From the NCBI RefSeq assembly GCF_017571525.1, contig NZ_JAGETY010000002.1:372001-436000 (forward strand): a DNA stretch of 64,000 nucleotides, read 5' to 3'. Shown here piece by piece: positions 1 through 64,000 of the stretch. A program made the position numbers and the translations under genes. Below the pieces are notes generated by a model. The model had not been told where the DNA came from, did no database searches, and saw only the letters and a list, made by a program, of their open reading frames with translations. This stretch comes from Hymenobacter sp. BT559. Lineage in GTDB: Bacteria > Bacteroidota > Bacteroidia > Cytophagales > Hymenobacteraceae. Within the stretch, counting starts at the first letter, position 1, and each line of letters begins with the position of its first letter.

Positions 1-819
1 CCGCTCAATAAAATCGAAACCCAGAACAACGGCCTGCGCATCGGCGCGCTGGCCCTGAACTCGGCCGTGGCCAACGATGCGCAGGTGCGCGCCAAACAGC
101 CGCTGCTAGCCCTGGCCCTGAGCGCCGGGGCCTCGCCGCAGCTGCGCAACATGGCCACCGTGGGCGGCAACATGCTGCAGCGCACGCGCTGCACGTATTT
201 CTACGACCTGACCATGCCCTGCAACAAGCGCGAGCCCGGGACAGGATGCGCCGCGCTGGAGGGTATCAACCGCATGCACGCCATTTTTGGGGCTAGCGAT
301 AAATGCATTGCCGTGCATCCCTCCGATATGAGCGTGGCCCTGGTGGCGCTCGATGCCACAGCGCTGGTGAGCGGGCCGAAGGGCGACCGCCGCATTCCGT
401 TTGGCGATTTTCACCGCCTGCCGGGCGACACGCCGGAACGCGATTCCAACCTCGAAGCCGGCGAGCTCATCACGGCCGTGGACATTCCCGACGGGCCCTT
501 TACCAAGCACGTGCACTACCAAAAAGTGCGCGAGCGGGCCAGCTACGCCTTCGCGCTGGTGAGCGCCGCCGCGGCGCTCGACATTGAGAACAATACTATT
601 AAAGCGGCGCGGCTAGCCCTCGGCGGGGTGGCCCACAAGCCCTGGCGCCTCACCACCGCCGAGCAGGCCCTGGTGGGCCAGCCGGCCACCGAGGCCAGCT
701 TCCGGCGTGCCGCCGAAGTTGCCATGCAAGGTGCCAAGGCTTTCAAATACAACGCCTACAAGCTGCGGCTAGCCCCCAATGCGCTCGTGCAGGCCCTCAA
801 AACAGCCAGCGCGGCCTAA
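1..819 (+). CDS. Aldehyde/xanthine dehydrogenase FAD-binding subunit, PaoB-like (5' truncated)
   Basis: The frame is open from base 1, so the N-terminus lies outside the window; 272 codons are visible. The protein is the medium, FAD-binding subunit of a molybdenum hydroxylase. The flavin loop is seen as RNMATVGGNML, followed by a cysteine-rich insert (RTRC, MPCNKR, GTGCAAL, SDKC) like the one that holds a [4Fe-4S] cluster in E. coli PaoB. That insert separates it from ordinary xanthine dehydrogenase subunits. It passes electrons from the molybdenum subunit encoded 13 bases downstream to FAD. A small [2Fe-2S] subunit is expected upstream, outside the window. By family knowledge the complex oxidises aldehydes in the periplasm; the true substrate cannot be read from the sequence. 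Confidence 0.9.
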   Translation, partial: PLNKIETQNNGLRIGALALNSAVANDAQVRAKQPLLALALSAGASPQLRNMATVGGNMLQRTRCTYFYDLTMPCNKREPGTGCAALEGINRMHAIFGASDKCIAVHPSDMSVALVALDATALVSGPKGDRRIPFGDFHRLPGDTPERDSNLEAGELITAVDIPDGPFTKHVHYQKVRERASYAFALVSAAAALDIENNTIKAARLALGGVAHKPWRLTTAEQALVGQPATEASFRRAAEVAMQGAKAFKYNAYKLRLAPNALVQALKTASAA

Positions 820-832
820 CCGACTTTCCGAT

Positions 833-3067
833 ATGAAAACGCAAGACAAGCAAATCGGGGGCTCGATGAGCCGGGTGGATGGCCGCCTGAAAGTAACCGG
901 CGCCGCTACCTACTCGGCCGAGTACCAGCTGCCGGGCATTACCTACGCCGTGCTGGTGGGCAGCACCATTGCCAAGGGCCGCATCACGAGCATGGACACC
1001 CGCGCGGCCGAGCGCGCGCCGGGCGTGCTGGCCGTGATTACGCACCTCAACTCGCCCAAGGTGCCGGGCTTCGACACGGTGGGCAAAGACCCGTCGCAGC
1101 CGGCCACGGTGGGCGGGCCGCTGAAGGTTTTTCACGACGATAAAGTGCGGTTCAACGACCAGCCCATTGCCGTGGTGGTGGCCGATACCTTTGAGCGCGC
1201 CCGCTACGCGGCGCGGCTCGTGAAGGCGCAGTACGCCCAGGAAAAGCACCAGACCAACCTGGAGGCTAGCGCGGGGCAGGCGTTCCTGCCTACCTCAGCC
1301 AAGAAGAACCCGAAGTCGCCGATGGCTGACTACCAGCGTGGTACGGCCGATGCGTATAAAACCGGGGCTCTCAAGATAGAGGGCGAATACGTGATTCCGA
1401 CCGAGGTGCACCACCCCATGGAGCTGCAAGCCATTACGGCGCACTGGGAAGCGCCCGACCGCCTGACGCTCTACGACAAGACCCAGGGCACCCTAGCCAC
1501 GCGGCGCGACTTTGCCAAGGAGTGGGGCTTGCCGGAGGCGAATGTGAAGGTCATTGCCACGTTTGTGGGTGGGGCCTTTGGCAATGCCCTACATAGCTGG
1601 CCGCACGAGTCGGCAGCCATCATCGCGGCCAAAGTGGTGAACCGCCCGGTGAAGCTGATGCTGACCCGCGAGCAGATGTTTACGATGGTGGGCTACCGGC
1701 CCTACACCTGGCAGAAGGTGGGCATGAGCGCCACGGCCGATGGCAAAATCACGGCCATCACGCACGAAAGCATCGGGCAAACATCTAGCTTCGAAGAATT
1801 TACCGAATCGACCCTGGCCCAGACGCGCATGATGTACGCGTCGCCCAACCTCACCACGCGCTACCGCCTGGCGGCGCTCGATGTGAACTCGCCCATCTGG
1901 ATGCGCGGCCCCGGCGAAGCCACCGGCGCGTTTGCCCTGGAGTCGGCGATGGACGAGATGGCCCACCTGCTCAACCTCGACCCGCTGGAGTTTCGCCTGC
2001 GCAACTACACCGATACCGACCCCGAGAAAAACCGCCCCTGGAGCACCAAGTTCCTGAAGGAGTGCTACAAGCTGGGCGCCGACCGCATTGGCTGGAGCAA
2101 GCGCCAGCTGAAGCCGGGCTCGCTGCGCGACGGCGAGTGGCTGATAGGCTACGGCATGGGCGTGGGCACATTTGGCGCCCACCGTGGCGCGGCGCATGCC
2201 AGCGCCCAGTTGCGGCCCGATGGCACGGTGCTCATGCAGTGCGCCACTACCGACATTGGCCCCGGCACGGGCACGGCCATGACCCAGATTGCGGCCGATA
2301 CGCTCGGGCTGCCGCCGCAGAAAATCACCTTTGAGCTTGGCCACTCCGACTACCCGCAGGCGGGCACGCAGGGCGGCTCCTCTACTGTCAACAGCGTGGG
2401 GCCAGCCGTGCAGGAAGCCTGCCTGGCGCTCAAAGACAAGCTGCGCGAGCTGGCAGGGGCTAGCCAGCCGGCTTTTGCCTCGGCCAGGAAAGAAGACGTG
2501 ACGCTGGCCGATGGCTACCTCACGCTGACTGGCAATGCGACTACCCGTGTGGCCTACAAGGACTTGCTGAAGCAGGCTGGCGCCGCCTCGGTGGTCGTGG
2601 AGGCAAAGCCCGGCAACGATGGCCAGCAGTACTCGATGTATTCGTTTTCGGTGCATTTTGCCGAGGTACGGGTGCACGAGCTGACCGGCGAGGTGCGCGT
2701 GAGCAAGCTCGTATCGTGCGCCGACGCGGGCACCATCATCAACCAGAAAACGGCGGCCAACCAGATGAAAGGCGGCGCAGTAGGCGGCATCGGCATGGCC
2801 CTGATGGAACACGCCGCCATCGACGACCGCTTTGGCCGCTACATCACCAAAGATTTTGCCGACTACCACGTGCCGGTGCACGCCGACGCGCCGGCCATTG
2901 AAGTGGCCTTCGTGAACCAGCCCGACCTGCACGTGAACGCGCTGGGCACCAAGGGCATCGGCGAAATCGCGACCATCGGCGTGGCACCGGCCATCGCCAA
3001 TGCTGTGTTCAACGCCACCGGTAAGCGCGTGCGCGAGCTGCCCATTACGCCCGATAAACTGGTGTAA
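833..3067 (+). CDS. Aldehyde/xanthine dehydrogenase molybdenum-binding subunit, PaoC-like
   Basis: A 744-residue molybdopterin-binding subunit, in the usual range for PaoC/YagR-type proteins. The ATG at 833 starts MKTQDKQIGGSMSRVDGRLK, the normal family beginning; an in-frame start at 779 would overlap the upstream gene and is less likely. Visible motifs are the cofactor-contacting GGAFGNA, the GPGEATGAFA stretch, GGSSTVNS, and the C-terminal KGIGE, whose glutamate matches the catalytic base of the family. It lies 13 bases behind the FAD subunit, so the two are translated from one message. A strong hairpin terminator follows at 3094. It hydroxylates its substrate at the Mo centre and hands electrons to the partner subunits. 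The substrate is not known. Confidence 0.92.
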   Translation: MKTQDKQIGGSMSRVDGRLKVTGAATYSAEYQLPGITYAVLVGSTIAKGRITSMDTRAAERAPGVLAVITHLNSPKVPGFDTVGKDPSQPATVGGPLKVFHDDKVRFNDQPIAVVVADTFERARYAARLVKAQYAQEKHQTNLEASAGQAFLPTSAKKNPKSPMADYQRGTADAYKTGALKIEGEYVIPTEVHHPMELQAITAHWEAPDRLTLYDKTQGTLATRRDFAKEWGLPEANVKVIATFVGGAFGNALHSWPHESAAIIAAKVVNRPVKLMLTREQMFTMVGYRPYTWQKVGMSATADGKITAITHESIGQTSSFEEFTESTLAQTRMMYASPNLTTRYRLAALDVNSPIWMRGPGEATGAFALESAMDEMAHLLNLDPLEFRLRNYTDTDPEKNRPWSTKFLKECYKLGADRIGWSKRQLKPGSLRDGEWLIGYGMGVGTFGAHRGAAHASAQLRPDGTVLMQCATTDIGPGTGTAMTQIAADTLGLPPQKITFELGHSDYPQAGTQGGSSTVNSVGPAVQEACLALKDKLRELAGASQPAFASARKEDVTLADGYLTLTGNATTRVAYKDLLKQAGAASVVVEAKPGNDGQQYSMYSFSVHFAEVRVHELTGEVRVSKLVSCADAGTIINQKTAANQMKGGAVGGIGMALMEHAAIDDRFGRYITKDFADYHVPVHADAPAIEVAFVNQPDLHVNALGTKGIGEIATIGVAPAIANAVFNATGKRVRELPITPDKLV

Positions 3068-3093
3068 ACCATTGCTAGCCCGGTGCCTCTTTA

Positions 3094-3139
3094 AAGCGCC
3101 GCTGTTCAGGTTTCCCAGTCTGAACAGCGGCGCTTTTTT
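3094..3139 (+). terminator. Rho-independent terminator of the molybdenum hydroxylase operon
   Basis: A 16-bp perfect stem (3094-3109 pairs with 3120-3135) with a 10-base loop is followed by a run of T. It sits 26 bases after the stop codon of the molybdenum subunit. Confidence 0.9.
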
Positions 3140-3232
3140 GTGGTTTTTTCTCAGCGGCCAAGCTCACTTAGCCGTACTAGCTGGCACCGTACCCAACGTG
3201 GCTCGGCTGCTGTTCCTTTTCCATTTCTTAGA

Positions 3233-4132
3233 ATGACTCAATCTTCAAAACCCGCCAAAAAGCGCGTAGCCGTGACCGGCGGCACCGGCAAGCTCGGCAA
3301 AGCCTGCGTAAAAGACCTGCTAGCCCACGGCTACGACGTGTTTGTAATCGACACCGTGGCGCCTGAAAAAGGTATTCCGAGCATCATCGCCGACTTGAGC
3401 GACTTCGGCCAGACGCTCGATGCGTTTTCCTCGGTAGGCCATGAAATCCACGCCGGTGTAGGCACCAATGCCTTCGATGCCATTGTGCACCTGGCGGCTT
3501 TCCCGACGCCGCGCCAGTACCCCGATGCGCATCTGTTTCAAAACAACATCATGGGTACTTATAACGTGTTTGAGGCGGCGCGCCGGCTGGGCATCCACAA
3601 CGTTATCTGGGCTAGCAGCGAAACCACGCTGGGCGAGCCCTTCGACGGCGGCGAGCCCTACGCGCCCGTAGACGAAGACTACCCGCTGCGTGCCAAAAGC
3701 GCCTACGCCCTGGCCAAGGTGCTGATGGAGGATATGGCCCGCCAGTTTGTGCTGCAAACGCCCGCCATGAAGCTCGTCGGCCTGCGCTTCTCCAACGTGA
3801 TGGAGCCGCAGGACTACGCCAAGTTTCCGGCCTACGACCACGACCCCGAAGAGCGCAAGTGGAACATGTGGGCCTACATCGACGCCCGCGACGGCTCGCA
3901 GGCCATCCGCAAGGCCATCGAGTGGGAGGCCACCGGCATGCACCCGTTTATCATCGCCAACGCCGACACCGTGATGTCAAAATCATCGGCCGAGCTGATG
4001 AAAAACTACCTGCCCCAGGTGCCGGTAAAGAAGGCGCTGGGCCAGCACGAAACGCTGCTTTCTATCGAGAAAGCCCGCCGCGTGCTGGGCTACGAGCCCG
4101 AGTTCAGCTGGCGCGATGCGAAGTCGCGCTAG
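3233..4132 (+). CDS. NAD(P)-dependent epimerase/dehydratase (extended SDR)
   Basis: A 299-residue extended short-chain dehydrogenase/reductase. The N-terminal nucleotide-binding loop reads TGGTGKLG, and the catalytic pair is SAYALAK (YxxxK), with ASSETTLG upstream providing the usual serine/threonine. Uronate dehydrogenases and sugar-nucleotide epimerases have this layout; the closest impression is a uronate-dehydrogenase-like NAD(P) oxidoreductase, but that is inference. The ATG at 3233 is chosen because the Rossmann strand follows at the normal distance; the frame stays open upstream into the preceding terminator. The gene is monocistronic, bounded by terminators at 3094 and 4167. Confidence 0.82.
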   Translation: MTQSSKPAKKRVAVTGGTGKLGKACVKDLLAHGYDVFVIDTVAPEKGIPSIIADLSDFGQTLDAFSSVGHEIHAGVGTNAFDAIVHLAAFPTPRQYPDAHLFQNNIMGTYNVFEAARRLGIHNVIWASSETTLGEPFDGGEPYAPVDEDYPLRAKSAYALAKVLMEDMARQFVLQTPAMKLVGLRFSNVMEPQDYAKFPAYDHDPEERKWNMWAYIDARDGSQAIRKAIEWEATGMHPFIIANADTVMSKSSAELMKNYLPQVPVKKALGQHETLLSIEKARRVLGYEPEFSWRDAKSR

Positions 4133-4166
4133 CCCTTCGGGCCTTGCCCTTGCAGCGCTCACAGGC

Positions 4167-4211
4167 AAAAAAGAAGCCCGGCGGACACTTTGTCCGCCGG
4201 GCTTCTTTTTT
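4167..4211. terminator. Bidirectional terminator between convergent genes
   Basis: A 21-bp perfect stem with a 3-base loop (4167-4187 with 4191-4211), with A run on the left and T run on the right, lies between the convergent epimerase and azoreductase genes and can stop transcription in both directions. Confidence 0.93.
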
Positions 4212-4224
4212 GCTGAAAATAACT

Positions 4225-4842
4225 TTACGCAGCAACTTCTGCAGCCTCAATTTCTACGCTATCCAGGGCTTTCTGCACAGCAGTGGCTTGCAGGTCGGGG
4301 AAGGCCAGGCCTTCGGCGCGCACCACAGTTACGTCGGTCATACCCAGGAAGGCTAGCACTGATTGGAGGTAGGGTGCCACGAAATCGTTGCTAGCCCCAG
4401 GACCCTCGGAATAGATGCCGCCGCTCGACATGGCTACGTACACTTTCTTGCCCTTAATGAGACCTTCCGGACCCTCGGGGGTATAGCGGAAGGTGATGCC
4501 GGCACGGGCAATGTGGTCAACCCAGGCTTTGAGCGTGGAGGGGATACCGAAGTTGTAGAGCGGCGCGCCAATCACAATAATATCGGCGTCTTTAACCTCC
4601 TGAATGGCATCGTCAGAATGCTTCACGGCTGCTTGCTGTTCGGGCGTGCGGCTTTCGGCCGGCGTGAAAAATGATTGCAGCTTAGCTTCTTCCAGGTGCG
4701 GAAAGGGGTTGGTGGCCAGGTCGTGCACCTGCACGCTGCTACCGGGGTAGGCAGCCTGCAGCTTGTCGATAATACCGTTGGCGAGCTGAATGCTGGCCGA
4801 AGCCCCTTTGCGCGGGCTCGAAATGATGTGCAGAATGTTCAC
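4225..4842 (-). CDS. azoR: FMN-dependent NADH-azoreductase (AzoR/AcpD family)
   Basis: A 205-residue flavodoxin-fold quinone/azo reductase. The start chosen is GTG at 4842, giving an N-terminus VNILHIISSPRKGAS, where SPRKGAS is the FMN-phosphate loop of the family. Further motifs are PLYNFGIPSTLKAWVDH and the flavin-contacting SSGGIYS. The frame is open to an ATG at 4947, but that adds a peptide unlike any family member and would run across a palindrome (4912-4932) that looks like an operator. The enzyme reduces quinones and azo compounds with NADH in the cytosol. It is probably transcribed alone and repressed through the upstream palindrome. Confidence 0.88.
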   Translation of the reverse strand: MNILHIISSPRKGASASIQLANGIIDKLQAAYPGSSVQVHDLATNPFPHLEEAKLQSFFTPAESRTPEQQAAVKHSDDAIQEVKDADIIVIGAPLYNFGIPSTLKAWVDHIARAGITFRYTPEGPEGLIKGKKVYVAMSSGGIYSEGPGASNDFVAPYLQSVLAFLGMTDVTVVRAEGLAFPDLQATAVQKALDSVEIEAAEVAA

Positions 4843-4911
4843 GAGAAAAATCAGTAGTGGCCTATAAGCCGGGTAAGACGATGTTGCGCGCGGGATTAGT
4901 CGCGCTTCACA

Positions 4912-4932
4912 TGTACATACATTTAATGTACA
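4912..4932. promoter_or_regulatory. Candidate operator upstream of the azoreductase
   Basis: TGTACAT and ATGTACA form a perfect 7-bp inverted repeat separated by 7 bases, located 70-90 bases upstream of the GTG start on the minus strand. The size and spacing suit a dimeric winged-helix repressor such as an HxlR or MarR protein, which often control quinone reductases. No regulator gene is adjacent. Confidence 0.45.
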
Positions 4933-5050
4933 AACATTGTTTACCAAACGACTGTGTTTCTAAAGAAAAATTCTGTTAGCTACTGCTAGCCAATTGACTA
5001 TAAAGCGCTGGTGCGGCAGAGCCAGGAAGTGAGCTAGCCGCCGCAGCGCA

Positions 5051-5644
5051 CTACTTCTGCCTGCCCCGAAACTGCACTGGCTTTAGTTGCTGCGTGGCTA
5101 GGGTCACGATTTCAGCCAGGCGGCGCTGGCGGGTTTCGGGGCGGCGGGCCAGCACCAGCCACTGCAGCATATTGCGCCGGTCGGTGCGGCTGAGGCTGGC
5201 AAAGTAGCTGTCGGCCGCCGGGCTGGCTTGCAGGGCCTGCGCCAGGTCGGGCGGCACCATCAGGGCATCGACCTCGTCGAGCAGCGCCCACGAGCCGTTT
5301 TGTTGCGCCGTTTCGATGGCCGCTAGGCCGGCGGGCATCATCAGGCCGTCGGCCAGCAGTTGCTTTATCTTCTCCTTATTTACCCGCGACCAACCGCTGC
5401 GCGGCTTGCGCCGGCTGAACAGCTGCCGGTAGGTATCACCGTCGATGGGCTTGGCCTGGCTGTCTATCCACCCAAAACAGAGCGCCTCAGATACGGCCTC
5501 ACTCCAGCTCAGGCTAGGGGTGCCGGTGTGCTTTTTATGATACACCAGCCACACGGCCTGCTCCTGGGCGTGGTGGGCTAGCAGCCACTCGCGCCAGTGC
5601 TGCCGACTACTGGGCCAAAAGGTGGAGGTTTCGGGGGTGAGCAT
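5051..5644 (-). CDS. YdeI/OmpD-associated family protein
   Basis: A 197-residue protein of the YdeI family (bacteriocin-protection, YdeI/OmpD-associated). The signature is the N-terminal EAVSEALCFGWIDSQ followed by YRQLFSRRKPRSGWS, then a conserved asparagine-lysine helix (VNKEKIKQLLADGLM). The C-terminal part (FASLSRTDRRNMLQWL) is the second half of the family domain. The molecular function of the family is not established. The upstream gene on the same strand ends 3 bases before this start codon, so the two form an operon. Confidence 0.85.
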   Translation of the reverse strand: MLTPETSTFWPSSRQHWREWLLAHHAQEQAVWLVYHKKHTGTPSLSWSEAVSEALCFGWIDSQAKPIDGDTYRQLFSRRKPRSGWSRVNKEKIKQLLADGLMMPAGLAAIETAQQNGSWALLDEVDALMVPPDLAQALQASPAADSYFASLSRTDRRNMLQWLVLARRPETRQRRLAEIVTLATQQLKPVQFRGRQK

Positions 5645-5647
5645 AAC

Positions 5648-6277
5648 TTATTGGATAATAAGCCGAGCGTAGGTAAACCAGCTTTTTGAAAAATTTTTAT
5701 CCCAGTGTTTTTCTTTAACAAGTAACGTGTTCGCAGTCAGCCACTCTAATTGCTCTACTTGCCAGGTATTCGGCTCTATTTTCCAATTCTCCCGCCAAGC
5801 ACCATTTTTAAGCTGATAAAGCTGAATAAGCGGCGCGCCTAGCCCATCTAAGGCACCGGAGGTTACTACAAATTGACTTGTGTCAGGAGAAAGAGAATGT
5901 TCATCATTCAGCTGTATCCACTGGCCGCCTTGAGTCACTACATTTTGATAATATACTTCTCCATAATTGTACCCTTCTACTAGGTGCCAATGCAAGCTGG
6001 GCCAGTAGCCCCGATAGGTATAGCGAGCGTCCTCATCACGCTCCTTCTCAATCCAGCCATCCCGAAACACGCGCTGCCCTTTCGCAGTCGGTATTATGAT
6101 ACGCCCGTGCTGCTTCTTAAGCGGAAACGTAACGCTCGGTTTAATGTCAATGATGTGCTTGCTAGCAGCCATATAAGCTGCCCTAGTCAGCGGGCTGAAC
6201 ACAACTCGCACAGTTGGCAGCTTCGGCAGGCTAGCAATGCCTAGCAACAGCAGCAACAGCAGAATTAAAGCTTTCAT
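5648..6277 (-). CDS. Hypothetical exported protein
   Basis: A 209-residue protein that I do not recognise. It begins with a short, very hydrophobic leucine run (MKALILLLLLLLGIASL), which is either a signal peptide or an N-terminal membrane anchor; the rest is hydrophilic and rich in tryptophan and tyrosine (YRGYWPSLHWHLVEGYNYG), which suggests a beta-rich extracytoplasmic domain. The DNA is visibly more AT-rich than its neighbours, a hint of later arrival. It is the first gene of a two-gene unit with the YdeI-like gene, 3 bases apart. Confidence 0.6.
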   Translation of the reverse strand: MKALILLLLLLLGIASLPKLPTVRVVFSPLTRAAYMAASKHIIDIKPSVTFPLKKQHGRIIIPTAKGQRVFRDGWIEKERDEDARYTYRGYWPSLHWHLVEGYNYGEVYYQNVVTQGGQWIQLNDEHSLSPDTSQFVVTSGALDGLGAPLIQLYQLKNGAWRENWKIEPNTWQVEQLEWLTANTLLVKEKHWDKNFSKSWFTYARLIIQ

Positions 6278-6326
6278 TGGCAGAATTTAGTAGCAGCAAG
6301 GTAGCCCCCGCCCCATCTTTGCGTCC

Positions 6327-8228
6327 ATGCCCGACGCTGCCCCGCTACTCCCCTACCTCGTTTTCGACTTCGATTCCACCTTCACGCAGGTCGAAGGCCT
6401 CGATGAGCTCGCCGATATTGCCCTGGCCGGGCAGCCCGACCGCGCCGAGCGCGTGGGCCAAATCAAGGCCCTCACCGACCGCGGCATGGCGGGCGAAATT
6501 GGCTTTCAGGAATCATTAGCCCAACGGCTGGCCCTGCTGGGGGCCAACCGCCGGCACCTGGCCCCGCTGGTGGCGCACCTGCAAACGAAGGTGAGCGCCA
6601 GCATCCGGCGCAACGCCGAGTTTTTTCGGCGCTTTGCCGACCGCATCTACGTGGTGAGCAGCGGCTTTCGTGAGTTTATTGAGCCGGTAGTGGCCGAATT
6701 CGGCATTGGCCCTAGCCACGTACTGGCCAATACGTTTACGTTCGATGCCGAGGGCAATATCACCGGCTGCGACCCAGCCAACGTGCTGAGCCGCGACGGC
6801 GGCAAAATCCGGCAGCTCGTGCTGCTCGACCTCGACGGGCCGGTGTACGTGCTCGGCGATGGCTATACCGACTACCAGATTCGCGAAGCGGGGCTAGCCC
6901 ACCGCTTCTACGCCTACACCGAAAACGTGAGTCGCCCCAGCGTGGTGGCCCACGCCGATGAGGTGCTGCCCACGTTTGACGAATTTCTCTACCAACTCAA
7001 GTTACCCATGACGCTGAGCTACCCCAAGAACCGCATCAAAGTACTGCTGCTCGAAAACCCCGACGCCCGCGCCGCCGAGCTGTTTCGCCAGGAAGGCTAC
7101 CAGGTAGAGCAGGTGAAAGGCGCCCTGGACGAGGACGAGCTCATTGCCCGCATCGAGGGCGTGAGCATCCTGGGCATCCGGTCCAAAACGAACGTGACGG
7201 CCAAGGTGCTGGCCGCCGCCAACCGCCTCATCGCCATCGGGGCCTTCTGCATCGGCACCAACCAGATTGACTTGCCCGAAGCCATGCGCCGGGGCGTGGC
7301 CGTGTTCAATGCGCCGTTCTCGAACACCCGCTCGGTGGTCGAATTGACCCTGGCCGAGCTGATTGTGCTGGCTCGCCGCATTCCGGAGAAGAACCCCAAG
7401 ATGCACCAGGGCGAGTGGGATAAATCGGCCAGCGGCTCGTTCGAGATTCGGGGCAAAACGCTGGGTATCATTGGCTACGGCAACATCGGGGCGCAGCTAT
7501 CGGTAGTGGCCGAGGCCGTGGGCCTGAAGGTTATCTACTACGACATGGCCGAGAAGCTGCAGCTCGGCAACGCCGTGAAGGCCAAGAGCCTCGAAGAAAT
7601 GCTGCCCCAGGCCGACATTGTGACGCTGCACATCGATGGCCGCCCCGAAAACCAGGATTTCTTTGGCGCCAAAGAATTTGCGCTGATGAAGCCGGGCGCG
7701 CTGTTCATCAACAACGCCCGCGGCCACGTGGTCGACGTACCGGCCCTAGCGGCAGCCCTGCGCAGCGGCCAGCTCGGCGGCGCGGCCATCGACGTGTTTC
7801 CCTACGAGCCCAAGACCAATAGCGAGAGCTTCGAGAGCGAGCTGCGCGGCCTGCCCAACGTGCTGCTCACGCCTCACATCGGCGGCAGCACGGCCGAGGC
7901 CCAGCGCAACATTGCCGAGTTTGTGCCCGAGCGCATCATGGAGTATATCAATACCGGCAACACCCAGCAGAGCGTCAACTTCCCCAATATTCAGCTGCCC
8001 ACCCAGCAGGCGCACCGCCTCATCCACATCCACGCCAACGTGCCCGGCGTGCTGGCCAATATCAACAACGTGCTGGCGCAGCACCACGTCAACATCCTGG
8101 GTCAATACTTGAAAACCAATGAGTTGATTGGCTACGTGATTACGGATATCAACCGTGAGTACGACCAGGACGTGATTCAGGCCCTGCGCGCGGTAGAGCA
8201 CACCATCAAGTTTCGGGTGCTGTACTAA
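6327..8228 (+). CDS. serA: Fused phosphoserine phosphatase-like / D-3-phosphoglycerate dehydrogenase
   Basis: A 633-residue fusion of two serine pathway enzymes. Residues 1-220 are a HAD phosphatase of the SerB type: motif I DFDST (Asp14 and Asp16), motif II VVSSGF, the motif III lysine in GGKIRQL and motif IV LGDGYTD. Residues about 238-633 are a complete E. coli-type phosphoglycerate dehydrogenase: NAD loop GYGNIGAQ, substrate and catalytic regions around NNARGHVVD and TPHIGGSTAEAQ, and a C-terminal ACT domain (HIHANVPGVLANINNVL) that probably binds serine for feedback control. So the chain could catalyse the first and last steps of serine synthesis; the middle enzyme, SerC, is not in the window. 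A CATCTTTG sequence 6 bases upstream of the ATG may be a weak promoter element. Confidence 0.9.
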   Translation: MPDAAPLLPYLVFDFDSTFTQVEGLDELADIALAGQPDRAERVGQIKALTDRGMAGEIGFQESLAQRLALLGANRRHLAPLVAHLQTKVSASIRRNAEFFRRFADRIYVVSSGFREFIEPVVAEFGIGPSHVLANTFTFDAEGNITGCDPANVLSRDGGKIRQLVLLDLDGPVYVLGDGYTDYQIREAGLAHRFYAYTENVSRPSVVAHADEVLPTFDEFLYQLKLPMTLSYPKNRIKVLLLENPDARAAELFRQEGYQVEQVKGALDEDELIARIEGVSILGIRSKTNVTAKVLAAANRLIAIGAFCIGTNQIDLPEAMRRGVAVFNAPFSNTRSVVELTLAELIVLARRIPEKNPKMHQGEWDKSASGSFEIRGKTLGIIGYGNIGAQLSVVAEAVGLKVIYYDMAEKLQLGNAVKAKSLEEMLPQADIVTLHIDGRPENQDFFGAKEFALMKPGALFINNARGHVVDVPALAAALRSGQLGGAAIDVFPYEPKTNSESFESELRGLPNVLLTPHIGGSTAEAQRNIAEFVPERIMEYINTGNTQQSVNFPNIQLPTQQAHRLIHIHANVPGVLANINNVLAQHHVNILGQYLKTNELIGYVITDINREYDQDVIQALRAVEHTIKFRVLY

Positions 8229-8261
8229 AGCAATGACAAGCTAGCTGGCGCGGGCTGCCGG

Positions 8262-8645
8262 CTAGCTCGCTGACTCTTCCGAACTGGCCGACGTGAGCTG
8301 CTGGCCGGTAACCCAGGCCGGCGGCAGAAACAGCGCCCGCTGGTAGGGCACCTGGCGCAGCTCGCCCACCGGTATGCTTCGCTTCAGGTCAACCAGCAGC
8401 TCGCCCAGTAGCTGCATGGCCTGTGGGGCCGGGCACCGAAATCTATGGGCAATGTAATTGGTAGCCGCGCCCACCCACTGGTCGATGCTGTGCTGAATAA
8501 CTTTCAGGTCGTCGTCGGGCGCCTCGCGCAGCTGCGGCTGCTGGGCGAGCCGGTCGTGCTCTTCAAGGTGCAGCCGCACGGTATTCATGGCTAGCTTGAA
8601 AAGCGTATTGTCGCGGCGCAGCTGGCGGATTCGGGGAGCAGGCAT
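8262..8645 (-). CDS. Hypothetical protein
   Basis: A 127-residue protein that I do not recognise. It looks soluble and alpha-helical, with no signal peptide and no cysteine cluster; one cysteine lies in AHRFRCPAPQ. The tail is rich in serine and glutamate. It is convergent with serA and is not in an obvious operon. The codon usage matches the neighbours (GC-rich third positions), which supports a real gene. Confidence 0.5.
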   Translation of the reverse strand: MPAPRIRQLRRDNTLFKLAMNTVRLHLEEHDRLAQQPQLREAPDDDLKVIQHSIDQWVGAATNYIAHRFRCPAPQAMQLLGELLVDLKRSIPVGELRQVPYQRALFLPPAWVTGQQLTSASSEESAS

Positions 8646-8734
8646 AGAAAAGAAGCTAGCGGGAGGGGCCGCAAAAGTAGCCCCGGCGGCCGCGTTTCGC
8701 GGCAGTAGCCGCTTATTTGGGCCACGCAGTGGGG

Positions 8735-8989
8735 CTAGCCGAGAAACCGCTCGTTGTGGTAGTGCAAATACAGCTTCGCGTGCTGGTCGTGCAGGCTTTT
8801 AGGCAGCACTTTCAACGGCTTACCATCGAATTGATAGTACTCTTTGCCATTAGAAAACTCCTCCCGGATGCGCGGGCGTACTCCAATTACCAATTTATCA
8901 GCGTTGACGGTGGGGTAATGCTTGTCAAAAAGTGTGAGCAGGTCGGAACGCAGCCGGCCTTGCCAATGATGCTGGGGCCGAGCAATAGG
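8735..8989 (-). pseudogene. C-terminal remnant of an HNH restriction-type endonuclease
   Basis: On the minus strand an open frame of about 84 codons ends at the stop codon 8735-8737. Its translation carries the typical C-terminal half of HNH_2-type nucleases: LRSDLLTLFDKHYPTVNAD, RIREEFSNGKEYYQFDG, and the closing YLHYHNERF that corresponds to the family's xLxWHxExxF end. The residue normally histidine in LRSDxH is leucine here. Directly upstream the frame is closed by a stop at 8990-8992, and related-looking coding continues in another frame (DGNGQLWRFSLLLGP), so the 5' half has been lost or frameshifted. The nuclease is inactive as seen. Confidence 0.6.
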
Positions 8990-9032
8990 CTAAACCGCCA
9001 TAGCTGGCCATTTCCGTCGAGTTGGTCTCCCC

Positions 9033-10508
9033 CTAAAGGCGCGCCCGCACCTCCCCTAGCAGGCGCTGCATGGCGTTGCGGGTGGCCTGGTCGTCGCCGG
9101 GTATGTTATTGTTGAAGAACGTGACGGCCACCAGCCGGCCGCTTTTGCAGCGCACGTAGCCCGTCAGGTTGCACACGTGCGTGAGCGTACCGGTTTTGCC
9201 CCATAGCCACGTCACCTTGGGCGGGCCGGCCTCGAAGTAGCGCTTGCGCAGCGTGCCTTGGCCGCCACCGGCGGCCAGCAGGCTTAGCAGGCGCGCCTCG
9301 GGCACCTGCTGGTGCAGCCGGCACAGCAGCGCCGTGAGGGTACGCGGCGTGAGCAGGTTGAGCCGCGATAGCCCCGAGCCATCGACCCAGTCGGGGCGGT
9401 CGGGCAGATTTTTCAAGTCATTCTTCAGCATGTGCCGAATGGCGCGCTGGCTGCTCAGCGAGTCGCGGTAGCCTACGCGGGTGCTGGTCATCAGCAGCAG
9501 CTGCTCGGCCAGGAAGTTGTCGCTCACGCGCAGCATGCGGCGGTAGAGCGAGTCGGCGCGCAGGCCCCGCAGCGTGCGCAGGCTGTCGCGGCCGGGGTGC
9601 GGGCGCCACTGCGCGCCCACAATGGCGCGGCGCAGCGTGTCGCCGAGCAGGCGCAGCAGCAGCGGCCGGCTGGTGCGGTAGGGCACCTCGTCTATCCACT
9701 TCTTCGGGCTGGGGCGGAAGGTGAAGCGGTTGTCGAGCTCGGCACGGTACACGTGCATCTCGTCGTCCTGGTCGGGCGAGAGGCGAAAATCGGGGCTAGC
9801 CCGCTCGGTGAGCGGCGCAAACTGGCGCGGCGCCACCCGCACCCGCTGGGGTAGTAGGTGCACCGCCGCACCGGGCCCCGAGCGCACCGCGTGCGGCGCG
9901 GCCGCGTAAAAGCGCACCGTGTTGCCATACACCGGAAACGCCGTGCGCTCGGGCTGAAAGTAGTAGCCAAAGTCGTCCCAGGTCCAGCCCGGTCCGTAGG
10001 CGGGCACGGTAGCGATGTCGCAGTAGGCCAGCACCTTCTCGGGCCGACTAGCCAGGAAGGCGTAGGCTCGGCGCGACGGCACGTCGCCGTGCAAAAACGT
10101 CGGGTCGCCGGTGCCCTGAAAAAATAGCGTGTCGCCCCGCGAGAAGTAGCGCAGGCTCGGCAGCGAGTCGGGCAGCAGCGTGAGGCCGGCGTAGAGGCTC
10201 AGCAGCTTCATGGTGCTGGCCGGGGTAAAGTACCTGGCCTCGTTGTAGCCAAACAGCGGCTGGCCGGTAGCCGCATCGGCCAGGGCCACGCCCACCTGCT
10301 GGCGCCGTAGCGTGAGCGAGCTGTCGAGCTGCTGGCGCAGCCAAGGCATATCAACCCGGCCCGTGGCCGAGTCGGTAACGGTACCCGGCGGTAAGGGCGG
10401 CGTGGTCGTTTGACCGCAGGCAGTAGTGAGCGTGAGCAGGGCTAGGGCGAGCAGCGCCGCACCGCGCCGCACTAGGCAATTGAGAAGAGCAACAGGCAGA
10501 GTAGGCAC
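9033..10508 (-). CDS. dacB: D-alanyl-D-alanine carboxypeptidase/endopeptidase, PBP4 family (peptidase S13)
   Basis: A 491-residue lipoprotein with all three penicillin-binding motifs: SxxK as STMK (Ser98, Lys101), SxN as SDN in RVSDNFLAE, and KTG in LWGKTGTLT. The order and spacing fit the S13 (DacB/PBP4) family. The N-terminus is a signal peptide ending in a lipobox (LTTAC, Cys31), so the enzyme is anchored in a membrane facing the periplasm, where it trims or cuts peptidoglycan peptides. It appears monocistronic and is divergent from the following hydrolase gene. Confidence 0.93.
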   Translation of the reverse strand: MPTLPVALLNCLVRRGAALLALALLTLTTACGQTTTPPLPPGTVTDSATGRVDMPWLRQQLDSSLTLRRQQVGVALADAATGQPLFGYNEARYFTPASTMKLLSLYAGLTLLPDSLPSLRYFSRGDTLFFQGTGDPTFLHGDVPSRRAYAFLASRPEKVLAYCDIATVPAYGPGWTWDDFGYYFQPERTAFPVYGNTVRFYAAAPHAVRSGPGAAVHLLPQRVRVAPRQFAPLTERASPDFRLSPDQDDEMHVYRAELDNRFTFRPSPKKWIDEVPYRTSRPLLLRLLGDTLRRAIVGAQWRPHPGRDSLRTLRGLRADSLYRRMLRVSDNFLAEQLLLMTSTRVGYRDSLSSQRAIRHMLKNDLKNLPDRPDWVDGSGLSRLNLLTPRTLTALLCRLHQQVPEARLLSLLAAGGGQGTLRKRYFEAGPPKVTWLWGKTGTLTHVCNLTGYVRCKSGRLVAVTFFNNNIPGDDQATRNAMQRLLGEVRARL

Positions 10509-10573
10509 GGGCGCAACTTAAGCACGAATGCGGTAGTCGTTGGCCAGTCTCCGCTAGCTTCATTGCCTTTCTT

Positions 10574-11578
10574 ATGCCGCACTTGCGCCTATTCTCCTTG
10601 TTACTCTTGCTGCTAGCGGGCGCCCTAGCCGCGCGGGCCCAGCCCAAAACACCCGCCGATTTTGGCTACCGGCATCTTACCATGCGCTACCAGGGCGACA
10701 CAGTGAATATTCTGGTGCTTTCCAAAAAAGGCGAGGAACTGAAGCGCAAGCCGGTATTTCTGTTTGTGCAGGGGTCGATGCCGCAGCCAGTCATCATGTA
10801 CGATGAAAAAGGCGCCTTCCCCCTGCTACCCTTCGACACAGATACGCTGCTGACGCGCTACCACTTGGTTGAAATCAGCAAGCCGGGCATTCCCGTGGTA
10901 GCTCATACCAGGACCCTAACGCCCTCCTACGCCTACTTAGACCCCAAAACGGGCCAAGTACCGCTAGCCTATTGCCAGCGTAATTATCTCGAATACTATG
11001 TGGCTCGCGACGCGGCCGTGCTTCGCTACCTCACCCACCAGCCTTGGGTCAGGGCTGATGACATCACCGCCATGGGCCACTCAGAGGGCAGCAATGTGGT
11101 GGCCCGGCTAGCTCGCCACCCTGGGCCGTTGCGCCGCGTGGTGTATCTCAGCGGTAGCCCGCTAGGCCGCATGCTCACCGTTATATCGGGCAATCGGCAA
11201 GAAGCTGATTCGGCGGGCGCCGAAAATAATTTTGCCTATTGGAAGCAGGTTGTAGCTAGCCCTAAAGAAAACAATTGCTTGGGAGACACACACTTGCTGG
11301 TATCATCCCTTTCCTCTACCCAAACGCCCCTCGACGATTTTTTGCACAGCAAAATCCCTGTTTTTGTGGGCTACGGCACCCGCGACCGCTCGGCCCTGCT
11401 CGAAGACTACATGCGCCTGGAAATGATACGCGCCGGCAAAACCAACCTCACCTTCCGCGCCTACCCCGAGCTGGAACACAATTTTATGGGCTTCACCAAC
11501 GGCGTAGTAGACCAGAAGAAATGGAACTGGGACCGGGTAGCCCACGACTTTTTCACCTGGATGAAAAGCACCAAGTAG
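10574..11578 (+). CDS. Secreted alpha/beta hydrolase
   Basis: A 334-residue alpha/beta-hydrolase with a signal peptide (LLLLLLAGALAARAQ). The nucleophile elbow is GHSEG (Ser170); the acid is probably the aspartate in GYGTRD and the base the histidine in PELEHNF. The region LFVQGSMPQP corresponds to the oxyanion-hole loop. It is likely an esterase or dipeptidyl-peptidase-like enzyme acting outside the cytosol, but the substrate cannot be deduced. It is convergent with the helical-repeat gene that ends at 11593. Confidence 0.8.
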   Translation: MPHLRLFSLLLLLLAGALAARAQPKTPADFGYRHLTMRYQGDTVNILVLSKKGEELKRKPVFLFVQGSMPQPVIMYDEKGAFPLLPFDTDTLLTRYHLVEISKPGIPVVAHTRTLTPSYAYLDPKTGQVPLAYCQRNYLEYYVARDAAVLRYLTHQPWVRADDITAMGHSEGSNVVARLARHPGPLRRVVYLSGSPLGRMLTVISGNRQEADSAGAENNFAYWKQVVASPKENNCLGDTHLLVSSLSSTQTPLDDFLHSKIPVFVGYGTRDRSALLEDYMRLEMIRAGKTNLTFRAYPELEHNFMGFTNGVVDQKKWNWDRVAHDFFTWMKSTK

Positions 11579-11592
11579 CGCGAAGCTATTGC

Positions 11593-13137
11593 CTACTTCA
11601 TCTTCAGGAACTTCAGCTGCATCACCTCCTGCACCGAGCGGCCCGAAATTTTACTTTCGAGCCAGGAAATGATGTCGAAGTACAGGAAAGGGCGGCGGTC
11701 GAAGGGTCTGACGGCTATTTCTTCCAGCTTAGTTTTCAGGGCTTTAAACTCGTCGCGCAGCTGGCTAGGGGCCAGGTGGCCCACCCGGCGCAAAAACCGG
11801 AATACCTCCACCTGCATAGGCTGCTGGTCGTTCATCTTGGCCAAAAAATGATACACCGAGCGCACCTGGTGCTCCAGCTCGGCATCGTCGCCGGCCTCGT
11901 AGTGCGCCACCAGGTTGAGGATGCGCGCAAAGCACTGCAAGTCTTCGCGCAGACTCAGGTCTTTATGGTCGATAATGCGATTCAAATACTTGATAGCCTG
12001 TGGGTATTGCCCGCTGCCGAAGTACAGGCAGGCGATTTTGTAGTAGAACACCAGCGTGCGGTGCAGGTCGAGCTGCGCCTTATATTGCCCTAGCTGCTCC
12101 AGCAACTCGGGGATAATCTCGACGCCCTCAGTGAAGCGCGCTTCCAGAAAGCAGGCGTTGATGCGGTTGGTCCAGATGTACTGAAACAGCAGCATCTCGG
12201 TATTGGGTGTGGCGCGGCGCGTTTGGTTGGCTCCGAAGTCTTCCAGCAGCTGCAGTACCTGACTGAACTTGCTGTAATACTGCATATTAAACAACGCAGC
12301 CAGCAAATTGTGTAAGCCCTTGATGTAGAGCATCGTCTGGCTTTCTTTCAGTGCCGGCTGCTGCTCAAACAGGTCGACCCATTTCTGCGCGTAGCGGTAG
12401 CAGGCCCGGAAATCCTGGTTGATAGTATGATACCACACCTGGGCCTGATAAAAGTAAAGCTTCTCCCAAAAGCCGCTGGCCCGCCCCAGCTGCGCCGGCA
12501 CATGCGCCCTAAAATAAGCTGTAAACTGCTCATGGTCAGCCTGATTGCGCGCATGGCCGGCTTGCAAATACAGGCCATACAGCCGGAGCGAGGCATTAGA
12601 CAGCGCGTGCTGCTGGCTGAGGTGCGCGGCCGTGGCCGTGGCCTCGGCGGCCAGCGACTCGGCCCGGCCCTGCAAGCTGCGCGTGATGTACTGCGACTCG
12701 ATAAGCTTCTCAAAATCAATGGCTAGCAGGGCCACGTGCGGCAGCTCGGCCTGCTGGGCAGCCAGCTTCACCTTAGCCAGCATGCGCAGGCTCTGCTGGT
12801 AAAAGCCCTTGTTGTAGAGCACACGGGCGTAGTCGAGCTGCTCGTGCAGCTGAATGTCGAGGTTCTGGCCGGCGTGGTAGAGGCGCAGGCTAGCCAGCAG
12901 CTGCCGGTAGAGGTTGGCCTTGAGGTTGGCGAGCTGGGCGCGCTTAAGGGCTGGCACCTGGGCTAGCACGCGCTCCTCGTCGAGGCTTTCCTGGGCATCG
13001 AAGGCGTCGAAAAGCTGAAGAAACTTCAAGCCTTCCGTGGAGCCCTGGCGATTGGTAAAAAGCCGAAAATGGCGCTTTTCCGACTGCGTCAGGGATTTTA
13101 TCAGCTGAAAAACCGGGTCGCTGCTTCTGTTTGGCAT
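11593..13137 (-). CDS. Helical-repeat (TPR-like) protein, conserved in Bacteroidota, function unknown
   Basis: A 514-residue protein without signal peptide. It is almost all alpha-helix, with repeated helix-turn-helix units of about 35-40 residues such as ARVLYNKGFYQQSLRMLAK and KIACLYFGSGQYPQAIKYLN, in the manner of tetratricopeptide repeats. The start MPNRSSDPVFQLIKSLTQSE (lysine and histidine residues follow) recurs in uncharacterised proteins of this phylum as far as I recall. A scaffold role is inference. It stands alone, divergent from leuA. Confidence 0.65.
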   Translation of the reverse strand: MPNRSSDPVFQLIKSLTQSEKRHFRLFTNRQGSTEGLKFLQLFDAFDAQESLDEERVLAQVPALKRAQLANLKANLYRQLLASLRLYHAGQNLDIQLHEQLDYARVLYNKGFYQQSLRMLAKVKLAAQQAELPHVALLAIDFEKLIESQYITRSLQGRAESLAAEATATAAHLSQQHALSNASLRLYGLYLQAGHARNQADHEQFTAYFRAHVPAQLGRASGFWEKLYFYQAQVWYHTINQDFRACYRYAQKWVDLFEQQPALKESQTMLYIKGLHNLLAALFNMQYYSKFSQVLQLLEDFGANQTRRATPNTEMLLFQYIWTNRINACFLEARFTEGVEIIPELLEQLGQYKAQLDLHRTLVFYYKIACLYFGSGQYPQAIKYLNRIIDHKDLSLREDLQCFARILNLVAHYEAGDDAELEHQVRSVYHFLAKMNDQQPMQVEVFRFLRRVGHLAPSQLRDEFKALKTKLEEIAVRPFDRRPFLYFDIISWLESKISGRSVQEVMQLKFLKMK

Positions 13138-13303
13138 TGTAAAATACTTCTCTTCAAGCTATTTATTAACAGCAACTTAACAAAATAATGGCCTCGCTTG
13201 GAAATAGTAAAAACCAGTAAAAGTTGTTTTTCGCGCCGCTCGACGGGCTGGTACTTGCAGCCCAATAACAAAGCTGGCCCTGCTTCGGCAGGTATTCATC
13301 TCT

Positions 13304-14470
13304 ATGGCGACGCAAAAAATTCAGATTTTCGATACCACTCTCCGCGACGGCGAACAGGTGCCGGGCTGCAAGCTAAACCAGCAGGAGAAACTCGTTATTG
13401 CCCGCCAGCTCGAAGCGCTAGGGGTCGATGTGATTGAGGCCGGTTTTCCCGTGTCAAGTCCCGGCGATTTTGCCGCCGTGGCCGCCATTGCCGCCCAAAC
13501 AAAGGAAGCCACCGTATGCGGCCTCACCCGCGCCGTCGAAAATGACATTCGGGTAGCCGCCGAAGCCCTGCGCTCGGCGCGCCGGCCGCGCATCCACACC
13601 GGCATCGGCACCAGCGACCTGCACGTGCAGCAGAAGCTGCGCACCACCCGCGAAGACGTGATTGCCCGCGCCGTGGCCGCTGTGAAGCTCGCCAAGAGCT
13701 TTGTAGAGGACGTGGAGTTTTACGCCGAAGACGCCGGCCGCACCGACAATGAGTTTCTAGCTAGGGTGTGTGAGGCGGCTATTGCGGCCGGCGCTACCGT
13801 GCTCAACATCCCCGACACTACCGGGTACTGCCTGCCGCAGGAGTACGGCGCCAAGATTAAGTATCTGTACGACAACGTAAAAGGCATCGACCGGGCTATC
13901 CTCTCGACGCACTGCCACAACGACCTGGGCCTAGCCACTGCCAACTCCATTGCGGGCGTTACCAACGGCGCGCGCCAGATTGAGTGCACCATCAATGGCG
14001 TGGGCGAGCGCGCCGGCAACACCGCCCTCGAAGAAGTGGTGATGATACTGCGTCAGCATCCCTACCTCAACCTGGCTACCAACGTGCAAACCAAGCTCTT
14101 GGCCGAAACCTCGGCGCTGGTGTCGCACCTCATGAGCATGCCCGTGCAGGCCAACAAAGCCATTGTGGGCGCCAACGCCTTTGCCCACAGCAGCGGCATC
14201 CACCAGGATGGCGTGATTAAGTGCCGCGAGACGTACGAAATTATTGACCCTAAAGAAGTTGGCGTCGCCGATTCGAGCATCGTGCTCACCGCCCGCTCGG
14301 GCCGGGCAGCCCTCGCCTACCGCCTCCAAAAGCTAGGGTATGATTTGGAGCGCCCGGCGCTCAACACGGCCTACGCCAGCTTTTTGCAGCTAGCCGACCG
14401 CCAGCGCGAAGTATTCGACAACGACTTGCACAGCCTCATTGAACAAGAAAAACTAGTAGCCGTCGGCTAA
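13304..14470 (+). CDS. leuA: 2-isopropylmalate synthase, short form
   Basis: A 388-residue enzyme of the HMGL-like family that condenses acetyl-CoA with 2-oxoisovalerate, the first committed step to leucine. The metal site is seen as the N-terminal RDGEQ and as HCHNDLG (HxH). [14 protein letters not shown] is the family signature. Typical LeuA has about 510 residues with a C-terminal leucine-binding regulatory domain; this one stops after the catalytic TIM barrel and linker. Homocitrate synthase or citramalate synthase are alternatives, but the leuCDB neighbours support LeuA. A small hairpin with a TTCG loop lies just before the start codon. Confidence 0.93.
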
Positions 14471-14474
14471 CCAA

Positions 14475-14614
14475 GGCTAAGGAAACGGGGTGGCAGGCGC
14501 TGCCAGTGGGTGGGAGCAGGGAAATCAGGGGGTCGGGTTAAAACCCCATAAACGCCATTCTTTCACACCCTTAACACGACCAAAATTTCCCCCTGTTGCT
14601 TCGTTTCCTTAGCC
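14475..14614 (+). promoter_or_regulatory. Candidate structured RNA leader between leuA and leuC
   Basis: A perfect 13-bp long-range inverted repeat (GGCTAAGGAAACG at 14475-14487, its complement at 14602-14614) encloses 114 bases. Inside lie a 6-bp hairpin with a 3-base loop (14491-14505), a small GGTT/AACC hairpin near 14536, and an imperfect second pairing between 14514-14525 and 14585-14600. The arrangement resembles a closed multi-stem RNA ahead of leuC. No leader peptide with an ATG start and no T-run terminator was found, so a regulatory role is a guess. Confidence 0.35.
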
Positions 14615-14666
14615 CGTTGGCCGATTTGCTACTCCGATTTATTACTAGCTATCCTATCTCTACCCA

Positions 14667-16058
14667 ATGCCCCGGCCCTTATTCGATAAAATCTGGGATG
14701 CCCACGTTGTTCGCTCGCTCGACGCGCTCGACGTGGTCTACATCGACCGCCACCTCATTCACGAAGTCACTAGCCCCCAAGCGTTTGACGAGCTAGCCGC
14801 GCGCGGCCTGGAGTTATTCCGCCCTAGCCAGATTCTGGCCACGGCCGACCACAACGTACCGACCCTCAACCAACACCTGCCCATTGCGGAGCCCCTCTCT
14901 CGCTCGCAGGTGGATAAGCTGACGGAGAATTGCCAGAAATACGGTATTGAGCTCTACGGCCTGGGCCATGAGCGCCAGGGCATTGTGCACGTGATTGGGC
15001 CCGAGCTGGGCCTCACGCAGCCCGGCCTGACCATGGTGTGCGGCGACAGCCACACCTCTACGCACGGCGCATTTGGCGCGGTGGCGTTCGGTATTGGCAC
15101 TAGCCAAGTGGCGCAGGTAATGGCCTCGCAGTGCCTGCTGCTGAGCCGGCCCAAGCGCATGCGCATTTCGGTAGAAGGCGAGCTGCGGCCCGGCGTTACG
15201 GCGAAGGATTTGATTTTGTATATCATCGCGCAGCTCGGCACGGGCGGGGCCACGGGCCACTTCGTGGAGTATGCGGGCAGCGCCGTGCGCAGCCTCAGCA
15301 TGGAAGGCCGCATGACCGTCTGCAACATGAGCATCGAGATGGGCGCCCGCGGTGGCCTCATCGCCCCCGATGCCACCACGTTTGCCTACGTGGCGGGACG
15401 GCCCTTCGCGCCGCAAGGTGCGGCTTGGGACGACGCGGTGGCCTATTGGCAAACGCTGTACTCGGACGAGGACGCGGTATTCGACACCGAGTTTACGTAC
15501 GATGCGGCGGCCATCACGCCCATGATTACCTACGGCACCAACCCCGGCATGGGCATCGCCATCACCGGCCACGTGCCGAATGAGGTGCCCGCCGCCGAAG
15601 CCGAGAGCTTCGACAAGTCGCTCAAGTACATGGGCTTCGAGCGCGGCGAGTCGCTATTGGGCAAGCAGATTGATTACGTGTTTATTGGCAGCTGCACCAA
15701 CTCGCGTATCGAAGACCTGCGCGCCGTAGCCGCCTACGTGGCCGGCAAGCAGAAGGCCGAGCACGTAGCCGCCTTCATTGTGCCCGGCTCCAAGCAGGTT
15801 GAGCAGCAGGCTATTGCCGAGGGCATCGACAAGATTTTTGCCGCTGCGGGCTTCGAGCTGCGTGAGCCCGGTTGCAGTGCTTGCCTGGCCATGAACGAGG
15901 ACAAGATTCCGGCGGGTGCCTACTGCGTGGCTACCTCCAACCGCAACTTCGAGGGGCGGCAAGGGCCCGGCTCGCGCACGCTGCTGGCTAGCCCCCTGGT
16001 GGCAGCCATCACGGCCGTGCAGGGCCGCATAGTGGACATTACGCAGTACTTGAACTAA
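14667..16058 (+). CDS. leuC: 3-isopropylmalate dehydratase large subunit
   Basis: A 463-residue aconitase-family subunit that isomerises 2- to 3-isopropylmalate together with LeuD. The [4Fe-4S] ligands are visible in GSCTNSR and in [12 protein letters not shown]; the early [14 protein letters not shown] loop and the [13 protein letters not shown] segment are the leuC-type active-site signatures. The ATG at 14667 begins the standard N-terminus ([10 protein letters not shown]). The stop codon overlaps the leuD start by one base (TAATG), implying translational coupling. Confidence 0.97.
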
Positions 16059-16654
16059 TGGAAAAATTTCAGACCCTGCGCACTTCCGGCGTGCCACTGC
16101 CGCTGGAAAACATTGATACCGACCAGATTATTCCGGCGCGCTTTCTGAAAGCGACCACCCGCGAAGGCTTCGGCACCAACCTCTTCTGCGACTGGCGCTA
16201 CAACGCCGACGGCTCGCCTAAGCCGGAATTTGTGCTGAACGACCCGCGCTACCAGGGCCAGATTTTGGTAGCCGGCAAAAACTTTGGCTGCGGCAGCAGC
16301 CGCGAGCACGCCGCCTGGGCCCTGTACGATGCCGGTTTTCGGGCGGTGATTTCGAGCTATTTCGCCGATATTTTTCGGGGTAATGCCTTGAACACCGGCC
16401 TTCTGCCGCTGCAAATGAGCGACGAGGTACTAGCCCGCCTGCTGGCTGCCATTGAGGCCGACCCAACGCTGGAGCTGGTAGTCGACCTGCCGGCCCAGAC
16501 CCTAGCGGTCCCAGCCTGGGGCGAGACATTCAGTTTCGCTATCGACCCCTACAAGAAGGAGTGCCTGATTAACGGCTACGACGACATCGACTTTTTAGTA
16601 AATCAAAAATCTGCCATTGCGGCCTTCGAAAAACAACGCGCATGGACATGGTAA
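16058..16654 (+). CDS. leuD: 3-isopropylmalate dehydratase small subunit
   Basis: A 198-residue swivel subunit that completes the LeuCD isomerase. The motifs [14 protein letters not shown] and [14 protein letters not shown] (the loop that reaches into the active site) identify it without doubt. Its start overlaps leuC by one base and its end overlaps leuB by 13 bases, so leuC, leuD and leuB are one tightly coupled operon. Confidence 0.97.
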
Positions 16655-17763
16655 CCAAGAAAATAGCCTTACTGCCCGGCGATGGCATCGGGCCGGAAGT
16701 CTGTCGGCAGGCCGTGAAAGTGCTCGACGCCGTAGCCGAGCGCTTCGGCCACCGGTTTGAGTTCACCTCACACCTCGTGGGCGCCTGCGCCATCGACGCT
16801 ACTGGCAACCCGCTGCCTGACGAGACCCTAGCCGCCTGCCGCGCCTCCGACGCGGTGCTTTTCGGCGCCATCGGCGACCCGAAATATGACAACGACCCCA
16901 CCGCCAAAGTGCGCCCCGAACAAGGCCTGCTGCGCATGCGCAAGGAACTGGGTTTGTTTGCCAACATCCGCCCCGTGACCGCCTACAAGGCACTGCTGAA
17001 GCACTCGCCGCTGAAGTCGGACCGCATCGAAGGCACTGACCTCGTGATTTTCCGGGAGCTGACGGGCGGCATCTACTTCGGCGGGAAAGGCCGGATGGCT
17101 GATGGCTCTGCTTACGACCACTGCACGTACTCACGAGTTGAGATTGAGCGCATTGCTCACTTGGCGTTTCAGTCGGCTGCCGGCCGCCGCCAGCACCTCA
17201 CGCTCGTGGATAAGGCTAACGTACTGGAAACCTCACGCTTGTGGCGCGAAGTAGTGCGTGAGATTGCCTCGCAATACCCCGAAGTGGAGGTTGATTATCT
17301 GTTCGTGGACAACGCCGCGATGCAGATTATCACCAACCCCCGGCAGTTTGACGTGATGCTGACCGAGAACATGTTCGGCGATATTATCTCGGACGAAGCT
17401 TCGGTCATTGCTGGCTCGATGGGCCTACTGCCCTCCGCCTCGGTGGGTGCCGAAGTGGCGGTGTTTGAGCCCATCCACGGCTCGTACCCCCAGGCCAAGG
17501 GCAAAGGCATTGCCAACCCGCTGGCCGCCATCCTCTCGGCCGCCATGTTGCTCGAACACCTGGGCCTAGCGGCTGAGGCCGAGCTGGTGCGCGAAGCGGT
17601 GGACGAAGCCTTGACCAACCAGATTCTAACGCCCGAACTGAACGCTACGGCTCCTTACACTACCGAGCAGGTGGGTAGCTACGTGGCCTTCTGGATTGCC
17701 GACTCGAATGAGCAGCAGTGGAATGCCCACAACATTGCGGTGGGCGTGAGTACGATTATCTAA
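16642..17763 (+). CDS. leuB: 3-isopropylmalate dehydrogenase
   Basis: A 373-residue NAD-dependent beta-decarboxylating dehydrogenase giving 2-oxoisocaproate. Signatures are [11 protein letters not shown], the substrate-binding [17 protein letters not shown], and [12 protein letters not shown] for metal and substrate. The start at 16642 (MDMVTKK) lies inside leuD; a second ATG at 16648 is equally possible. It is followed after only 20 bases by a short reading frame and terminator, described separately as an attenuator of ilvD. Confidence 0.97.
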
Positions 17764-17783
17764 GATTACCAAATTCATCACCC

Positions 17784-17876
17784 ATGTGCGGACTCGCTGA
17801 GTCTGCGCTACTGCCAGCCTTGCGCCCCTTCCTGCTAGTCATTTCCGTGGTCTTTATTCCTACCCTCGCGGGCTAG
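17784..17876 (+). CDS. Candidate branched-chain amino acid leader peptide of the ilv operon
   Basis: A 30-codon frame beginning with ATG and ending with TAG. Twelve of 30 residues are Leu, Val or Ile, and seven of nine codons from 17832 to 17858 specify them (LLVISVVFI). It lies 20 bases after leuB and is followed within 25 bases by a terminator hairpin ahead of ilvD. The last nine bases of the frame, stop codon included (GCGGGCTAG), can pair perfectly with 17907-17915 in the terminator. These features are those of a leader peptide used in transcription attenuation. The hydrophobic run could also be chance; translation is unproven. Confidence 0.6.
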   Translation: MCGLAESALLPALRPFLLVISVVFIPTLAG

Positions 17877-17933
17877 CAGGTACTTCTTACGCCAAAGAAA
17901 ACCTTCCTAGCCCGCCGGCAGGAAGGTTTTTTT
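17868..17933 (+). terminator. Attenuator: antiterminator and terminator ahead of ilvD
   Basis: The terminator is a stem AACCTTCCT/AGGAAGGTT (17899-17908 with 17920-17929, extended by GCC/GGC in the loop) followed by seven T. Its 5' arm end and loop (17907-17915, CTAGCCCGC) are the exact complement of 17868-17876, the end of the leader frame. A ribosome stalled at the Leu/Val/Ile codons near 17832-17858 would leave the first segment free to pair and disrupt the terminator; a ribosome reaching the stop codon would cover it and let the terminator form. The base pairing is seen directly; the mechanism is inferred. Confidence 0.65.
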
Positions 17934-17968
17934 AGGGCCAAATCGTTCTTTTTTCCCGAATTAACACC

Positions 17969-19690
17969 ATGACGCTCAATAAATTCAGCCGCATCTACAC
18001 CCAAGACGACAGCTTGCCGGCTTCGCAGGCCATGCTCATCGGCGCGGGCTTGTCGGATGCGGATTTGCGCAAGCCGTTTGTGGGCATCTGCTCCACGGGC
18101 TTCGAGGGCAACACCTGCAACATGCACCTCGACGGGCTAGCCGACGAGGTGAAGCGCGGCGTGGCCGCCCAGGGGCTGGTGGGGTTGCGCTTCAATACCA
18201 TCGGCGTGAGCGACGGGATTACGAACGGCAACGCGGGTATGCGCTTTTCGCTGGTGTCGCGGGAGATAATTGCCGATTCGATTGAGGCCATGGCCGGCGC
18301 GCACTACTACGATGCCCTAGCCACGGTGGTGGGCTGCGACAAGAACATGCCCGGCGCACTCATCGCCATGGCGCGGCTGAATAGACCGTCGCTGATGGTG
18401 TATGGCGGCACCATCCGGGGCGGCGAGTTTAAGGGGCAGCAGCTCAATATTGTCTCGTGCTTTGAGGCCTACGGCAAGAAGGTAAACGGGCAGATTTCGG
18501 AGGAAGACTACCAAGGCATCATCCACAATGCCTGCCCTGGGCCGGGCGCCTGCGGCGGCATGTACACGGCCAATACGATGGCCGCGGCCATCGAAACGCT
18601 GGGTATGACAGTACCCGCCTCGTCGTCGCTGCCCGCCGAAAGCAGCGCTAAGGTGCAGGAGTGCCTCGACACGGGCGCCTACCTGCGCCGCCTGCTGGAG
18701 CTAGACTTGAAGCCGCGCGACATCCTAACCCGTGCGGCGTTTGAGAATGCGATGGTCATTATCACGGTGCTCGGCGGCTCGACCAATGCGGTGCTGCACC
18801 TCATCGCCATTGCCCACGCGGCGGGTGTGCCCCTCACCATGGAAGACTTCCAGGCCGTGAGCAACCGCGTACCGGTGCTAGCCGACCTCAAGCCCAGCGG
18901 CAAATATCTTATGGAGGACTTGTCGAAAATCGGTGGGGTGCCCGCCGTGCAGCGCACGCTGCTCGACTACGGCCTGCTGAATGGCGACTTGATGACCGTG
19001 ACCGGCCGCACCCTGGCCGAAAACCTGGCCGATGTGCAGCCGCTAGGCCCCGAGCAGGACCTGCTGCGCCCGCTCAGCAACCCCATCAAGGCCGACGGGC
19101 ACATTCAAATGCTGTATGGCAACCTCGCTACCAAAGGCGGTGTGGCCAAAATTACGGGCAAGGAAGGCCTACGGTTCGAAGGGCCGGCCATCGTGTTCAA
19201 CTCGGAAGAAGAACTAAACCAAGGTATTACCGACCACAAAATTCAGCCCGGGCAGGTGGTGGTGATTCGCTACGTGGGGCCCAAGGGCGGACCGGGCATG
19301 CCCGAAATGCTGAAGCCGACCTCGGCCATCATGGGCGCGGGCCTCGGCGACAAAGTGGCCCTGATAACCGACGGCCGCTTTTCGGGCGGCACCCACGGCT
19401 TCGTGATAGGGCACGTCTGCCCCGAGGCGTTCGACGGCGGCGGCATTGCGCTGGTGCAAGACGGCGACTGGATAGTGCTAGATGCCAGCACCAATACCAT
19501 GGACGTGCGCCTCTCCGACGACGAACTGGCGGCCCGCCGCGCTGCCTGGCGCCGCCCGCCGCTGCCCGCCCGGCAGGGCGTGCTGCTCAAGTATATCCGC
19601 ACCGTGAGCGACGCCAGCCACGGCTGCATCACCGATTTACTCGAAGAAGATTATGTCCGCGAACCCGCTCTCAGCCCAGCCCACCGCTAG
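17969..19690 (+). CDS. ilvD: Dihydroxy-acid dehydratase
   Basis: A 573-residue Fe-S dehydratase that makes 2-oxoacids in valine, isoleucine and leucine synthesis. The cluster cysteines are seen in GNTCNMH (Cys50), GCDKNMPG (Cys123) and [13 protein letters not shown] (Cys195); the C-terminal SGGTHG and metal-binding motifs are present. Three cysteines are compatible with either a [2Fe-2S] or a [4Fe-4S] cluster. The gene follows the candidate attenuator by about 35 bases and overlaps ilvB by 38 bases at its end. It is probably made only when leader translation stalls, if the attenuator works as proposed. Confidence 0.97.
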
Positions 19691-21398
19691 CCCGGTCGCC
19701 CCGGGTCTTGCGCCCACCACCGGCGCGGTAGCCACGCTGCAAGCGCTGGTGGCCGAGGGCGTAGATACCGTTTTTGGCTACCCCGGCGGGGCCATCATTC
19801 CGATTTACGACGCGCTCTACGACTTCAAGGACCAACTCAACCACGTGCTGGTGCGCCACGAGCAGGGCGGCATTCACGCGGCGCAGGGCTACGCGCGCAG
19901 CTCGGGCCGGGTGGGCGTGGCGCTGGCCACGAGCGGGCCCGGCGCTACCAACCTCGTGACGGGGCTAGCCGACGCGCTCATCGACAGCACGCCGCTGGTG
20001 TGCATTACGGGCCAGGTGTTTGCGCACTTGCTGGGCACCGATGCGTTTCAGGAGACGGACATTATCAACATCACGACGCCCGTCACGAAGTGGAACTACC
20101 AAGTAACCAGAGCCGAAGAGATACCTGAGGCGCTAGCCAAGGCCTTCTATATTGCGCGCAGCGGCCGGCCCGGCCCGGTGTTGGTAGATATTACCAAAAA
20201 TGCGCAGATGCAGACCTTCGAGGCGCTCGCCTACGAGCCGTGCACGCACATCCGTAGCTACCGGCCCGCGCCGGTGGTGCGCAAGGAGTATATCGAGCAA
20301 GCGGCGGCCCTGATTAACAGCGCCAAGCGGCCGTTCATTCTCTGGGGGCAGGGCGTGGTGCTTGGCCAGGCCGAGCGCGAATTTCAGGAATTTGTGGAGA
20401 AAAGCGGCATCCCAGCCGCCTGGACTATCCTGGGCGTGGGGGCCCTAGCCACCGGCCACCCGCTGAACGTGGGTATGCTGGGCATGCACGGCAACTACGG
20501 CCCCAACGTGCTCACCAACGAGTGCGACGTGCTGATTGCCATTGGCATGCGCTTCGACGACCGCGTGACTGGCCGCCTCGATAAGTACGCCAAGCAGGCG
20601 CAGGTAGTGCACCTCGATATCGACCCCACCGAGATTGATAAGAACGTGAAAACCACCGTACCGGTGTGGGGCGACTGTAAGGAAACCCTGCCCCTGCTCA
20701 CGGCCTTGGTTGAGCGCAAAACCCACGAAGCCTGGCTAGCCCGCTTTAATGACTACACCGCGCAGGAAGTGGACGCCGTGATTCGGGAGGAGCTGTTTCC
20801 GACCTCGGAGGAGCTGACAATGGGCGAGGTGCTGCAACAGCTCAACGAAATCACGGGTGGTGAGGCCGTTATCGTGTCCGACGTGGGCCAGCATCAGATG
20901 GTGGCCTGCCGCTACGCGCTGCAAAACCAGTCGCGCAGCCACGTTACGAGCGGCGGGCTGGGCACCATGGGCTTTGCGCTGCCAGCCGCCATTGGGGCCA
21001 AGTTTGGCGCGCCGCACCGGCCGGTGGTAGCCGTGATTGGCGATGGCGGCTTCCAGATGACGATTCAGGAGCTGGGTACCATCATGCAGACGGGTGTGGA
21101 TGTTAAAATCCTCATCCTCAACAATCAGTTTCTGGGCATGGTGCGGCAGTGGCAGGAGCTGTTTCACCAGCGGCGCTACTCGTTTGTAGATATCCAAAGC
21201 CCTGACTACGTGGCCGTAGCCGCCGGCTACCGCATTGCCGGCCAGCGGGTGGACGACCGCGCCGAATTGCGCCCGGCGCTGGAGAAAATGCTGGCGTACC
21301 CTGGTTCCTTTCTGCTCGAAGTGATGGTGACCAAGGAAAATAACATCTTCCCGATGGTGCCGCAGGGGTGCAGCGTGGCAGAAATCCGGCTGCGGTAA
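19653..21398 (+). CDS. ilvB: Acetolactate synthase large subunit
   Basis: A 581-residue thiamine-diphosphate enzyme that condenses pyruvate with pyruvate or 2-oxobutyrate. Seen are [15 protein letters not shown], the catalytic glutamate in [16 protein letters not shown], the FAD-binding middle domain, and the ThDP/Mg motif [14 protein letters not shown] ending in LNNQ. The ATG at 19653 overlaps ilvD by 38 bases, an unusually long overlap; an alternative later start would remove a poorly conserved proline-alanine-rich N-terminal extension. The regulatory subunit follows after a repeat-containing gap of 148 bases. Confidence 0.97.
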
Positions 21399-21427
21399 AT
21401 AAGCTTCCGCTAGCCCTCCCCACTTGC

Positions 21428-21522
21428 CGTTGCGAGGAGGAACGACGAAGTAATCGCATCAGCACGTCACCCCAACGTCATCGTTCAGATGCGATTGCTT
21501 CGCAGGCTAGGCTCGCAATGAC
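21428..21522. repeat. Paired palindromic intergenic repeat (family C)
   Basis: Two imperfect inverted units, 21428-21460 and 21488-21522, share a TTGCGAG box and an AATCGCATC box. The unit resembles the GTCATTGCGAGGAGGAACGACGAAG type of repeat common in bacterial genomes. Only this copy is seen in the window, between ilvB and ilvN. Confidence 0.65.
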
Positions 21523-21546
21523 AGACGATTTAACAAGCCCTAAAGC

Positions 21547-22137
21547 ATGGAACGCCAAGAATATAACATCACCGCGTACACCGAAAACCAGGTGGGTTTG
21601 CTCAATCGCATTGCCATCATCTTTTCACGCCGCAAAATCAATATTGAGAGCCTCAACGTGTCGCCCTCGGAAATTGAAGGCATCCACCGCTTCAACATCG
21701 TGATTGTGGAAACGGAGGAAGTAGTGCACAAGCTGGCCAAGCAAATCGAGAAGCAGGTGGAGGTGCTGAAAGTGTACTTCAACCCCAACCAGGACGTGAT
21801 TTGGCAGGAGATGGCACTCTACAAAGTGCCGACCGACGTGATTGCCGAAAAAGTGCTCGTGGAGCGCCTGCTGCGCGAAAACGGGGCTAGGGCCGTGGTT
21901 ATTCGCAAAGACTACACGGTGTTTGAAACCACCGGCCACCGCGAGGAAACCGACAGCCTGATTAAGGCTTTGCAGCCCTACGGGCTGATTGAGTTTGTGC
22001 GCTCGGCGCGCATTGCCATCATCAAGGCTAGCGACGGCTTTCACAGCAAGCTCCAGGAGTTTGAGCGCCGCGAACCGAGCGAGGAAGTGGCCGAAAACGA
22101 GTTTTTAAACGACCGCGAACAGGTCTTTACCATGTAG
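21547..22137 (+). CDS. ilvN: Acetolactate synthase small (regulatory) subunit
   Basis: A 196-residue protein with an N-terminal ACT domain (ITAYTENQVGLLNRIAIIFS, then RRKINIESLNV) and the C-terminal ACT-like half typical of IlvH/IlvN. It binds the large subunit and gives valine feedback inhibition. The last codons read ACC ATG TAG, and the TAG belongs to a palindromic repeat (family B) that begins at 22134, so the present C-terminus may have been set by insertion of that repeat. Confidence 0.95.
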   Translation: MERQEYNITAYTENQVGLLNRIAIIFSRRKINIESLNVSPSEIEGIHRFNIVIVETEEVVHKLAKQIEKQVEVLKVYFNPNQDVIWQEMALYKVPTDVIAEKVLVERLLRENGARAVVIRKDYTVFETTGHREETDSLIKALQPYGLIEFVRSARIAIIKASDGFHSKLQEFERREPSEEVAENEFLNDREQVFTM

Positions 22138-22218
22138 CGCGGACTTTCAGTCCGCGAGTTTAACCGATTTTTCACAACACCTTTTTCAACCACTTTGCGG
22201 ACTAAAAGTCCGCGCTAC
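22134..22218. repeat. Paired palindromic repeat, family B copy 1
   Basis: The left unit GTAGCGCGGACTTTCAGTCC (22134 onward, ending in GCGAG) and its inverted partner (22196-22218) flank a variable 37-base centre. Each unit itself contains the hairpin GCGGACT/AGTCCGC. Here the left unit supplies the stop codon of ilvN; the right unit ends 12 bases before the ilvC start. Confidence 0.9.
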
Positions 22219-22230
22219 ACCCCAACCCGT

Positions 22231-23292
22231 ATGGCAACCATCAACTTCGGCGGCGTACCCGAAACCGTTATCACCCGCGATGAATTTCCGCTACAAAAGG
22301 CGCTCGAATTTCTGAAAGATGAAACCATCGCCGTAATCGGCTACGGGGTGCAGGGCCCCGGCCAGGCGCTGAACATGCGCGATAACGGCTTCCACGTAAT
22401 TGTGGGCCAGCGCGAGGGCACGCCTTCGTGGGAGCGCGCCCTCAAGGATGGCTGGGTGCCAGGCGAGTCGCTCTTCAGCATCGAGGAGGCGGCCGACAAG
22501 GGCACCATCATCTGCAACCTACTGAGCGATGCCGGCCAAATCGCGCTGTGGCCGACGCTCCAGAAATACCTCACGCCGGGCAAGACGCTGTACTTCTCGC
22601 ACGGCTTCGGCATCACGTTTAATGACCAGACGGGCATTGTGCCCAGCAAGGATATCGACGTGATTTTGGTGGCACCCAAGGGCAGCGGCACCAGCCTGCG
22701 CCGCTTGTTTGTAGCCGGCGGTGGCCTGAACTCGTCGTTTGCCGTGTACCAGGATGCCAGCGGCAAAGCCTGGGAAAAAGCCATCGCAATGGGCATCGGC
22801 GTGGGCTCGGGCTACCTGTTTGAAACCGATTTCAAGCGCGAAGTATACTCCGACCTCACCGGCGAGCGTGGCGTGCTGATGGGGGCCCTAGCCGGCATTA
22901 TCGAAGCCCAGTACCAGGTGCTGCGCCAGCGCGGCCACTCGCCTTCGGAGGCCTTCAACGAAACCGTGGAGGAACTCACCCAGAGCCTCGTACCGCTGGT
23001 GGGCGAAAACGGCATGGATTGGATGTTTGGCAACTGCTCGGTGACCGCCCAGCGCGGCGCCCTCGACTGGAAAGGCAAGTTCCGCGACGCAACTCTGCCC
23101 GTGCTCAACGACCTTTACGACAGCGTAGCTAGCGGCGCCGAAGCCCGCCGCACCATCGAGCGCGGCAGCACGCCCAACTACCGCCAGGAGCTGGAAGCCG
23201 AGCTGAAAGAAGTACGCGACTCGGAGCTGTGGCAGACCGGCGCCACCGTGCGCGAGCTGCGCTCGCGCACGAGTGAGAGCGTGGAGGCATAA
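22231..23292 (+). CDS. ilvC: Ketol-acid reductoisomerase
   Basis: A 353-residue NADPH-dependent enzyme that isomerises and reduces acetolactate. The N-terminal Rossmann loop is GYGVQGPGQALNMRD; the C-terminal knotted domain carries the Mg-binding acidic residues in SDLTGERGVLMGALAG and FNETVEELT. The ATG at 22231 was chosen because an upstream TTG start would lie inside the palindromic repeat. It ends 21 bases before a further palindromic repeat (family A). Confidence 0.96.
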   Translation: MATINFGGVPETVITRDEFPLQKALEFLKDETIAVIGYGVQGPGQALNMRDNGFHVIVGQREGTPSWERALKDGWVPGESLFSIEEAADKGTIICNLLSDAGQIALWPTLQKYLTPGKTLYFSHGFGITFNDQTGIVPSKDIDVILVAPKGSGTSLRRLFVAGGGLNSSFAVYQDASGKAWEKAIAMGIGVGSGYLFETDFKREVYSDLTGERGVLMGALAGIIEAQYQVLRQRGHSPSEAFNETVEELTQSLVPLVGENGMDWMFGNCSVTAQRGALDWKGKFRDATLPVLNDLYDSVASGAEARRTIERGSTPNYRQELEAELKEVRDSELWQTGATVRELRSRTSESVEA

Positions 23293-23312
23293 ATCATCCA
23301 GTTATTCTCTCT

Positions 23313-23420
23313 AAAAGCCCGTCATGCTGAGCTTGTCGAAGCACCTCTATTACGCCGCTAGGGTCGCTGACCCAAGGAAGCGGTAGAGATGCTTCGGCAA
23401 GCTCAGCATGACGGGCTTTT
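23313..23420. repeat. Paired palindromic repeat, family A copy 1
   Basis: Inverted units of the type GTCATGCTGAGCTTGTCGAA with a GCATCTCTACCGC-like extension flank a centre containing GCCGCTAGGGTCG. It sits between ilvC and ilvA and, with its flanking A and T runs, could also act as a terminator, though ilvA continues the pathway. Confidence 0.9.
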
Positions 23421-23455
23421 TTATTTAAAAGCTAGTCCCACTAGCCCCAACCCCT

Positions 23456-24730
23456 ATGCCCGACCTAGAAGCCCCGGCGGCCACCGCCGTTACCCTAGCC
23501 AACGTCGAGGCCGCCGCGCGCCGCCTCAAAGGCGTCATTACCAAGACGCCCCTCATGCAAAACCTGGGGCTCTCGCGCAACTACGATGCGACTATTCTGC
23601 TCAAGCGCGAGGACTTGCAGGTGGTGCGTTCGTATAAAATCAGGGGGGCTTACAACAAGATTGCGACGCTGCCCACTACCGTGCCGGGCCGCCAGATAGT
23701 GTGCGCCAGCGCGGGCAACCACGCCCAGGGGGTGGCCTACGCCTGCCAGCTACTGGGCCTGCAAGGCGACATTTTCATGCCCGCCCAAACGCCGGCCCAG
23801 AAGGTGGACAAGGTGCGCCTCTTCGGCAAAGACATGGTGACGGTGCACCTCACCGGCCGCACCTTCGACGATTGCTACCACGCGGCGCAGGCCTTCTGCG
23901 ATGCGCGCGGCAGCACCTTCGTGCACCCGTTTGATGACCTGGCCATTGTGGAAGGGCAGGCCACGGTGGGCCTGGAAATTCTAAAAGCAGCTCACGATGC
24001 GCCAATTGATTTTTGCTTTATGCCCATCGGCGGGGGCGGGCTGGCATCGGGGCTAGCCAGCGTATTTCGGCAATTGAGCCCACATACCAAGCTCATTGGG
24101 GTGCAGCCGCTAGGGGCACCCAGCATGCACGACGCCCTGGCAGCCGGGCAGCGGCAGGCGCTGGCCAGCCTCGATACCTTCGTGGATGGCGCGGCCGTGA
24201 AGTGCCCCGGCGAGCTGACGTTCGAGATTTGCCAGGCGCTACTCGATGAAGTGCACCTCGTGCCCGAAGGCCAGGTGTGCGAAGACCTGCTGAAGATGTA
24301 CAACGAGGAAGGTATGGTACTGGAGCCCGCGGGCACCCTAGCCATCTCGGCCCTGCACGCCTACGCCGACCAAATTCGGGGCAAAACAGTGGTGTGCATC
24401 GTCAGCGGCTCCAACAACGACATCACCCGCATGGAGGACATTAAGGAGCGCGCCCAGCGCCACCAGGGCCTCAAGCACTACTTTATGGTGCGCTTCAACC
24501 AAGCGCCCGGGGCGTTGCGCCGCTTCGTAAACAACGTGCTGGCCGAGGGCGAGGACATCATTCAATTTCAATACATTAAGAAGAATAACAAGGAGAAAGG
24601 CCCCGTTTTTATCGGGGTAGAAGTGCAGCAGCGCGGCGACGAGGCGGGCATTATGGCGCGCATGGCGGCCGAGGGCTTTGGCTTTGAATACCTTAATGGG
24701 CAACAGGATTTTCTGAGCCTGCTGGTGTGA
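23456..24730 (+). CDS. ilvA: Threonine dehydratase (biosynthetic)
   Basis: A 424-residue PLP enzyme converting threonine to 2-oxobutyrate for isoleucine synthesis. The PLP lysine lies in VRSYKIRGAYN, the phosphate-binding glycine loop is IGGGGLASG, and SAGNHAQGVAY binds substrate. The C-terminal part (HYFMVRFNQAPGALRRFVNN) is a single ACT-like regulatory domain, as in the shorter IlvA proteins of Gram-positive bacteria and Bacteroidota. It is the last gene of the branched-chain region and ends in a strong bidirectional terminator. Confidence 0.95.
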   Translation: MPDLEAPAATAVTLANVEAAARRLKGVITKTPLMQNLGLSRNYDATILLKREDLQVVRSYKIRGAYNKIATLPTTVPGRQIVCASAGNHAQGVAYACQLLGLQGDIFMPAQTPAQKVDKVRLFGKDMVTVHLTGRTFDDCYHAAQAFCDARGSTFVHPFDDLAIVEGQATVGLEILKAAHDAPIDFCFMPIGGGGLASGLASVFRQLSPHTKLIGVQPLGAPSMHDALAAGQRQALASLDTFVDGAAVKCPGELTFEICQALLDEVHLVPEGQVCEDLLKMYNEEGMVLEPAGTLAISALHAYADQIRGKTVVCIVSGSNNDITRMEDIKERAQRHQGLKHYFMVRFNQAPGALRRFVNNVLAEGEDIIQFQYIKKNNKEKGPVFIGVEVQQRGDEAGIMARMAAEGFGFEYLNGQQDFLSLLV

Positions 24731-24746
24731 GCACTTGCTCTCTTCA

Positions 24747-24804
24747 GCAACTAAAAAAGTCTGTCATGCTGAGCTTACTCAGCATAACAGACTTTTTTAG
24801 TTGC
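24747..24804. terminator. Bidirectional terminator between ilvA and the GH5 gene
   Basis: The stem 24747-24764 pairs with 24787-24804 (18 bp), with an A run and T run on either side; the loop region contains a shrunken core of the family A repeat (CATGCTGAGC...CTCAGCAT). The two flanking genes converge here. Confidence 0.92.
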
Positions 24805-24810
24805 TAGCCC

Positions 24811-26856
24811 CTACTCCTTCGTCACCTTAAACGACTGGGTGAAGTCGGCGCCCGTGAGGCGCACCACATAGAGGCCGGTGGCTAGCCCCGAGGCGTCGAA
24901 CACGTTCTGGGCGCCCGTGTTGCCGTAGCTGCGGGTGAATACGGTGCGGCCGGTGGCATCGGCGATGGTCAAGGTGTGGGCCTTGGTGCCGGTCGGCAAG
25001 GAGTAAGTGAGCAGCCCAACTACCGGGTTGGGATAAGCCACGAAGTCGGCGGCTGGGGCGGGGCCGGCGGCTAGGGTGCTGGCCACGCGGGCAGTGCCTA
25101 CCACGCTGTAGCTAAAGGCTTCCCAGCCCGAGATGGACATGCGGGTGCAGGTCATAGCCTGCGTGCCATTTTCGCTCGAGATGTAGCGACCGTTGTAGCC
25201 CCCCAGGCTGATAGTGCCGTCGGCATTTACAATCCAGTCGAACGCCTCCCACCAGCCGGCACTAGTGCGGTTGGCGGTGATGGCCTGGGTGCCGTTTTCG
25301 CTCGACACGTACATATTCATCGACCGCAGATACACCTTGCCATTGCCAGCGTCGAGCACCGAAAACTGCTCCCAGGTGCCGGCCGTGGCGCGAGTGCAGG
25401 TCATGGCCTGGGTGCCGTTTTCGCCCGATACGTACTTGCCGTTGCTCACGGCCTTGAGGGTGATAACGCTGCCGATGGGCGCGCGGGTATTGCGCACCGC
25501 GCCCCCGGAATTGGGCGCCACGGCAGTAAGCGTGCTTGAGTTCGACACGCAGTTGGCAAACTTGATGTTTTGCAGCACGGCCGGAATATTGCCCGCGCCA
25601 TCGAGAAGATAAGGCGGGTTGATGTGAAACAGGGCCGCGTTCGAGCCACTATCAAAGCGCTTGAAGGTCCAGTGGCAGTAGCCGATGCCAACGCTATTGA
25701 GGCCGTTGGCCGCATCGGCCATCCATTGAGCCGAGTTTTCGCCCGTTTCGCCCACCCAGATGGGCACATTGTTATCGGAGCGGAAGCGCGTCAGGTTGCC
25801 AATCAGGCGCAGGCTGTTGGGGTTGTTGCTATCTACTGAGGTGGGGTTGTTGTCAATTTCGTAGCCTGTGCCGCTGTAGCGATGCGAGTTGTACACCAGG
25901 TTGGCCGTATTGGTGAAGGTGCGCTTCTCCATCCAGTTAAAGTCATTACCAAAGCCGTTGCCTTCCAGCAAGATGAGGTGATTATCACCGTTAGCCCGGA
26001 TGGTGTTGATGAGGCGTTGCATCACGTCGTGCAGGCGCTGGTTTCCGTTTTGCGTGCTGGTGTTCGGGATGTTGTTGGGCTCGTTGATGACGTCATACAT
26101 AGCCACGCGCGGGTCGCCCTTGTAGCGGTTCGAGATGGTGCTCCACAGTAGGTTCGTGACGTCCTGGTTTATCTGGTTGTTCCAGAAGTCGTTGCCGCCC
26201 TGCACCAAGGCGTCGGGCGGGGTCATGTCGCTGCCTTGGGCGCCCGGCACGGCGTGCAGGTCGAGCACCACGTACATGCCATTGGCGCCGCACCAACTCA
26301 GTACTTCGTCAATCAGCCGAATGCCTTCCTGCTGGGTGGGGTCAGTAAAGAGCTGATTGTTAGCATACCAGCTACGCAGCGAGTTCAAGTAATCGCCGTA
26401 GCTGGTGCTGCCCTTGCTCACGCCGGTACGCACGGCCCGCTGGCTAGCCGTCAAAAACAGCTCGTAGTGCAGCGGCAGGCGCACGCAGTTGAAGCCCTTG
26501 TCCTTAAGGTAGTCGATGTCGGCCTTCGTGATGAAGTTGTCGCGCCACTGTTGGTAAAAGCTCTCCACCTGGCTGTCGCTCTGGCCCTGGCTGTAGAGGT
26601 AGTTTTTGGTGGCGCCCTGGGTGGCGCCGTAGCCGGGCTTCAGCATGTAGCCCTCCTGGATTTGCCAGCCGCCGAGGTTCACGCCTTTCAAGATAACTTC
26701 CTGGTTGCTGGCATTGATAATTTTGGGACCGCTGGCTTGCAAAAAGCTCTGGGCTAGGGTCGTGTACCAGCCGAGGCTAGCCACTAAGAAGGTAAGGCCA
26801 GCCAGCAGGCGCTGCGCCAGCACGCGCACAGCGGCGCGGCCAATAAAATTGGGCAT
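24811..26856 (-). CDS. Secreted GH5-type glucanase with fascin-like repeats and T9SS sorting tail
   Basis: A 681-residue secreted glycoside hydrolase. After a signal peptide, residues about 45-440 form a family 5 TIM barrel: the acid/base is Glu259 in YDVINEPNN and the nucleophile Glu370 in IWVGETGEN. The early [20 protein letters not shown] resembles exo-1,3-glucanases. Residues about 470-600 contain three similar units of about 42 residues, each with YVS(G/S)ENGTQAMT, which I take as a fascin-like beta-trefoil that probably binds glycan. Residues about 612-681 ([14 protein letters not shown], then FKVTKE) are a type A T9SS sorting domain, so the enzyme is exported across the outer membrane and may be attached to the surface. 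A LacI-type palindrome lies just upstream. Confidence 0.9.
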
Positions 26857-26896
26857 AAGGGTGGGAAAAGAAGGTGGAAAAGGACTAGTACTACCC

Positions 26897-26908
26897 GCAA
26901 ACGTTTGC
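26897..26908. promoter_or_regulatory. LacI-family-type operator upstream of the GH5 gene
   Basis: GCAAACGTTTGC is a perfect 12-bp palindrome with a central CG, the classic shape of LacI/GalR family operators. It lies 41 bases upstream of the GH5 start codon, and is flanked by direct TACTACCC copies (26889 and 26915). No LacI regulator is in the window. Confidence 0.55.
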
Positions 26909-27040
26909 AGGCACTACTACCCAATACTACACTCCAGCTGCCCTTCCCCCTTAGTGCTTGGCAGAAAATATTTTTATGCCGCTGTTCTTCGTTCTTTCCC
27001 AGCGCTAATTCCTTGAAAAACCGCGCCGTTAAGAACTCAG

Positions 27041-28954
27041 CTAGCTTGGGCGTCGGCCCTTAATGGCTTTGGGGGCTAGCTGTAACCGGCCGCGCCCTAC
27101 AGTAGCTACGGGTGTGGCCGGATTGACATAGAAGTAAGCGCCGTCTTCCACTACTAGCTGGCCAGCAATTGTCACTTTAGTATGTGCATCTACTTCCAGC
27201 GAAGCACCCTTTTTAATAACCAAGCGGGAAGTGGGCCCAATGTAAAGCTCAGTTACTGTCCAGCCCAGGTCTTTTATAAGTAGCGCATTACCAGGCCCGA
27301 CGATGACACTAGCCGAGTCGCGGGTGCGGGCCGGGCCGCGCCCGATATCGAGGCCGGCTACTACATGATAGGCGCAATTGCTGGCTAGCAGTTGCAGGCT
27401 GCCCGGCGCGCGCACCACCGTCGAGCCCGAAGCTGCCCCGTTGCCTAGCGTCATGCGGGTATAGTGCTGGCTAGTGCGATGCGGGCCATCGCGAAACGTA
27501 TTAACGCCCGTAAAAACAGCCCCTTGCAGGTTATCATAAGAGCCTTGCGTAGGCTGCGTATAGTCATATAGAAACGTGCAGCGCCGCAAATGAAAAAAGC
27601 TGGCCGTATCGGGGGCACCTCCATCGCTCGGCTTGCTCACAATCGCCCAGATGAGGTAGCTATAGTTACCGACGAATCGGCAATCAGTAAAACTCATGTA
27701 GCGGGCCGCCGCATCCGAGTGCAGCGTAAAAATGCCGTAGGGCGGCTGGCCATGGTAAGGCTTGTCCTCGAAAGTGCAGCCCACAAACCGCGTAGCATCG
27801 GCAGGGCGTGCCGCACGGCAACCGTGCACAAATGCCCCATAAATCCGGCAATTCTGAAATAGAAAGCCTGGCTGCGTTACCCAAGCCGACCAGTTGGTAG
27901 TCCCCCAAATCAAGCTATTGACTACCAATATATTCTTCATAGTTTCGGTACGGCTGCCTACGCGGTCCGCTACAATTCCTTGGCCCGCATTGTCCACAAA
28001 CTGGCAGTTGTCGAAGCGCACATTGGTTACAAAACCATCTTGTGGCTCAAGGTCTACGCCCGCGCCGGGCGCCGAAAAAAGCGCCTTACCCAGCGATTGC
28101 ACCTGCACTCGGCCGGTATGATTGAAGCGACAATTACTAGCTCGCAAGCCATTGACGCCCGTAATCGACAGGCCCTGCCGGCCATTATAATTAAAGGTCG
28201 AGTTTTCAAGTAGAATACCTTCTTGTTCCGGGCTGTCCAGGCTCTTAGCCAAGTGATTGAGTATCTGAATACCGTCGCGCCCAAAGTGGTGCACGGCCAG
28301 CCTGCGAAATGTGATATGCCGCGAGTCAGATATGAAAATACCATCGGCTGGCAGTTGAATGCCCGTATCGCCCCAATGCCCCCCCACCAGGAGGTTCGCG
28401 CTATTTCCATCTAGGTCCAAACCACTAAGCACCACATTATCACATTTTAGCAGCCCAAGAAAATTACCCGCACGCATGGCGTAGCTATGGTCTGTAAAAA
28501 AGGCCGTTGGCGCCTCATAGGGTTTATGCGTAGCCGGGTCGAAAGAACCGTAGCGCAGGTCGCTAGCGTAGCGTATTTTGGTGTTAGCACTATCCGCCCC
28601 TTCGATAGTGAGGTTGCGACAGCCCACCAGTTGAAAGGTGATGCCGCTAGTACCAGGTACATCCTGCTGGCCTACCAAATAAGTGCCCTTCGGAATAGTA
28701 AGTATGGCGCGGCTCGCGCCAGCTGGTGTTTGCGCCCGCTGATTAAAAAAATCGGCCGCTTTGCTAAACGCCGCGTTATCATTGGTACGGCCATCGCCCA
28801 CAGCCCCAAAATCTTTTTTCAGGTCTTTGCGCAAGACGGTGGCGGTGGCTTGGCTGTAGGCCGAATAGCTGGCCAGCAGCATCCACACACAGCTTAATAG
28901 CGCGCGCCCAAGCGGCAGTACGCAGCAGTAGGAGGTTTTATTAGCTTGCTTCAT
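27041..28954 (-). CDS. Secreted right-handed parallel beta-helix protein (pectate lyase/GH28-like fold)
   Basis: A 637-residue protein. The ATG at 28954 gives a proper signal peptide (MKQANKTSYCCVLPLGRALL, cleavage near SYSAYSQA); the earlier ATG at 29005 would lie inside the promoter element at 29003-29010. After KKDFGAVGDGRTNDNAAFSK, the standard N-cap of pectinase-type beta-helices, the chain shows many rungs of the type NSTFNYNGRQGLSITGVNGL and NILVVNSLIWG. No clear catalytic triad of GH28 (NTD, DD) is visible, so it may be a lyase, a binding protein or a tail-like fold. There is no T9SS tail. The DNA is more AT-rich than its neighbours. Confidence 0.75.
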   Translation of the reverse strand: MKQANKTSYCCVLPLGRALLSCVWMLLASYSAYSQATATVLRKDLKKDFGAVGDGRTNDNAAFSKAADFFNQRAQTPAGASRAILTIPKGTYLVGQQDVPGTSGITFQLVGCRNLTIEGADSANTKIRYASDLRYGSFDPATHKPYEAPTAFFTDHSYAMRAGNFLGLLKCDNVVLSGLDLDGNSANLLVGGHWGDTGIQLPADGIFISDSRHITFRRLAVHHFGRDGIQILNHLAKSLDSPEQEGILLENSTFNYNGRQGLSITGVNGLRASNCRFNHTGRVQVQSLGKALFSAPGAGVDLEPQDGFVTNVRFDNCQFVDNAGQGIVADRVGSRTETMKNILVVNSLIWGTTNWSAWVTQPGFLFQNCRIYGAFVHGCRAARPADATRFVGCTFEDKPYHGQPPYGIFTLHSDAAARYMSFTDCRFVGNYSYLIWAIVSKPSDGGAPDTASFFHLRRCTFLYDYTQPTQGSYDNLQGAVFTGVNTFRDGPHRTSQHYTRMTLGNGAASGSTVVRAPGSLQLLASNCAYHVVAGLDIGRGPARTRDSASVIVGPGNALLIKDLGWTVTELYIGPTSRLVIKKGASLEVDAHTKVTIAGQLVVEDGAYFYVNPATPVATVGRGRLQLAPKAIKGRRPS

Positions 28955-29002
28955 AAGTAGGCTCCTTAACTCTAGCAACATCGCAAATAGTACGGCTAAG
29001 CG

Positions 29003-29010
29003 CAAAAATA
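29003..29010 (-). promoter_or_regulatory. -7 promoter element of the beta-helix gene
   Basis: The minus strand reads TATTTTTG, matching TAnnTTTG, about 49 bases upstream of the chosen start. No clear TTG is found at the -33 position, which falls in a palindrome. Confidence 0.45.
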
Positions 29011-29011
29011 G

Positions 29012-30726
<1,715 letters not shown>

Positions 30727-30747
30727 TGCGGAAGTAAAAGCTTCGAT

Positions 30748-30839
30748 AGAACGTCATGCTGAGCTGGTCGAAGCAGCTTGCCCGAGCGACACCCTAGCGG
30801 TGCGGGCGAGCTGCTTCGACCAGCTCAGCATGACGTTCT
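30748..30839. repeat. Paired palindromic repeat, family A copy 2 (centre inverted)
   Basis: Inverted units AGAACGTCATGCTGAGCTGG... flank a centre whose complement reads GCACCGCTAGGGTGTCG, so this copy is in the opposite orientation to the other three. It lies between pyrG and yidC. Confidence 0.9.
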
Positions 30840-30874
30840 GTTTTATTGCGCATTAACCCTGCCCCGCCCCTCCG

Positions 30875-30882
30875 TACCTTTG
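30875..30882 (+). promoter_or_regulatory. -7 promoter element of yidC
   Basis: TACCTTTG lies 24 bases before the yidC start codon. A TTG at the right distance is not clear. Confidence 0.5.
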
Positions 30883-30906
30883 CATTTCGTATTTTTTTTA
30901 GTATAA

Positions 30907-32691
30907 ATGGACCGCAACCAAGCGACTGGCCTTTTTCTGATTTCGGCCTTGCTCCTGGTGTACCTGTTTTTCTTTTCGCCCAAAGCCGAGCCCGAGAAAA
31001 ACAAAGCCCAGGCCCCCACCACCGCCACTACGGCTGCCCAGCCCACCGCCGCGCCCGCGCTAGCCCCCGAGGTGAAGCTCGACTCGGCCGCCGGCCCGGC
31101 CCGCAGCCTCGAACTCAAAAATCCCGAGCTCACGCTCACGTTCTCGACCCAGGGCGGCCGCGTGGTGGCCGTGCGCCTGAACAACTATAAGACGTTTTTT
31201 GGCAAGCCGCTCGACTTGTTTGACGCGCAAAGCGCGCGCTACAACACCAAGCTGACTACCATTGGTGGCCAGACGGTAGACTTTGCTAGCCTCAATTTCC
31301 AGGCCGGTGCGCCTACGGCTACGGCCGATGGCGGCCAGCAGCTGGCTTTCACGGCGCCGGTAGGCGGCGGCACGGTTACGCAAACCTACACGCTGCCCAA
31401 AACCGGCTACGAGGTGAAGTATAACCTGAAGCTCAACGGGGTAGCTACGACGCAGCCGCTGGCTTTCAGCTTCGTGGACAACGTGCGCCAGACCGAGCAA
31501 GACATCAAGCAGAACCGCAACCACACCACCATCAACCACTACCTGGCCAGCGACGACCACGGCGCCCTAGCCGAGGCTAGCGAGAAGCCCGAGGAAGTGA
31601 AAATCACCAGCCCCATCAAGTGGGCAGCCGATAAGCACGACTTCTTCGTGGCCGGCTTCATCGCCGATTCGCAACCCTTCGCCAATGGCACCTTCAACTC
31701 GACGGTAAACCTGGCCGACTCGACGTTTATCAAGACGCTGAGCACCACGCTAGCCCTGCCCGCGGCCGACGTGACCAGCCCGGCCGGTGGCCAGTACCGC
31801 TTTTTCTTCGGCCCCAACCAGTTTAACCTGCTGAAGGACGTGGCGCCCAATTTCGACCGCAACGTGTACCTGGGCTGGGGCCTGTTCCGGTGGGTAAACC
31901 GCTTTGTGGTGCTGCCAGTGTTCAACTTCCTGCAGCAATACATCTCGTCGTATGGCGTGATTATCCTGCTGCTTGTGGTGCTTATTAAGCTCGTAACGTG
32001 GCCCTTGACTTATAAGACCTACGAGAGCCAGGCCCGCATGAAAGTACTCAAGCCCGAGCTCGACGAGATTAAGGCCAAGTACCCCGACGACCAGGTGAAG
32101 AGCCAGCAGGAGACGATGAAGCTGTACACGCAGTTTGGGGTGTCGCCGCTCAGCGGCTGCGTGCCCACGCTGCTCACGCTGCCCATCCTGTTCGCCATGT
32201 TCCAGTTCTTCCCCAACGCGATTGAGCTGCGCCAGCAGCCCTTCCTGTGGGCCCACGACCTGAGCACCTACGACAACCCGATTCTGCTGCCCTTCACGCT
32301 GCCGTACCTGGGCAACCACATCAGCCTGTTTACGGTGCTGATGACCATCTCGACGCTCTTCATGACCTACCAGAGCAACCAGATGAATACGGCTGCCATG
32401 CAGGGCCCCATGAAGTTCTACAGCTACCTCATGCCGCTGGTGTTCTTCTTCGTGCTGAACAGCTTTGCTGCCGGCCTGACGTGGTACTACCTGGTTTCCA
32501 ACGTGGTAACCCTAGCCCAGCAGGCGCTCACCCGCTCGTTTGTGGACGACACCAAGATTCGCGCCCAGCTCGAAGCCAACAAGGTGAAGAATAAGGACAA
32601 GAAGCCCGGCGGCTTCCAGGCCCGCCTGGCCGAAGCCATGAAAACCGCCCAGGAGCGCGAGGCCCAGGCCAAAAAGCCTGGCAAGGCGTAA
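30907..32691 (+). CDS. yidC: Membrane protein insertase YidC
   Basis: A 594-residue insertase of the Gram-negative type. One N-terminal membrane segment (ATGLFLISALLLVYLFFF) is followed by a large periplasmic beta-domain (about residues 60-320) and the conserved C-terminal five-helix core: YGVIILLLVVLIKLVTWPLT with the cytoplasmic positive loop (YESQARMKVLKPELDEIKAK), GCVPTLLTLPILFAMFQFFP and the last helices around MPLVFFFVLNSFAAGLTWYY. It inserts and folds inner-membrane proteins with or without SecYEG. A lysine-rich tail ends the protein. Confidence 0.96.
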   Translation: MDRNQATGLFLISALLLVYLFFFSPKAEPEKNKAQAPTTATTAAQPTAAPALAPEVKLDSAAGPARSLELKNPELTLTFSTQGGRVVAVRLNNYKTFFGKPLDLFDAQSARYNTKLTTIGGQTVDFASLNFQAGAPTATADGGQQLAFTAPVGGGTVTQTYTLPKTGYEVKYNLKLNGVATTQPLAFSFVDNVRQTEQDIKQNRNHTTINHYLASDDHGALAEASEKPEEVKITSPIKWAADKHDFFVAGFIADSQPFANGTFNSTVNLADSTFIKTLSTTLALPAADVTSPAGGQYRFFFGPNQFNLLKDVAPNFDRNVYLGWGLFRWVNRFVVLPVFNFLQQYISSYGVIILLLVVLIKLVTWPLTYKTYESQARMKVLKPELDEIKAKYPDDQVKSQQETMKLYTQFGVSPLSGCVPTLLTLPILFAMFQFFPNAIELRQQPFLWAHDLSTYDNPILLPFTLPYLGNHISLFTVLMTISTLFMTYQSNQMNTAAMQGPMKFYSYLMPLVFFFVLNSFAAGLTWYYLVSNVVTLAQQALTRSFVDDTKIRAQLEANKVKNKDKKPGGFQARLAEAMKTAQEREAQAKKPGKA

Positions 32692-32711
32692 TATTTTCGG
32701 TAATTGCGAAG

Positions 32712-32750
32712 AAGCGTTCGGTGGTGCCTGGCACTGCCGAACGCTTTTTT
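32712..32750 (+). terminator. Terminator after yidC
   Basis: AAGCGTTCGG (32712-32721) pairs with CCGAACGCTT (32737-32746), followed by a run of six T. Confidence 0.9.
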
Positions 32751-32828
32751 GTTGCCGAAGCTGGCCCGGTTTTCGTTTTATAGCTCGGGCCGCACCTTTT
32801 CGCCTCGTTTATCCCTAGCCGTTTTTGT

Positions 32829-33320
32829 ATGCGCTATTTGCTTTGGCTCCTTGCTTTTTCGCTAGCCCTGCCCGCCTGCGCCCAGCGCAAACTGCCCCGT
32901 AAGGCCAAGCCTGCCACTGCGGTTGCTACGCCGAAAACGCAGGAGCCGGTGCTCGTGTACCAGCGCACCCCCTGCTACGGCCGCTGCCCGGCCTACACGG
33001 CCACTGTTTACGCCGATGGCCGCGTCGAATACGACGGACAGCGCTTTGTGCCCCTGCTAGGCAAGCATACCCTGAGCCTACCGCCGGCCCAGGTGGCCGA
33101 TATGCTGGCTGAAGCCAAGCGCATCAATTTTTCGGCCCTAGCTGACCAATACGCGGGCCATACTACCGACCTGCCAGCTACCCTCATTACGGTGCATCCG
33201 GCAGGCCAGCCGCTGCACGCAGTCTACGCCTCCGAGGGTATCCCTGAAAACCTGCAAGGCTACATCAAATACCTTAATAGCCGCCTCGACCCGCTGACCG
33301 GCATGAGCGTGGAGAAGTAG
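32829..33320 (+). CDS. DUF6438 domain protein, exported
   Basis: A 163-residue protein with a signal sequence ending LALPAC, which could be a lipobox (Cys18) or an ordinary cleavage site. The core motif TPCYGRCPAYTATVYADGRVEY is the hallmark of DUF6438, a small domain of unknown function common in Bacteroidota; its two cysteines (PCYGRC) may form a disulphide or bind metal. The gene stands alone and is followed by a family B repeat that starts 4 bases after its stop codon. Confidence 0.75.
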   Translation: MRYLLWLLAFSLALPACAQRKLPRKAKPATAVATPKTQEPVLVYQRTPCYGRCPAYTATVYADGRVEYDGQRFVPLLGKHTLSLPPAQVADMLAEAKRINFSALADQYAGHTTDLPATLITVHPAGQPLHAVYASEGIPENLQGYIKYLNSRLDPLTGMSVEK

Positions 33321-33323
33321 CCA

Positions 33324-33391
33324 GTAGCGCGGACTTTCAGTCCGCGAGGGCTAGCGACTGCTACTACTTGCGGACTGAAAGTCCGCGCTAC
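33324..33391. repeat. Paired palindromic repeat, family B copy 2
   Basis: Left unit 33324-33348 and inverted right unit 33367-33391 flank an 18-base centre. On the minus strand the right unit starts GTAGCGCGG and provides the TAG stop codon of the oligopeptide-binding protein gene, as copy 1 does for ilvN. Confidence 0.92.
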
Positions 33392-35076
33392 TCTTTGCGC
33401 ACGCGCTCCAGCAGCAGTTGGTTCATGGGGTTGGGCGTGAGGCCGCGCACGTTGCGCTGGGTGAGGCGAATTATCTCGTCGTAATAGAGCGAAATAACGG
33501 GTTGGTCGCGCACCACTAGCCTATCCATGGCCTGGTAAAGCTCGGTGCGCCGGGCGGCATCCTGCTCCCTGATGGCCTGGGTATACAACCGGTCATATTC
33601 GGCTGACTTATAGTGCGTTTTATCGGGCCCGGCGGGGCTGAAATTGGGCGAATAAAACAGTGCTAGGTAGTTCTCGGCATCCGGATAATCACCCAGCCAG
33701 CTCTTGCTAAAGAAGGCCGCGCGGCCATTATCCACGAGTTCCTGCTGGGCGGCCGACTGGTTCACGTCAATCTGCACCTGCACGCCCACATCGGCCCAGT
33801 TTTTCTGGAGGTACTCGGCCACCGCCTTGCGCTCGGCCACGGTGCTCAACCGCAGCCGCAGCGGGCGGCTAGCCCCGTAGCCAGCAGCTTGCAGCAGCGC
33901 CCGCGCCTTTTGGGGCTGGTAGGTGTAGCCGGGTACCCTAGCGGGCGAAAACGACGGCAGCGCCGCCGGCACGAAGCCCGACTCGCCCGGCCGCCCCACG
34001 TGGTTGAGCACGTAGGCCAGCATTTCGGGGCGGTTGATAGCGTAGCTCAGGGCCTGGCGCACCCGCACGTCGCGCAGGGCGCGGCCTTGGCTAGCCTGCT
34101 CGCCCGTGAGCTTGGCCGAGTCGAGCTGAAAGCCCAGGTACTCGGTGTTGAGGTAAGGTGCTTTCTGCAGGTTGAAGCGCCCCTGAAAGTCGGCCCGCAC
34201 TGAGCCGTCGGGGTTCAGAATGAGGTCGCGCGAGCCTTCGCGGATGCCGCTCAAAAAGTCCAGCTTGCCTTGCAGAAAGGTCAGGAATTCCGTTTTGCGG
34301 TCGGCGATGAAGCTGATAGCCACAGCATCTAGGTATGGCAGTGGGTGGCCTTTAGCATCGGTACGCCAGTAGTCGGGGTTGCGGTGGTAGAGCAGCACGT
34401 TGCCCTCATCCCATACCTTGAACTGAAACGGCCCCGTGCCCACCGGGTGCTCGCGAAAGTCCTTGCCGTACTTCTGCACGGCCTCGTGCGGCACCACGTA
34501 GGTATAAGGCATCGTGAGCAAGCTCAGAAACGGAATAAACGGCGCCTTGAGGTGAATGCGCAGCGTGGAGTCATTCGCCGCCACGAAGCAGGTGTCACTG
34601 ATATTACCTTTGCTGTCTTCCAGCACTTTACCCCGAAATATCCAGCCGCCCGGCGAGGCGGTACCGGCGTCGAACAACCGCCGAAAAGAGTACACAAAGT
34701 CACTAGCCCCTACCTCGCGGCCTTGCCCCCCGGCAAATGCCTCGCTATTCTGAAATTTTACCCCACGCCGCAACACAAACGTGTACGTGAGTCCATCGGG
34801 CGAAATGCTGTAGCGCCGGGCTAGCGCGGGCGCGGGCTGCAAGGTCGAATCCAGCTCCAGCAGGCCGTTGTAGAGCTGCGCCACGGCCCAGCTATTGGCT
34901 TGGTTACGGGCAAAGGCGGGGTCGAGCGAGGTGAGCGCCTCGGGCTGGTTGTAGCGAAACACGCGCCGCTCGTCGGCCGCTGAGGGTCCGGCGCCCGAAC
35001 AGGCTGCCAGCAGCGCCAGGCTAGCCACGGTGGCTAGCCCGGCAAGCCAACGAAAACGCGGGGGAAGTAGAAACAT
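33388..35076 (-). CDS. Oligopeptide ABC transporter substrate-binding lipoprotein (SBP_bac_5)
   Basis: A 562-residue extracytoplasmic solute-binding protein of family 5 (OppA/DppA type). The ATG at 35076 gives a lipoprotein signal peptide ending SLALLAACSG. Motifs are NQPEALTSLDPAFARNQ, GLTYTFVLRRGVKFQ, HPVGTGPFQFKVW and the C-terminal peptide-binding half. No permease or ATPase gene is next to it, so it either serves a transporter encoded elsewhere or has another role. Its promoter -7 element (TACCTTTG) lies 19 bases upstream. Its stop codon lies in a family B repeat. Confidence 0.9.
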   Translation of the reverse strand: MFLLPPRFRWLAGLATVASLALLAACSGAGPSAADERRVFRYNQPEALTSLDPAFARNQANSWAVAQLYNGLLELDSTLQPAPALARRYSISPDGLTYTFVLRRGVKFQNSEAFAGGQGREVGASDFVYSFRRLFDAGTASPGGWIFRGKVLEDSKGNISDTCFVAANDSTLRIHLKAPFIPFLSLLTMPYTYVVPHEAVQKYGKDFREHPVGTGPFQFKVWDEGNVLLYHRNPDYWRTDAKGHPLPYLDAVAISFIADRKTEFLTFLQGKLDFLSGIREGSRDLILNPDGSVRADFQGRFNLQKAPYLNTEYLGFQLDSAKLTGEQASQGRALRDVRVRQALSYAINRPEMLAYVLNHVGRPGESGFVPAALPSFSPARVPGYTYQPQKARALLQAAGYGASRPLRLRLSTVAERKAVAEYLQKNWADVGVQVQIDVNQSAAQQELVDNGRAAFFSKSWLGDYPDAENYLALFYSPNFSPAGPDKTHYKSAEYDRLYTQAIREQDAARRTELYQAMDRLVVRDQPVISLYYDEIIRLTQRNVRGLTPNPMNQLLLERVRKE

Positions 35077-35095
35077 CGGTTTGGGGTGTCGGTTG

Positions 35096-35103
35096 CAAAG
35101 GTA
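35096..35103 (-). promoter_or_regulatory. -7 promoter element of the oligopeptide-binding protein gene
   Basis: The minus strand reads TACCTTTG 19 bases before the ATG at 35076, giving a very short 5' leader. No clear -33 TTG is seen. Confidence 0.5.
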
Positions 35104-35148
35104 GGGGCCGCGTCGGCCCCGTTTTTTGTTCCTTTTCCCCTCTGTTTT

Positions 35149-35835
35149 ATGCAGCTTACCTATTTCGGCCACGCTAGCTTTCTGCTCACCATCGGCGGTG
35201 TGCGCGTGCTGTTTGACCCCTTCATCAGCCCCAACCCCCTAGCCAAGGATATTAATGTCGGGGCCATTCAGGCCGACTACATTCTTATCTCGCACGGCCA
35301 CGGCGACCACATTGCCGACGCCGAGGCCATTGCCAAGCGCACCGGCGCCAAGATTGTGGCTATCGCCGAGATAGCTGGCTATTTCGGCGCCATGGGCATC
35401 GAGGTGATTGGCACCAACCTGGGCGGTAAAGTGGTGCTGCCCTTTGGCACGGTGCACTGCGTGGCGGCGGCCCACAGCTCGTCGTTTCCCGACGGCTCGT
35501 ATGCCGGCGTAGCCATGGGCTTCGTCATTAAAGCCAATGATGGCCAGCACAAAACGCTGTACTTCGCCGGCGACACGGCCCTCACCTACGACCTCAAGCT
35601 CATCGGCGAGCGCCACAAAGTGGATGTGGCCCTGCTGCCCATCGGCGATAACTACACCATGGGCCTCACCGATGCCCTAGTGGCGGCCGACTGGGTCGGC
35701 ACCCGCGAAATTATCGGCATGCACTATGACACCTTCCCCGTTATCGCCATCAACCACGAGGCGGCCCTGGCCGAGGCTAAAGCTGCTGGCAAAAACCTGC
35801 GCCTGCTGCGCATCGGCGAGTCAATAGAGCTGTAG
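35149..35835 (+). CDS. UPF0173-type metal-dependent hydrolase (metallo-beta-lactamase fold)
   Basis: A 228-residue protein of the UlaG-like UPF0173 family. The N-terminus MQLTYFGHASFLL and the metal motif SHGHGDHI (HxHxDH) are diagnostic; further ligands are the histidine in AAAHSSSF, the aspartate in FAGDTAL and the histidine in IGMHYDTFP. It is a cytosolic hydrolase of unknown substrate. It is divergent from the oligopeptide-binding protein gene. Confidence 0.9.
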   Translation: MQLTYFGHASFLLTIGGVRVLFDPFISPNPLAKDINVGAIQADYILISHGHGDHIADAEAIAKRTGAKIVAIAEIAGYFGAMGIEVIGTNLGGKVVLPFGTVHCVAAAHSSSFPDGSYAGVAMGFVIKANDGQHKTLYFAGDTALTYDLKLIGERHKVDVALLPIGDNYTMGLTDALVAADWVGTREIIGMHYDTFPVIAINHEAALAEAKAAGKNLRLLRIGESIEL

Positions 35836-35850
35836 CCTATTGAACGATTG

Positions 35851-35908
35851 AGAATGAGGAATGAGGAGTTGCCCTAGCCGCAATTCTTCATTCCTCATTC
35901 GTCATTCT
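35851..35908. repeat. Imperfect inverted repeat after the metallo-hydrolase gene
   Basis: GAATGAGGAATGAGGAGTTG and a nearly complementary segment (CAATTCTTCATTCCTCATTC) flank a short GCCCTAGCCG loop. It may act as a transcription end or be a further dispersed repeat; only one copy is seen. Confidence 0.5.
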
Positions 35909-36027
35909 AACGTATGGCCTTTGGCAAATCCATTTTTTTTAGCCTTATTTTGTAAGTTGAACGACGCCGGTCCCGGCGGGCTTTATTTCCTCCGAATAGG
36001 CGTTTTCTTAGTTATATCGTTGTTGTT

Positions 36028-36837
36028 ATGGGCAAAATTATCGCGGTAGCCAACCAGAAGGGCGGCGTCGGCAAAACCACTTCGGCCATCAACCTGGCCG
36101 CCTCCCTGGCGGCCCTGGACTACCGCACTCTGCTCGTAGATGCCGACCCGCAGGCCAACGCCACCTCGGGCGTGGGCTTCGACCCCAAGGACATCGAGAA
36201 CAGCGTGTACGAATGCATGGTCGATGGCATTGATGCCAAAGACATCATTCTGCAAACCAATATCCTGCCTCACCTCGACCTCATGCCCTCGCACATCGAC
36301 CTGGTGGGTGCCGAGGTGGAAATGATAAACCTGCCCAACCGCGAGGAGAAAATGAAGGAGGCCCTGCGCCCCCTGGCCGACCAGTACGACTTTATCATCA
36401 TCGACTGCTCGCCCTCGCTAGGCCTCATCACGGTAAATGCCCTCACGGCGGCGCACTCGGTTATCATTCCGGTGCAGTGCGAGTACTTCGCCCTCGAAGG
36501 CTTGGGTAAGCTCCTGAATACCATTAAAATTATTCAGAGCCGTCTCAACACCGACCTCGAAATCGAAGGCATCCTGCTCACGATGTATGACGTGCGCCTG
36601 CGCCTCAGCAACCAAGTGGTAGAGGAAGTACAGATGCACTTCCAGCAGCTCGTATTCGACACCATCATCCCGCGCAACGTGAAGCTGAGCGAGTCGCCGA
36701 GCTTCGGCATCCCGGTCATCTTGCACGATGCCGAGAGCAAAGGCGCCGTAAGCTACCTCAACCTGGCCCGCGAAATTGTGGAAAAAAACAGCGTGGAGGC
36801 CCGGCCCGAGGAAGCGCCGGAGGACGAGCTGGCGTAA
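36028..36837 (+). CDS. parA: Chromosome partitioning ATPase ParA (Soj)
   Basis: A 269-residue deviant Walker ATPase. Walker A is KGGVGKTTS (Lys11, Lys16), the A' motif [12 protein letters not shown], and Walker [12 protein letters not shown]. It lacks the N-terminal helix-turn-helix of plasmid ParA proteins, so it is the chromosomal Soj type, which moves ParB-bound origins by non-specific DNA binding. parB follows at 37576, separated by two small genes and a repeat, which is unusual since the pair is normally adjacent. Confidence 0.95.
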
Positions 36838-36862
36838 CTGGCTAGGTTAAACTACCCTAGCC

Positions 36863-37135
36863 ATGATTGAGGAGCAAAAAGAGCCTGTCGCTTGGTATCT
36901 GCTCATGTATGAGTTAATCGATGCTCAAGATGGAATAGAAAGCCTGCTCCGCGATATGAAGGAGGATAAGGAGTTTAGCGAGATTGAGTTTGGCATTCAC
37001 ATGGCTCATATCTACGGACACTTAAATCGGGCTTGGAACAGGCGAAATGCTACTGACAAACAAATAGATACCTACCCAATGCCTGAGGAATGGAACAGCT
37101 TTCCCACTGACTCAGACCTACCCCAACCTTTCTAA
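36863..37135 (+). CDS. Small hypothetical protein
   Basis: A 90-residue acidic protein (MIEEQKEPVAWYLLMYELID...) starting 25 bases after parA. I do not recognise a family. It has no signal peptide or membrane segment and is probably helical. It is more AT-rich than the flanking parA and parB, and together with the repeat and the DUF433 gene it looks like an insertion into a conserved cluster. Confidence 0.55.
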   Translation: MIEEQKEPVAWYLLMYELIDAQDGIESLLRDMKEDKEFSEIEFGIHMAHIYGHLNRAWNRRNATDKQIDTYPMPEEWNSFPTDSDLPQPF

Positions 37136-37143
37136 ATAATTGC

Positions 37144-37241
37144 AAAAGAGCGTCATGCTGAGCTTGTCGAAGCATCTCTACCGCGCCGCCAGGGTGTCGT
37201 TCGGTAGAGATGCTTCGACAAGCTCAGCATGACGCTCTTTT
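37144..37241. repeat. Paired palindromic repeat, family A copy 3
   Basis: The perfect arms starting AAAAGAGCGTCATGCTGAGC extend through the CATCTCTACCG box to about 37182; the inverted copy ends at 37241. The centre has GCCGCCAGGGTGTCG. It lies between the small hypothetical gene and the DUF433 gene and could also terminate transcription. Confidence 0.92.
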
Positions 37242-37265
37242 TCATTTCCGTTTATTCCTAAAGCT

Positions 37266-37487
37266 ATGCCTGCTCTGCCCAATAACCCACTCATCAGCAG
37301 CGACCCGACGGTGCGCTCGGGGCGCCCGTATCTCACGGGTACCCGCATTAGCGTGGCCGATGTGCTCGAATGGCTCAATAGTGGGATAACGGAGGCCGAG
37401 CTGCTGCGCGACTTTCCGGCGCTGACGCCCGAAATGATACAAGCCTGCCTGCGCTATTCGGCCGACCGCGGGCACTGGTCATATTGA
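37266..37487 (+). CDS. DUF433 domain protein (putative antitoxin)
   Basis: A 73-residue DUF433 protein, with the typical SGRPYLTGTRISVADVLEWL and ITEAELLRDFPALTPEMI forming a small winged-helix-like domain. DUF433 proteins are often antitoxins of PIN-type VapC-like or DUF5615 toxins, but no toxin gene follows here; the next gene is parB. It is therefore an orphan. The promoter of parB overlaps the end region of this gene. Confidence 0.8.
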   Translation: MPALPNNPLISSDPTVRSGRPYLTGTRISVADVLEWLNSGITEAELLRDFPALTPEMIQACLRYSADRGHWSY

Positions 37488-37500
37488 GAGGCCCGACGGC

Positions 37501-37530
37501 TTGCCCTTCGCCCCCTAGTCCGTAATTTTG
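37501..37530 (+). promoter_or_regulatory. Promoter of parB
   Basis: TTG (37501-37503), 19 bases, TAATTTTG (37523-37530): a full Bacteroidota-type promoter 46 bases before the parB ATG. It gives parB and the downstream genes their own start independent of parA. Confidence 0.7.
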
Positions 37531-37575
37531 AAGTTCAGTGCGCGCCGACCTTTCGGTCCACGGAACCTTGTCAAG

Positions 37576-38556
37576 ATGTCCGCAGAGAAGAACGAAGAGA
37601 AAATCCAGGCTGCCCTGAATGCCAATCCGGCCGCCGCAGCCGCTGCCAAGCGTAAGGTGGGCGGCCTGGGCCGGGGCCTCAACGCGCTAATTGAGGGCAG
37701 CTACGAGAAAAAAGGGGAAAACCGCGAGCAGCGCTTAGTTCCCAATCCGCTCAACTCGGTCGGCCAGATTCCGGTCGAGCAAATCGAGGCGAACCCCTAC
37801 CAGCCGCGCACGCACTTCGACCAGGAAGCCCTGGCCGAGCTGGCCGACAGCATCAAGATTCAGGGCATTATTCAGCCCGTGACGGTGCGCCAGCTGGGCA
37901 CCAACTCCTATCAGCTCATCTCGGGCGAGCGCCGCCTGCAAGCGAGCAAGTTGGCCGGCCTGGAGGCCATTCCGGCCTACATCCGCAAGGCCGACGACCA
38001 GCAGATGCTGGAAATGGCGCTGATTGAGAACATTCAGCGTGAAAACCTGAATGCTATCGAAATTGCCCTCAGCTACCAGCGCCTGCTCAGCGAGTGCCAG
38101 CTGCGCCAGGAAGACCTTGGCGAGCGCGTGGGCAAAAACCGCTCGACGGTGACCAACTACCTGCGCCTGCTGAAACTGCCACCCAGCATCCAGATTGGCC
38201 TGCGCGACTCGGTTATCGGCATGGGCCACGCTAGGGCCCTCATTAACATCGAAGACCCCCAGCAGCAGGTAGACCTCTACCGCCGCATTGTGGCCGAGGA
38301 TATGTCGGTGCGCCGCGTAGAAGAGCTGGTGCGCACCGGCGCGGCCAGGCCCGCTGGCGGCGCCGCTACCGCCAAGCCCCAGCCCACGCCCGTGGTGCCG
38401 GTGGCCGAGCTGCGCCGCACCGAGCGCCAGCTCACCGACTACTTTGGCTCGAAGGTGCAGCTGCGGCCCAGCGCCCAGGGGCGCGGCGAAATCAAGATTT
38501 CCTTCGATTCGGTGGAGGACATGCAACGCATTCTGCACATTCTGCAACCTGCGTAA
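37576..38556 (+). CDS. parB: Chromosome partitioning protein ParB (Spo0J)
   Basis: A 326-residue centromere-binding CTPase. The N-terminal region has the ParA-activating GLGRGLNALIEG, then the ParB/Sulfiredoxin domain with EANPYQPRTHFDQEALAELA and the CTP motif GERRLQASKLAG, a helix-turn-helix (EDLGERVGKNRSTVTNYLRL) and a C-terminal dimer domain (DYFGSKVQLRPSAQGRGEIK). The ATG at 37576 is used because an upstream TTG frame start lies in the promoter. It binds parS sites; none was recognised in this window. Confidence 0.96.
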   Translation: MSAEKNEEKIQAALNANPAAAAAAKRKVGGLGRGLNALIEGSYEKKGENREQRLVPNPLNSVGQIPVEQIEANPYQPRTHFDQEALAELADSIKIQGIIQPVTVRQLGTNSYQLISGERRLQASKLAGLEAIPAYIRKADDQQMLEMALIENIQRENLNAIEIALSYQRLLSECQLRQEDLGERVGKNRSTVTNYLRLLKLPPSIQIGLRDSVIGMGHARALINIEDPQQQVDLYRRIVAEDMSVRRVEELVRTGAARPAGGAATAKPQPTPVVPVAELRRTERQLTDYFGSKVQLRPSAQGRGEIKISFDSVEDMQRILHILQPA

Positions 38557-38599
38557 GTACCGCACTTAGGTTGCGCCGGTTGGCGTTAGCGGCTTGCTT

Positions 38600-39343
38600 A
38601 TGAAAGACTTTGCGCATTTTGATTTTTGGCGGCTGGCTAGCCCGGGGTGGGTGCTGGCGCTGGTGTTGCTACTGGCTGGGGCGCGACCCGCGCTGGCGCA
38701 AATTCCGACCTCGACTAACCCCTACGACGTGAACCCGACCAACCCCCAGGTGGTGCGGCCCGACACGGCTACGGTGCGCAAAATCAGCAAGAAGGAAAAG
38801 CGCGCGCAGCACGCTGCCGACTCGGCCAAGCGCACCGAGCGGCTCTTTGGCCTGCACCTCACCCGGCCCGAAAAGGCGGGCATGCTGGCCCTTATTCCGA
38901 GCGGCGGGCAGATTTATAATAAGAAGTACTGGAAGCTGCCCATCGTGTATGGTATGGTGGGCGGGCTAGGGTACTGGGTATGGTTTCAGCAGCATTATTA
39001 TTCCGAATATAAGAGTGCCTACCAGGCGGGCCAGAAACCCGAAAATTCGGGCAAGGCTCCCGCGGCTTATCTAAATTCGACCGACTACCCCACTGCCAGT
39101 AAGGAAACTTCGCTCAACAACGTTTACAATAACCTCACTGGCTACCGCAGCTACCGCGATTTGGCGGTGCTTATCAGCGCGCTAGGGTACTCTTTGACCA
39201 TTCTGGACGCGGTAGTGGATGCGCATCTGCACGACTTCGACGTGAGCGACAACCTCTCCATGAACTGCCGCCCTACCTTATTGCTCGTGCCCGGCCAGCT
39301 AGCCCCCGCCGGTGGTCTGGCCCTCACGCTGCGGGTGAAATAA
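38600..39343 (+). CDS. DUF5683 domain protein, exported
   Basis: A 247-residue protein with a signal peptide (ALVLLLAGARPALAQ) and the DUF5683 domain (KAGMLALIPSGGQIYNKKYWK, then two membrane-like segments around YGMVGGLGYWVWF and AVLISALGYSLTILDAVVDA). The gene lies between parB and dapB in many Bacteroidota, which is the main support for its identity; its function is not known. It follows parB by 43 bases and precedes dapB by 16. Confidence 0.85.
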   Translation: MKDFAHFDFWRLASPGWVLALVLLLAGARPALAQIPTSTNPYDVNPTNPQVVRPDTATVRKISKKEKRAQHAADSAKRTERLFGLHLTRPEKAGMLALIPSGGQIYNKKYWKLPIVYGMVGGLGYWVWFQQHYYSEYKSAYQAGQKPENSGKAPAAYLNSTDYPTASKETSLNNVYNNLTGYRSYRDLAVLISALGYSLTILDAVVDAHLHDFDVSDNLSMNCRPTLLLVPGQLAPAGGLALTLRVK

Positions 39344-39359
39344 CTGACTTTCCTTCCGA

Positions 39360-40082
39360 ATGAAAATTCTGCTTATCGGCTATGGCAAAATGGGCCAGAC
39401 GATAGCCGGGCTAGCCGCCGGCCGGGGCCACGAAATCGTGGGCATTGTCGACCATCAGACGTCGAGCCAGCGCATCGAAGACTTCACGCCTGGCCAAGTT
39501 GATGTGGCCATCGAGTTTACCCACCCTGAAGCGGCTTTTGCCAATGTGGCGGCCTGCCTGCGCCAGGGCCTGCCGGTGGTGTGCGGCTCTACGGGCTGGC
39601 TGCACCACTTTGAGGAGGCTAGCCAGCTGACCAAGGAAACGAACGGCGCACTGTTCTATGCCTCCAACTATAGTGTGGGGGTAAACCTATTTTTTCACTT
39701 CAACGAGTACATCGCGGCCAAGATGAACCAGTTTGCGGCTGGCTACGATGTGCAGATGACTGAAATTCACCACATCCACAAAGTAGACCAGCCCAGCGGC
39801 ACCGCCCTCACGGCGGCCGAGGGCATCCTGGCCAATTTCCCGGCCAAGACCACCTGGCGCAACGCCCCCGCCCAGGCCCCGCACGAGCTGGCGGTGCTGA
39901 GCGAGCGGCGCGGCGAGGTGGTGGGCACCCACGAGGTGCGCTACGTATCGAGCGCCGACACCATTGAGCTGCGCCACGAGGCCCACTCGCGCGAAGGCTT
40001 TGCGCTAGGGGCGCTCTTGGCGGCCGAGTGGCTGCCCGGCCGCCACGGCGTGTTTGGCATGAAGGAGCTGCTGGGCCTGTAA
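39360..40082 (+). CDS. dapB: 4-hydroxy-tetrahydrodipicolinate reductase
   Basis: A 240-residue NAD(P)H-dependent reductase in lysine and peptidoglycan precursor synthesis. The Rossmann loop is GYGKMGQTIAG, and the catalytic motif is EIHHIHKVDQPSGTAL, where the histidines and lysine act in catalysis and SGTA binds substrate. It is short compared with the E. coli enzyme (273), as usual in this phylum. It lies in the conserved run parB-DUF5683-dapB-lepB. Confidence 0.95.
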   Translation: MKILLIGYGKMGQTIAGLAAGRGHEIVGIVDHQTSSQRIEDFTPGQVDVAIEFTHPEAAFANVAACLRQGLPVVCGSTGWLHHFEEASQLTKETNGALFYASNYSVGVNLFFHFNEYIAAKMNQFAAGYDVQMTEIHHIHKVDQPSGTALTAAEGILANFPAKTTWRNAPAQAPHELAVLSERRGEVVGTHEVRYVSSADTIELRHEAHSREGFALGALLAAEWLPGRHGVFGMKELLGL

Positions 40083-40160
40083 AGCCGCGGGGCACTTCGC
40101 GTTATCGTTGTTTCTTTGCCGAATATTCTCTTGGGGAGCTAGGGCTCCCGCTCCCATTTC

Positions 40161-41318
40161 ATGCTTTTTCGTAAAACCGACCCGACTGCTCCGCCCAAGC
40201 CGCCCAAAGGCAAAGGCCGCGAGTGGTTCGACTCGCTGCTGTTTGCCGTTATCGCGGCCACGCTCATTCGCTGGGCCACGTTTGAGGCCTACGTTATCCC
40301 GTCGCCGAGCATGGAACACTCGCTGCTGGTAGGCGACTACCTGTTTGTGAGCAAGCTGCACTACGGCCCTATTACGCCCCAAACGCCGCTGCAGGTGCCC
40401 CTTACGCACCAAACGGTGCCCATTCTGAACGTTAAGAGCTACTCTGACGCCATTCAGCTGCCCACCTACCGGCTGCCGGGCTTCAGCTCGATTAAGCGCA
40501 ACGACGTGGTGGTATTTCACGTGCCGCACGAGCAGCAGTACCCGGCCGACCTGCGCACCAACTACATCAAGCGGTGCATTGCCATTGCCGGCGACACGCT
40601 GGAGCTGCGCAATGGCCAGGTATTTCTGAATGGTAAGCCCGGCGCCATCGCGGGCTCGCCCCAAACCACCTACTTTATGGAGGTAGAAACGCCCAACGAC
40701 GAGGTGCGTCAGGCGCTGCACGACCAAGGCGTGGTGGAATACGAGCAATTGGAAGATGGCATTCCGGCGGCCGGCACCAACCCCGAAACAGGTAAGGTGG
40801 GCTACTTCATCAGCTGCCCGGCCACTGTGGCCGCGTACTTCCGCAAGCAGCCCTACGTGAAGTCCTTGACGGTGACGGCCCCTAGCGTGCAGCTCTTCCC
40901 CGACGTGGCCGATTTCCACGTATCGGACGCTATGAGCGCGGTGCAACGCAAGTGGCAGCTCGACAACTACGGCCCGCTGCCGGTACCCAAGAAGGGGCAG
41001 ACGATTGCACTCTCGCCGGCCAACGCGGCCATTTACTACAAAATCGTGAGCCAGTACGAGCACAACCCGGGCATTACCTGGGGTACCGATGGCATGATTC
41101 AGCAGAATGGCAAGCCCCTGACCAGCTATACCATCAAGCAGAACTACTACTTTATGATGGGCGACAACCGCCACAACTCCGAAGACTCCCGCTTCTGGGG
41201 CTTCGTGCCCGAAGACCATGTGGTGGGCAAGGCCGTGCTTATCTGGCTCTCACTAGACCCCTTCGGCAATGCGGCGCACAAGGTGCGCTGGGGCCGGCTG
41301 TTTCACACCATCGACTAA
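40161..41318 (+). CDS. lepB: Signal peptidase I
   Basis: A 385-residue S26 peptidase. One N-terminal membrane segment (FDSLLFAVIAATLIRWATF) precedes the catalytic serine Ser50 in IPSPSMEHSL; the general base is Lys137 in NYIKRCIAIAGD. The C-terminal box is GDNRHNSEDSRFWGFVP. The region between about residues 160 and 310 is a long insertion typical of Bacteroidota signal peptidases. It cleaves signal peptides of exported proteins at the periplasmic face of the inner membrane. Confidence 0.95.
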   Translation: MLFRKTDPTAPPKPPKGKGREWFDSLLFAVIAATLIRWATFEAYVIPSPSMEHSLLVGDYLFVSKLHYGPITPQTPLQVPLTHQTVPILNVKSYSDAIQLPTYRLPGFSSIKRNDVVVFHVPHEQQYPADLRTNYIKRCIAIAGDTLELRNGQVFLNGKPGAIAGSPQTTYFMEVETPNDEVRQALHDQGVVEYEQLEDGIPAAGTNPETGKVGYFISCPATVAAYFRKQPYVKSLTVTAPSVQLFPDVADFHVSDAMSAVQRKWQLDNYGPLPVPKKGQTIALSPANAAIYYKIVSQYEHNPGITWGTDGMIQQNGKPLTSYTIKQNYYFMMGDNRHNSEDSRFWGFVPEDHVVGKAVLIWLSLDPFGNAAHKVRWGRLFHTID

Positions 41319-41339
41319 TCTTAGCTCGAGCATATAGCA

Positions 41340-41372
41340 GGGCCCCCGGCGGAATCATTCGGCCGGGGGCCC
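41340..41372 (+). terminator. Hairpin after lepB
   Basis: GGGCCCCCGGC (41340-41350) pairs with GCCGGGGGCCC (41362-41372); only a short TTG-T tract follows, so termination strength is uncertain. Confidence 0.7.
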
Positions 41373-41428
41373 TTGTTCATATGGGTGAAATCTAGTAGCT
41401 TGCGCTCAACTAGTTTCGCCTACCGTAT

Positions 41429-41923
41429 ATGGACCAAAAAGTGCTTGTACTCAATGGCGACTACACCGCCATTACCTTATGCAGCGTGCAAAAGGCTTTC
41501 GTATTGTTGTTTCTGGATAAAGCGGAAATGGTGGCGAAGTCGGACCAGGGCGTGCTGCGAACTATCTCGCAGGCTTTCCCCAAGCCCAGCATCATCCGGC
41601 TGGCGCGCTACGTGCGCGTGCCCTACAAAGGCATCGCGCTCAGCCGCCACAATATCTTCAAGCGCGACCAGTACGAGTGCCAGTACTGCGGCTCGACCAA
41701 GAACCTGACGCTCGACCACGTCATGCCGCGCTCGCGCGGCGGCGACTCGGGCTGGACCAACCTCGTGGCCGCCTGCTCGCGCTGCAACCACGCGAAGGGC
41801 CAGCGCACGCCCGCCGAGGCCAACATGCCTTTGCGCACGCAGCCAAAAAAACCAACCCTAGCAGGCTTTCTGAAACTCTCGGCCGGCACCCTCGACCAGA
41901 ACTGGCACGCTTACCTGGGCTAG
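41429..41923 (+). CDS. HNH endonuclease family protein
   Basis: A 164-residue protein with an intact HNH motif: zinc pairs CQYCGS and CSRCN, the catalytic LTLDHVMPRSRGG and the asparagine in SGWTNLVAAC. The N-terminal part (VLVLNGDYTAITLCSVQKAF) is found in the small, stand-alone HNH proteins widespread in Bacteroidota and Cyanobacteria. No methylase or toxin partner is present, so it is probably a housekeeping nuclease of unknown role rather than a restriction enzyme. Confidence 0.88.
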   Translation: MDQKVLVLNGDYTAITLCSVQKAFVLLFLDKAEMVAKSDQGVLRTISQAFPKPSIIRLARYVRVPYKGIALSRHNIFKRDQYECQYCGSTKNLTLDHVMPRSRGGDSGWTNLVAACSRCNHAKGQRTPAEANMPLRTQPKKPTLAGFLKLSAGTLDQNWHAYLG

Positions 41924-41940
41924 CGCTACGCTATAAAACA

Positions 41941-41972
41941 AAAAGCTCCCGGCTGGCCAGCCGGGAGCTTTT
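41941..41972. terminator. Bidirectional terminator
   Basis: A perfect 16-bp stem without spare loop bases in the text (AAAAGCTCCCGGCTGG and its complement) lies between the convergent HNH gene and hydrolase gene; A and T runs flank it. Confidence 0.9.
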
Positions 41973-41994
41973 TGCTGAAGGAAAGCACTACTAC

Positions 41995-42906
41995 CTAGTA
42001 GGCGCTGCGATTGCGCGAGTCGTCGCGCTCGGTGGCGTAGGCATCTTCGTTGTAGTCTTCGGGGACATCCTGCCCACCCACAAAGCGCAGAATGTCGCGG
42101 TTGAGGCGGTCTTTGGCGGTCACGTTCAGGCCGTGAGGCTCGCCGTCGTACACCCGCAGCAGGGCATTGGGCACCAGCTTCACAGCTTGCTGGGCGCTGT
42201 TTTCCAGCGGCACGGTTTTATCCGACGAGCCGTGGATGAAGAGCGTCGGCACCTTAATGGTAGCCAAGTCCTGGCGGAAATCGGTTTCGCTCCAGGCTTT
42301 TACGCAGGCCGTAGTGGCACGGGGCGACGCCATCATGGCCAGGTTCAGGTTCCAGTCGAGCGAAGCTTGGCTTATAGGCTTGGTCACGACTCCTACGCCG
42401 TAGAACTTCTTGAAGAAAGTAGCTAGGAAATCGGGACGGTCTTTGCCCAGGTTCTCGATAATATCGTCGAAAACCGACTTATCAACGCCGTTGGGGTTGT
42501 TGTCGGTCTTGAGCAAGTAAGGCGTTACGGCGCTCACAAAAATTGCGTTTTTGACGCGGGCGCCGTTGTGGCGGCTCATATAGCGCGCTACTTCGCCGCC
42601 ACCCATCGAGAAACCCACTAGGGTCACGTTTTGCAGGTTTAGCGTGTCAAGCACTGCTTTGAGGTCGTCGGCAAGGGTATCGTAGTCGTAGCCATCCCAG
42701 GGCTTAGACGACTGGCCGAAGCCGCGGCGGTCGTAGGCCACTACGCGCTTACCGTGCAGGGGCAGCTCAGCCAGCTGATATTCCCAGGAAGCGGCGCTCA
42801 GCGGCCAGCCGTGGATGAGCACAATGGGGTCGCCCTGGCCGTAGTCGCAGTAATGCACTTCAATATCGCGGCCTTGGGCATCTTTGCCCACTTTGAGGAG
42901 GTTCAT
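41995..42906 (-). CDS. Alpha/beta hydrolase, non-haem chloroperoxidase-like
   Basis: A 303-residue alpha/beta-hydrolase starting at the ATG 42906 (MNLLKVGKDAQGRDIEVHY). The oxyanion loop is LIHGWPLSAASWEYQ, the nucleophile is the serine in GFSMGGGEVARY, the acid lies in HGSSDKTVPL and the base in GEPHGLNV. This set matches cofactor-free haloperoxidase/esterase proteins. The last 30 residues (DVPEDYNEDAYATERDD...) are an acidic extension not needed for the fold. No signal peptide is visible, so it is cytosolic. Confidence 0.85.
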   Translation of the reverse strand: MNLLKVGKDAQGRDIEVHYCDYGQGDPIVLIHGWPLSAASWEYQLAELPLHGKRVVAYDRRGFGQSSKPWDGYDYDTLADDLKAVLDTLNLQNVTLVGFSMGGGEVARYMSRHNGARVKNAIFVSAVTPYLLKTDNNPNGVDKSVFDDIIENLGKDRPDFLATFFKKFYGVGVVTKPISQASLDWNLNLAMMASPRATTACVKAWSETDFRQDLATIKVPTLFIHGSSDKTVPLENSAQQAVKLVPNALLRVYDGEPHGLNVTAKDRLNRDILRFVGGQDVPEDYNEDAYATERDDSRNRSAY

Positions 42907-43104
42907 AAAAAGGAAAAGGAAAAATGGGGAATGAGAGACTTCTACAGGAGTTACGCATAGCTCGTCGGTAAGGATTACGCAGGCTGAAATTTTACTACCA
43001 AGGCCGGTAGCTAGCTGACATCCAAGGCGCCCCACAAGTACTTTACCAGTAGCCGAATAGCAGCCCACAACCCATTACCACCATTTTTGCGCGTCTTTTG
43101 CAGC

Positions 43105-44343
43105 ATGAAATGCTTTTCGTACGCCTGGCTGGGGCTGCTTGGCCTGGCGGCCTGCAACACCCAACCCACTTCTACCACCACCGCCACCGGGCCCGGCGCC
43201 GCTAGCCCACCCGCGACGCTGGTTAGTTCGCCGGGCACGGCTTACCATGTGTACCGCGCGCTGCTGCCCGGCCAGACCGATAGCATTACGCTGCACCTGG
43301 TAGCGGCTCCGCGCAGCTTCGATGCCACGGGCACCACGGGCCACTTTGGCAGCTACTACGGCCTCGATGGCCACCCCTACACCCTACAGGGCCAGCCCAG
43401 CTTGGCCCCTGATAGCGTGGTGCTGTTTGAAACGAGCCCTGAGAAGGCCATTGACCCCAACGGCCCTACCCTGTACTGGCGCCTGCGCCGCCAGCCCGGC
43501 CGGGGCGACCTGGCCGGCACCGTGGGCGGGCAGCCCGCGCACCTGCGGCTGGTGCAGCCCACGGCCGGCGCGCTCACGTTTGCGGTGCGCTACTTTGCCG
43601 ACTCGGCAGCCGCGTTTCCCCAAGAGCCCAAGTCGCCGCGTGGGCACATTAGCTTGCAGGCCCTGGTGCCTACGGGCGGCGACGCAGCCATGCGCGAGCG
43701 CCTGACCGACAATATATTAGTAGGCCTGCGCGGCGATACCCTCGACGGCCTGCCGCCCGTGACCCTTACGGCGCTTTATAAGCAGCAGCGCCAGCAGTTT
43801 TTCAAAGAGTACCGCGAAGATGCCGCCGATACCCGCCCGGCCACGGCCGACACTACGGGCATCGGGGCCTACGCGCCCGGCCTCAACTACGAGGACCAGA
43901 CAAATACCTACGTGCTCTACCGCCAGACCGACTTGCTGAGCCTGGGGTTTTTCCACTACAACTACAGCGGCGGGGCACACGGCGCCTACGGCACCACCGG
44001 GGCTAGCTACGACCTGCGCACCGGTCGGCGCCTGCGCTATGATGACATTTTTCGGCCCGAAGCGGCGCAGCAGCTACCGGCCCTGCTAGGCCAGGCCGTG
44101 CGCCCGCTGGTGGGCCTGGCCGCCGATGACCCGCTTGACAAGCAGCTGTTTGTGAAGAAAATGCCCCTGACGCACAACGTGTACCTGACTACTGGCGGCG
44201 CGGTGTTCATTTATCAGCCCTACGAAATAGCCTCCTACGCCCAGGGCGAGATACGGGTATTTTTGCCCCTGGCGGCCATTCGGCCGCTGCTGCGCGACGG
44301 ACTGCCGCTGCCGGGCAGTAGCGTGGTAGCTCGCCAGGAGTAG
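43105..44343 (+). CDS. DUF3298/RsiV-like lipoprotein
   Basis: A 412-residue lipoprotein: signal peptide MKCFSYAWLGLLGLAACN with a lipobox cysteine, then a threonine- and proline-rich linker. The C-terminal third (LSLGFFHYNYSGGAHGAYGT, then DLRTGRRLRYDDIFRP and YEIASYAQGEIRVFLPLAAI) is the DUF3298 domain, also found in anti-sigma factor RsiV, here without a membrane-crossing anti-sigma segment. A lysozyme- or peptidoglycan-related binding role is conceivable but not shown. The first in-frame ATG after the TTTTG-rich upstream region is used. Confidence 0.75.
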   Translation: MKCFSYAWLGLLGLAACNTQPTSTTTATGPGAASPPATLVSSPGTAYHVYRALLPGQTDSITLHLVAAPRSFDATGTTGHFGSYYGLDGHPYTLQGQPSLAPDSVVLFETSPEKAIDPNGPTLYWRLRRQPGRGDLAGTVGGQPAHLRLVQPTAGALTFAVRYFADSAAAFPQEPKSPRGHISLQALVPTGGDAAMRERLTDNILVGLRGDTLDGLPPVTLTALYKQQRQQFFKEYREDAADTRPATADTTGIGAYAPGLNYEDQTNTYVLYRQTDLLSLGFFHYNYSGGAHGAYGTTGASYDLRTGRRLRYDDIFRPEAAQQLPALLGQAVRPLVGLAADDPLDKQLFVKKMPLTHNVYLTTGGAVFIYQPYEIASYAQGEIRVFLPLAAIRPLLRDGLPLPGSSVVARQE

Positions 44344-44385
44344 GCTGCTTTCTTTGTGCCCACGTCGCTCGTTTTGCCTATCAGT

Positions 44386-44985
44386 ATGCCTAGCCCCACG
44401 CCGCACCTGGCCGAAGCCTTCCGCTTGTTTGACGCTGCCAACAGCGAAGACCCCAACCTCGAACCCAACGAGGCGGGCGAGCTGGTGCCCAAGGAAGTGC
44501 TCTATGCCCAGCGCATGACGGCCTGCCTGGACCGCGTGGCGCCCAACGCGCCCGAGGCCGTGCAGCTGGCCGCCCGCTGCCAGCACATCCGGCGCTGGAG
44601 CATTCCACGCACCGACTTCCCGATGACGCGCCCCGGCTACCACCAGTGGCGCAATACGCTCAAGAAGTATCATGCCGAGCTGGCCGGCCAGCTGCTCGCT
44701 CAGGCCGGCTACGCGCCCGACCTGATAACCCGGGTGCAGGAGCTGGTGCAAAAGCTGCGCCTCAAGGACGACCCCGAGGTGCAGCTGCTCGAAGACGTTA
44801 TCTGCCTCGTATTTCTGGAGTATTATTTCCTGCCCTTTGCGGCCCAGCACCCCGAGGAAAAGGTGATTGAAATCGTGCAGAAAACCTGGCCCAAGATGAC
44901 CGAGCGCGGCCACGCGCTAGCCCTACAGCTGCCCTTCACGCCCGCGGCGCTGGCATTGGTCAGCAAGGCCCTAGCGGGGAAGTAA
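44386..44985 (+). CDS. DUF4202 protein of the nitrate/sulfite assimilation cluster
   Basis: A 199-residue protein of the DUF4202 family, recognisable by FRLFDAANSEDPN, ARCQHIRRWSIPRTDFP, TRPGYHQWR and EDVICLVFLEYYF. The histidines and acidic residues in these motifs resemble those of HD-type metal enzymes, though no function is established. The family recurs beside siroheme and nitrite or sulfite reductase genes, and here it lies directly before the SUMT gene and nirBD, which fits. The ATG at 44386 is preferred over a GTG at 44356. Confidence 0.82.
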   Translation: MPSPTPHLAEAFRLFDAANSEDPNLEPNEAGELVPKEVLYAQRMTACLDRVAPNAPEAVQLAARCQHIRRWSIPRTDFPMTRPGYHQWRNTLKKYHAELAGQLLAQAGYAPDLITRVQELVQKLRLKDDPEVQLLEDVICLVFLEYYFLPFAAQHPEEKVIEIVQKTWPKMTERGHALALQLPFTPAALALVSKALAGK

Positions 44986-45000
44986 CGAGCAAAGCAGCAC

Positions 45001-45744
45001 TTACCCTAACCCTATTTCCCAGCCCACGCCTACTACGTCGCCGATGAAGATAATGGCTGGGTATGTGATGCCCGCCGCGGCCACCAGTGCCGGCAATTCC
45101 TTCACGCGGCCTGCTACCACTTTGCGCTGCTGCAGCGAAGCGTGCATCACCACGGCGGCGGGCGTGTCGCCGCGGCCTTCCTGCTCATAGGTGGCTACAA
45201 TCTCGGGCAGCTTTTTCAGGCCCATGTAAATGACCACCGTCGAGTTGCTTTGCATAGCTAGGCGCAGGTCGGCCGAGAGCGTGCCGTCTTTTTTGGTACC
45301 GGTGAGCACCCAGATGCCTTCGCTCACCTGCCGGTGCGTGAGCGGAATATCCTCAAATCCCACCGCCTGCATACTCGAAATGCCCGGCACATAGTGCGCC
45401 GCAATGCCGTGGCTGCGTGCAAATAGCATCTCCTCGAAGCCCCGACCGAAGATGAACGGGTCGCCCCCTTTCAGGCGAATTACGCGGCCCCTGGCTAGGG
45501 CCTTCTCGCGAATTAGCTCGTGGATAACTTCCTGGGGCGTGTACTCGCCATAGGGCTTTTTGCCTACGTAAATGCATTCGCAGGCGGCGGGGGCTAGCGC
45601 CAGCAGCTCCTGGTTGGCGAGGTTATCGTAGAGAATCACATCGGCCGTATGCAGAATGCGATAGGCTTTCAGGGTCAACAGCTCGGGGTCACCGGGGCCG
45701 GCGCCTACTACATATAGTTCGGGAGTGAGAGGCAAATGAGCCAT
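45001..45744 (-). CDS. cobA: Uroporphyrinogen-III C-methyltransferase (SUMT)
   Basis: A 247-residue SAM-dependent methyltransferase making precorrin-2, the first step from uroporphyrinogen III to siroheme. Motifs are VVGAGPGDPELLTLKA, VGKKPYGEYTPQEVI, RLKGGDPFIFGRGFEE and YVPGISSMQAVGF, the standard CobA/CysG-C set. It is divergent from nirB, and the MET8-type enzyme that finishes the pathway is at 55707, so the two halves of E. coli CysG are encoded at opposite ends of the cluster. The start at 45744 leaves a 321-base divergent region with a giant palindrome. Confidence 0.94.
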   Translation of the reverse strand: MAHLPLTPELYVVGAGPGDPELLTLKAYRILHTADVILYDNLANQELLALAPAACECIYVGKKPYGEYTPQEVIHELIREKALARGRVIRLKGGDPFIFGRGFEEMLFARSHGIAAHYVPGISSMQAVGFEDIPLTHRQVSEGIWVLTGTKKDGTLSADLRLAMQSNSTVVIYMGLKKLPEIVATYEQEGRGDTPAAVVMHASLQQRKVVAGRVKELPALVAAAGITYPAIIFIGDVVGVGWEIGLG

Positions 45745-45835
45745 AAGCAAAGTGGAATCGCACGTAGGATTAGCTGCAACCATTCTATAGCCCCTATTTT
45801 AAGAGGGCTACTTACGACAAATTAAATAGATTCGC

Positions 45836-45921
45836 CAAAAGACACCCTATTTCCAAAGGGGGTATTTCAAAATAATATCATTTATTTTGAAATACCCCCT
45901 TTGGAAATAGGGTGTCTTTTG
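45836..45921. promoter_or_regulatory. Perfect 40-bp inverted repeat in the cobA-nirB divergent region
   Basis: Bases 45836-45875 and 45882-45921 are exact complements over all 40 positions, with a 6-base loop (TATCAT). It contains the boxes CACCCTATTTCC and GGGGGTATTTC. The right arm includes the TTTG of the nirB promoter. It lies away from any gene end and both genes point outward, so it is not a terminator. A double operator or a cruciform-forming switch for nitrogen control is inferred. Confidence 0.75.
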
Positions 45922-45931
45922 CATAAGTTTG
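45900..45931 (+). promoter_or_regulatory. Promoter of nirB
   Basis: TTTG (45900-45903), 20 bases, TAAGTTTG (45924-45931). The -33 part lies inside the palindrome's right arm, so a protein on the palindrome would block or position RNA polymerase. The 5' leader is about 128 bases. Confidence 0.65.
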
Positions 45932-46065
45932 CCGTATAAGCTTCGTAGTGCCTTCCAACTGAAGGGGCTCTTTAGCCGAAAACACCTTCTAAAGGTCTAC
46001 CTACCCCTCTTTCCCACCCCCTCGATTTTGCCAAGTCATTTTCTACATCTACCTCACTGGTTAGT

Positions 46066-48570
46066 ATGGCACCGCAGGGAAAACCAACCGTCGTTGTTAT
46101 CGGCAATGGCATGGTCGGCTACAAATTTTGCGAGAAGCTTCTCGCCAAGTCGACCGCTTTTAACCTCGTAGTTTTCGGCGAAGAGCCCCGCGTGGCCTAC
46201 GACCGCGTGCACCTAAGCGAGTACTTCGGCGGCAAAACCGCCGACGACCTGCTAATGGCCCCTAAGCAGTGGTACCATGACAATGGTATTGTGCTGCATC
46301 TGGGCGATGCTGTGCAGGAAATCGACCGGGCCAGCCACACGGTGCACGCCCGCAGCGGCCTCGTCCAGCCCTATGACTACCTGGTGCTGGCCACTGGCTC
46401 GTCGGCCTTCGTGCCCGATGTGCCGGGCGTGGAGAAAAAAGGCGTGATGGTATACCGCACCATCGAGGACCTCGACGAGATAAAGGCCTACGCGGCCACC
46501 GCCCGCAGTGGCGCCGTGCTCGGCGGCGGCCTGCTAGGCCTCGAAGCTGCCAAAGCCCTGCTCGACCTCGGCGTGGCCGATGCCCACGTGGTGGAGTTTG
46601 CCCCGCGCCTCATGCCCAGGCAGATAGATGCGGCCGGCAGCGCCATGCTGCAAGCCAAGCTAGAGGCGCTAGGCCTGAAAATTCACCTCAGCAAAGCCAC
46701 CTCACACATCGGCGGCGAAGGGAAGATTGACGCGCTGCACTTCGGCGACGGCTCCATCCTGGAAGTAGATATGCTGGTGATTTCGGCCGGCATCCGGCCG
46801 CGCGACGAGCTAGCCAAGCTAGCCGGCCTGGAAGTGGGCATGCGCGGCGGCATCGTGGTAAACGATGAGATGCGCACCTCCGACCCCAGCATCTTCGCCA
46901 TCGGCGAATGCGCGCTGCACAGCGGCATGATTTACGGCCTCGTGGCGCCCGGCTACGACATGGCCGAGGTAGTGGTGAGCCAGTTGCAGCAGGGCGCCCG
47001 CGCCTTCACCGGCTATGACATGAGCAGCAAGCTCAAGCTCATCGGGGTGGATGTGGCTAGCTTCGGCGACCCGTTTATTGCCGAGCCGCACAGCCGCAGC
47101 ATCGTGTTTGAGGACGCGCACAGCGGTGTGTACAAGCGCATCAACATCAGCCCCGACGGCAAGTATCTACTTGGCGGCGTGCTCATTGGCGATGCCGAGG
47201 CCTACAACATGCTGCTGCAGACGGTTAACAACAAAATCGTCCTGCCGCCGCACCCCGAAGACCTTATCCTAGGCGCGCGCGGCGGCGAGGCTAGCGAAGG
47301 CGCTGGCGTGATGAGCCTGCCCGACGAGGCGCTGGTGTGCTCGTGCGAGGCCGTGACCAAGGGCATGATTTGCGATGCTGTGACCGAGCTAGGCGCCACC
47401 AGCGTGGATGCCATGAAGAAGTGCAACAAAGCCGGCACTGGCTGCGGCGGCTGCGTGCCGATGGTAAAGGACCTCATCAACGGCACGCTCACGGCCCAGG
47501 GCGCCTATATCAAAAATGTACTCTGCGAGCACTTTGACTACTCGCGTCAGGAGCTGTTTGACCTGTTGAAAATCAATGACATTCGTAGCTACGGCGCGGC
47601 GCTCGACCACTTCGGCACCGGCGACGGCTGCGAGGTGTGCAAGCCGGCCGTGGGCAGCATCTTGTCGGGCCTCTGGAATGAGTTGATTGTCAAGCAAAGC
47701 CCCATCCAAGATACCAATGACCGCTACCTGGCTAACATCCAGAAGGGCGGCAGCTACTCGGTGGTGCCGCGCATGGCCGGCGGCGAGGTGTCGCCCCAGC
47801 AGCTGATGGCCATTGGCCGCATCGCAGATAAGTACAGCTTATACACCAAGATTACGGGCGGCCAGCGCATCGATATGTTTGGGGCGCACGTGAGCGACCT
47901 ACCCGATATCTGGGAAGAGCTGATTGCTGAAGGCTTCGAAAGCGGCCACGCCTACGGCAAAAGTCTGCGCACCGTGAAAAGCTGCGTAGGCAGCACTTGG
48001 TGCCGCTTCGGTCTGCACGACAGTGTGAGCTTCGCTATTGAAATTGAAAACCGCTACAAAGGCATCCGCTCACCCCACAAGCTAAAGAGCGGCGTGAGCG
48101 GATGCGTGCGCGAATGCGCTGAAGCCCAAGCCAAAGACTTCGGCATAATCGCCACCGAAAAAGGCTGGAACCTGTACGTGTGCGGCAATGGCGGCGCCAA
48201 GCCCCAGCACGCCCAGCTGCTAGCTAGCGACATAGACAAGGAAACACTCATCACCTACCTCGACCGCTTCCTGATGTTCTACATCAAGACGGCCGACCCG
48301 CTGATGCGCACCGCTACTTGGCTCAACAAGCTCGACGGCGGCATGGCCTACCTCAAAAACGTGATTATCAACGACAGCCTCGGCATCTGCGCCGACCTGG
48401 AGGCCGAAATCGCGCTGCTCATCAAAAACTACCATTGCGAGTGGAAAGAGGTGGTCGAAAACCCGGAGCTGCGCAAGCAATTCACGCACTTCGTGAATGC
48501 GCCCCAGGTGAAAGACCCCACCATGGAATTTGCCGAAGTGCGCGGGCAGAAGATGTCGAAAGCCTGGTAG
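46066..48570 (+). CDS. nirB: NADH-dependent nitrite reductase, large subunit
   Basis: An 834-residue siroheme enzyme reducing nitrite to ammonium in the cytosol. Domains in order: FAD and NADH-binding half (VVVIGNGMVGYKF; ATGSSAFVPDVPG; second loop GGGLLGLEAAKAL), a BFD-type [2Fe-2S] domain (CSCEAVTKG from residue 425 and CGGCVPMVKDLI), a ferredoxin-like half-domain, and the siroheme/[4Fe-4S] site with Cys640, Cys646 (SCVGSTWC) and Cys680, Cys684 (GCVREC). It needs siroheme from the cobA and MET8-type genes nearby. nirD follows 66 bases downstream. Confidence 0.96.
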   Translation: MAPQGKPTVVVIGNGMVGYKFCEKLLAKSTAFNLVVFGEEPRVAYDRVHLSEYFGGKTADDLLMAPKQWYHDNGIVLHLGDAVQEIDRASHTVHARSGLVQPYDYLVLATGSSAFVPDVPGVEKKGVMVYRTIEDLDEIKAYAATARSGAVLGGGLLGLEAAKALLDLGVADAHVVEFAPRLMPRQIDAAGSAMLQAKLEALGLKIHLSKATSHIGGEGKIDALHFGDGSILEVDMLVISAGIRPRDELAKLAGLEVGMRGGIVVNDEMRTSDPSIFAIGECALHSGMIYGLVAPGYDMAEVVVSQLQQGARAFTGYDMSSKLKLIGVDVASFGDPFIAEPHSRSIVFEDAHSGVYKRINISPDGKYLLGGVLIGDAEAYNMLLQTVNNKIVLPPHPEDLILGARGGEASEGAGVMSLPDEALVCSCEAVTKGMICDAVTELGATSVDAMKKCNKAGTGCGGCVPMVKDLINGTLTAQGAYIKNVLCEHFDYSRQELFDLLKINDIRSYGAALDHFGTGDGCEVCKPAVGSILSGLWNELIVKQSPIQDTNDRYLANIQKGGSYSVVPRMAGGEVSPQQLMAIGRIADKYSLYTKITGGQRIDMFGAHVSDLPDIWEELIAEGFESGHAYGKSLRTVKSCVGSTWCRFGLHDSVSFAIEIENRYKGIRSPHKLKSGVSGCVRECAEAQAKDFGIIATEKGWNLYVCGNGGAKPQHAQLLASDIDKETLITYLDRFLMFYIKTADPLMRTATWLNKLDGGMAYLKNVIINDSLGICADLEAEIALLIKNYHCEWKEVVENPELRKQFTHFVNAPQVKDPTMEFAEVRGQKMSKAW

Positions 48571-48636
48571 CCAGCCAGTAGCGCGCGGCCCCCGCTTCGC
48601 GTCACACCTCTAGTAATCTTTATTAATCAGCTTCTT

Positions 48637-48987
48637 ATGGAAACTCTGACCGAAGTTACCTGGCTACCCGTGTGCCAGACCTCCGACGTGCCCGCCGACG
48701 GCGGGGCCTGTGCCCTGGTAGCAGGTGAGCAAGTGGCCATTTTCAATTTTGCCCGGCGCGGCGAGTGGTACGCCACCCAAAACCTGTGCCCCCACAAGCA
48801 GCAGATGATACTGGCTAGGGGTATGATTGGTAGCACTGGCGAGGCCTGCGAGCCCAAGGTGGCTTGCCCCTACCACAAGCGCACCTTCTCGCTGCTCACC
48901 GGCGAGTGCCTGAATGCCGATGAGTGCGCCATCCAGACCTACCCCGTTAGAATAGAGAACGATACAGTATATATCGGATGGGCCTAA
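48637..48987 (+). CDS. nirD: Nitrite reductase small subunit (Rieske-type)
   Basis: A 116-residue Rieske-fold protein. Unlike many NirD proteins it keeps a full set of Rieske ligands, CPHKQQM and CPYHKRTF (CxH and CxxH), so it may carry a [2Fe-2S] cluster. It assists NirB. A family B repeat begins 2 bases after its stop codon. Confidence 0.93.
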   Translation: METLTEVTWLPVCQTSDVPADGGACALVAGEQVAIFNFARRGEWYATQNLCPHKQQMILARGMIGSTGEACEPKVACPYHKRTFSLLTGECLNADECAIQTYPVRIENDTVYIGWA

Positions 48988-48988
48988 T

Positions 48989-49060
48989 GTAGCGCGGACT
49001 TTCAGTCCGCCCGTCGAACAACTCTAACGATTTCGCTTGCGGACTAAAAGTCCGCGCTAC
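48989..49060. repeat. Paired palindromic repeat, family B copy 3
   Basis: Left unit 48989-49010 and inverted right unit 49037-49060 around a 26-base centre. It starts 2 bases after nirD and ends 16 bases before the transporter start, so it is transcribed inside the operon. Confidence 0.92.
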
Positions 49061-49075
49061 TTCTAGAACCACCAT

Positions 49076-50395
49076 ATGGACGCTACCACTACCGCTCAGC
49101 AGCCGCTGACCCGGCTCAATATCTTCGCTGGCAAAGGCGTGCAGATGCGCACGTTTCACCTCACGTGGCTCACGTTTTTCTTCTGCTTTTTTGGGTGGTT
49201 TGGTATTGCGCCGCTCATGCCGCTGGTGCGCGAGCAGCTGCACCTCGATAAAGGGCAGGTGGGCAACATCGTGATTGCCTCGGTGTCGGCTACCATCCTG
49301 GCGCGCCTACTCATGGGCAAGCTTTGTGACACCATCGGGCCCCGGCTAGCCTATACCTTGCTGCTGGCAGTGGGCGCTATTCCGGTCATGCTTATCGGGC
49401 TGAGCAACAGCTACCAGAGCTTCCTGCTATTCCGGCTAGCCATCGGCATCATTGGCGCCTCGTTCGTCATCACGCAGTTTCACACCTCGATGATGTTCGC
49501 GCCTAACATTGTGGGCACGGCCAACGCGGTGGCCGGCGGCTGGGGCAACCTCGGCGGCGGCATTGCCAATATGGTGATGCCCTTGGTAGCCGCTACGTTC
49601 GTGAGCCTGGGCTACGTAGACAAGGCCAACTCATGGCGGCTAGCCATGGTCGTGCCCGGCGTTATTCTGCTGGTAATGGCCGTGTTGTACTACAAGTACA
49701 CAGAGGACACGCCGCGCGGCAACTACGCCAACATCCAGCGCGACACCACAACTCAGAAAAAAGGCACCTTCCTGCTAGCCCTGCGCGACTACCGCACCTG
49801 GCTGCTAGCGCTGGCCTACGGCGCCTGCTTCGGCATCGAAATCACGATTGATAACGTGGCGGCGGTGTATTTCGTCGACCACTTCGGGGCCACGCTCGTG
49901 GCGGCGGGGATGCTAGCCGGCATCTTCGGCTTCATGAATATCTTCGCTAGGGGCCTGGGCGGCATCGTGGCCGACCGCACCGGCCGCGCCTACGGCATCA
50001 AAGGCAAATGGTTGCTGCTGAGCAGTTTTCTCGTACTCGAAGGCATCGGCATTGCGTTCTTTTCGCTCGCCCCCAGCCTCCTGCTGGCCATCGTGTCGAT
50101 GCTGGTATTTGCCCTGTTTTTGAAAATGGCCAATGGCTGCACCTACTCCATCGTGCCGTTTGTGAACAAGCAGGCCATCGGCAGCGTGAGCGGCGTTGTG
50201 GGCGCGGGTGGCAATCTCGGCGCCATGCTGGTCGGCTTCCTTTTCAAGTCCAAGGAAATCAGCTACAGCACGGCATTTCTCTACATCGGCTTTGGCGTGG
50301 CGACCATCGGCGCCCTGGTGCTATTGGTGCGCTTGGTGGTAAAAGAAACGGGCGAGGCGCCGGCCGAAGCGCCGCTAGCCCTGGCTGGGGCTTAG
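49076..50395 (+). CDS. Nitrate/nitrite transporter, NarK/NasA type (MFS)
   Basis: A 439-residue, 12-helix major facilitator of the nitrate-nitrite porter family. The family features are FHLTWLTFFFCFFGWFGIAP at the first helix, the RLLMGKLCDTIGPR loop, and the glycine-rich nitrate signature in ANAVAGGWGNLGGGIANMVM; a second signature is KQAIGSVSGVVGAGGNLGAM. It brings nitrate through the inner membrane for the downstream reductase. Neighbouring genes all belong to nitrate assimilation. Confidence 0.94.
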   Translation: MDATTTAQQPLTRLNIFAGKGVQMRTFHLTWLTFFFCFFGWFGIAPLMPLVREQLHLDKGQVGNIVIASVSATILARLLMGKLCDTIGPRLAYTLLLAVGAIPVMLIGLSNSYQSFLLFRLAIGIIGASFVITQFHTSMMFAPNIVGTANAVAGGWGNLGGGIANMVMPLVAATFVSLGYVDKANSWRLAMVVPGVILLVMAVLYYKYTEDTPRGNYANIQRDTTTQKKGTFLLALRDYRTWLLALAYGACFGIEITIDNVAAVYFVDHFGATLVAAGMLAGIFGFMNIFARGLGGIVADRTGRAYGIKGKWLLLSSFLVLEGIGIAFFSLAPSLLLAIVSMLVFALFLKMANGCTYSIVPFVNKQAIGSVSGVVGAGGNLGAMLVGFLFKSKEISYSTAFLYIGFGVATIGALVLLVRLVVKETGEAPAEAPLALAGA

Positions 50396-50411
50396 GGCTC
50401 AAAGAGAAAAG

Positions 50412-50444
50412 ACTGTTATGCTTCTCTACGCTCTGCATAACAGA
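50412..50444. promoter_or_regulatory. Hairpin between transporter and nitrate reductase genes
   Basis: CTGTTATGC pairs with GCATAACAG across a 13-base loop. It lacks a T run, so it is more likely an RNA-stability element or minor repeat than a terminator. Confidence 0.4.
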
Positions 50445-50513
50445 CACTTAATACAAATCGCTATTACCTGTAAAGGCCAGGACGCTCTTTTATAAACCAC
50501 CAATTTGCCTGTT

Positions 50514-53500
50514 ATGCCTACCTCCTCGTCCGCCTCTCCGTCCATCTGTTGCTACTGCGGGGTAGGCTGCGGGGTGCTGGTGCAGCCAGAGAAAAATGGC
50601 GACGTGACCGTAGTCGGCAACCCCGATTATCCGGTCAACCGGGGGGCGCTGTGCAGCAAAGGGCTGAATCTGCAATACACTGTCAACGACCGCTCGGACC
50701 GGCTGCTGTACCCGCAGATGCGCTACAGCAAAAACCACCCCTTGCAGCGCGTGAGTTGGGACGAGGCCCTAGCCCGCACCGCGGCCGTTTTCAAGACCTT
50801 TATCGACCAATACGGGCCGGACTCGGTGGCTTTTTACGCCTCGGGACAGTGCCTTACCGAGGAATATTATGTGCTTAACAAGCTAATGAAGGGCTTTATT
50901 GGCAGCAACAACCTCGATACCAACTCGCGCCTGTGCATGAGCAGCGCGGTAGTAGGCTACAAACTAGCGCTCGGCGAAGACAGCGTACCCGTGTGCTACG
51001 ACGACATTGAGCTAGCCGACTGTCTGCTGGTGGCCGGCGCCAACCCCGCCTGGTGCCACCCCATTTTGTGGCGCCGCGTGGAAGCCCACAAAGCCGCCAA
51101 CCCCGCCACCAAAATCATCGTCATCGACCCGCGCGCCACCGACTCTACCGCGCTGGCCGACTTGCACTTGCAGCTCATCCCTGGCACCGATGTAGTGCTG
51201 CTGCAAGCCCTGGCTAGGGTGCTAATTGAGAACGGCGATATCGACCTGGCCTTTATTGAGCAGCACGCCGAGGGCTTCGAGGCCTACCGTGATATTGTGC
51301 TGGCGCGCCCCCTAGCCGAATTGGCGCAGCAGTGCGGCGTGCCCGAAGCGGACATTCGGCTAGCCGCCAGCTACCTCGGCAGCGCCAAGGCCTTCCTCTC
51401 AATGTGGACCATGGGCCTGAACCAGAGCGCCGTAGGCGTCGATAAAAACCTGGCGCTGCTCAACCTGCACCTCATCACGGGCCAGATTGGCAAGCCCGGC
51501 GCGGGGCCCCTCTCGCTCACTGGCCAGCCCAATGCCATGGGCGGCCGCGAGGTGGGCGGCCTTAGCAACCTGCTGCCGGCCCACCGCAACCTGGCCAGCC
51601 CCGCGCACCGCGCCGAGGTGCAGCAGTACTGGGGCAGCGGGCCGCTAGCCGCCACGCCCGGCTACACGGCCACCGAAATGTTTGAGGCCCTAGAAGATGG
51701 CCGCCTCAAAGCCATCTGGATACTGTGCACCAACCCGCTCACCAGTCTGCCCAACGCGCGCCAGGCCGAGGCGGCCCTAGCCAAGGCCAAATTTGTGGTG
51801 GTGCAGGAAATCAGCAACAAGCCCGAAACGCTGGCCTACGCCGATGTCATTCTGCCCGCCGCCGCCTGGGCCGAAAAGGAAGGCACCATGACCAACTCGG
51901 AGCGCCGCATCAACCACCTAGCGAAGGTGGTAGCCGCGCCCGGCGAGGCCCTGCCCGATGCCGAAATCATCTGCCGCTTTGCACGCGCCATGGGCTTTCC
52001 GGGATTTGACTACCCTAGCCCAGCGGCTATCTATGAGGAACACGCGCGCCTCACGGCCGGCACCACGCTCGATATTTCGGGGTTGACATACAGTATTTTG
52101 AAAGAACGTGGCTCGGTGCAGTGGCCGTACCGGGCTAGCCAGGCAGCACCCGATACAGCCCGGCTTTTTACCGACCAGCAGTTTTACACGCCCTCGCGCC
52201 GGGCCATCATTCACCCGGTGCAAGCCGCTTTCCGTAGCGAGGCGACGGATGCCGAGTTTCCTTTCATCCTCACCACCGGCCGCATCCGCGACCAGTGGCA
52301 CACGATGACCAAAACGGGCAAAGTCAGCAAGCTCAACCAGCACAGCCCGCAGGCGTTTGCGGAGCTGCACCCGCACGATGCAGCGGCGCTGGGCGTGGCC
52401 GAAGGCGACCTCGTAACGGTGACCTCGCGCCGTGGCGAAGTGCGCGCGGCGGCGCGGCTCTCGGCGGGTCTGCGGCCGGGCGTGGTGTTTTTGCCTATGC
52501 ACTGGGGCAAGCAGCTCGGCTCCGATTTAAATCGGGCTAATAATGTAACCTCCGGCGCGCTCGACCCGATTTCGAAGGAGCCCGATTTGAAGTTTTGCGC
52601 GGTGCAGGTGGTGAAGTACGCCAAGCCCCGGCAGCGCATCGTCATCATCGGGGCCGGCGCGGGCGCGCACGGCTTCGTGCGGTCGTATCGCGAAGGCAAT
52701 CAAGAAGATGAACTCATCATCTTCAGTAAGGAAGACCAGCCCTTTTACAACCGCGTGATGCTGCCCGATTACATCAGCGGCCACCAAAGCTGGGCGCAGC
52801 TGGTCAAGATGCAGGACCACGAGGAGCCGGCCCACGCCATAGCCCTGCGGCGCGGCGTACACGTGACGGCGATAAACCGCGCCGAGCGCTACGTGGTCGA
52901 TTCGCTAGGTCAGCGCACCAGCTACGACATCCTCATCATGGCTACTGGCAGCCGGGCGGCGGTACCGCGCGGCGTGCCCACGCTGCCCGGCATCTTCACG
53001 ATGCGTAGCCGCACCGATGCCGACGACTTTAAGCGCCACTTGCCCGAACAAGCTCATGTAGTGATAGTAGGCGGCGGCCTGCTAGGCCTCGAAATGGCTG
53101 CTTCGTTGCGCGAAGTGGGCACGCGGGTCACCATTATCCAGCGCATTTCGCGCTTTCTCGACCGGCAGCTCGATGCGCTGGGTAGCCAGCTTTTGCAAGA
53201 AGAAATGGTGGACCAAGGCTGTGACCTCTACTTCAACGACGAGGTGGAGCTGTACTACGGCCGCGCCCGCCTCACCGGCGTGGGCCTCAAAAGTGGCCGC
53301 CGCCTCGACTGCGACGCGCTTATTCTAGCCATTGGCACGGTGCCCAACATCGAGCTGGCGCGCGAGAGCGGGCTAGCCTGCCAGCGCGGCGTGGTAGTCG
53401 ATGCCCACCTGCAAACCAGCGACCCTCACGTATTTGCGCTGGGCGAAATCGCGGAATTTAAGGGCACGCTCTACGGCATTACGGCGGCGGCCGAGCAACA

Positions 53501-54014
53501 GGCCGCCATACTGGCCCGCTACCTCAGCGGCGATGTGGCTAGCCAGTATCGCGGCAGCACATTCATGAATATCATCAAGATTCACGGCTTCGACCTATGC
53601 AGCATCGGCCTGCCCGAGTGCCCCAACCCAGTTGATTACGAAGAGATTGTCTTTATCGACAAAGCCAAGCGCTACTACAAGAAGTGCATCATTCACCAAG
53701 ACCGGCTGGTGGGCGCCATCCTAATCGGCGATAAAAACGAGTTTCAGGAATACCGCGACCTAATTGCTAATCGCACCGAGCTGAGCGACAAGCGCCTCCA
53801 GCTACTACGCAGCGGCGGCCACGCCACGCCCGTGCTCGGCAAGCTGGTGTGCAGCTGCAATAACGTAGGCGCCGACAACCTGCGCCAGGCCATCGCCAGC
53901 GGCTGCGGCTCGCTCAAAGAGCTGTGCGCCAGCACTGGCGCGGGCACTGGCTGCGGCTCGTGCCGTCCCGAGGTGCAGCGCTTGCTGGAAGAAAGCCTGG
54001 TGGCCGTTGGCTAG
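50514..54014 (+). CDS. Assimilatory nitrate reductase fused to an FAD/NAD(P) diaphorase and [2Fe-2S] domain
   Basis: A 1166-residue fusion. Residues 1-700 form a NasA/NapA-type molybdenum enzyme: [4Fe-4S] ligands Cys12, Cys15, Cys19 and Cys47, the molybdopterin domain (SRLCMSSAVVGYK; PNAMGGREVGGLSNL) and the dinucleotide-binding domain (LTTGRIRDQWHTMTKTG). Residues about 705-1100 form a pyridine-nucleotide oxidoreductase like the front half of NirB (IVIIGAGAGAHGF; VIVGGGLLGLEMAASL). Residues about 1110-1160 are a BFD-type [2Fe-2S] domain (CSCNNVGADNLRQAI, CGSCRPEVQ). The chain can thus take electrons from NAD(P)H by itself, whereas many bacteria use a separate subunit (NasB/NasC). The ATG at 50514 is chosen over a TTG at 50505. 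Confidence 0.93.
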   Translation: MPTSSSASPSICCYCGVGCGVLVQPEKNGDVTVVGNPDYPVNRGALCSKGLNLQYTVNDRSDRLLYPQMRYSKNHPLQRVSWDEALARTAAVFKTFIDQYGPDSVAFYASGQCLTEEYYVLNKLMKGFIGSNNLDTNSRLCMSSAVVGYKLALGEDSVPVCYDDIELADCLLVAGANPAWCHPILWRRVEAHKAANPATKIIVIDPRATDSTALADLHLQLIPGTDVVLLQALARVLIENGDIDLAFIEQHAEGFEAYRDIVLARPLAELAQQCGVPEADIRLAASYLGSAKAFLSMWTMGLNQSAVGVDKNLALLNLHLITGQIGKPGAGPLSLTGQPNAMGGREVGGLSNLLPAHRNLASPAHRAEVQQYWGSGPLAATPGYTATEMFEALEDGRLKAIWILCTNPLTSLPNARQAEAALAKAKFVVVQEISNKPETLAYADVILPAAAWAEKEGTMTNSERRINHLAKVVAAPGEALPDAEIICRFARAMGFPGFDYPSPAAIYEEHARLTAGTTLDISGLTYSILKERGSVQWPYRASQAAPDTARLFTDQQFYTPSRRAIIHPVQAAFRSEATDAEFPFILTTGRIRDQWHTMTKTGKVSKLNQHSPQAFAELHPHDAAALGVAEGDLVTVTSRRGEVRAAARLSAGLRPGVVFLPMHWGKQLGSDLNRANNVTSGALDPISKEPDLKFCAVQVVKYAKPRQRIVIIGAGAGAHGFVRSYREGNQEDELIIFSKEDQPFYNRVMLPDYISGHQSWAQLVKMQDHEEPAHAIALRRGVHVTAINRAERYVVDSLGQRTSYDILIMATGSRAAVPRGVPTLPGIFTMRSRTDADDFKRHLPEQAHVVIVGGGLLGLEMAASLREVGTRVTIIQRISRFLDRQLDALGSQLLQEEMVDQGCDLYFNDEVELYYGRARLTGVGLKSGRRLDCDALILAIGTVPNIELARESGLACQRGVVVDAHLQTSDPHVFALGEIAEFKGTLYGITAAAEQQAAILARYLSGDVASQYRGSTFMNIIKIHGFDLCSIGLPECPNPVDYEEIVFIDKAKRYYKKCIIHQDRLVGAILIGDKNEFQEYRDLIANRTELSDKRLQLLRSGGHATPVLGKLVCSCNNVGADNLRQAIASGCGSLKELCASTGAGTGCGSCRPEVQRLLEESLVAVG

Positions 54015-54055
54015 CCCCGGTGCCTCACCTCGCTTAATTAAGACCTATACACTTT

Positions 54056-55540
54056 ATGCCTGCTAGCCATCTCGTCAAAATAAATCTGCCCGGCGGCATC
54101 GTGTCGGCCGGCGATTTACTCACCATCCTGGAAGCGGCCGAGCACGCCCAGGTCGAGCAGGTGCAGTTTGGCAATCGGCAGCAGCTATTCTTTGCGGTGG
54201 GCGCCGCGTATCGGCGGGGGCTGCTGCATACGCTAGGCCAGGCCGGTATTCCGTGCGAGGTTGATGCTGACAAGTACCCGAATATCAGCAGCTCGTACGT
54301 GGTAGAAGAAGTATTTCACAACACGGCCTGGCTGCGTGAGGGTGTGTACCGCGACATTCTGGACCTCTTCGATTACCAGCCGCAGCTAAAAATAAACCTC
54401 ATCGACCGGCACCAGACGTTCATTCCTTTCTTCACTGGCAACCTCAACTTCATTACCTCCGACACACCCAATTATTGGTACCTCTACCTGCGCTTCCCGC
54501 AAACCAACGCGGTGTATTGCTGGCCCAGCCTCGTTTATTCGGAAGATATTCCTGGCCTGAGCCGCGCCGTCGAATGGGCCATTTTTGCCAATAAAGACCA
54601 GTTTTACAACCAGTCCGCGGCCGATGGCGCGCTGCTGCACCGCCTGGTAAGCGCTAGTCAGCACTTTATTACGCAGCCTCTTACCACGCCGCTCAGCCTG
54701 CCCGACTTCACGCTGCCTTACTACGAGGGCTTCAACCGCTACGGTAGTAAGCTGTGGCTAGGCATCTATCGGCGCGACGAACAATTTTCGGTAGCTTTCC
54801 TCAAAGACGTGTGCCAGGTGTGCTTGCACACGCGCCTCGGCCAGCTCTGCACCACGCCCTGGAAATCGCTCATCATCAAAGGCATCGCCCTGGCCGACCG
54901 CCCGCACTGGGATGTCGTGTTGCGCCGCCACCGCATCAACGTGCGCCACGCTGCCAATGAACTAAACTGGCAGGTCGAAGACCACTGTGCCCACGGCCTA
55001 GCCCTGAAGCACGAGTTGGTGCGCCACTTCAACGAAGAAGACGTGCGCACCTTTCAGCTCTGCTTCGCTATCAAAACGCAGCCCAAAACCGGCCTATTTG
55101 GCTCTATAGTAGTACGTCGACACTTCGACAGCCTCACCCAAACCGGCCTGCACGCCGAGCAGTACGAAGTGCTGCACACCCGCGACTTCAACCCCAACAG
55201 CAAGGACTTCATTAGCTTCCGCAAAAAAGTAAGCCGCGAAAATCTATCGTGGTATCTCACCCAGCTCTGCGACCAGTTTTACGAGCAGCAGGCCACCGCT
55301 AGCCTGCCCGCCGCGCCGCTCGTTGAGGAGGCTAGCCTGCCTCCTAGTGAACTCAATCAGCCGCCGCTGTATCAGTGTTGCCGCTGCCTCACCGTCTACG
55401 ATGCGGCTTATGGTGATGCTGCCCAAGGCGTTGCGCCGGGCACACCCTTCGCTAGCCTAACCACGTATGCCTGCCCTACCTGCGAGGCGCCGAAAGAGAC
55501 TTTTGAGGCAATAGTCAGCCCTAGCATTCAACTAGCTTAA
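54056..55540 (+). CDS. Siroheme-reductase-like protein without cluster cysteines, with C-terminal rubredoxin
   Basis: A 494-residue protein. Residues 5-75 resemble the ferredoxin-like half-domain of sulfite/nitrite reductases (KINLPGGIVSAGDLLTILEA; FGNRQQLFFAV), but where the [4Fe-4S]/siroheme cysteines should be, the chain reads YPNISSSYVVEEVF. A different cysteine set, CQVCLHTRLGQLC near residue 252, occurs later. Residues about 439-490 are a rubredoxin (YQCCRCLTVYD and YACPTCEAPKETFEAI). It follows the nitrate reductase by 41 bases. It is probably an electron carrier or assembly factor for NirBD or the nitrate reductase. I know no characterised protein with this build. Confidence 0.7.
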   Translation: MPASHLVKINLPGGIVSAGDLLTILEAAEHAQVEQVQFGNRQQLFFAVGAAYRRGLLHTLGQAGIPCEVDADKYPNISSSYVVEEVFHNTAWLREGVYRDILDLFDYQPQLKINLIDRHQTFIPFFTGNLNFITSDTPNYWYLYLRFPQTNAVYCWPSLVYSEDIPGLSRAVEWAIFANKDQFYNQSAADGALLHRLVSASQHFITQPLTTPLSLPDFTLPYYEGFNRYGSKLWLGIYRRDEQFSVAFLKDVCQVCLHTRLGQLCTTPWKSLIIKGIALADRPHWDVVLRRHRINVRHAANELNWQVEDHCAHGLALKHELVRHFNEEDVRTFQLCFAIKTQPKTGLFGSIVVRRHFDSLTQTGLHAEQYEVLHTRDFNPNSKDFISFRKKVSRENLSWYLTQLCDQFYEQQATASLPAAPLVEEASLPPSELNQPPLYQCCRCLTVYDAAYGDAAQGVAPGTPFASLTTYACPTCEAPKETFEAIVSPSIQLA

Positions 55541-55568
55541 TCCCGACGCTCTACTTACTTATTAAACT

Positions 55569-55671
55569 AGAACGTCATGCTGAGCTTGCCGAAGCATCTC
55601 TACCGCGCCGCTAGGGGTCGTAAATCCAACCAAGCGGTAGAGATGCTTCGGCAAGCTCAGCATGACGTTCT
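55569..55671. repeat. Paired palindromic repeat, family A copy 4
   Basis: Inverted units AGAACGTCATGCTGAGCTTG... with the GCATCTCTACCGC box flank a centre containing GCCGCTAGGGGTCG. It lies between the rubredoxin gene and the MET8-type gene. Confidence 0.92.
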
Positions 55672-55706
55672 TTGGATAAATAATTTGCTGTCTAAGCTGA
55701 TGCCAG

Positions 55707-56393
55707 ATGCCCGACCAGAACCCGCTCTTCCCCGCCTTTCTCAAGCTTGAAAACCTGCGCGTGTTACTCGTGGGCGGCGGCAACGTGGGCCTGGAGAAGC
55801 TTACCGCCATCCTACGCAGCAGCCCGGACACCGCTGTTACGGTAGTCAGTATTAGCTTTTTGCCCGATTTGCGGGCCCTAGCGGCTAGCCACCCGCGCCT
55901 CCAACTCATCGAGCGCGGCTGGCTCGAAACCGACCTCGACGCCGCCGACATCGTCTTTGCTGCCACCGACGACCCGGCTTTGCACCGCCGCATCAAGGCC
56001 GCCGCCCGCGCGCGCCGCCTGCTCGTGAACGTGGCCGATACGCCCGACCTCTGCGACTTCTACCTCTCTTCAGTGGTACAGAAGGGTCAACTGAAAGTCG
56101 CTATTTCCACCAATGGCAAGTCGCCTACGGTGGCCAAGCGCGTGCGCGCCATGCTGGAGGAAGCCCTACCCGACGAACTCGATGAAGTGCTGCAGCAGAT
56201 GACCGTCATTCGAAATAAGGTGGCCGGCGATTTCGCCGCCAAGGTCAAGTCGCTCAATGCCGTGACAGCCGAGTTAGCCGGCGGCAAGGCGTATGAGTCG
56301 CCGGCTACCAAGAAGTGGCGGCGCGTAGCTACTGGGTCGTTGCTGGCGGTTGGGGCGCTACTGGCTAGCAGGCTGTTTCGGCGGCCGGAGTAA
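55707..56393 (+). CDS. Precorrin-2 dehydrogenase / sirohydrochlorin ferrochelatase (MET8/CysG-N type)
   Basis: A 228-residue enzyme that oxidises precorrin-2 and inserts iron to complete siroheme. The NAD-binding loop is LLVGGGNVGLEKL, and DIVFAATDD and the catalytic NVADTPDLCDFY region with SPTVAKRVRAMLE are the CysG N-domain signatures. The C-terminus has an extra hydrophobic stretch (ATGSLLAVGALLASRLF), possibly a membrane anchor. It lacks the methyltransferase half, which is encoded separately at 45001-45744. Confidence 0.92.
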   Translation: MPDQNPLFPAFLKLENLRVLLVGGGNVGLEKLTAILRSSPDTAVTVVSISFLPDLRALAASHPRLQLIERGWLETDLDAADIVFAATDDPALHRRIKAAARARRLLVNVADTPDLCDFYLSSVVQKGQLKVAISTNGKSPTVAKRVRAMLEEALPDELDEVLQQMTVIRNKVAGDFAAKVKSLNAVTAELAGGKAYESPATKKWRRVATGSLLAVGALLASRLFRRPE

Positions 56394-56403
56394 AGGCTAG
56401 CGT

Positions 56404-56739
56404 TTAATACTGAAATATTTCCCCCAGTCGGGTACAAACCTCCAGCGCGGTTTCGGCTTCCAGCACCCCTAGCCGGCGCACCAGCCGCGTTTTATCCACC
56501 GACCGAATGTGGTCGAGGGCCACCTGCCCGGCTTTGCCCTGAAATTCGCAATCAACCCGCGACGGATACGCTCGCCGGCTGCTTGTGAGCGCCGCAATAA
56601 TGACCGTACGTAGGTAGCGGTTCAATTCATCGGGCGAGATGACCACGCACGGCCGCATCTTGTTGATTTCGCTGCCCTGCGTGGGGTCCAGGTTCACTAG
56701 CCACACCTCGAAGCGCTGGGGCATGGCTACCACTGCCAT
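56404..56739 (-). CDS. MazF/PemK-type toxin (mRNA interferase)
   Basis: A 111-residue toxin. The opening FEVWLVNLDPTQGSEINKMR, PCVVIS and the later DHIRSVDKTRLVRRLG match MazF, with the catalytic arginine in KMRP and threonine/serine in ALTSS. By family it cuts mRNA at short motifs. The start codon overlaps the antitoxin gene by 13 bases; an internal ATG at 56724 is possible. It is convergent with the MET8-type gene, 10 bases away. Confidence 0.9.
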   Translation of the reverse strand: MAVVAMPQRFEVWLVNLDPTQGSEINKMRPCVVISPDELNRYLRTVIIAALTSSRRAYPSRVDCEFQGKAGQVALDHIRSVDKTRLVRRLGVLEAETALEVCTRLGEIFQY

Positions 56740-56981
56740 TCGTCTTGCGAGCTATCGGCGAAGCCTTCCAGTAATTCGCCTTCCGGCTCTTGCCCGGCGG
56801 CTAGGGCGGCCTGCATCTGGGCATCCCAATCTTGCCGGGCGGGCTTGGCTACGGGCGTGATGAGCAAACCCTCAGGCGTCGGGCGCAGGTCTACTTCGCC
56901 GGCCAAGTGATATTGTTGCAGCAGCTTCTTCGGCAACACGATGCCTTGGGAGTTGCCGACGCGGATAAGACGAGTGTGCAT
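56727..56981 (-). CDS. MazE/AbrB-type antitoxin
   Basis: An 84-residue antitoxin with an N-terminal AbrB/SpoVT swapped-hairpin DNA-binding domain (IRVGNSQGIVLPKKLLQQYH) and an acidic, tryptophan-containing C-terminal tail (GFADSSQDEWQW) that should bind the toxin. The ATG at 56981 begins MHTRLIRVGNS; the upstream in-frame ATG at 56996 is less likely. A 19-bp inverted repeat overlaps the start codon, consistent with autorepression by MazE/MazEF. Confidence 0.88.
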   Translation of the reverse strand: MHTRLIRVGNSQGIVLPKKLLQQYHLAGEVDLRPTPEGLLITPVAKPARQDWDAQMQAALAAGQEPEGELLEGFADSSQDEWQW

Positions 56982-57025
56982 AGCACGAATGTACAAACAA
57001 AGTAATTACATTCGTGCTATGCACA
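56975..57025. promoter_or_regulatory. 19-bp perfect inverted repeat, probable mazEF operator
   Basis: TGTGCATAGCACGAATGTA (56975-56993) and its exact complement (57007-57025) are separated by 13 bases. The left arm covers the antitoxin start codon. Spacing of arm centres (32 bases, three helical turns) suits two antitoxin dimers on one face. Confidence 0.65.
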
Positions 57026-57031
57026 TACATG

Positions 57032-57748
57032 CTACATCGACGGCAACCCTTTATTGATAGCGTCGAAATGCGTCTTTACGGCGTTGACTATACTATTAAT
57101 ATACCTTTCCTGCGAAACCTTGAAGTAGACTGGATGATAGGCATCTATGTAAAGTATGCCATTAGATACCCAGCTATCTACTGCATCTTGATTACTTTTT
57201 GATTCACTGGTGCCGAAGCGGCTAGTGAATGAATCGTCATTCTGAAAAAATTCGAGCGTACTCCAACCGATAACGACATTCGGTTGTATCAACTCAATTT
57301 GCTCGTGCAGAAGGTATTTATTCTGATTATATAATTCATTAAGTCTCTCCCAGGGAGTCTGGGTTTCCGCACCGCACTTCCCAACATTTATGAATGCAAT
57401 GCTGTGAAGAGCATTGACAACTTCTTAATTTTCGGCTATTTCCGGCAGTTGTTCATACTCCACCAACCCATGTTGCAAGGAGTAGCTAACGTAGGCGGTG
57501 GTTCGCCAGGTCCGTGGCGAAGCGCGGCAAGCTTCCCAAGGGTCTTTTTTCAATTCTCCATTTGCTGACCATTCCATCCTGTCTCCAAGTTCATATGCCT
57601 CCTTGCCGATAAATAGCGGCCTAATGCTTTGCTTTTTCCACTGCTCCACATCCACTATTCCATCGGTAATGTAGCAGTCAAGCGGCGCTATCTTCTGAGC
57701 GCCTCTGATTCTTTGGTCGAGTTCTCGATGTTTCTGTTCGTAAGTCAT
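57032..57748 (-). pseudogene. Uracil-DNA-glycosylase-superfamily-like gene interrupted by one in-frame stop
   Basis: Two open frames, 57425-57748 and 57032-57424, are in the same reading frame and separated only by TAA at 57425-57427. Joined, they give about 237 residues that run smoothly through the break: LPEIAEN-stop-EVVNALHSIAFINVGK. The order (RPLFIGKEAYE, YVSYSLQHGL, FINVGKCG, LIQPNVVIGWSTLEFF) resembles uncharacterised members of the uracil-DNA glycosylase superfamily; this is a weak resemblance. One base change (GAA to TAA) would explain the stop. The DNA is clearly AT-rich compared with the window. It could also be a sequencing error. Confidence 0.6.
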
Positions 57749-57801
57749 GTTTATGTGTTTGTGAGTACGCTCGCAATCTAAGCAAAAGACACTGTATCAC
57801 C

Positions 57802-57832
57802 TTGCTAAACCCACTGAAAATCCGTACCTTTG
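57802..57832 (+). promoter_or_regulatory. Promoter of rpsA
   Basis: TTG (57802-57804), 20 bases, TACCTTTG (57825-57832): a full consensus promoter, with a 5' leader of about 104 bases before the ATG at 57943. Confidence 0.75.
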
Positions 57833-57942
57833 CGGCCCTGTCAAGGCGGCGGGTCGGGGGCTAGTGCTTCCGGAATCTACTTAAAATGCGCTCCGCCCTG
57901 GGTTCCGGTGTGGCGTTCAGTAGCTTAGGAACCTGCTATTAC

Positions 57943-59832
57943 ATGGCAGAATTGGTTGACGACTTCGACTGGGACAATGTTGGAGCAAGCGGCTTTGGCG
58001 GTAACTACAACGCCGAGCAGCGCGCCGAGCTGGAAAAGCTTTACGGCGACACCCTCACCACCGTACAGGAGGAAGAGGTAATTAAAGGCACCGTGGTGGG
58101 CATCACCGACCGCGATGTTATCCTGAATATCGGCTTCAAATCGGACGGCCTCGTGCCCCTGAGCGAATTCCGCGACCTGCCCGAGCTCAAAGTGGGCGAC
58201 GAGGTTGACGTGTTCATCGAAGACCAGGAAGATGCCAACGGCCAGCTCATCCTGAGCCGCAAGAAGGCTAAAATCAAGCAGGCCTGGAACGCTATCTACG
58301 CGGCTCTGGAGAATGACACCGTGCTGGAAGGCGTGGTGAAGCGTCGCACCAAAGGCGGCCTCATCATGGAGATGGATGGCGTAGAAGCCTTCCTCCCCGG
58401 CTCGCAGATTGACGTGAAGCCCATCCGCGACTTCGACATCTATGTTGGTCGCCGCATGGAAGTGAAAGTGGTGAAAATCAATGCCGCTTTCGACAACGTA
58501 GTTGTATCGCACAAAGTCCTCATTGAGAAGGACCTCGAGCAGCAGCGCGAAGCCATCCTGAACAACCTCGAAAAAGGTCAGATTCTGGAAGGCAACATCA
58601 AGAACATGACCAACTTCGGCGTGTTCATCGACCTCGGCGGTGTCGATGGTCTGCTGCACATCACGGACATTTCGTGGGGCCGCATCGCTCACCCGAGCGA
58701 AGCACTGCAGCTCGACCAGAAACTCAACGTGGTTGTGCTCGACTTCGACGAAGCCAAAAAGCGTATTTCGCTGGGCTTGAAGCAGCTGACGCCTCACCCA
58801 TGGGATTCGCTGCCGGCCGACCTCGGCCCCGGCTCGCGTGTTCAGGGCCGCATCGTGAACGTAGCCGACTACGGCGCGTTTATGGAAGTGGTACCGGGCG
58901 TTGAAGGCCTCATCCACGTGTCGGAAATGAGCTGGAGCCAGCACCTGCGCAACCCGCAGGACTTCATCAAGCAGGGCGACACGGTAGAGGCAGTAGTACT
59001 GACCCTCGACCGAGAAGACCGCAAGATGAGCCTGGGCATCAAGCAGTTGACCGAAGACCCGTGGACCCGTGGTGACTTCGCTGAGAAGTTTGCTGTAGGC
59101 ACCAAGCACAGCGGCGCTGTGCGCAACCTGACCAACTTCGGCCTGTTCGTAGAACTGGAAGAAGGTGTAGACGGCCTCGTGCACGTTTCGGACCTGTCGT
59201 GGACCAAGAAAATTAAGCACCCTTCGGAGGTGGTTAAAGTTGGCGACAAGCTCGACGTAGTAGTACTGGAGCTTGACATGCCCGCTCGCCGCCTGGCCCT
59301 GGGTGTGAAGCAGCTGGAAGAAAACCCCTGGGATACCTTCCAGACGGTGTTCACCCCCGGCTCGGTACACAAGGCTACTATCACCGAGAAGTCGGACCGT
59401 GGCGCTGTACTCGAACTGCCGTACGGCATCGAGGGCTTCGCTTACCCCAAAGGCTTGGTGAAAGAGGATGGCTCGAACGCCGAGAACGGCGAGCAACTGG
59501 ACTTCCGCGTTACGGAGTTCTCGAAAGATGACCGTCGCATCGTGCTCTCGCACACTGCCGTGTACAACAAAGAGGACGAAAGCAACCGCACCACCAACTC
59601 GAAGTTTGCGAAGAAGGCCCCCGCTGGCGGTGCTACCCAAGGCGAAGGCAAACTGAGCGACCTCAAGAAGCCCGCCGAGAAGAACACCCTCGGTGACCTC
59701 GACGCCCTGAGCGCGCTGCGCGACCAGCTTGCTGGTGCCGAGCGTCAGGCTGGCGAAGACAAGCTGCGCGCCCGTCAGGACACGCCGCTAGCTGGCAACT
59801 CGCCCGACAACGCCGAGATTCAGGGTTCGTAA
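57943..59832 (+). CDS. rpsA: 30S ribosomal protein S1
   Basis: A 629-residue protein with six S1 RNA-binding domains starting near residues 30, 115, 200, 290, 375 and 465; the third to fifth carry the clearest signature (NFGVFIDLGGVDGLLHITDI; YGAFMEVVPGVEGLIHVSEM; NFGLFVELEEGVDGLVHVSD). It helps mRNA bind the ribosome, though in this phylum most messages lack Shine-Dalgarno sequences. The ATG at 57943 (MAELVDDFDWDNVG) is preferred to an in-frame ATG at 57886 whose extra residues are unlike S1. The codon bias is stronger than in neighbours, as expected for a highly expressed gene. Confidence 0.95.
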   Translation: MAELVDDFDWDNVGASGFGGNYNAEQRAELEKLYGDTLTTVQEEEVIKGTVVGITDRDVILNIGFKSDGLVPLSEFRDLPELKVGDEVDVFIEDQEDANGQLILSRKKAKIKQAWNAIYAALENDTVLEGVVKRRTKGGLIMEMDGVEAFLPGSQIDVKPIRDFDIYVGRRMEVKVVKINAAFDNVVVSHKVLIEKDLEQQREAILNNLEKGQILEGNIKNMTNFGVFIDLGGVDGLLHITDISWGRIAHPSEALQLDQKLNVVVLDFDEAKKRISLGLKQLTPHPWDSLPADLGPGSRVQGRIVNVADYGAFMEVVPGVEGLIHVSEMSWSQHLRNPQDFIKQGDTVEAVVLTLDREDRKMSLGIKQLTEDPWTRGDFAEKFAVGTKHSGAVRNLTNFGLFVELEEGVDGLVHVSDLSWTKKIKHPSEVVKVGDKLDVVVLELDMPARRLALGVKQLEENPWDTFQTVFTPGSVHKATITEKSDRGAVLELPYGIEGFAYPKGLVKEDGSNAENGEQLDFRVTEFSKDDRRIVLSHTAVYNKEDESNRTTNSKFAKKAPAGGATQGEGKLSDLKKPAEKNTLGDLDALSALRDQLAGAERQAGEDKLRARQDTPLAGNSPDNAEIQGS

Positions 59833-59857
59833 GCTCTTAGAATTGCGTTAAAACAAG

Positions 59858-59887
59858 AAGCCCCGGCCGCAAGGTCGGGGCTTTTTT
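59858..59887 (+). terminator. Terminator of rpsA
   Basis: A GC-rich stem (AGCCCCGGCC with GGTCGGGGCT) and a run of six T follow the stop codon by 26 bases. Confidence 0.9.
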
Positions 59888-59991
59888 GTGCAATTTTTTC
59901 GGCAAACAGCTGGCTAGCCCCCTGCTGAACCTTGTACTAACTGAGAGACGGAATTAAATTTGTAATCGCCTTTCTCTCACCTGTTTATTTG

Positions 59992-62900
59992 ATGAAGAAA
60001 TTATACATTACGGGTTTATTCCTTTCATGGCTGCTGCTCAATGGCTTAGCGGCGGGCGCCCAAACCACGGTGAAGCGTGTGGTGCTCCAAGGCTTCTGGT
60101 GGGACTACTATAATGGTAATTATCCGTTTAAGTGGGCAGACTACCTGGCCGAGCTAGCCCCCCGCCTGAAGGCCATGGGCGTGGATGCCGTCTGGATTCC
60201 GCCCACGCCCAAGAACAAGAACGCTACCAACGACGTGGGCTACTCGCCTTTCGACCAGTACGACCTCGGCGACAAGTACCAAAAGGGGTCCGCGCGCACG
60301 CGCTTCGGCTCGAAGGATGAGTTTTTGCGCATGGTGGCCGTGCTGCACGCCAACGGCATCGAGGTGATTCAGGACGTGGTGCTGAACCATACCGACGGCG
60401 CGGGCACCAGCGACGGCTCGGCCGGCCAGGACCCCGAGCCGACCTATTCGATGCAGACGAATAGCGGCTATAAAACCTTCCGCTACAGCTCGTTTGGCAC
60501 GCCGGTGCCCGAGGCGGGCGACAACGGCGCGGCCTACGCCGCCCGCCAGGGCCGCTGGCCGAAGAACTACGCCAACTTTCACCCCCAGCTAGGGCATAAT
60601 ACCAGCCAGGGAGACATGGCCGCACCGTATTTCGGCCCCGACTTCTGCTACGGCAACGACGGCGGCAATGATGGCTATGGGCCACTTAGCCCCAATTACT
60701 TAGCCCTTTACCCAGGGGCCTATAACCCCACGCAGAGCCAGGGCTACAGCCAGACCCAGGCCCGCAACTGGGTGGTATGGATGAAAAAGCAAACCGGCGT
60801 AGACGGTTTTCGCTGGGACGCGGTGAAGCACTTCAGTTACAACACCCAGCAGGACCTGAGCTACAACCTCAAGTACAACGCCGGCTGGGCAAGCGCGGGC
60901 GAGCGCATGTTTAACGTGGGCGAATTTGTGGGCGGTGCCTCGGATATGGACAACTACATCACGACGATGCAGGGCCAGAATGGCGGCTCCGACTTCCTGA
61001 TGGGCACCTTCGACTTTAGCTTGCGCGGGGCCATTTATGGTATGGTGAGCGGCAATGGGGGCTACGACCTGGGCCAGATTCCGGGGCAGCAGCAGGGGCA
61101 GCGCGTGGCCTACTACAACGGCTCGAACACCTACGTGCACCGCACGGCGCCCTTCGTGAACAACCACGATACCTTCCGGCCGCAGCTCGATGCGAATGGC
61201 AACTACACGGGCTGGAACACCGGCGACGAATTAGCGGCCCACATCGACCCGTTTGACGTGCGCCTCTCGGCGGCCTATGCCATTGCGTTTGCCGTGGATG
61301 GCAATCCGCACATTTACTTCGAAGACCTGTTTAATATCGGCGGCACGAGCAAGCGCTACACGCACGTGCCCACCTCGACCGCCGACCTGCCCACCCGCGA
61401 CGACCTCGTGAACCTGCTGTGGTGCCACCAGCACCTCAATTTCAAGGATGGCGCGTATAAAGTACCGTATACTTCACCCGACCACCTCGTGATTGAGCGC
61501 AGCACCAAGGCGCTCATCGGCATCAACGACAGCTACGATACCTGGCAGAACAACACCGTGCGCACCGATTTTGCGGTGGGCACGCGGCTGGTAGACTACT
61601 CGGGGGCCAATGGCTCGGATGTAAAAACGGTGTTTCAGGGCAACGATGGCAATGCCTACGTGAACGTAAACACGCCACCCTGCAACGGCACGGCCGCCTA
61701 CGGCCGGCGCGGCTACTCGGTGTGGGCCCCCGAAGGCCAGGGCAGCAGCGCCTACGCCCCGGCCCGCGCCGCCACCACGAGCCAGGAATGGGAGATGGCC
61801 GACGACCTCGGCGACCGCAACTGCCAGAGCCTGGGCCAGGGCGGCCGCCTGCCCGACTACTCGACCAACCGCCGCTTGGTGGGTAAAATCTACGTGCAGG
61901 CGGGCCAGCCCGTCACCTACGAGCTCTATCCCGAGGCGAGCAGCAACACCAACAGCCTCACGGTGAGCCTGTATGACCTGCGCGGCAACCGCTTGGGCAC
62001 GGCGAGCGGCACGGCCTCGGCCATTGGCACCTACACGCCCGCCAACACCGGCTGGCTGGCCCTGAAAGCACAGAACACCAGCGCCACCTACGCCGGCCAG
62101 CGCTGCTTCGTGAAAGCTACGTATACCGCGCCCGCCGCTGTAGACACGCGTAATGCCACCGCGCCGCTCAACACGGTGGCCATCTGGACCGGCAACGACG
62201 ACAGCACCGACCCTAGCGACTGCCGCAACTGGGAAAACGGCGTGACGCCCACCGCCAGCACCGACGTGCTGGTGCCCGCTGGCGCCACGCTCATGCCCAG
62301 CCTGAGCACCGGCACCCTGGCCGCCCACGACCTCACCATCGAGGCCGGCGCTACCATTACCCTAGCGCCGGGCACCAGCCTGCGCGTGGCCGGCAATTTT
62401 GCTAACCAAGGCACGCTCAGCGGCACCGGCCAGGTGCTGTTTAATGGCAGCAGCGCGCAGTCGATTATCGGCAGCACGGCATTCTACAGCCTGCGCATTG
62501 CCAACGCGGCCGACGTGACGCTACTCAGCCCCATTGTGGTGAGCGATACACTGGCCCTGCGCGCCGGCCACCTGGTGGTTGATAACCAAGCCCTCACGCT
62601 AGGGGCCAACGCCACCATAACCGGGGCTAATGCCAGCAGCTACCTCATCACCCGCGACGACCCGGCCGGCCTGGGATACGTGCGGCGCTCGGTGCCGGCC
62701 ACTGGCGTAGCCATCAGCTTCCCGGTGGGCACGGCCAGCAGCTACGCGCCCGCCACCTTAACTAATAGCGGCGCAACTGCTGATGTTAACGTACGCACCT
62801 TCAGCAGCTTGCTCGAGCACGGCACCAGCGGCGCGCCCTACGCCAATGCCAGCCGCTTTGTGAGCCGCGCCTGGGAAATATCGCCCCTAGCCAGCGGCGC

Positions 62901-63660
62901 CGTAGTCGATGTGACGCTGCAATGGCCGGCTTCGGCCGAAAATGCCAGCTTCCAACGGGCTAGCGCCAGCGTGTTCCACAACGATAACACCAGTACGGGC
63001 ACCTGGACCGCACTGCCCGGCACCGGCCCCACCGGTTCCGACCCGTACCAGGTCACGGCTACGGGCGTGAGTAGCTTCTCGACGTTTGCGGTGGGTTCGA
63101 CCGCGCCGCTGCCGGTGCAGCTTGTGCGTTTTGGCGCGCAGCGCACGGCCGCCTCGGCCGTAGCGGTGGGCTGGGCCACAGCATCGGAAGAAAATTGTGC
63201 GCAGTTTGAAATTGAGCGCTCGGTTGATGGCCGCCAGTTTCAGCGGGTAGGCACGGTGGCTTGCGCCGGCAGCCAGGGCCTGGCGCACAGCTACACCTTC
63301 CGCGACGATGCCGCCGCAGGGGCCTACTACTACCGATTGCGCCAGGTAGATGCCGACGGCCAAACGCAGTACAGCACCGTGGCTTACGTAAGCCAGTCGG
63401 CCGATACTGCCCTCGGCCTCAGCGCTTTCCCCAACCCTACCACGGGCACCGTGACGCTGCTAGGGCTGCCGGCCAGCGCCGCCGTTACCCTGAGCCTCAC
63501 CAGCGCATTAGGGCAGCCCCTGCTGGCTACCAGCGTCGGTTCGCTACCCGCCGCTACTGCTGCCCTCAATGCAGCCCTGCGCACGTGCGCGCCCGGCGTA
63601 TATGTGCTTACGGCTGAGGTCAATGGCCAGCGGCAGCACCTGAAAATCGTGAAGGAATAG
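59992..63660 (+). CDS. Secreted GH13 alpha-amylase with T9SS sorting tail
   Basis: A 1222-residue exported amylase. After the signal peptide (about 24 residues) lies a GH13 barrel with Asp128 in DVVLNHTDG (region I), nucleophile Asp276 in GFRWDAVKH, acid/base Glu311 in NVGEFVGG and Asp393 in VNNHDT. A C-terminal all-beta domain of the GH13 enzyme follows, then a beta-helix-like stretch (about residues 745-880, ATITLAPGTSLRVAGNF), an Ig-like region, and a C-terminal T9SS type A domain (SAFPNPTTGTVTLLG, then LKIVKE). It should degrade starch or related glucans at the cell surface or outside. The ATG at 59992 directly follows a TTG. Confidence 0.93.
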   Translation: MKKLYITGLFLSWLLLNGLAAGAQTTVKRVVLQGFWWDYYNGNYPFKWADYLAELAPRLKAMGVDAVWIPPTPKNKNATNDVGYSPFDQYDLGDKYQKGSARTRFGSKDEFLRMVAVLHANGIEVIQDVVLNHTDGAGTSDGSAGQDPEPTYSMQTNSGYKTFRYSSFGTPVPEAGDNGAAYAARQGRWPKNYANFHPQLGHNTSQGDMAAPYFGPDFCYGNDGGNDGYGPLSPNYLALYPGAYNPTQSQGYSQTQARNWVVWMKKQTGVDGFRWDAVKHFSYNTQQDLSYNLKYNAGWASAGERMFNVGEFVGGASDMDNYITTMQGQNGGSDFLMGTFDFSLRGAIYGMVSGNGGYDLGQIPGQQQGQRVAYYNGSNTYVHRTAPFVNNHDTFRPQLDANGNYTGWNTGDELAAHIDPFDVRLSAAYAIAFAVDGNPHIYFEDLFNIGGTSKRYTHVPTSTADLPTRDDLVNLLWCHQHLNFKDGAYKVPYTSPDHLVIERSTKALIGINDSYDTWQNNTVRTDFAVGTRLVDYSGANGSDVKTVFQGNDGNAYVNVNTPPCNGTAAYGRRGYSVWAPEGQGSSAYAPARAATTSQEWEMADDLGDRNCQSLGQGGRLPDYSTNRRLVGKIYVQAGQPVTYELYPEASSNTNSLTVSLYDLRGNRLGTASGTASAIGTYTPANTGWLALKAQNTSATYAGQRCFVKATYTAPAAVDTRNATAPLNTVAIWTGNDDSTDPSDCRNWENGVTPTASTDVLVPAGATLMPSLSTGTLAAHDLTIEAGATITLAPGTSLRVAGNFANQGTLSGTGQVLFNGSSAQSIIGSTAFYSLRIANAADVTLLSPIVVSDTLALRAGHLVVDNQALTLGANATITGANASSYLITRDDPAGLGYVRRSVPATGVAISFPVGTASSYAPATLTNSGATADVNVRTFSSLLEHGTSGAPYANASRFVSRAWEISPLASGAVVDVTLQWPASAENASFQRASASVFHNDNTSTGTWTALPGTGPTGSDPYQVTATGVSSFSTFAVGSTAPLPVQLVRFGAQRTAASAVAVGWATASEENCAQFEIERSVDGRQFQRVGTVACAGSQGLAHSYTFRDDAAAGAYYYRLRQVDADGQTQYSTVAYVSQSADTALGLSAFPNPTTGTVTLLGLPASAAVTLSLTSALGQPLLATSVGSLPAATAALNAALRTCAPGVYVLTAEVNGQRQHLKIVKE

Positions 63661-63690
63661 CCTGCCGGCGGCAGAAAACTGCCGCTGGCC

Positions 63691-63721
63691 TTGGTCAAAT
63701 CGCCGCTGCTCCGTACCTTTG
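63691..63721 (+). promoter_or_regulatory. Promoter of tRNA-Cys
   Basis: TTG (63691-63693), 20 bases, TACCTTTG (63714-63721), ending 12 bases before the mature tRNA. Confidence 0.75.
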
Positions 63722-63733
63722 CCCGCCCAAGCC

Positions 63734-63804
63734 GGTAACGTGACCGAGTGGCTAGGTAGAGGTCTGCAAAACCTCCTACGGCGGTTCGAATCCGCCCGTT
63801 ACCT
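63734..63804 (+). tRNA. tRNA-Cys (GCA)
   Basis: A 71-base cloverleaf. The acceptor stem GGTAACG pairs with CGTTACC, the anticodon stem GAGGT/ACCTC encloses the loop CTGCAAA with anticodon GCA, and the T arm is GGCGGTTCGAATCCGCC. The discriminator base is T, as expected for tRNA-Cys. CCA is not encoded. Confidence 0.95.
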
Positions 63805-63807
63805 CTC

Positions 63808-63850
63808 AAAAAGCCCCTGCTGCTTCTCTGCGAAGCGCCAGGGGCTTTTT
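63808..63850 (+). terminator. Terminator of tRNA-Cys
   Basis: AAAAAGCCCCTG pairs with CAGGGGCTTTTT around a 19-base inner hairpin, directly after the tRNA. Confidence 0.9.
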
Positions 63851-63946
63851 CGTGGCCCGGCAGCCTAACGCAGACCGCGTAAGTGGCGTACTGCCTACAT
63901 TGCCGCACCGCTGGCCGGGCCGGCGCCTTATCCTTGTTTTGGCCAT

Positions 63947-64000
63947 ATGAAGATTATAGACCTCCGCACTATGCGCGGGCCGAGCTACTGGTCGGTAAAG
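63947..64000 (+). CDS. cphA: Cyanophycin synthetase, start only (3' truncated)
   Basis: Eighteen codons are visible, MKIIDLRTMRGPSYWSVK, which match the conserved N-terminus of cyanophycin synthetases. The family polymerises aspartate and arginine into cyanophycin, a nitrogen reserve, which would suit a genome with a nitrate assimilation cluster. The rest lies outside the window. Confidence 0.75.
   Translation, partial: MKIIDLRTMRGPSYWSVK

Follow-up and report, generated by a model that had tools for sequence, protein, structure and literature searches.

A predicted leader-peptide attenuator between leuB and ilvD of Hymenobacter sp. BT559 and its counterparts in relatives

The DNA analysed here, a stretch of 64,000 nucleotides from Hymenobacter sp. 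BT559 (hereafter the window), holds the genes leuA, leuC, leuD, leuB, ilvD, ilvB, ilvN, ilvC and ilvA in this order, as assigned with NCBIfam and Pfam, and the four genes that follow ilvD extend up to position 24730. A gap of 205 bases separates leuB from ilvD and folds with a z-score of −4.43; among 5000 dinucleotide shuffles of this gap, a frame rich in codons for branched-chain amino acids (BCAA; Leu, Val, Ile) arose in 91, and such a frame together with a terminator in 0. At the other end of the leu genes, the word GAAATAGTA lies at 13200–13209 upstream of leuA and recurs upstream of ilvD in loci L119, L120, L123 and L124, where it is a possible promoter or operator common to leuA and ilvD. 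LeuA itself (13304–14470) has 388 amino acids that align with the first 384 of the 516 positions of its NCBIfam model, and Pfam does not list a C-terminal regulatory domain for it; that domain has a role in feedback by leucine, so this feedback may be missing.

Twenty bases past the stop codon of leuB begins an ATG frame of 30 codons, 17784–17876, which reads MCGLAESALLPALRPFLLVISVVFIPTLAG before its stop and includes 12 Leu, Ile or Val residues; the initial annotation had described this frame and its cluster LLVISVVFI, both of which are seen in the sequence. The BCAA-rich frame running to the TAG stands as described, but its start does not. In the leuB–ilvD gaps of relatives, which were obtained by searching 120 same-genus genomes at the DNA level and contain leaders such as MRPFLLVISVVIIPTLAG (read to the stop), the ATG corresponds in the alignment to TTG 17820 in the window, and the stretch 17784–17819 holds a palindrome that is variable or absent in the relatives. 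For this reason, ATG 17784 was dropped as the conserved start, 17820–17876 was taken as the conserved frame, and the leader probably starts at TTG 17820, as far as the alignment can indicate.

Downstream of the frame stands an intrinsic terminator with the arms AAACCTTCCT and AGGAAGGTTT on either side of a loop and a run of seven Ts, a hairpin that had been noted before and is present in the sequence as described; a simple consensus scan, which permits loops of 3–8 bases, did not list it, and the loop here is longer. The end of the frame, stop codon included, is the exact reverse complement of 17907–17915, in agreement with the perfect 9-bp complement between frame end and terminator that was proposed earlier, and this match forms part of a longer antiterminator helix (Table 1). 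A third pairing, in which a region 1 within the leader would protect region 2, comprises 8 bp in the window, 6–8 bp in some ilvD-type loci and mostly 3–5 bp elsewhere; a general 1:2 protector hairpin was sought in the relatives' loci and not found.

Table 1. Features of the leuB–ilvD region, in coordinates of the window.
Feature	Position	Strand	Description
leuB	16642–17763	+	TIGR00169, 454 bits against a cut-off of 353; closes leuA-leuC-leuD-leuB, 5' of the attenuator
Palindrome GCGGACTCGCTGAGTCTGCGC	17788–17808	+	Single copy in the window; like stretches dispersed in some same-genus genomes
Leader frame (M)RPFLLVISVVFIPTLAG, probable start	17820–17876	+	18 codons; TTG start, TAG stop 17874–17876; alignment with the relatives' ATG
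Possible region 1, CCTGCTAG	17831–17838	+	Pairs with region 2 at 17873–17880; not general in relatives
Control codons LLVISVVFI	17832–17858	+	Sequence; in 69 leaders, Leu, Ile or Val make up 64–97% at positions −6 to −13 relative to the stop
Antiterminator 5' side	17868–17888	+	GCGGGCTAG 17868–17876, AGGT 17878–17881, TTCTT 17884–17888
Antiterminator 3' side	17895–17915	+	AAGAA 17895–17899, ACCT 17901–17904, CTAGCCCGC 17907–17915
Intrinsic terminator	17899–17933	+	Arms 17899–17908 and 17920–17929, T run 17927–17933
ilvD	17969–19690	+	TIGR00110, 700 bits against a cut-off of 618; first gene 3' of the attenuator

The palindrome in front of the leader probably lies outside the attenuator proper. 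The relatives' gaps carry different palindromes or none, and stretches resembling it were found by DNA search elsewhere in 6 of the 120 same-genus genomes (G010, G018, G045, G080, G106 and G107). The leuB–ilvD gaps of relatives often contain palindromes of the type GCGGACT...AGTCCGC. Together with the TTG in place of the relatives' ATG, this palindrome, which folds stably beside ATG 17784, would suit an element that descends from a once-working attenuator and is defunct in the window species. Such a decay is unlikely, because the control codons, the 9-bp complement and the T run are intact in the window and the in-frame ATG 17784 could itself serve as a start; moreover, a covariance model (R1) built from an alignment of 24 sequences finds a single match in the own genome, whose 113 bits put it near the top of the list for the genus.

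Model R1 matches 66 of 120 same-genus genomes and 78 of 200 family genomes from three of six genera, with one match per genome except in G090, which has two on two contigs. Seventy elements were studied, comprising 30 loci from the own-genome and genus searches and 40 further stretches, while nine matched genomes (G030, G037, G067, G089, G092, G170, G185, G188 and G199) lie outside this set; a cmsearch over the 70 loci recovered every expected match, 70 in all, together with one weak match on the reverse strand of L036. The leader frame is present in 69 of the 70 elements with its BCAA control codons kept, and its stop is separated from the terminator arm by 23 nt in 15 of 21 rows of this (B) type with a listed frame and by 20–26 nt in the rest (rows L023 and L024, for which no frame is listed, are outside this count). 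Downstream of the elements, ilvE is found in 42 and ilvD without ilvE in 26, for a total of 68 of 70; the other two are L034, at a contig end, and L078 (from G010), which has leuB upstream, a broken leader frame and no ilv gene found within 1.5 kb downstream, and which looks like a decayed copy. R1 has no match in 54 of the 120 same-genus genomes, and the two of these that were inspected, G011 and G013, possess ilvD with no BCAA-rich ATG frame within 1500 bases upstream; the genus thus does not carry the device throughout. In L015, L016, L018 and L021, attenuator and ilvD are separated by a gene that resembles a methyltransferase but scores below every NCBIfam cut-off; a similar gene occurs in L017, where the attenuator is absent.

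Intrinsic terminators are common at operon ends, and the one described here follows closely behind leuB; hence it might be the ordinary terminator of leuACDB, with ilvD served by a separate promoter and a BCAA-rich frame that arose by chance. This is very unlikely, since the element tracks ilvE or ilvD rather than leuB, which was seen in at least 38 of the 70 loci (a lower bound, because the upstream sequence covers no more than about 500 bases in 40 of them), the frame and the antiterminator are conserved, and ilvD starts only 35 bases beyond the T run.

An alignment of relatives, which the initial annotation had named as a check on its proposal, reveals that the Leu, Val and Ile codons are kept and that compensatory changes occur in both helices. 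Across 24 sequences, 88.0% of the antiterminator cells pair, with 8 doubly changed cells against 2.1 in shuffles, while the number of doubly changed pairs, three, is not above shuffles (98 of 500 reach it). In the terminator, 100% of the cells pair and nine pairs are kept in 24 of 24 sequences; 9 cells are doubly changed against 2.3 in shuffles, and the two doubly changed pairs are likewise not above shuffles (243 of 500 reach two). With 61 elements aligned to R1, both sides have changed in 14 of 18 antiterminator pairs, and the doubly changed cells number 120 against 37.9 in shuffles and 5–14 when the partner is slid by 1–3 columns, in an alignment that is itself fitted to the structure and leaves 16.8% of the antiterminator cells unpaired. 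By an alignment-free measure, the duplex of the frame end with the terminator arm and loop ranks among the top 5% when compared with its own shuffles for 61 of 69 elements, and for 57 of 69 it exceeds the average strength obtained with swapped partners; in the remaining 12, the cognate duplex is no better than swapped partners. Four of these (L092, L093, L096 and L097) come from genus g3; the arms taken for these four end within the loop, a possible reason for the weakness of their duplexes.

The substitutions in the leader point in the same direction. Over 32 independent pairs of elements, 49 codon changes in the leader frame are synonymous, 33 exchange one hydrophobic residue for another and 77 are of other kinds, against 28, 14 and 114 in one of the two other frames and 31, 1 and 121 in the second; judged by these changes, the leader frame evolves as coding sequence, and the window copy may be translated as well, from a probable TTG start. 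A tally of start codons was left unused because it chooses the start giving the richest frame. Among the final 14 codons of the leaders, GTC accounts for 128 of 171 Val codons and ATT for 185 of 202 Ile codons, against 8% and 51%, respectively, in the nine leu and ilv genes of the window. Attenuators are known to favour particular codons strongly at their control positions (PMC1183508). The least probable alternative, a ligand-binding riboswitch or protein-binding leader that governs the terminator while the frame is incidental, draws on the fact that a pair of competing structures ahead of a biosynthetic gene suits any attenuator class, but it leaves the frame and its codon bias unexplained, allows little room for an aptamer in the 23 nt that usually separate frame end and terminator, and finds no counterpart in Rfam, where the gathering score returned tRNA alone for the window and a search at E up to 5 of 17700–18000 gave no relevant match and no leader family.

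The leuB–ilvD element is best read, with a probability of roughly 0.9 from its sequence features, as a ribosome-mediated transcription attenuator for the ilv genes. The earlier proposal of a leader-peptide attenuator before ilvD agrees with the conserved BCAA frame and its codon content, the terminator, the covarying competing helices and the linkage to ilvE or ilvD. In the proposed sequence of events, RNA polymerase arriving from leuB would transcribe the leader frame with a ribosome behind it. With charged tRNAs for Leu, Val and Ile available, translation would run to the TAG and the ribosome would cover the antiterminator 5' arm (17868–17876), since that arm includes the stop codon; as a result, the terminator would form and ilvDBNCA would stay untranscribed. 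When one of the BCAA is short, the ribosome would stall within the control codons, and the 5' side of the antiterminator would be free to pair with the 3' side, a pairing that would remove the left arm of the terminator and allow transcription to go on. Because the 1:2 protector is not general, cover by the finishing ribosome may suffice. From this arrangement, we infer that ribosome and polymerase would be coupled, that transcripts would indeed terminate and that the ilv genes would be cotranscribed with leuACDB, the relative weight of the three amino acids being likewise a matter of inference, and the position of the element suggests that it would act on read-through from leuACDB and thus set ilvDBNCA apart from leu.

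In 12 of the 70 elements (L034, L041, L045, L047, L080, L086 and L092–L097), a second, different BCAA leader with its own terminator (A-type) lies just upstream, and a TAnnTTTG word, which we take to resemble the Bacteroidetes −7 box, precedes this upstream leader in 11 of the 12 tandem loci. The A-type antiterminator is formed by GGAGATGG pairing with CCATCTCC; in the 12 sequences, both sides have changed in two antiterminator and four terminator pairs, with 8 doubly changed cells in the antiterminator (3.1 in shuffles) and 12 in the terminator (3.9 in shuffles). A model of these 12 elements (R2) matches 36 of 200 family genomes, and A and B matches lie 38–60 nt apart in 16 genomes. Among 30 R2 loci examined, 25 have ilvE or ilvD, L108, which lies behind leuB, is cut off by the end of its contig, and four belong to other systems, counted as three before asnA and one before a cysteine synthase; eight further R2 matches are outside this count. 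Asn-rich frames, for instance MRHFRNIRQNNNSNNNIIRDWKAIAPWEN, with a terminator before a gene were observed in L127, L128 and L130 (leader at about 1475, on the strand of the element), and the gene behind the Asn-rich leader is asnA by TIGR00669 in L127 and L130. Locus L129 (1454–1816) displays two Cys-rich frames (GCCCAAF and AACCCCCACPW), each with a terminator; its downstream gene is cysteine-synthase-like, with TIGR01138 as the best model, below cut-off.

The tandem layout is the most novel part of this analysis and is found in relatives; the window carries the B-type attenuator alone. An A-type search of the own genome at E up to 10 gave no match, an empty answer that by this search shows little, and an Asn-run pattern had no match there either. 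The strict TAnnTTTG word was not found on the + strand of 12901–24800; as it is missing even before leuA, its absence before the leader says little. Where two BCAA gates do stand in series, they raise the question of why one pathway should have two sensors.

Beyond the family, an IlvD search supplied the best 80 listed titled loci, mostly Bacteroidota with some labelled otherwise and including two of Hymenobacter, which were scanned for an ATG frame of at least 38% Leu, Ile or Val, 10–50 nt before a terminator and at most 1800 bases upstream of ilvD. A BCAA leader with terminator was found upstream of ilvD in 46 of these 80 loci, against 3 of 80 on the reverse strand, 1 of 75 in downstream same-strand stretches and 0 or 1 of 80 for six other amino-acid sets; a looser first scan had given 48 against 7 on the reverse strand and was tightened to the stop-to-terminator distance of 10–50 nt. 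Of the 46 leaders, 23 have ilvE between leader and ilvD, 22 lie within 400 bases of ilvD, and one (L144) shows neither arrangement. The genera with leaders among the best 80 listed loci include Flavobacterium, Chitinophaga, Chryseobacterium, Tenacibaculum, Lutibacter, Pedobacter and Chryseolinea. GTC accounts for 36% of leader Val codons, compared with 9% in the accompanying ilvD genes (44 listed loci, Hymenobacter excluded). Exact complements in the listed loci are mostly 4–7 bases and are weaker than the 9 bp of the window. Two BCAA leaders in series precede ilvD in five of the best 80 listed loci, from other families (L134, L161, L173, L192 and L195); a second candidate leader in L174 was rejected as a tandem because it is about 500 bases away. 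It seems an even wager that the ilv operons of Bacteroidota are widely run by leader-peptide attenuators, that the series of promoter, A and B, with two BCAA-sensing gates ahead of ilvE or ilvD, is an old layout, and that the window species lost the promoter and A and kept B behind leuB, turning a device of the operon head into an internal valve setting ilv against leu. A covarying, codon-biased ilv attenuator in Hymenobacter, with look-alikes before ilvD in the Bacteroidota genera named above, makes the mechanism testable throughout the phylum.

The element belongs to a known class of mechanism, has no Rfam match and occupies an unusual site behind leuB. Enterobacterial attenuators such as that of ilvGMEDA combine a leader rich in codons for the products of the pathway, a terminator and a competing antiterminator, and the finishing ribosome sits over the 5' arm of the latter. 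The present element is similar to ilvGMEDA in its BCAA-codon leader, its terminator and the placement of the antiterminator 5' arm under the finishing ribosome; it departs from ilvGMEDA in that its possible 1:2 protector, seen in the window, is not general in relatives, and it lies behind leuB within a leu-ilv run rather than at the operon head, with no Rfam leader family. In a literature search that left most subscription journals uncovered, no report was found on tandem BCAA leaders or on Bacteroidota ilv leaders; Lopatovskaya et al. 2010, as cited in PMC4833913, may contain related predictions. Leader-peptide attenuation of ilv genes is reported for Corynebacterium ilvBNC and Staphylococcus aureus ilv (PMC11857589, PMC10272879, PMC5794164), which share the type of mechanism in other phyla. 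Within the same phylum, one prior statement was found: for Flavobacterium psychrophilum, 'strong clues' are reported for leader-peptide attenuation before amino-acid biosynthesis operons (PMC9723704), so the phylum is not virgin ground; the main text of that paper has 'ilv' 0 times and names no ilv leader and no tandem. Lastly, Salmonella mgtCBR has been called 'a singular example' of tandem attenuators answering different signals (PMC3641672). There, the signals are ATP and proline, whereas the tandem Bacteroidota loci are BCAA-rich in both leaders and the window has only one; the likeness between mgtCBR and the tandem relatives lies in two leader frames with attenuators in series.
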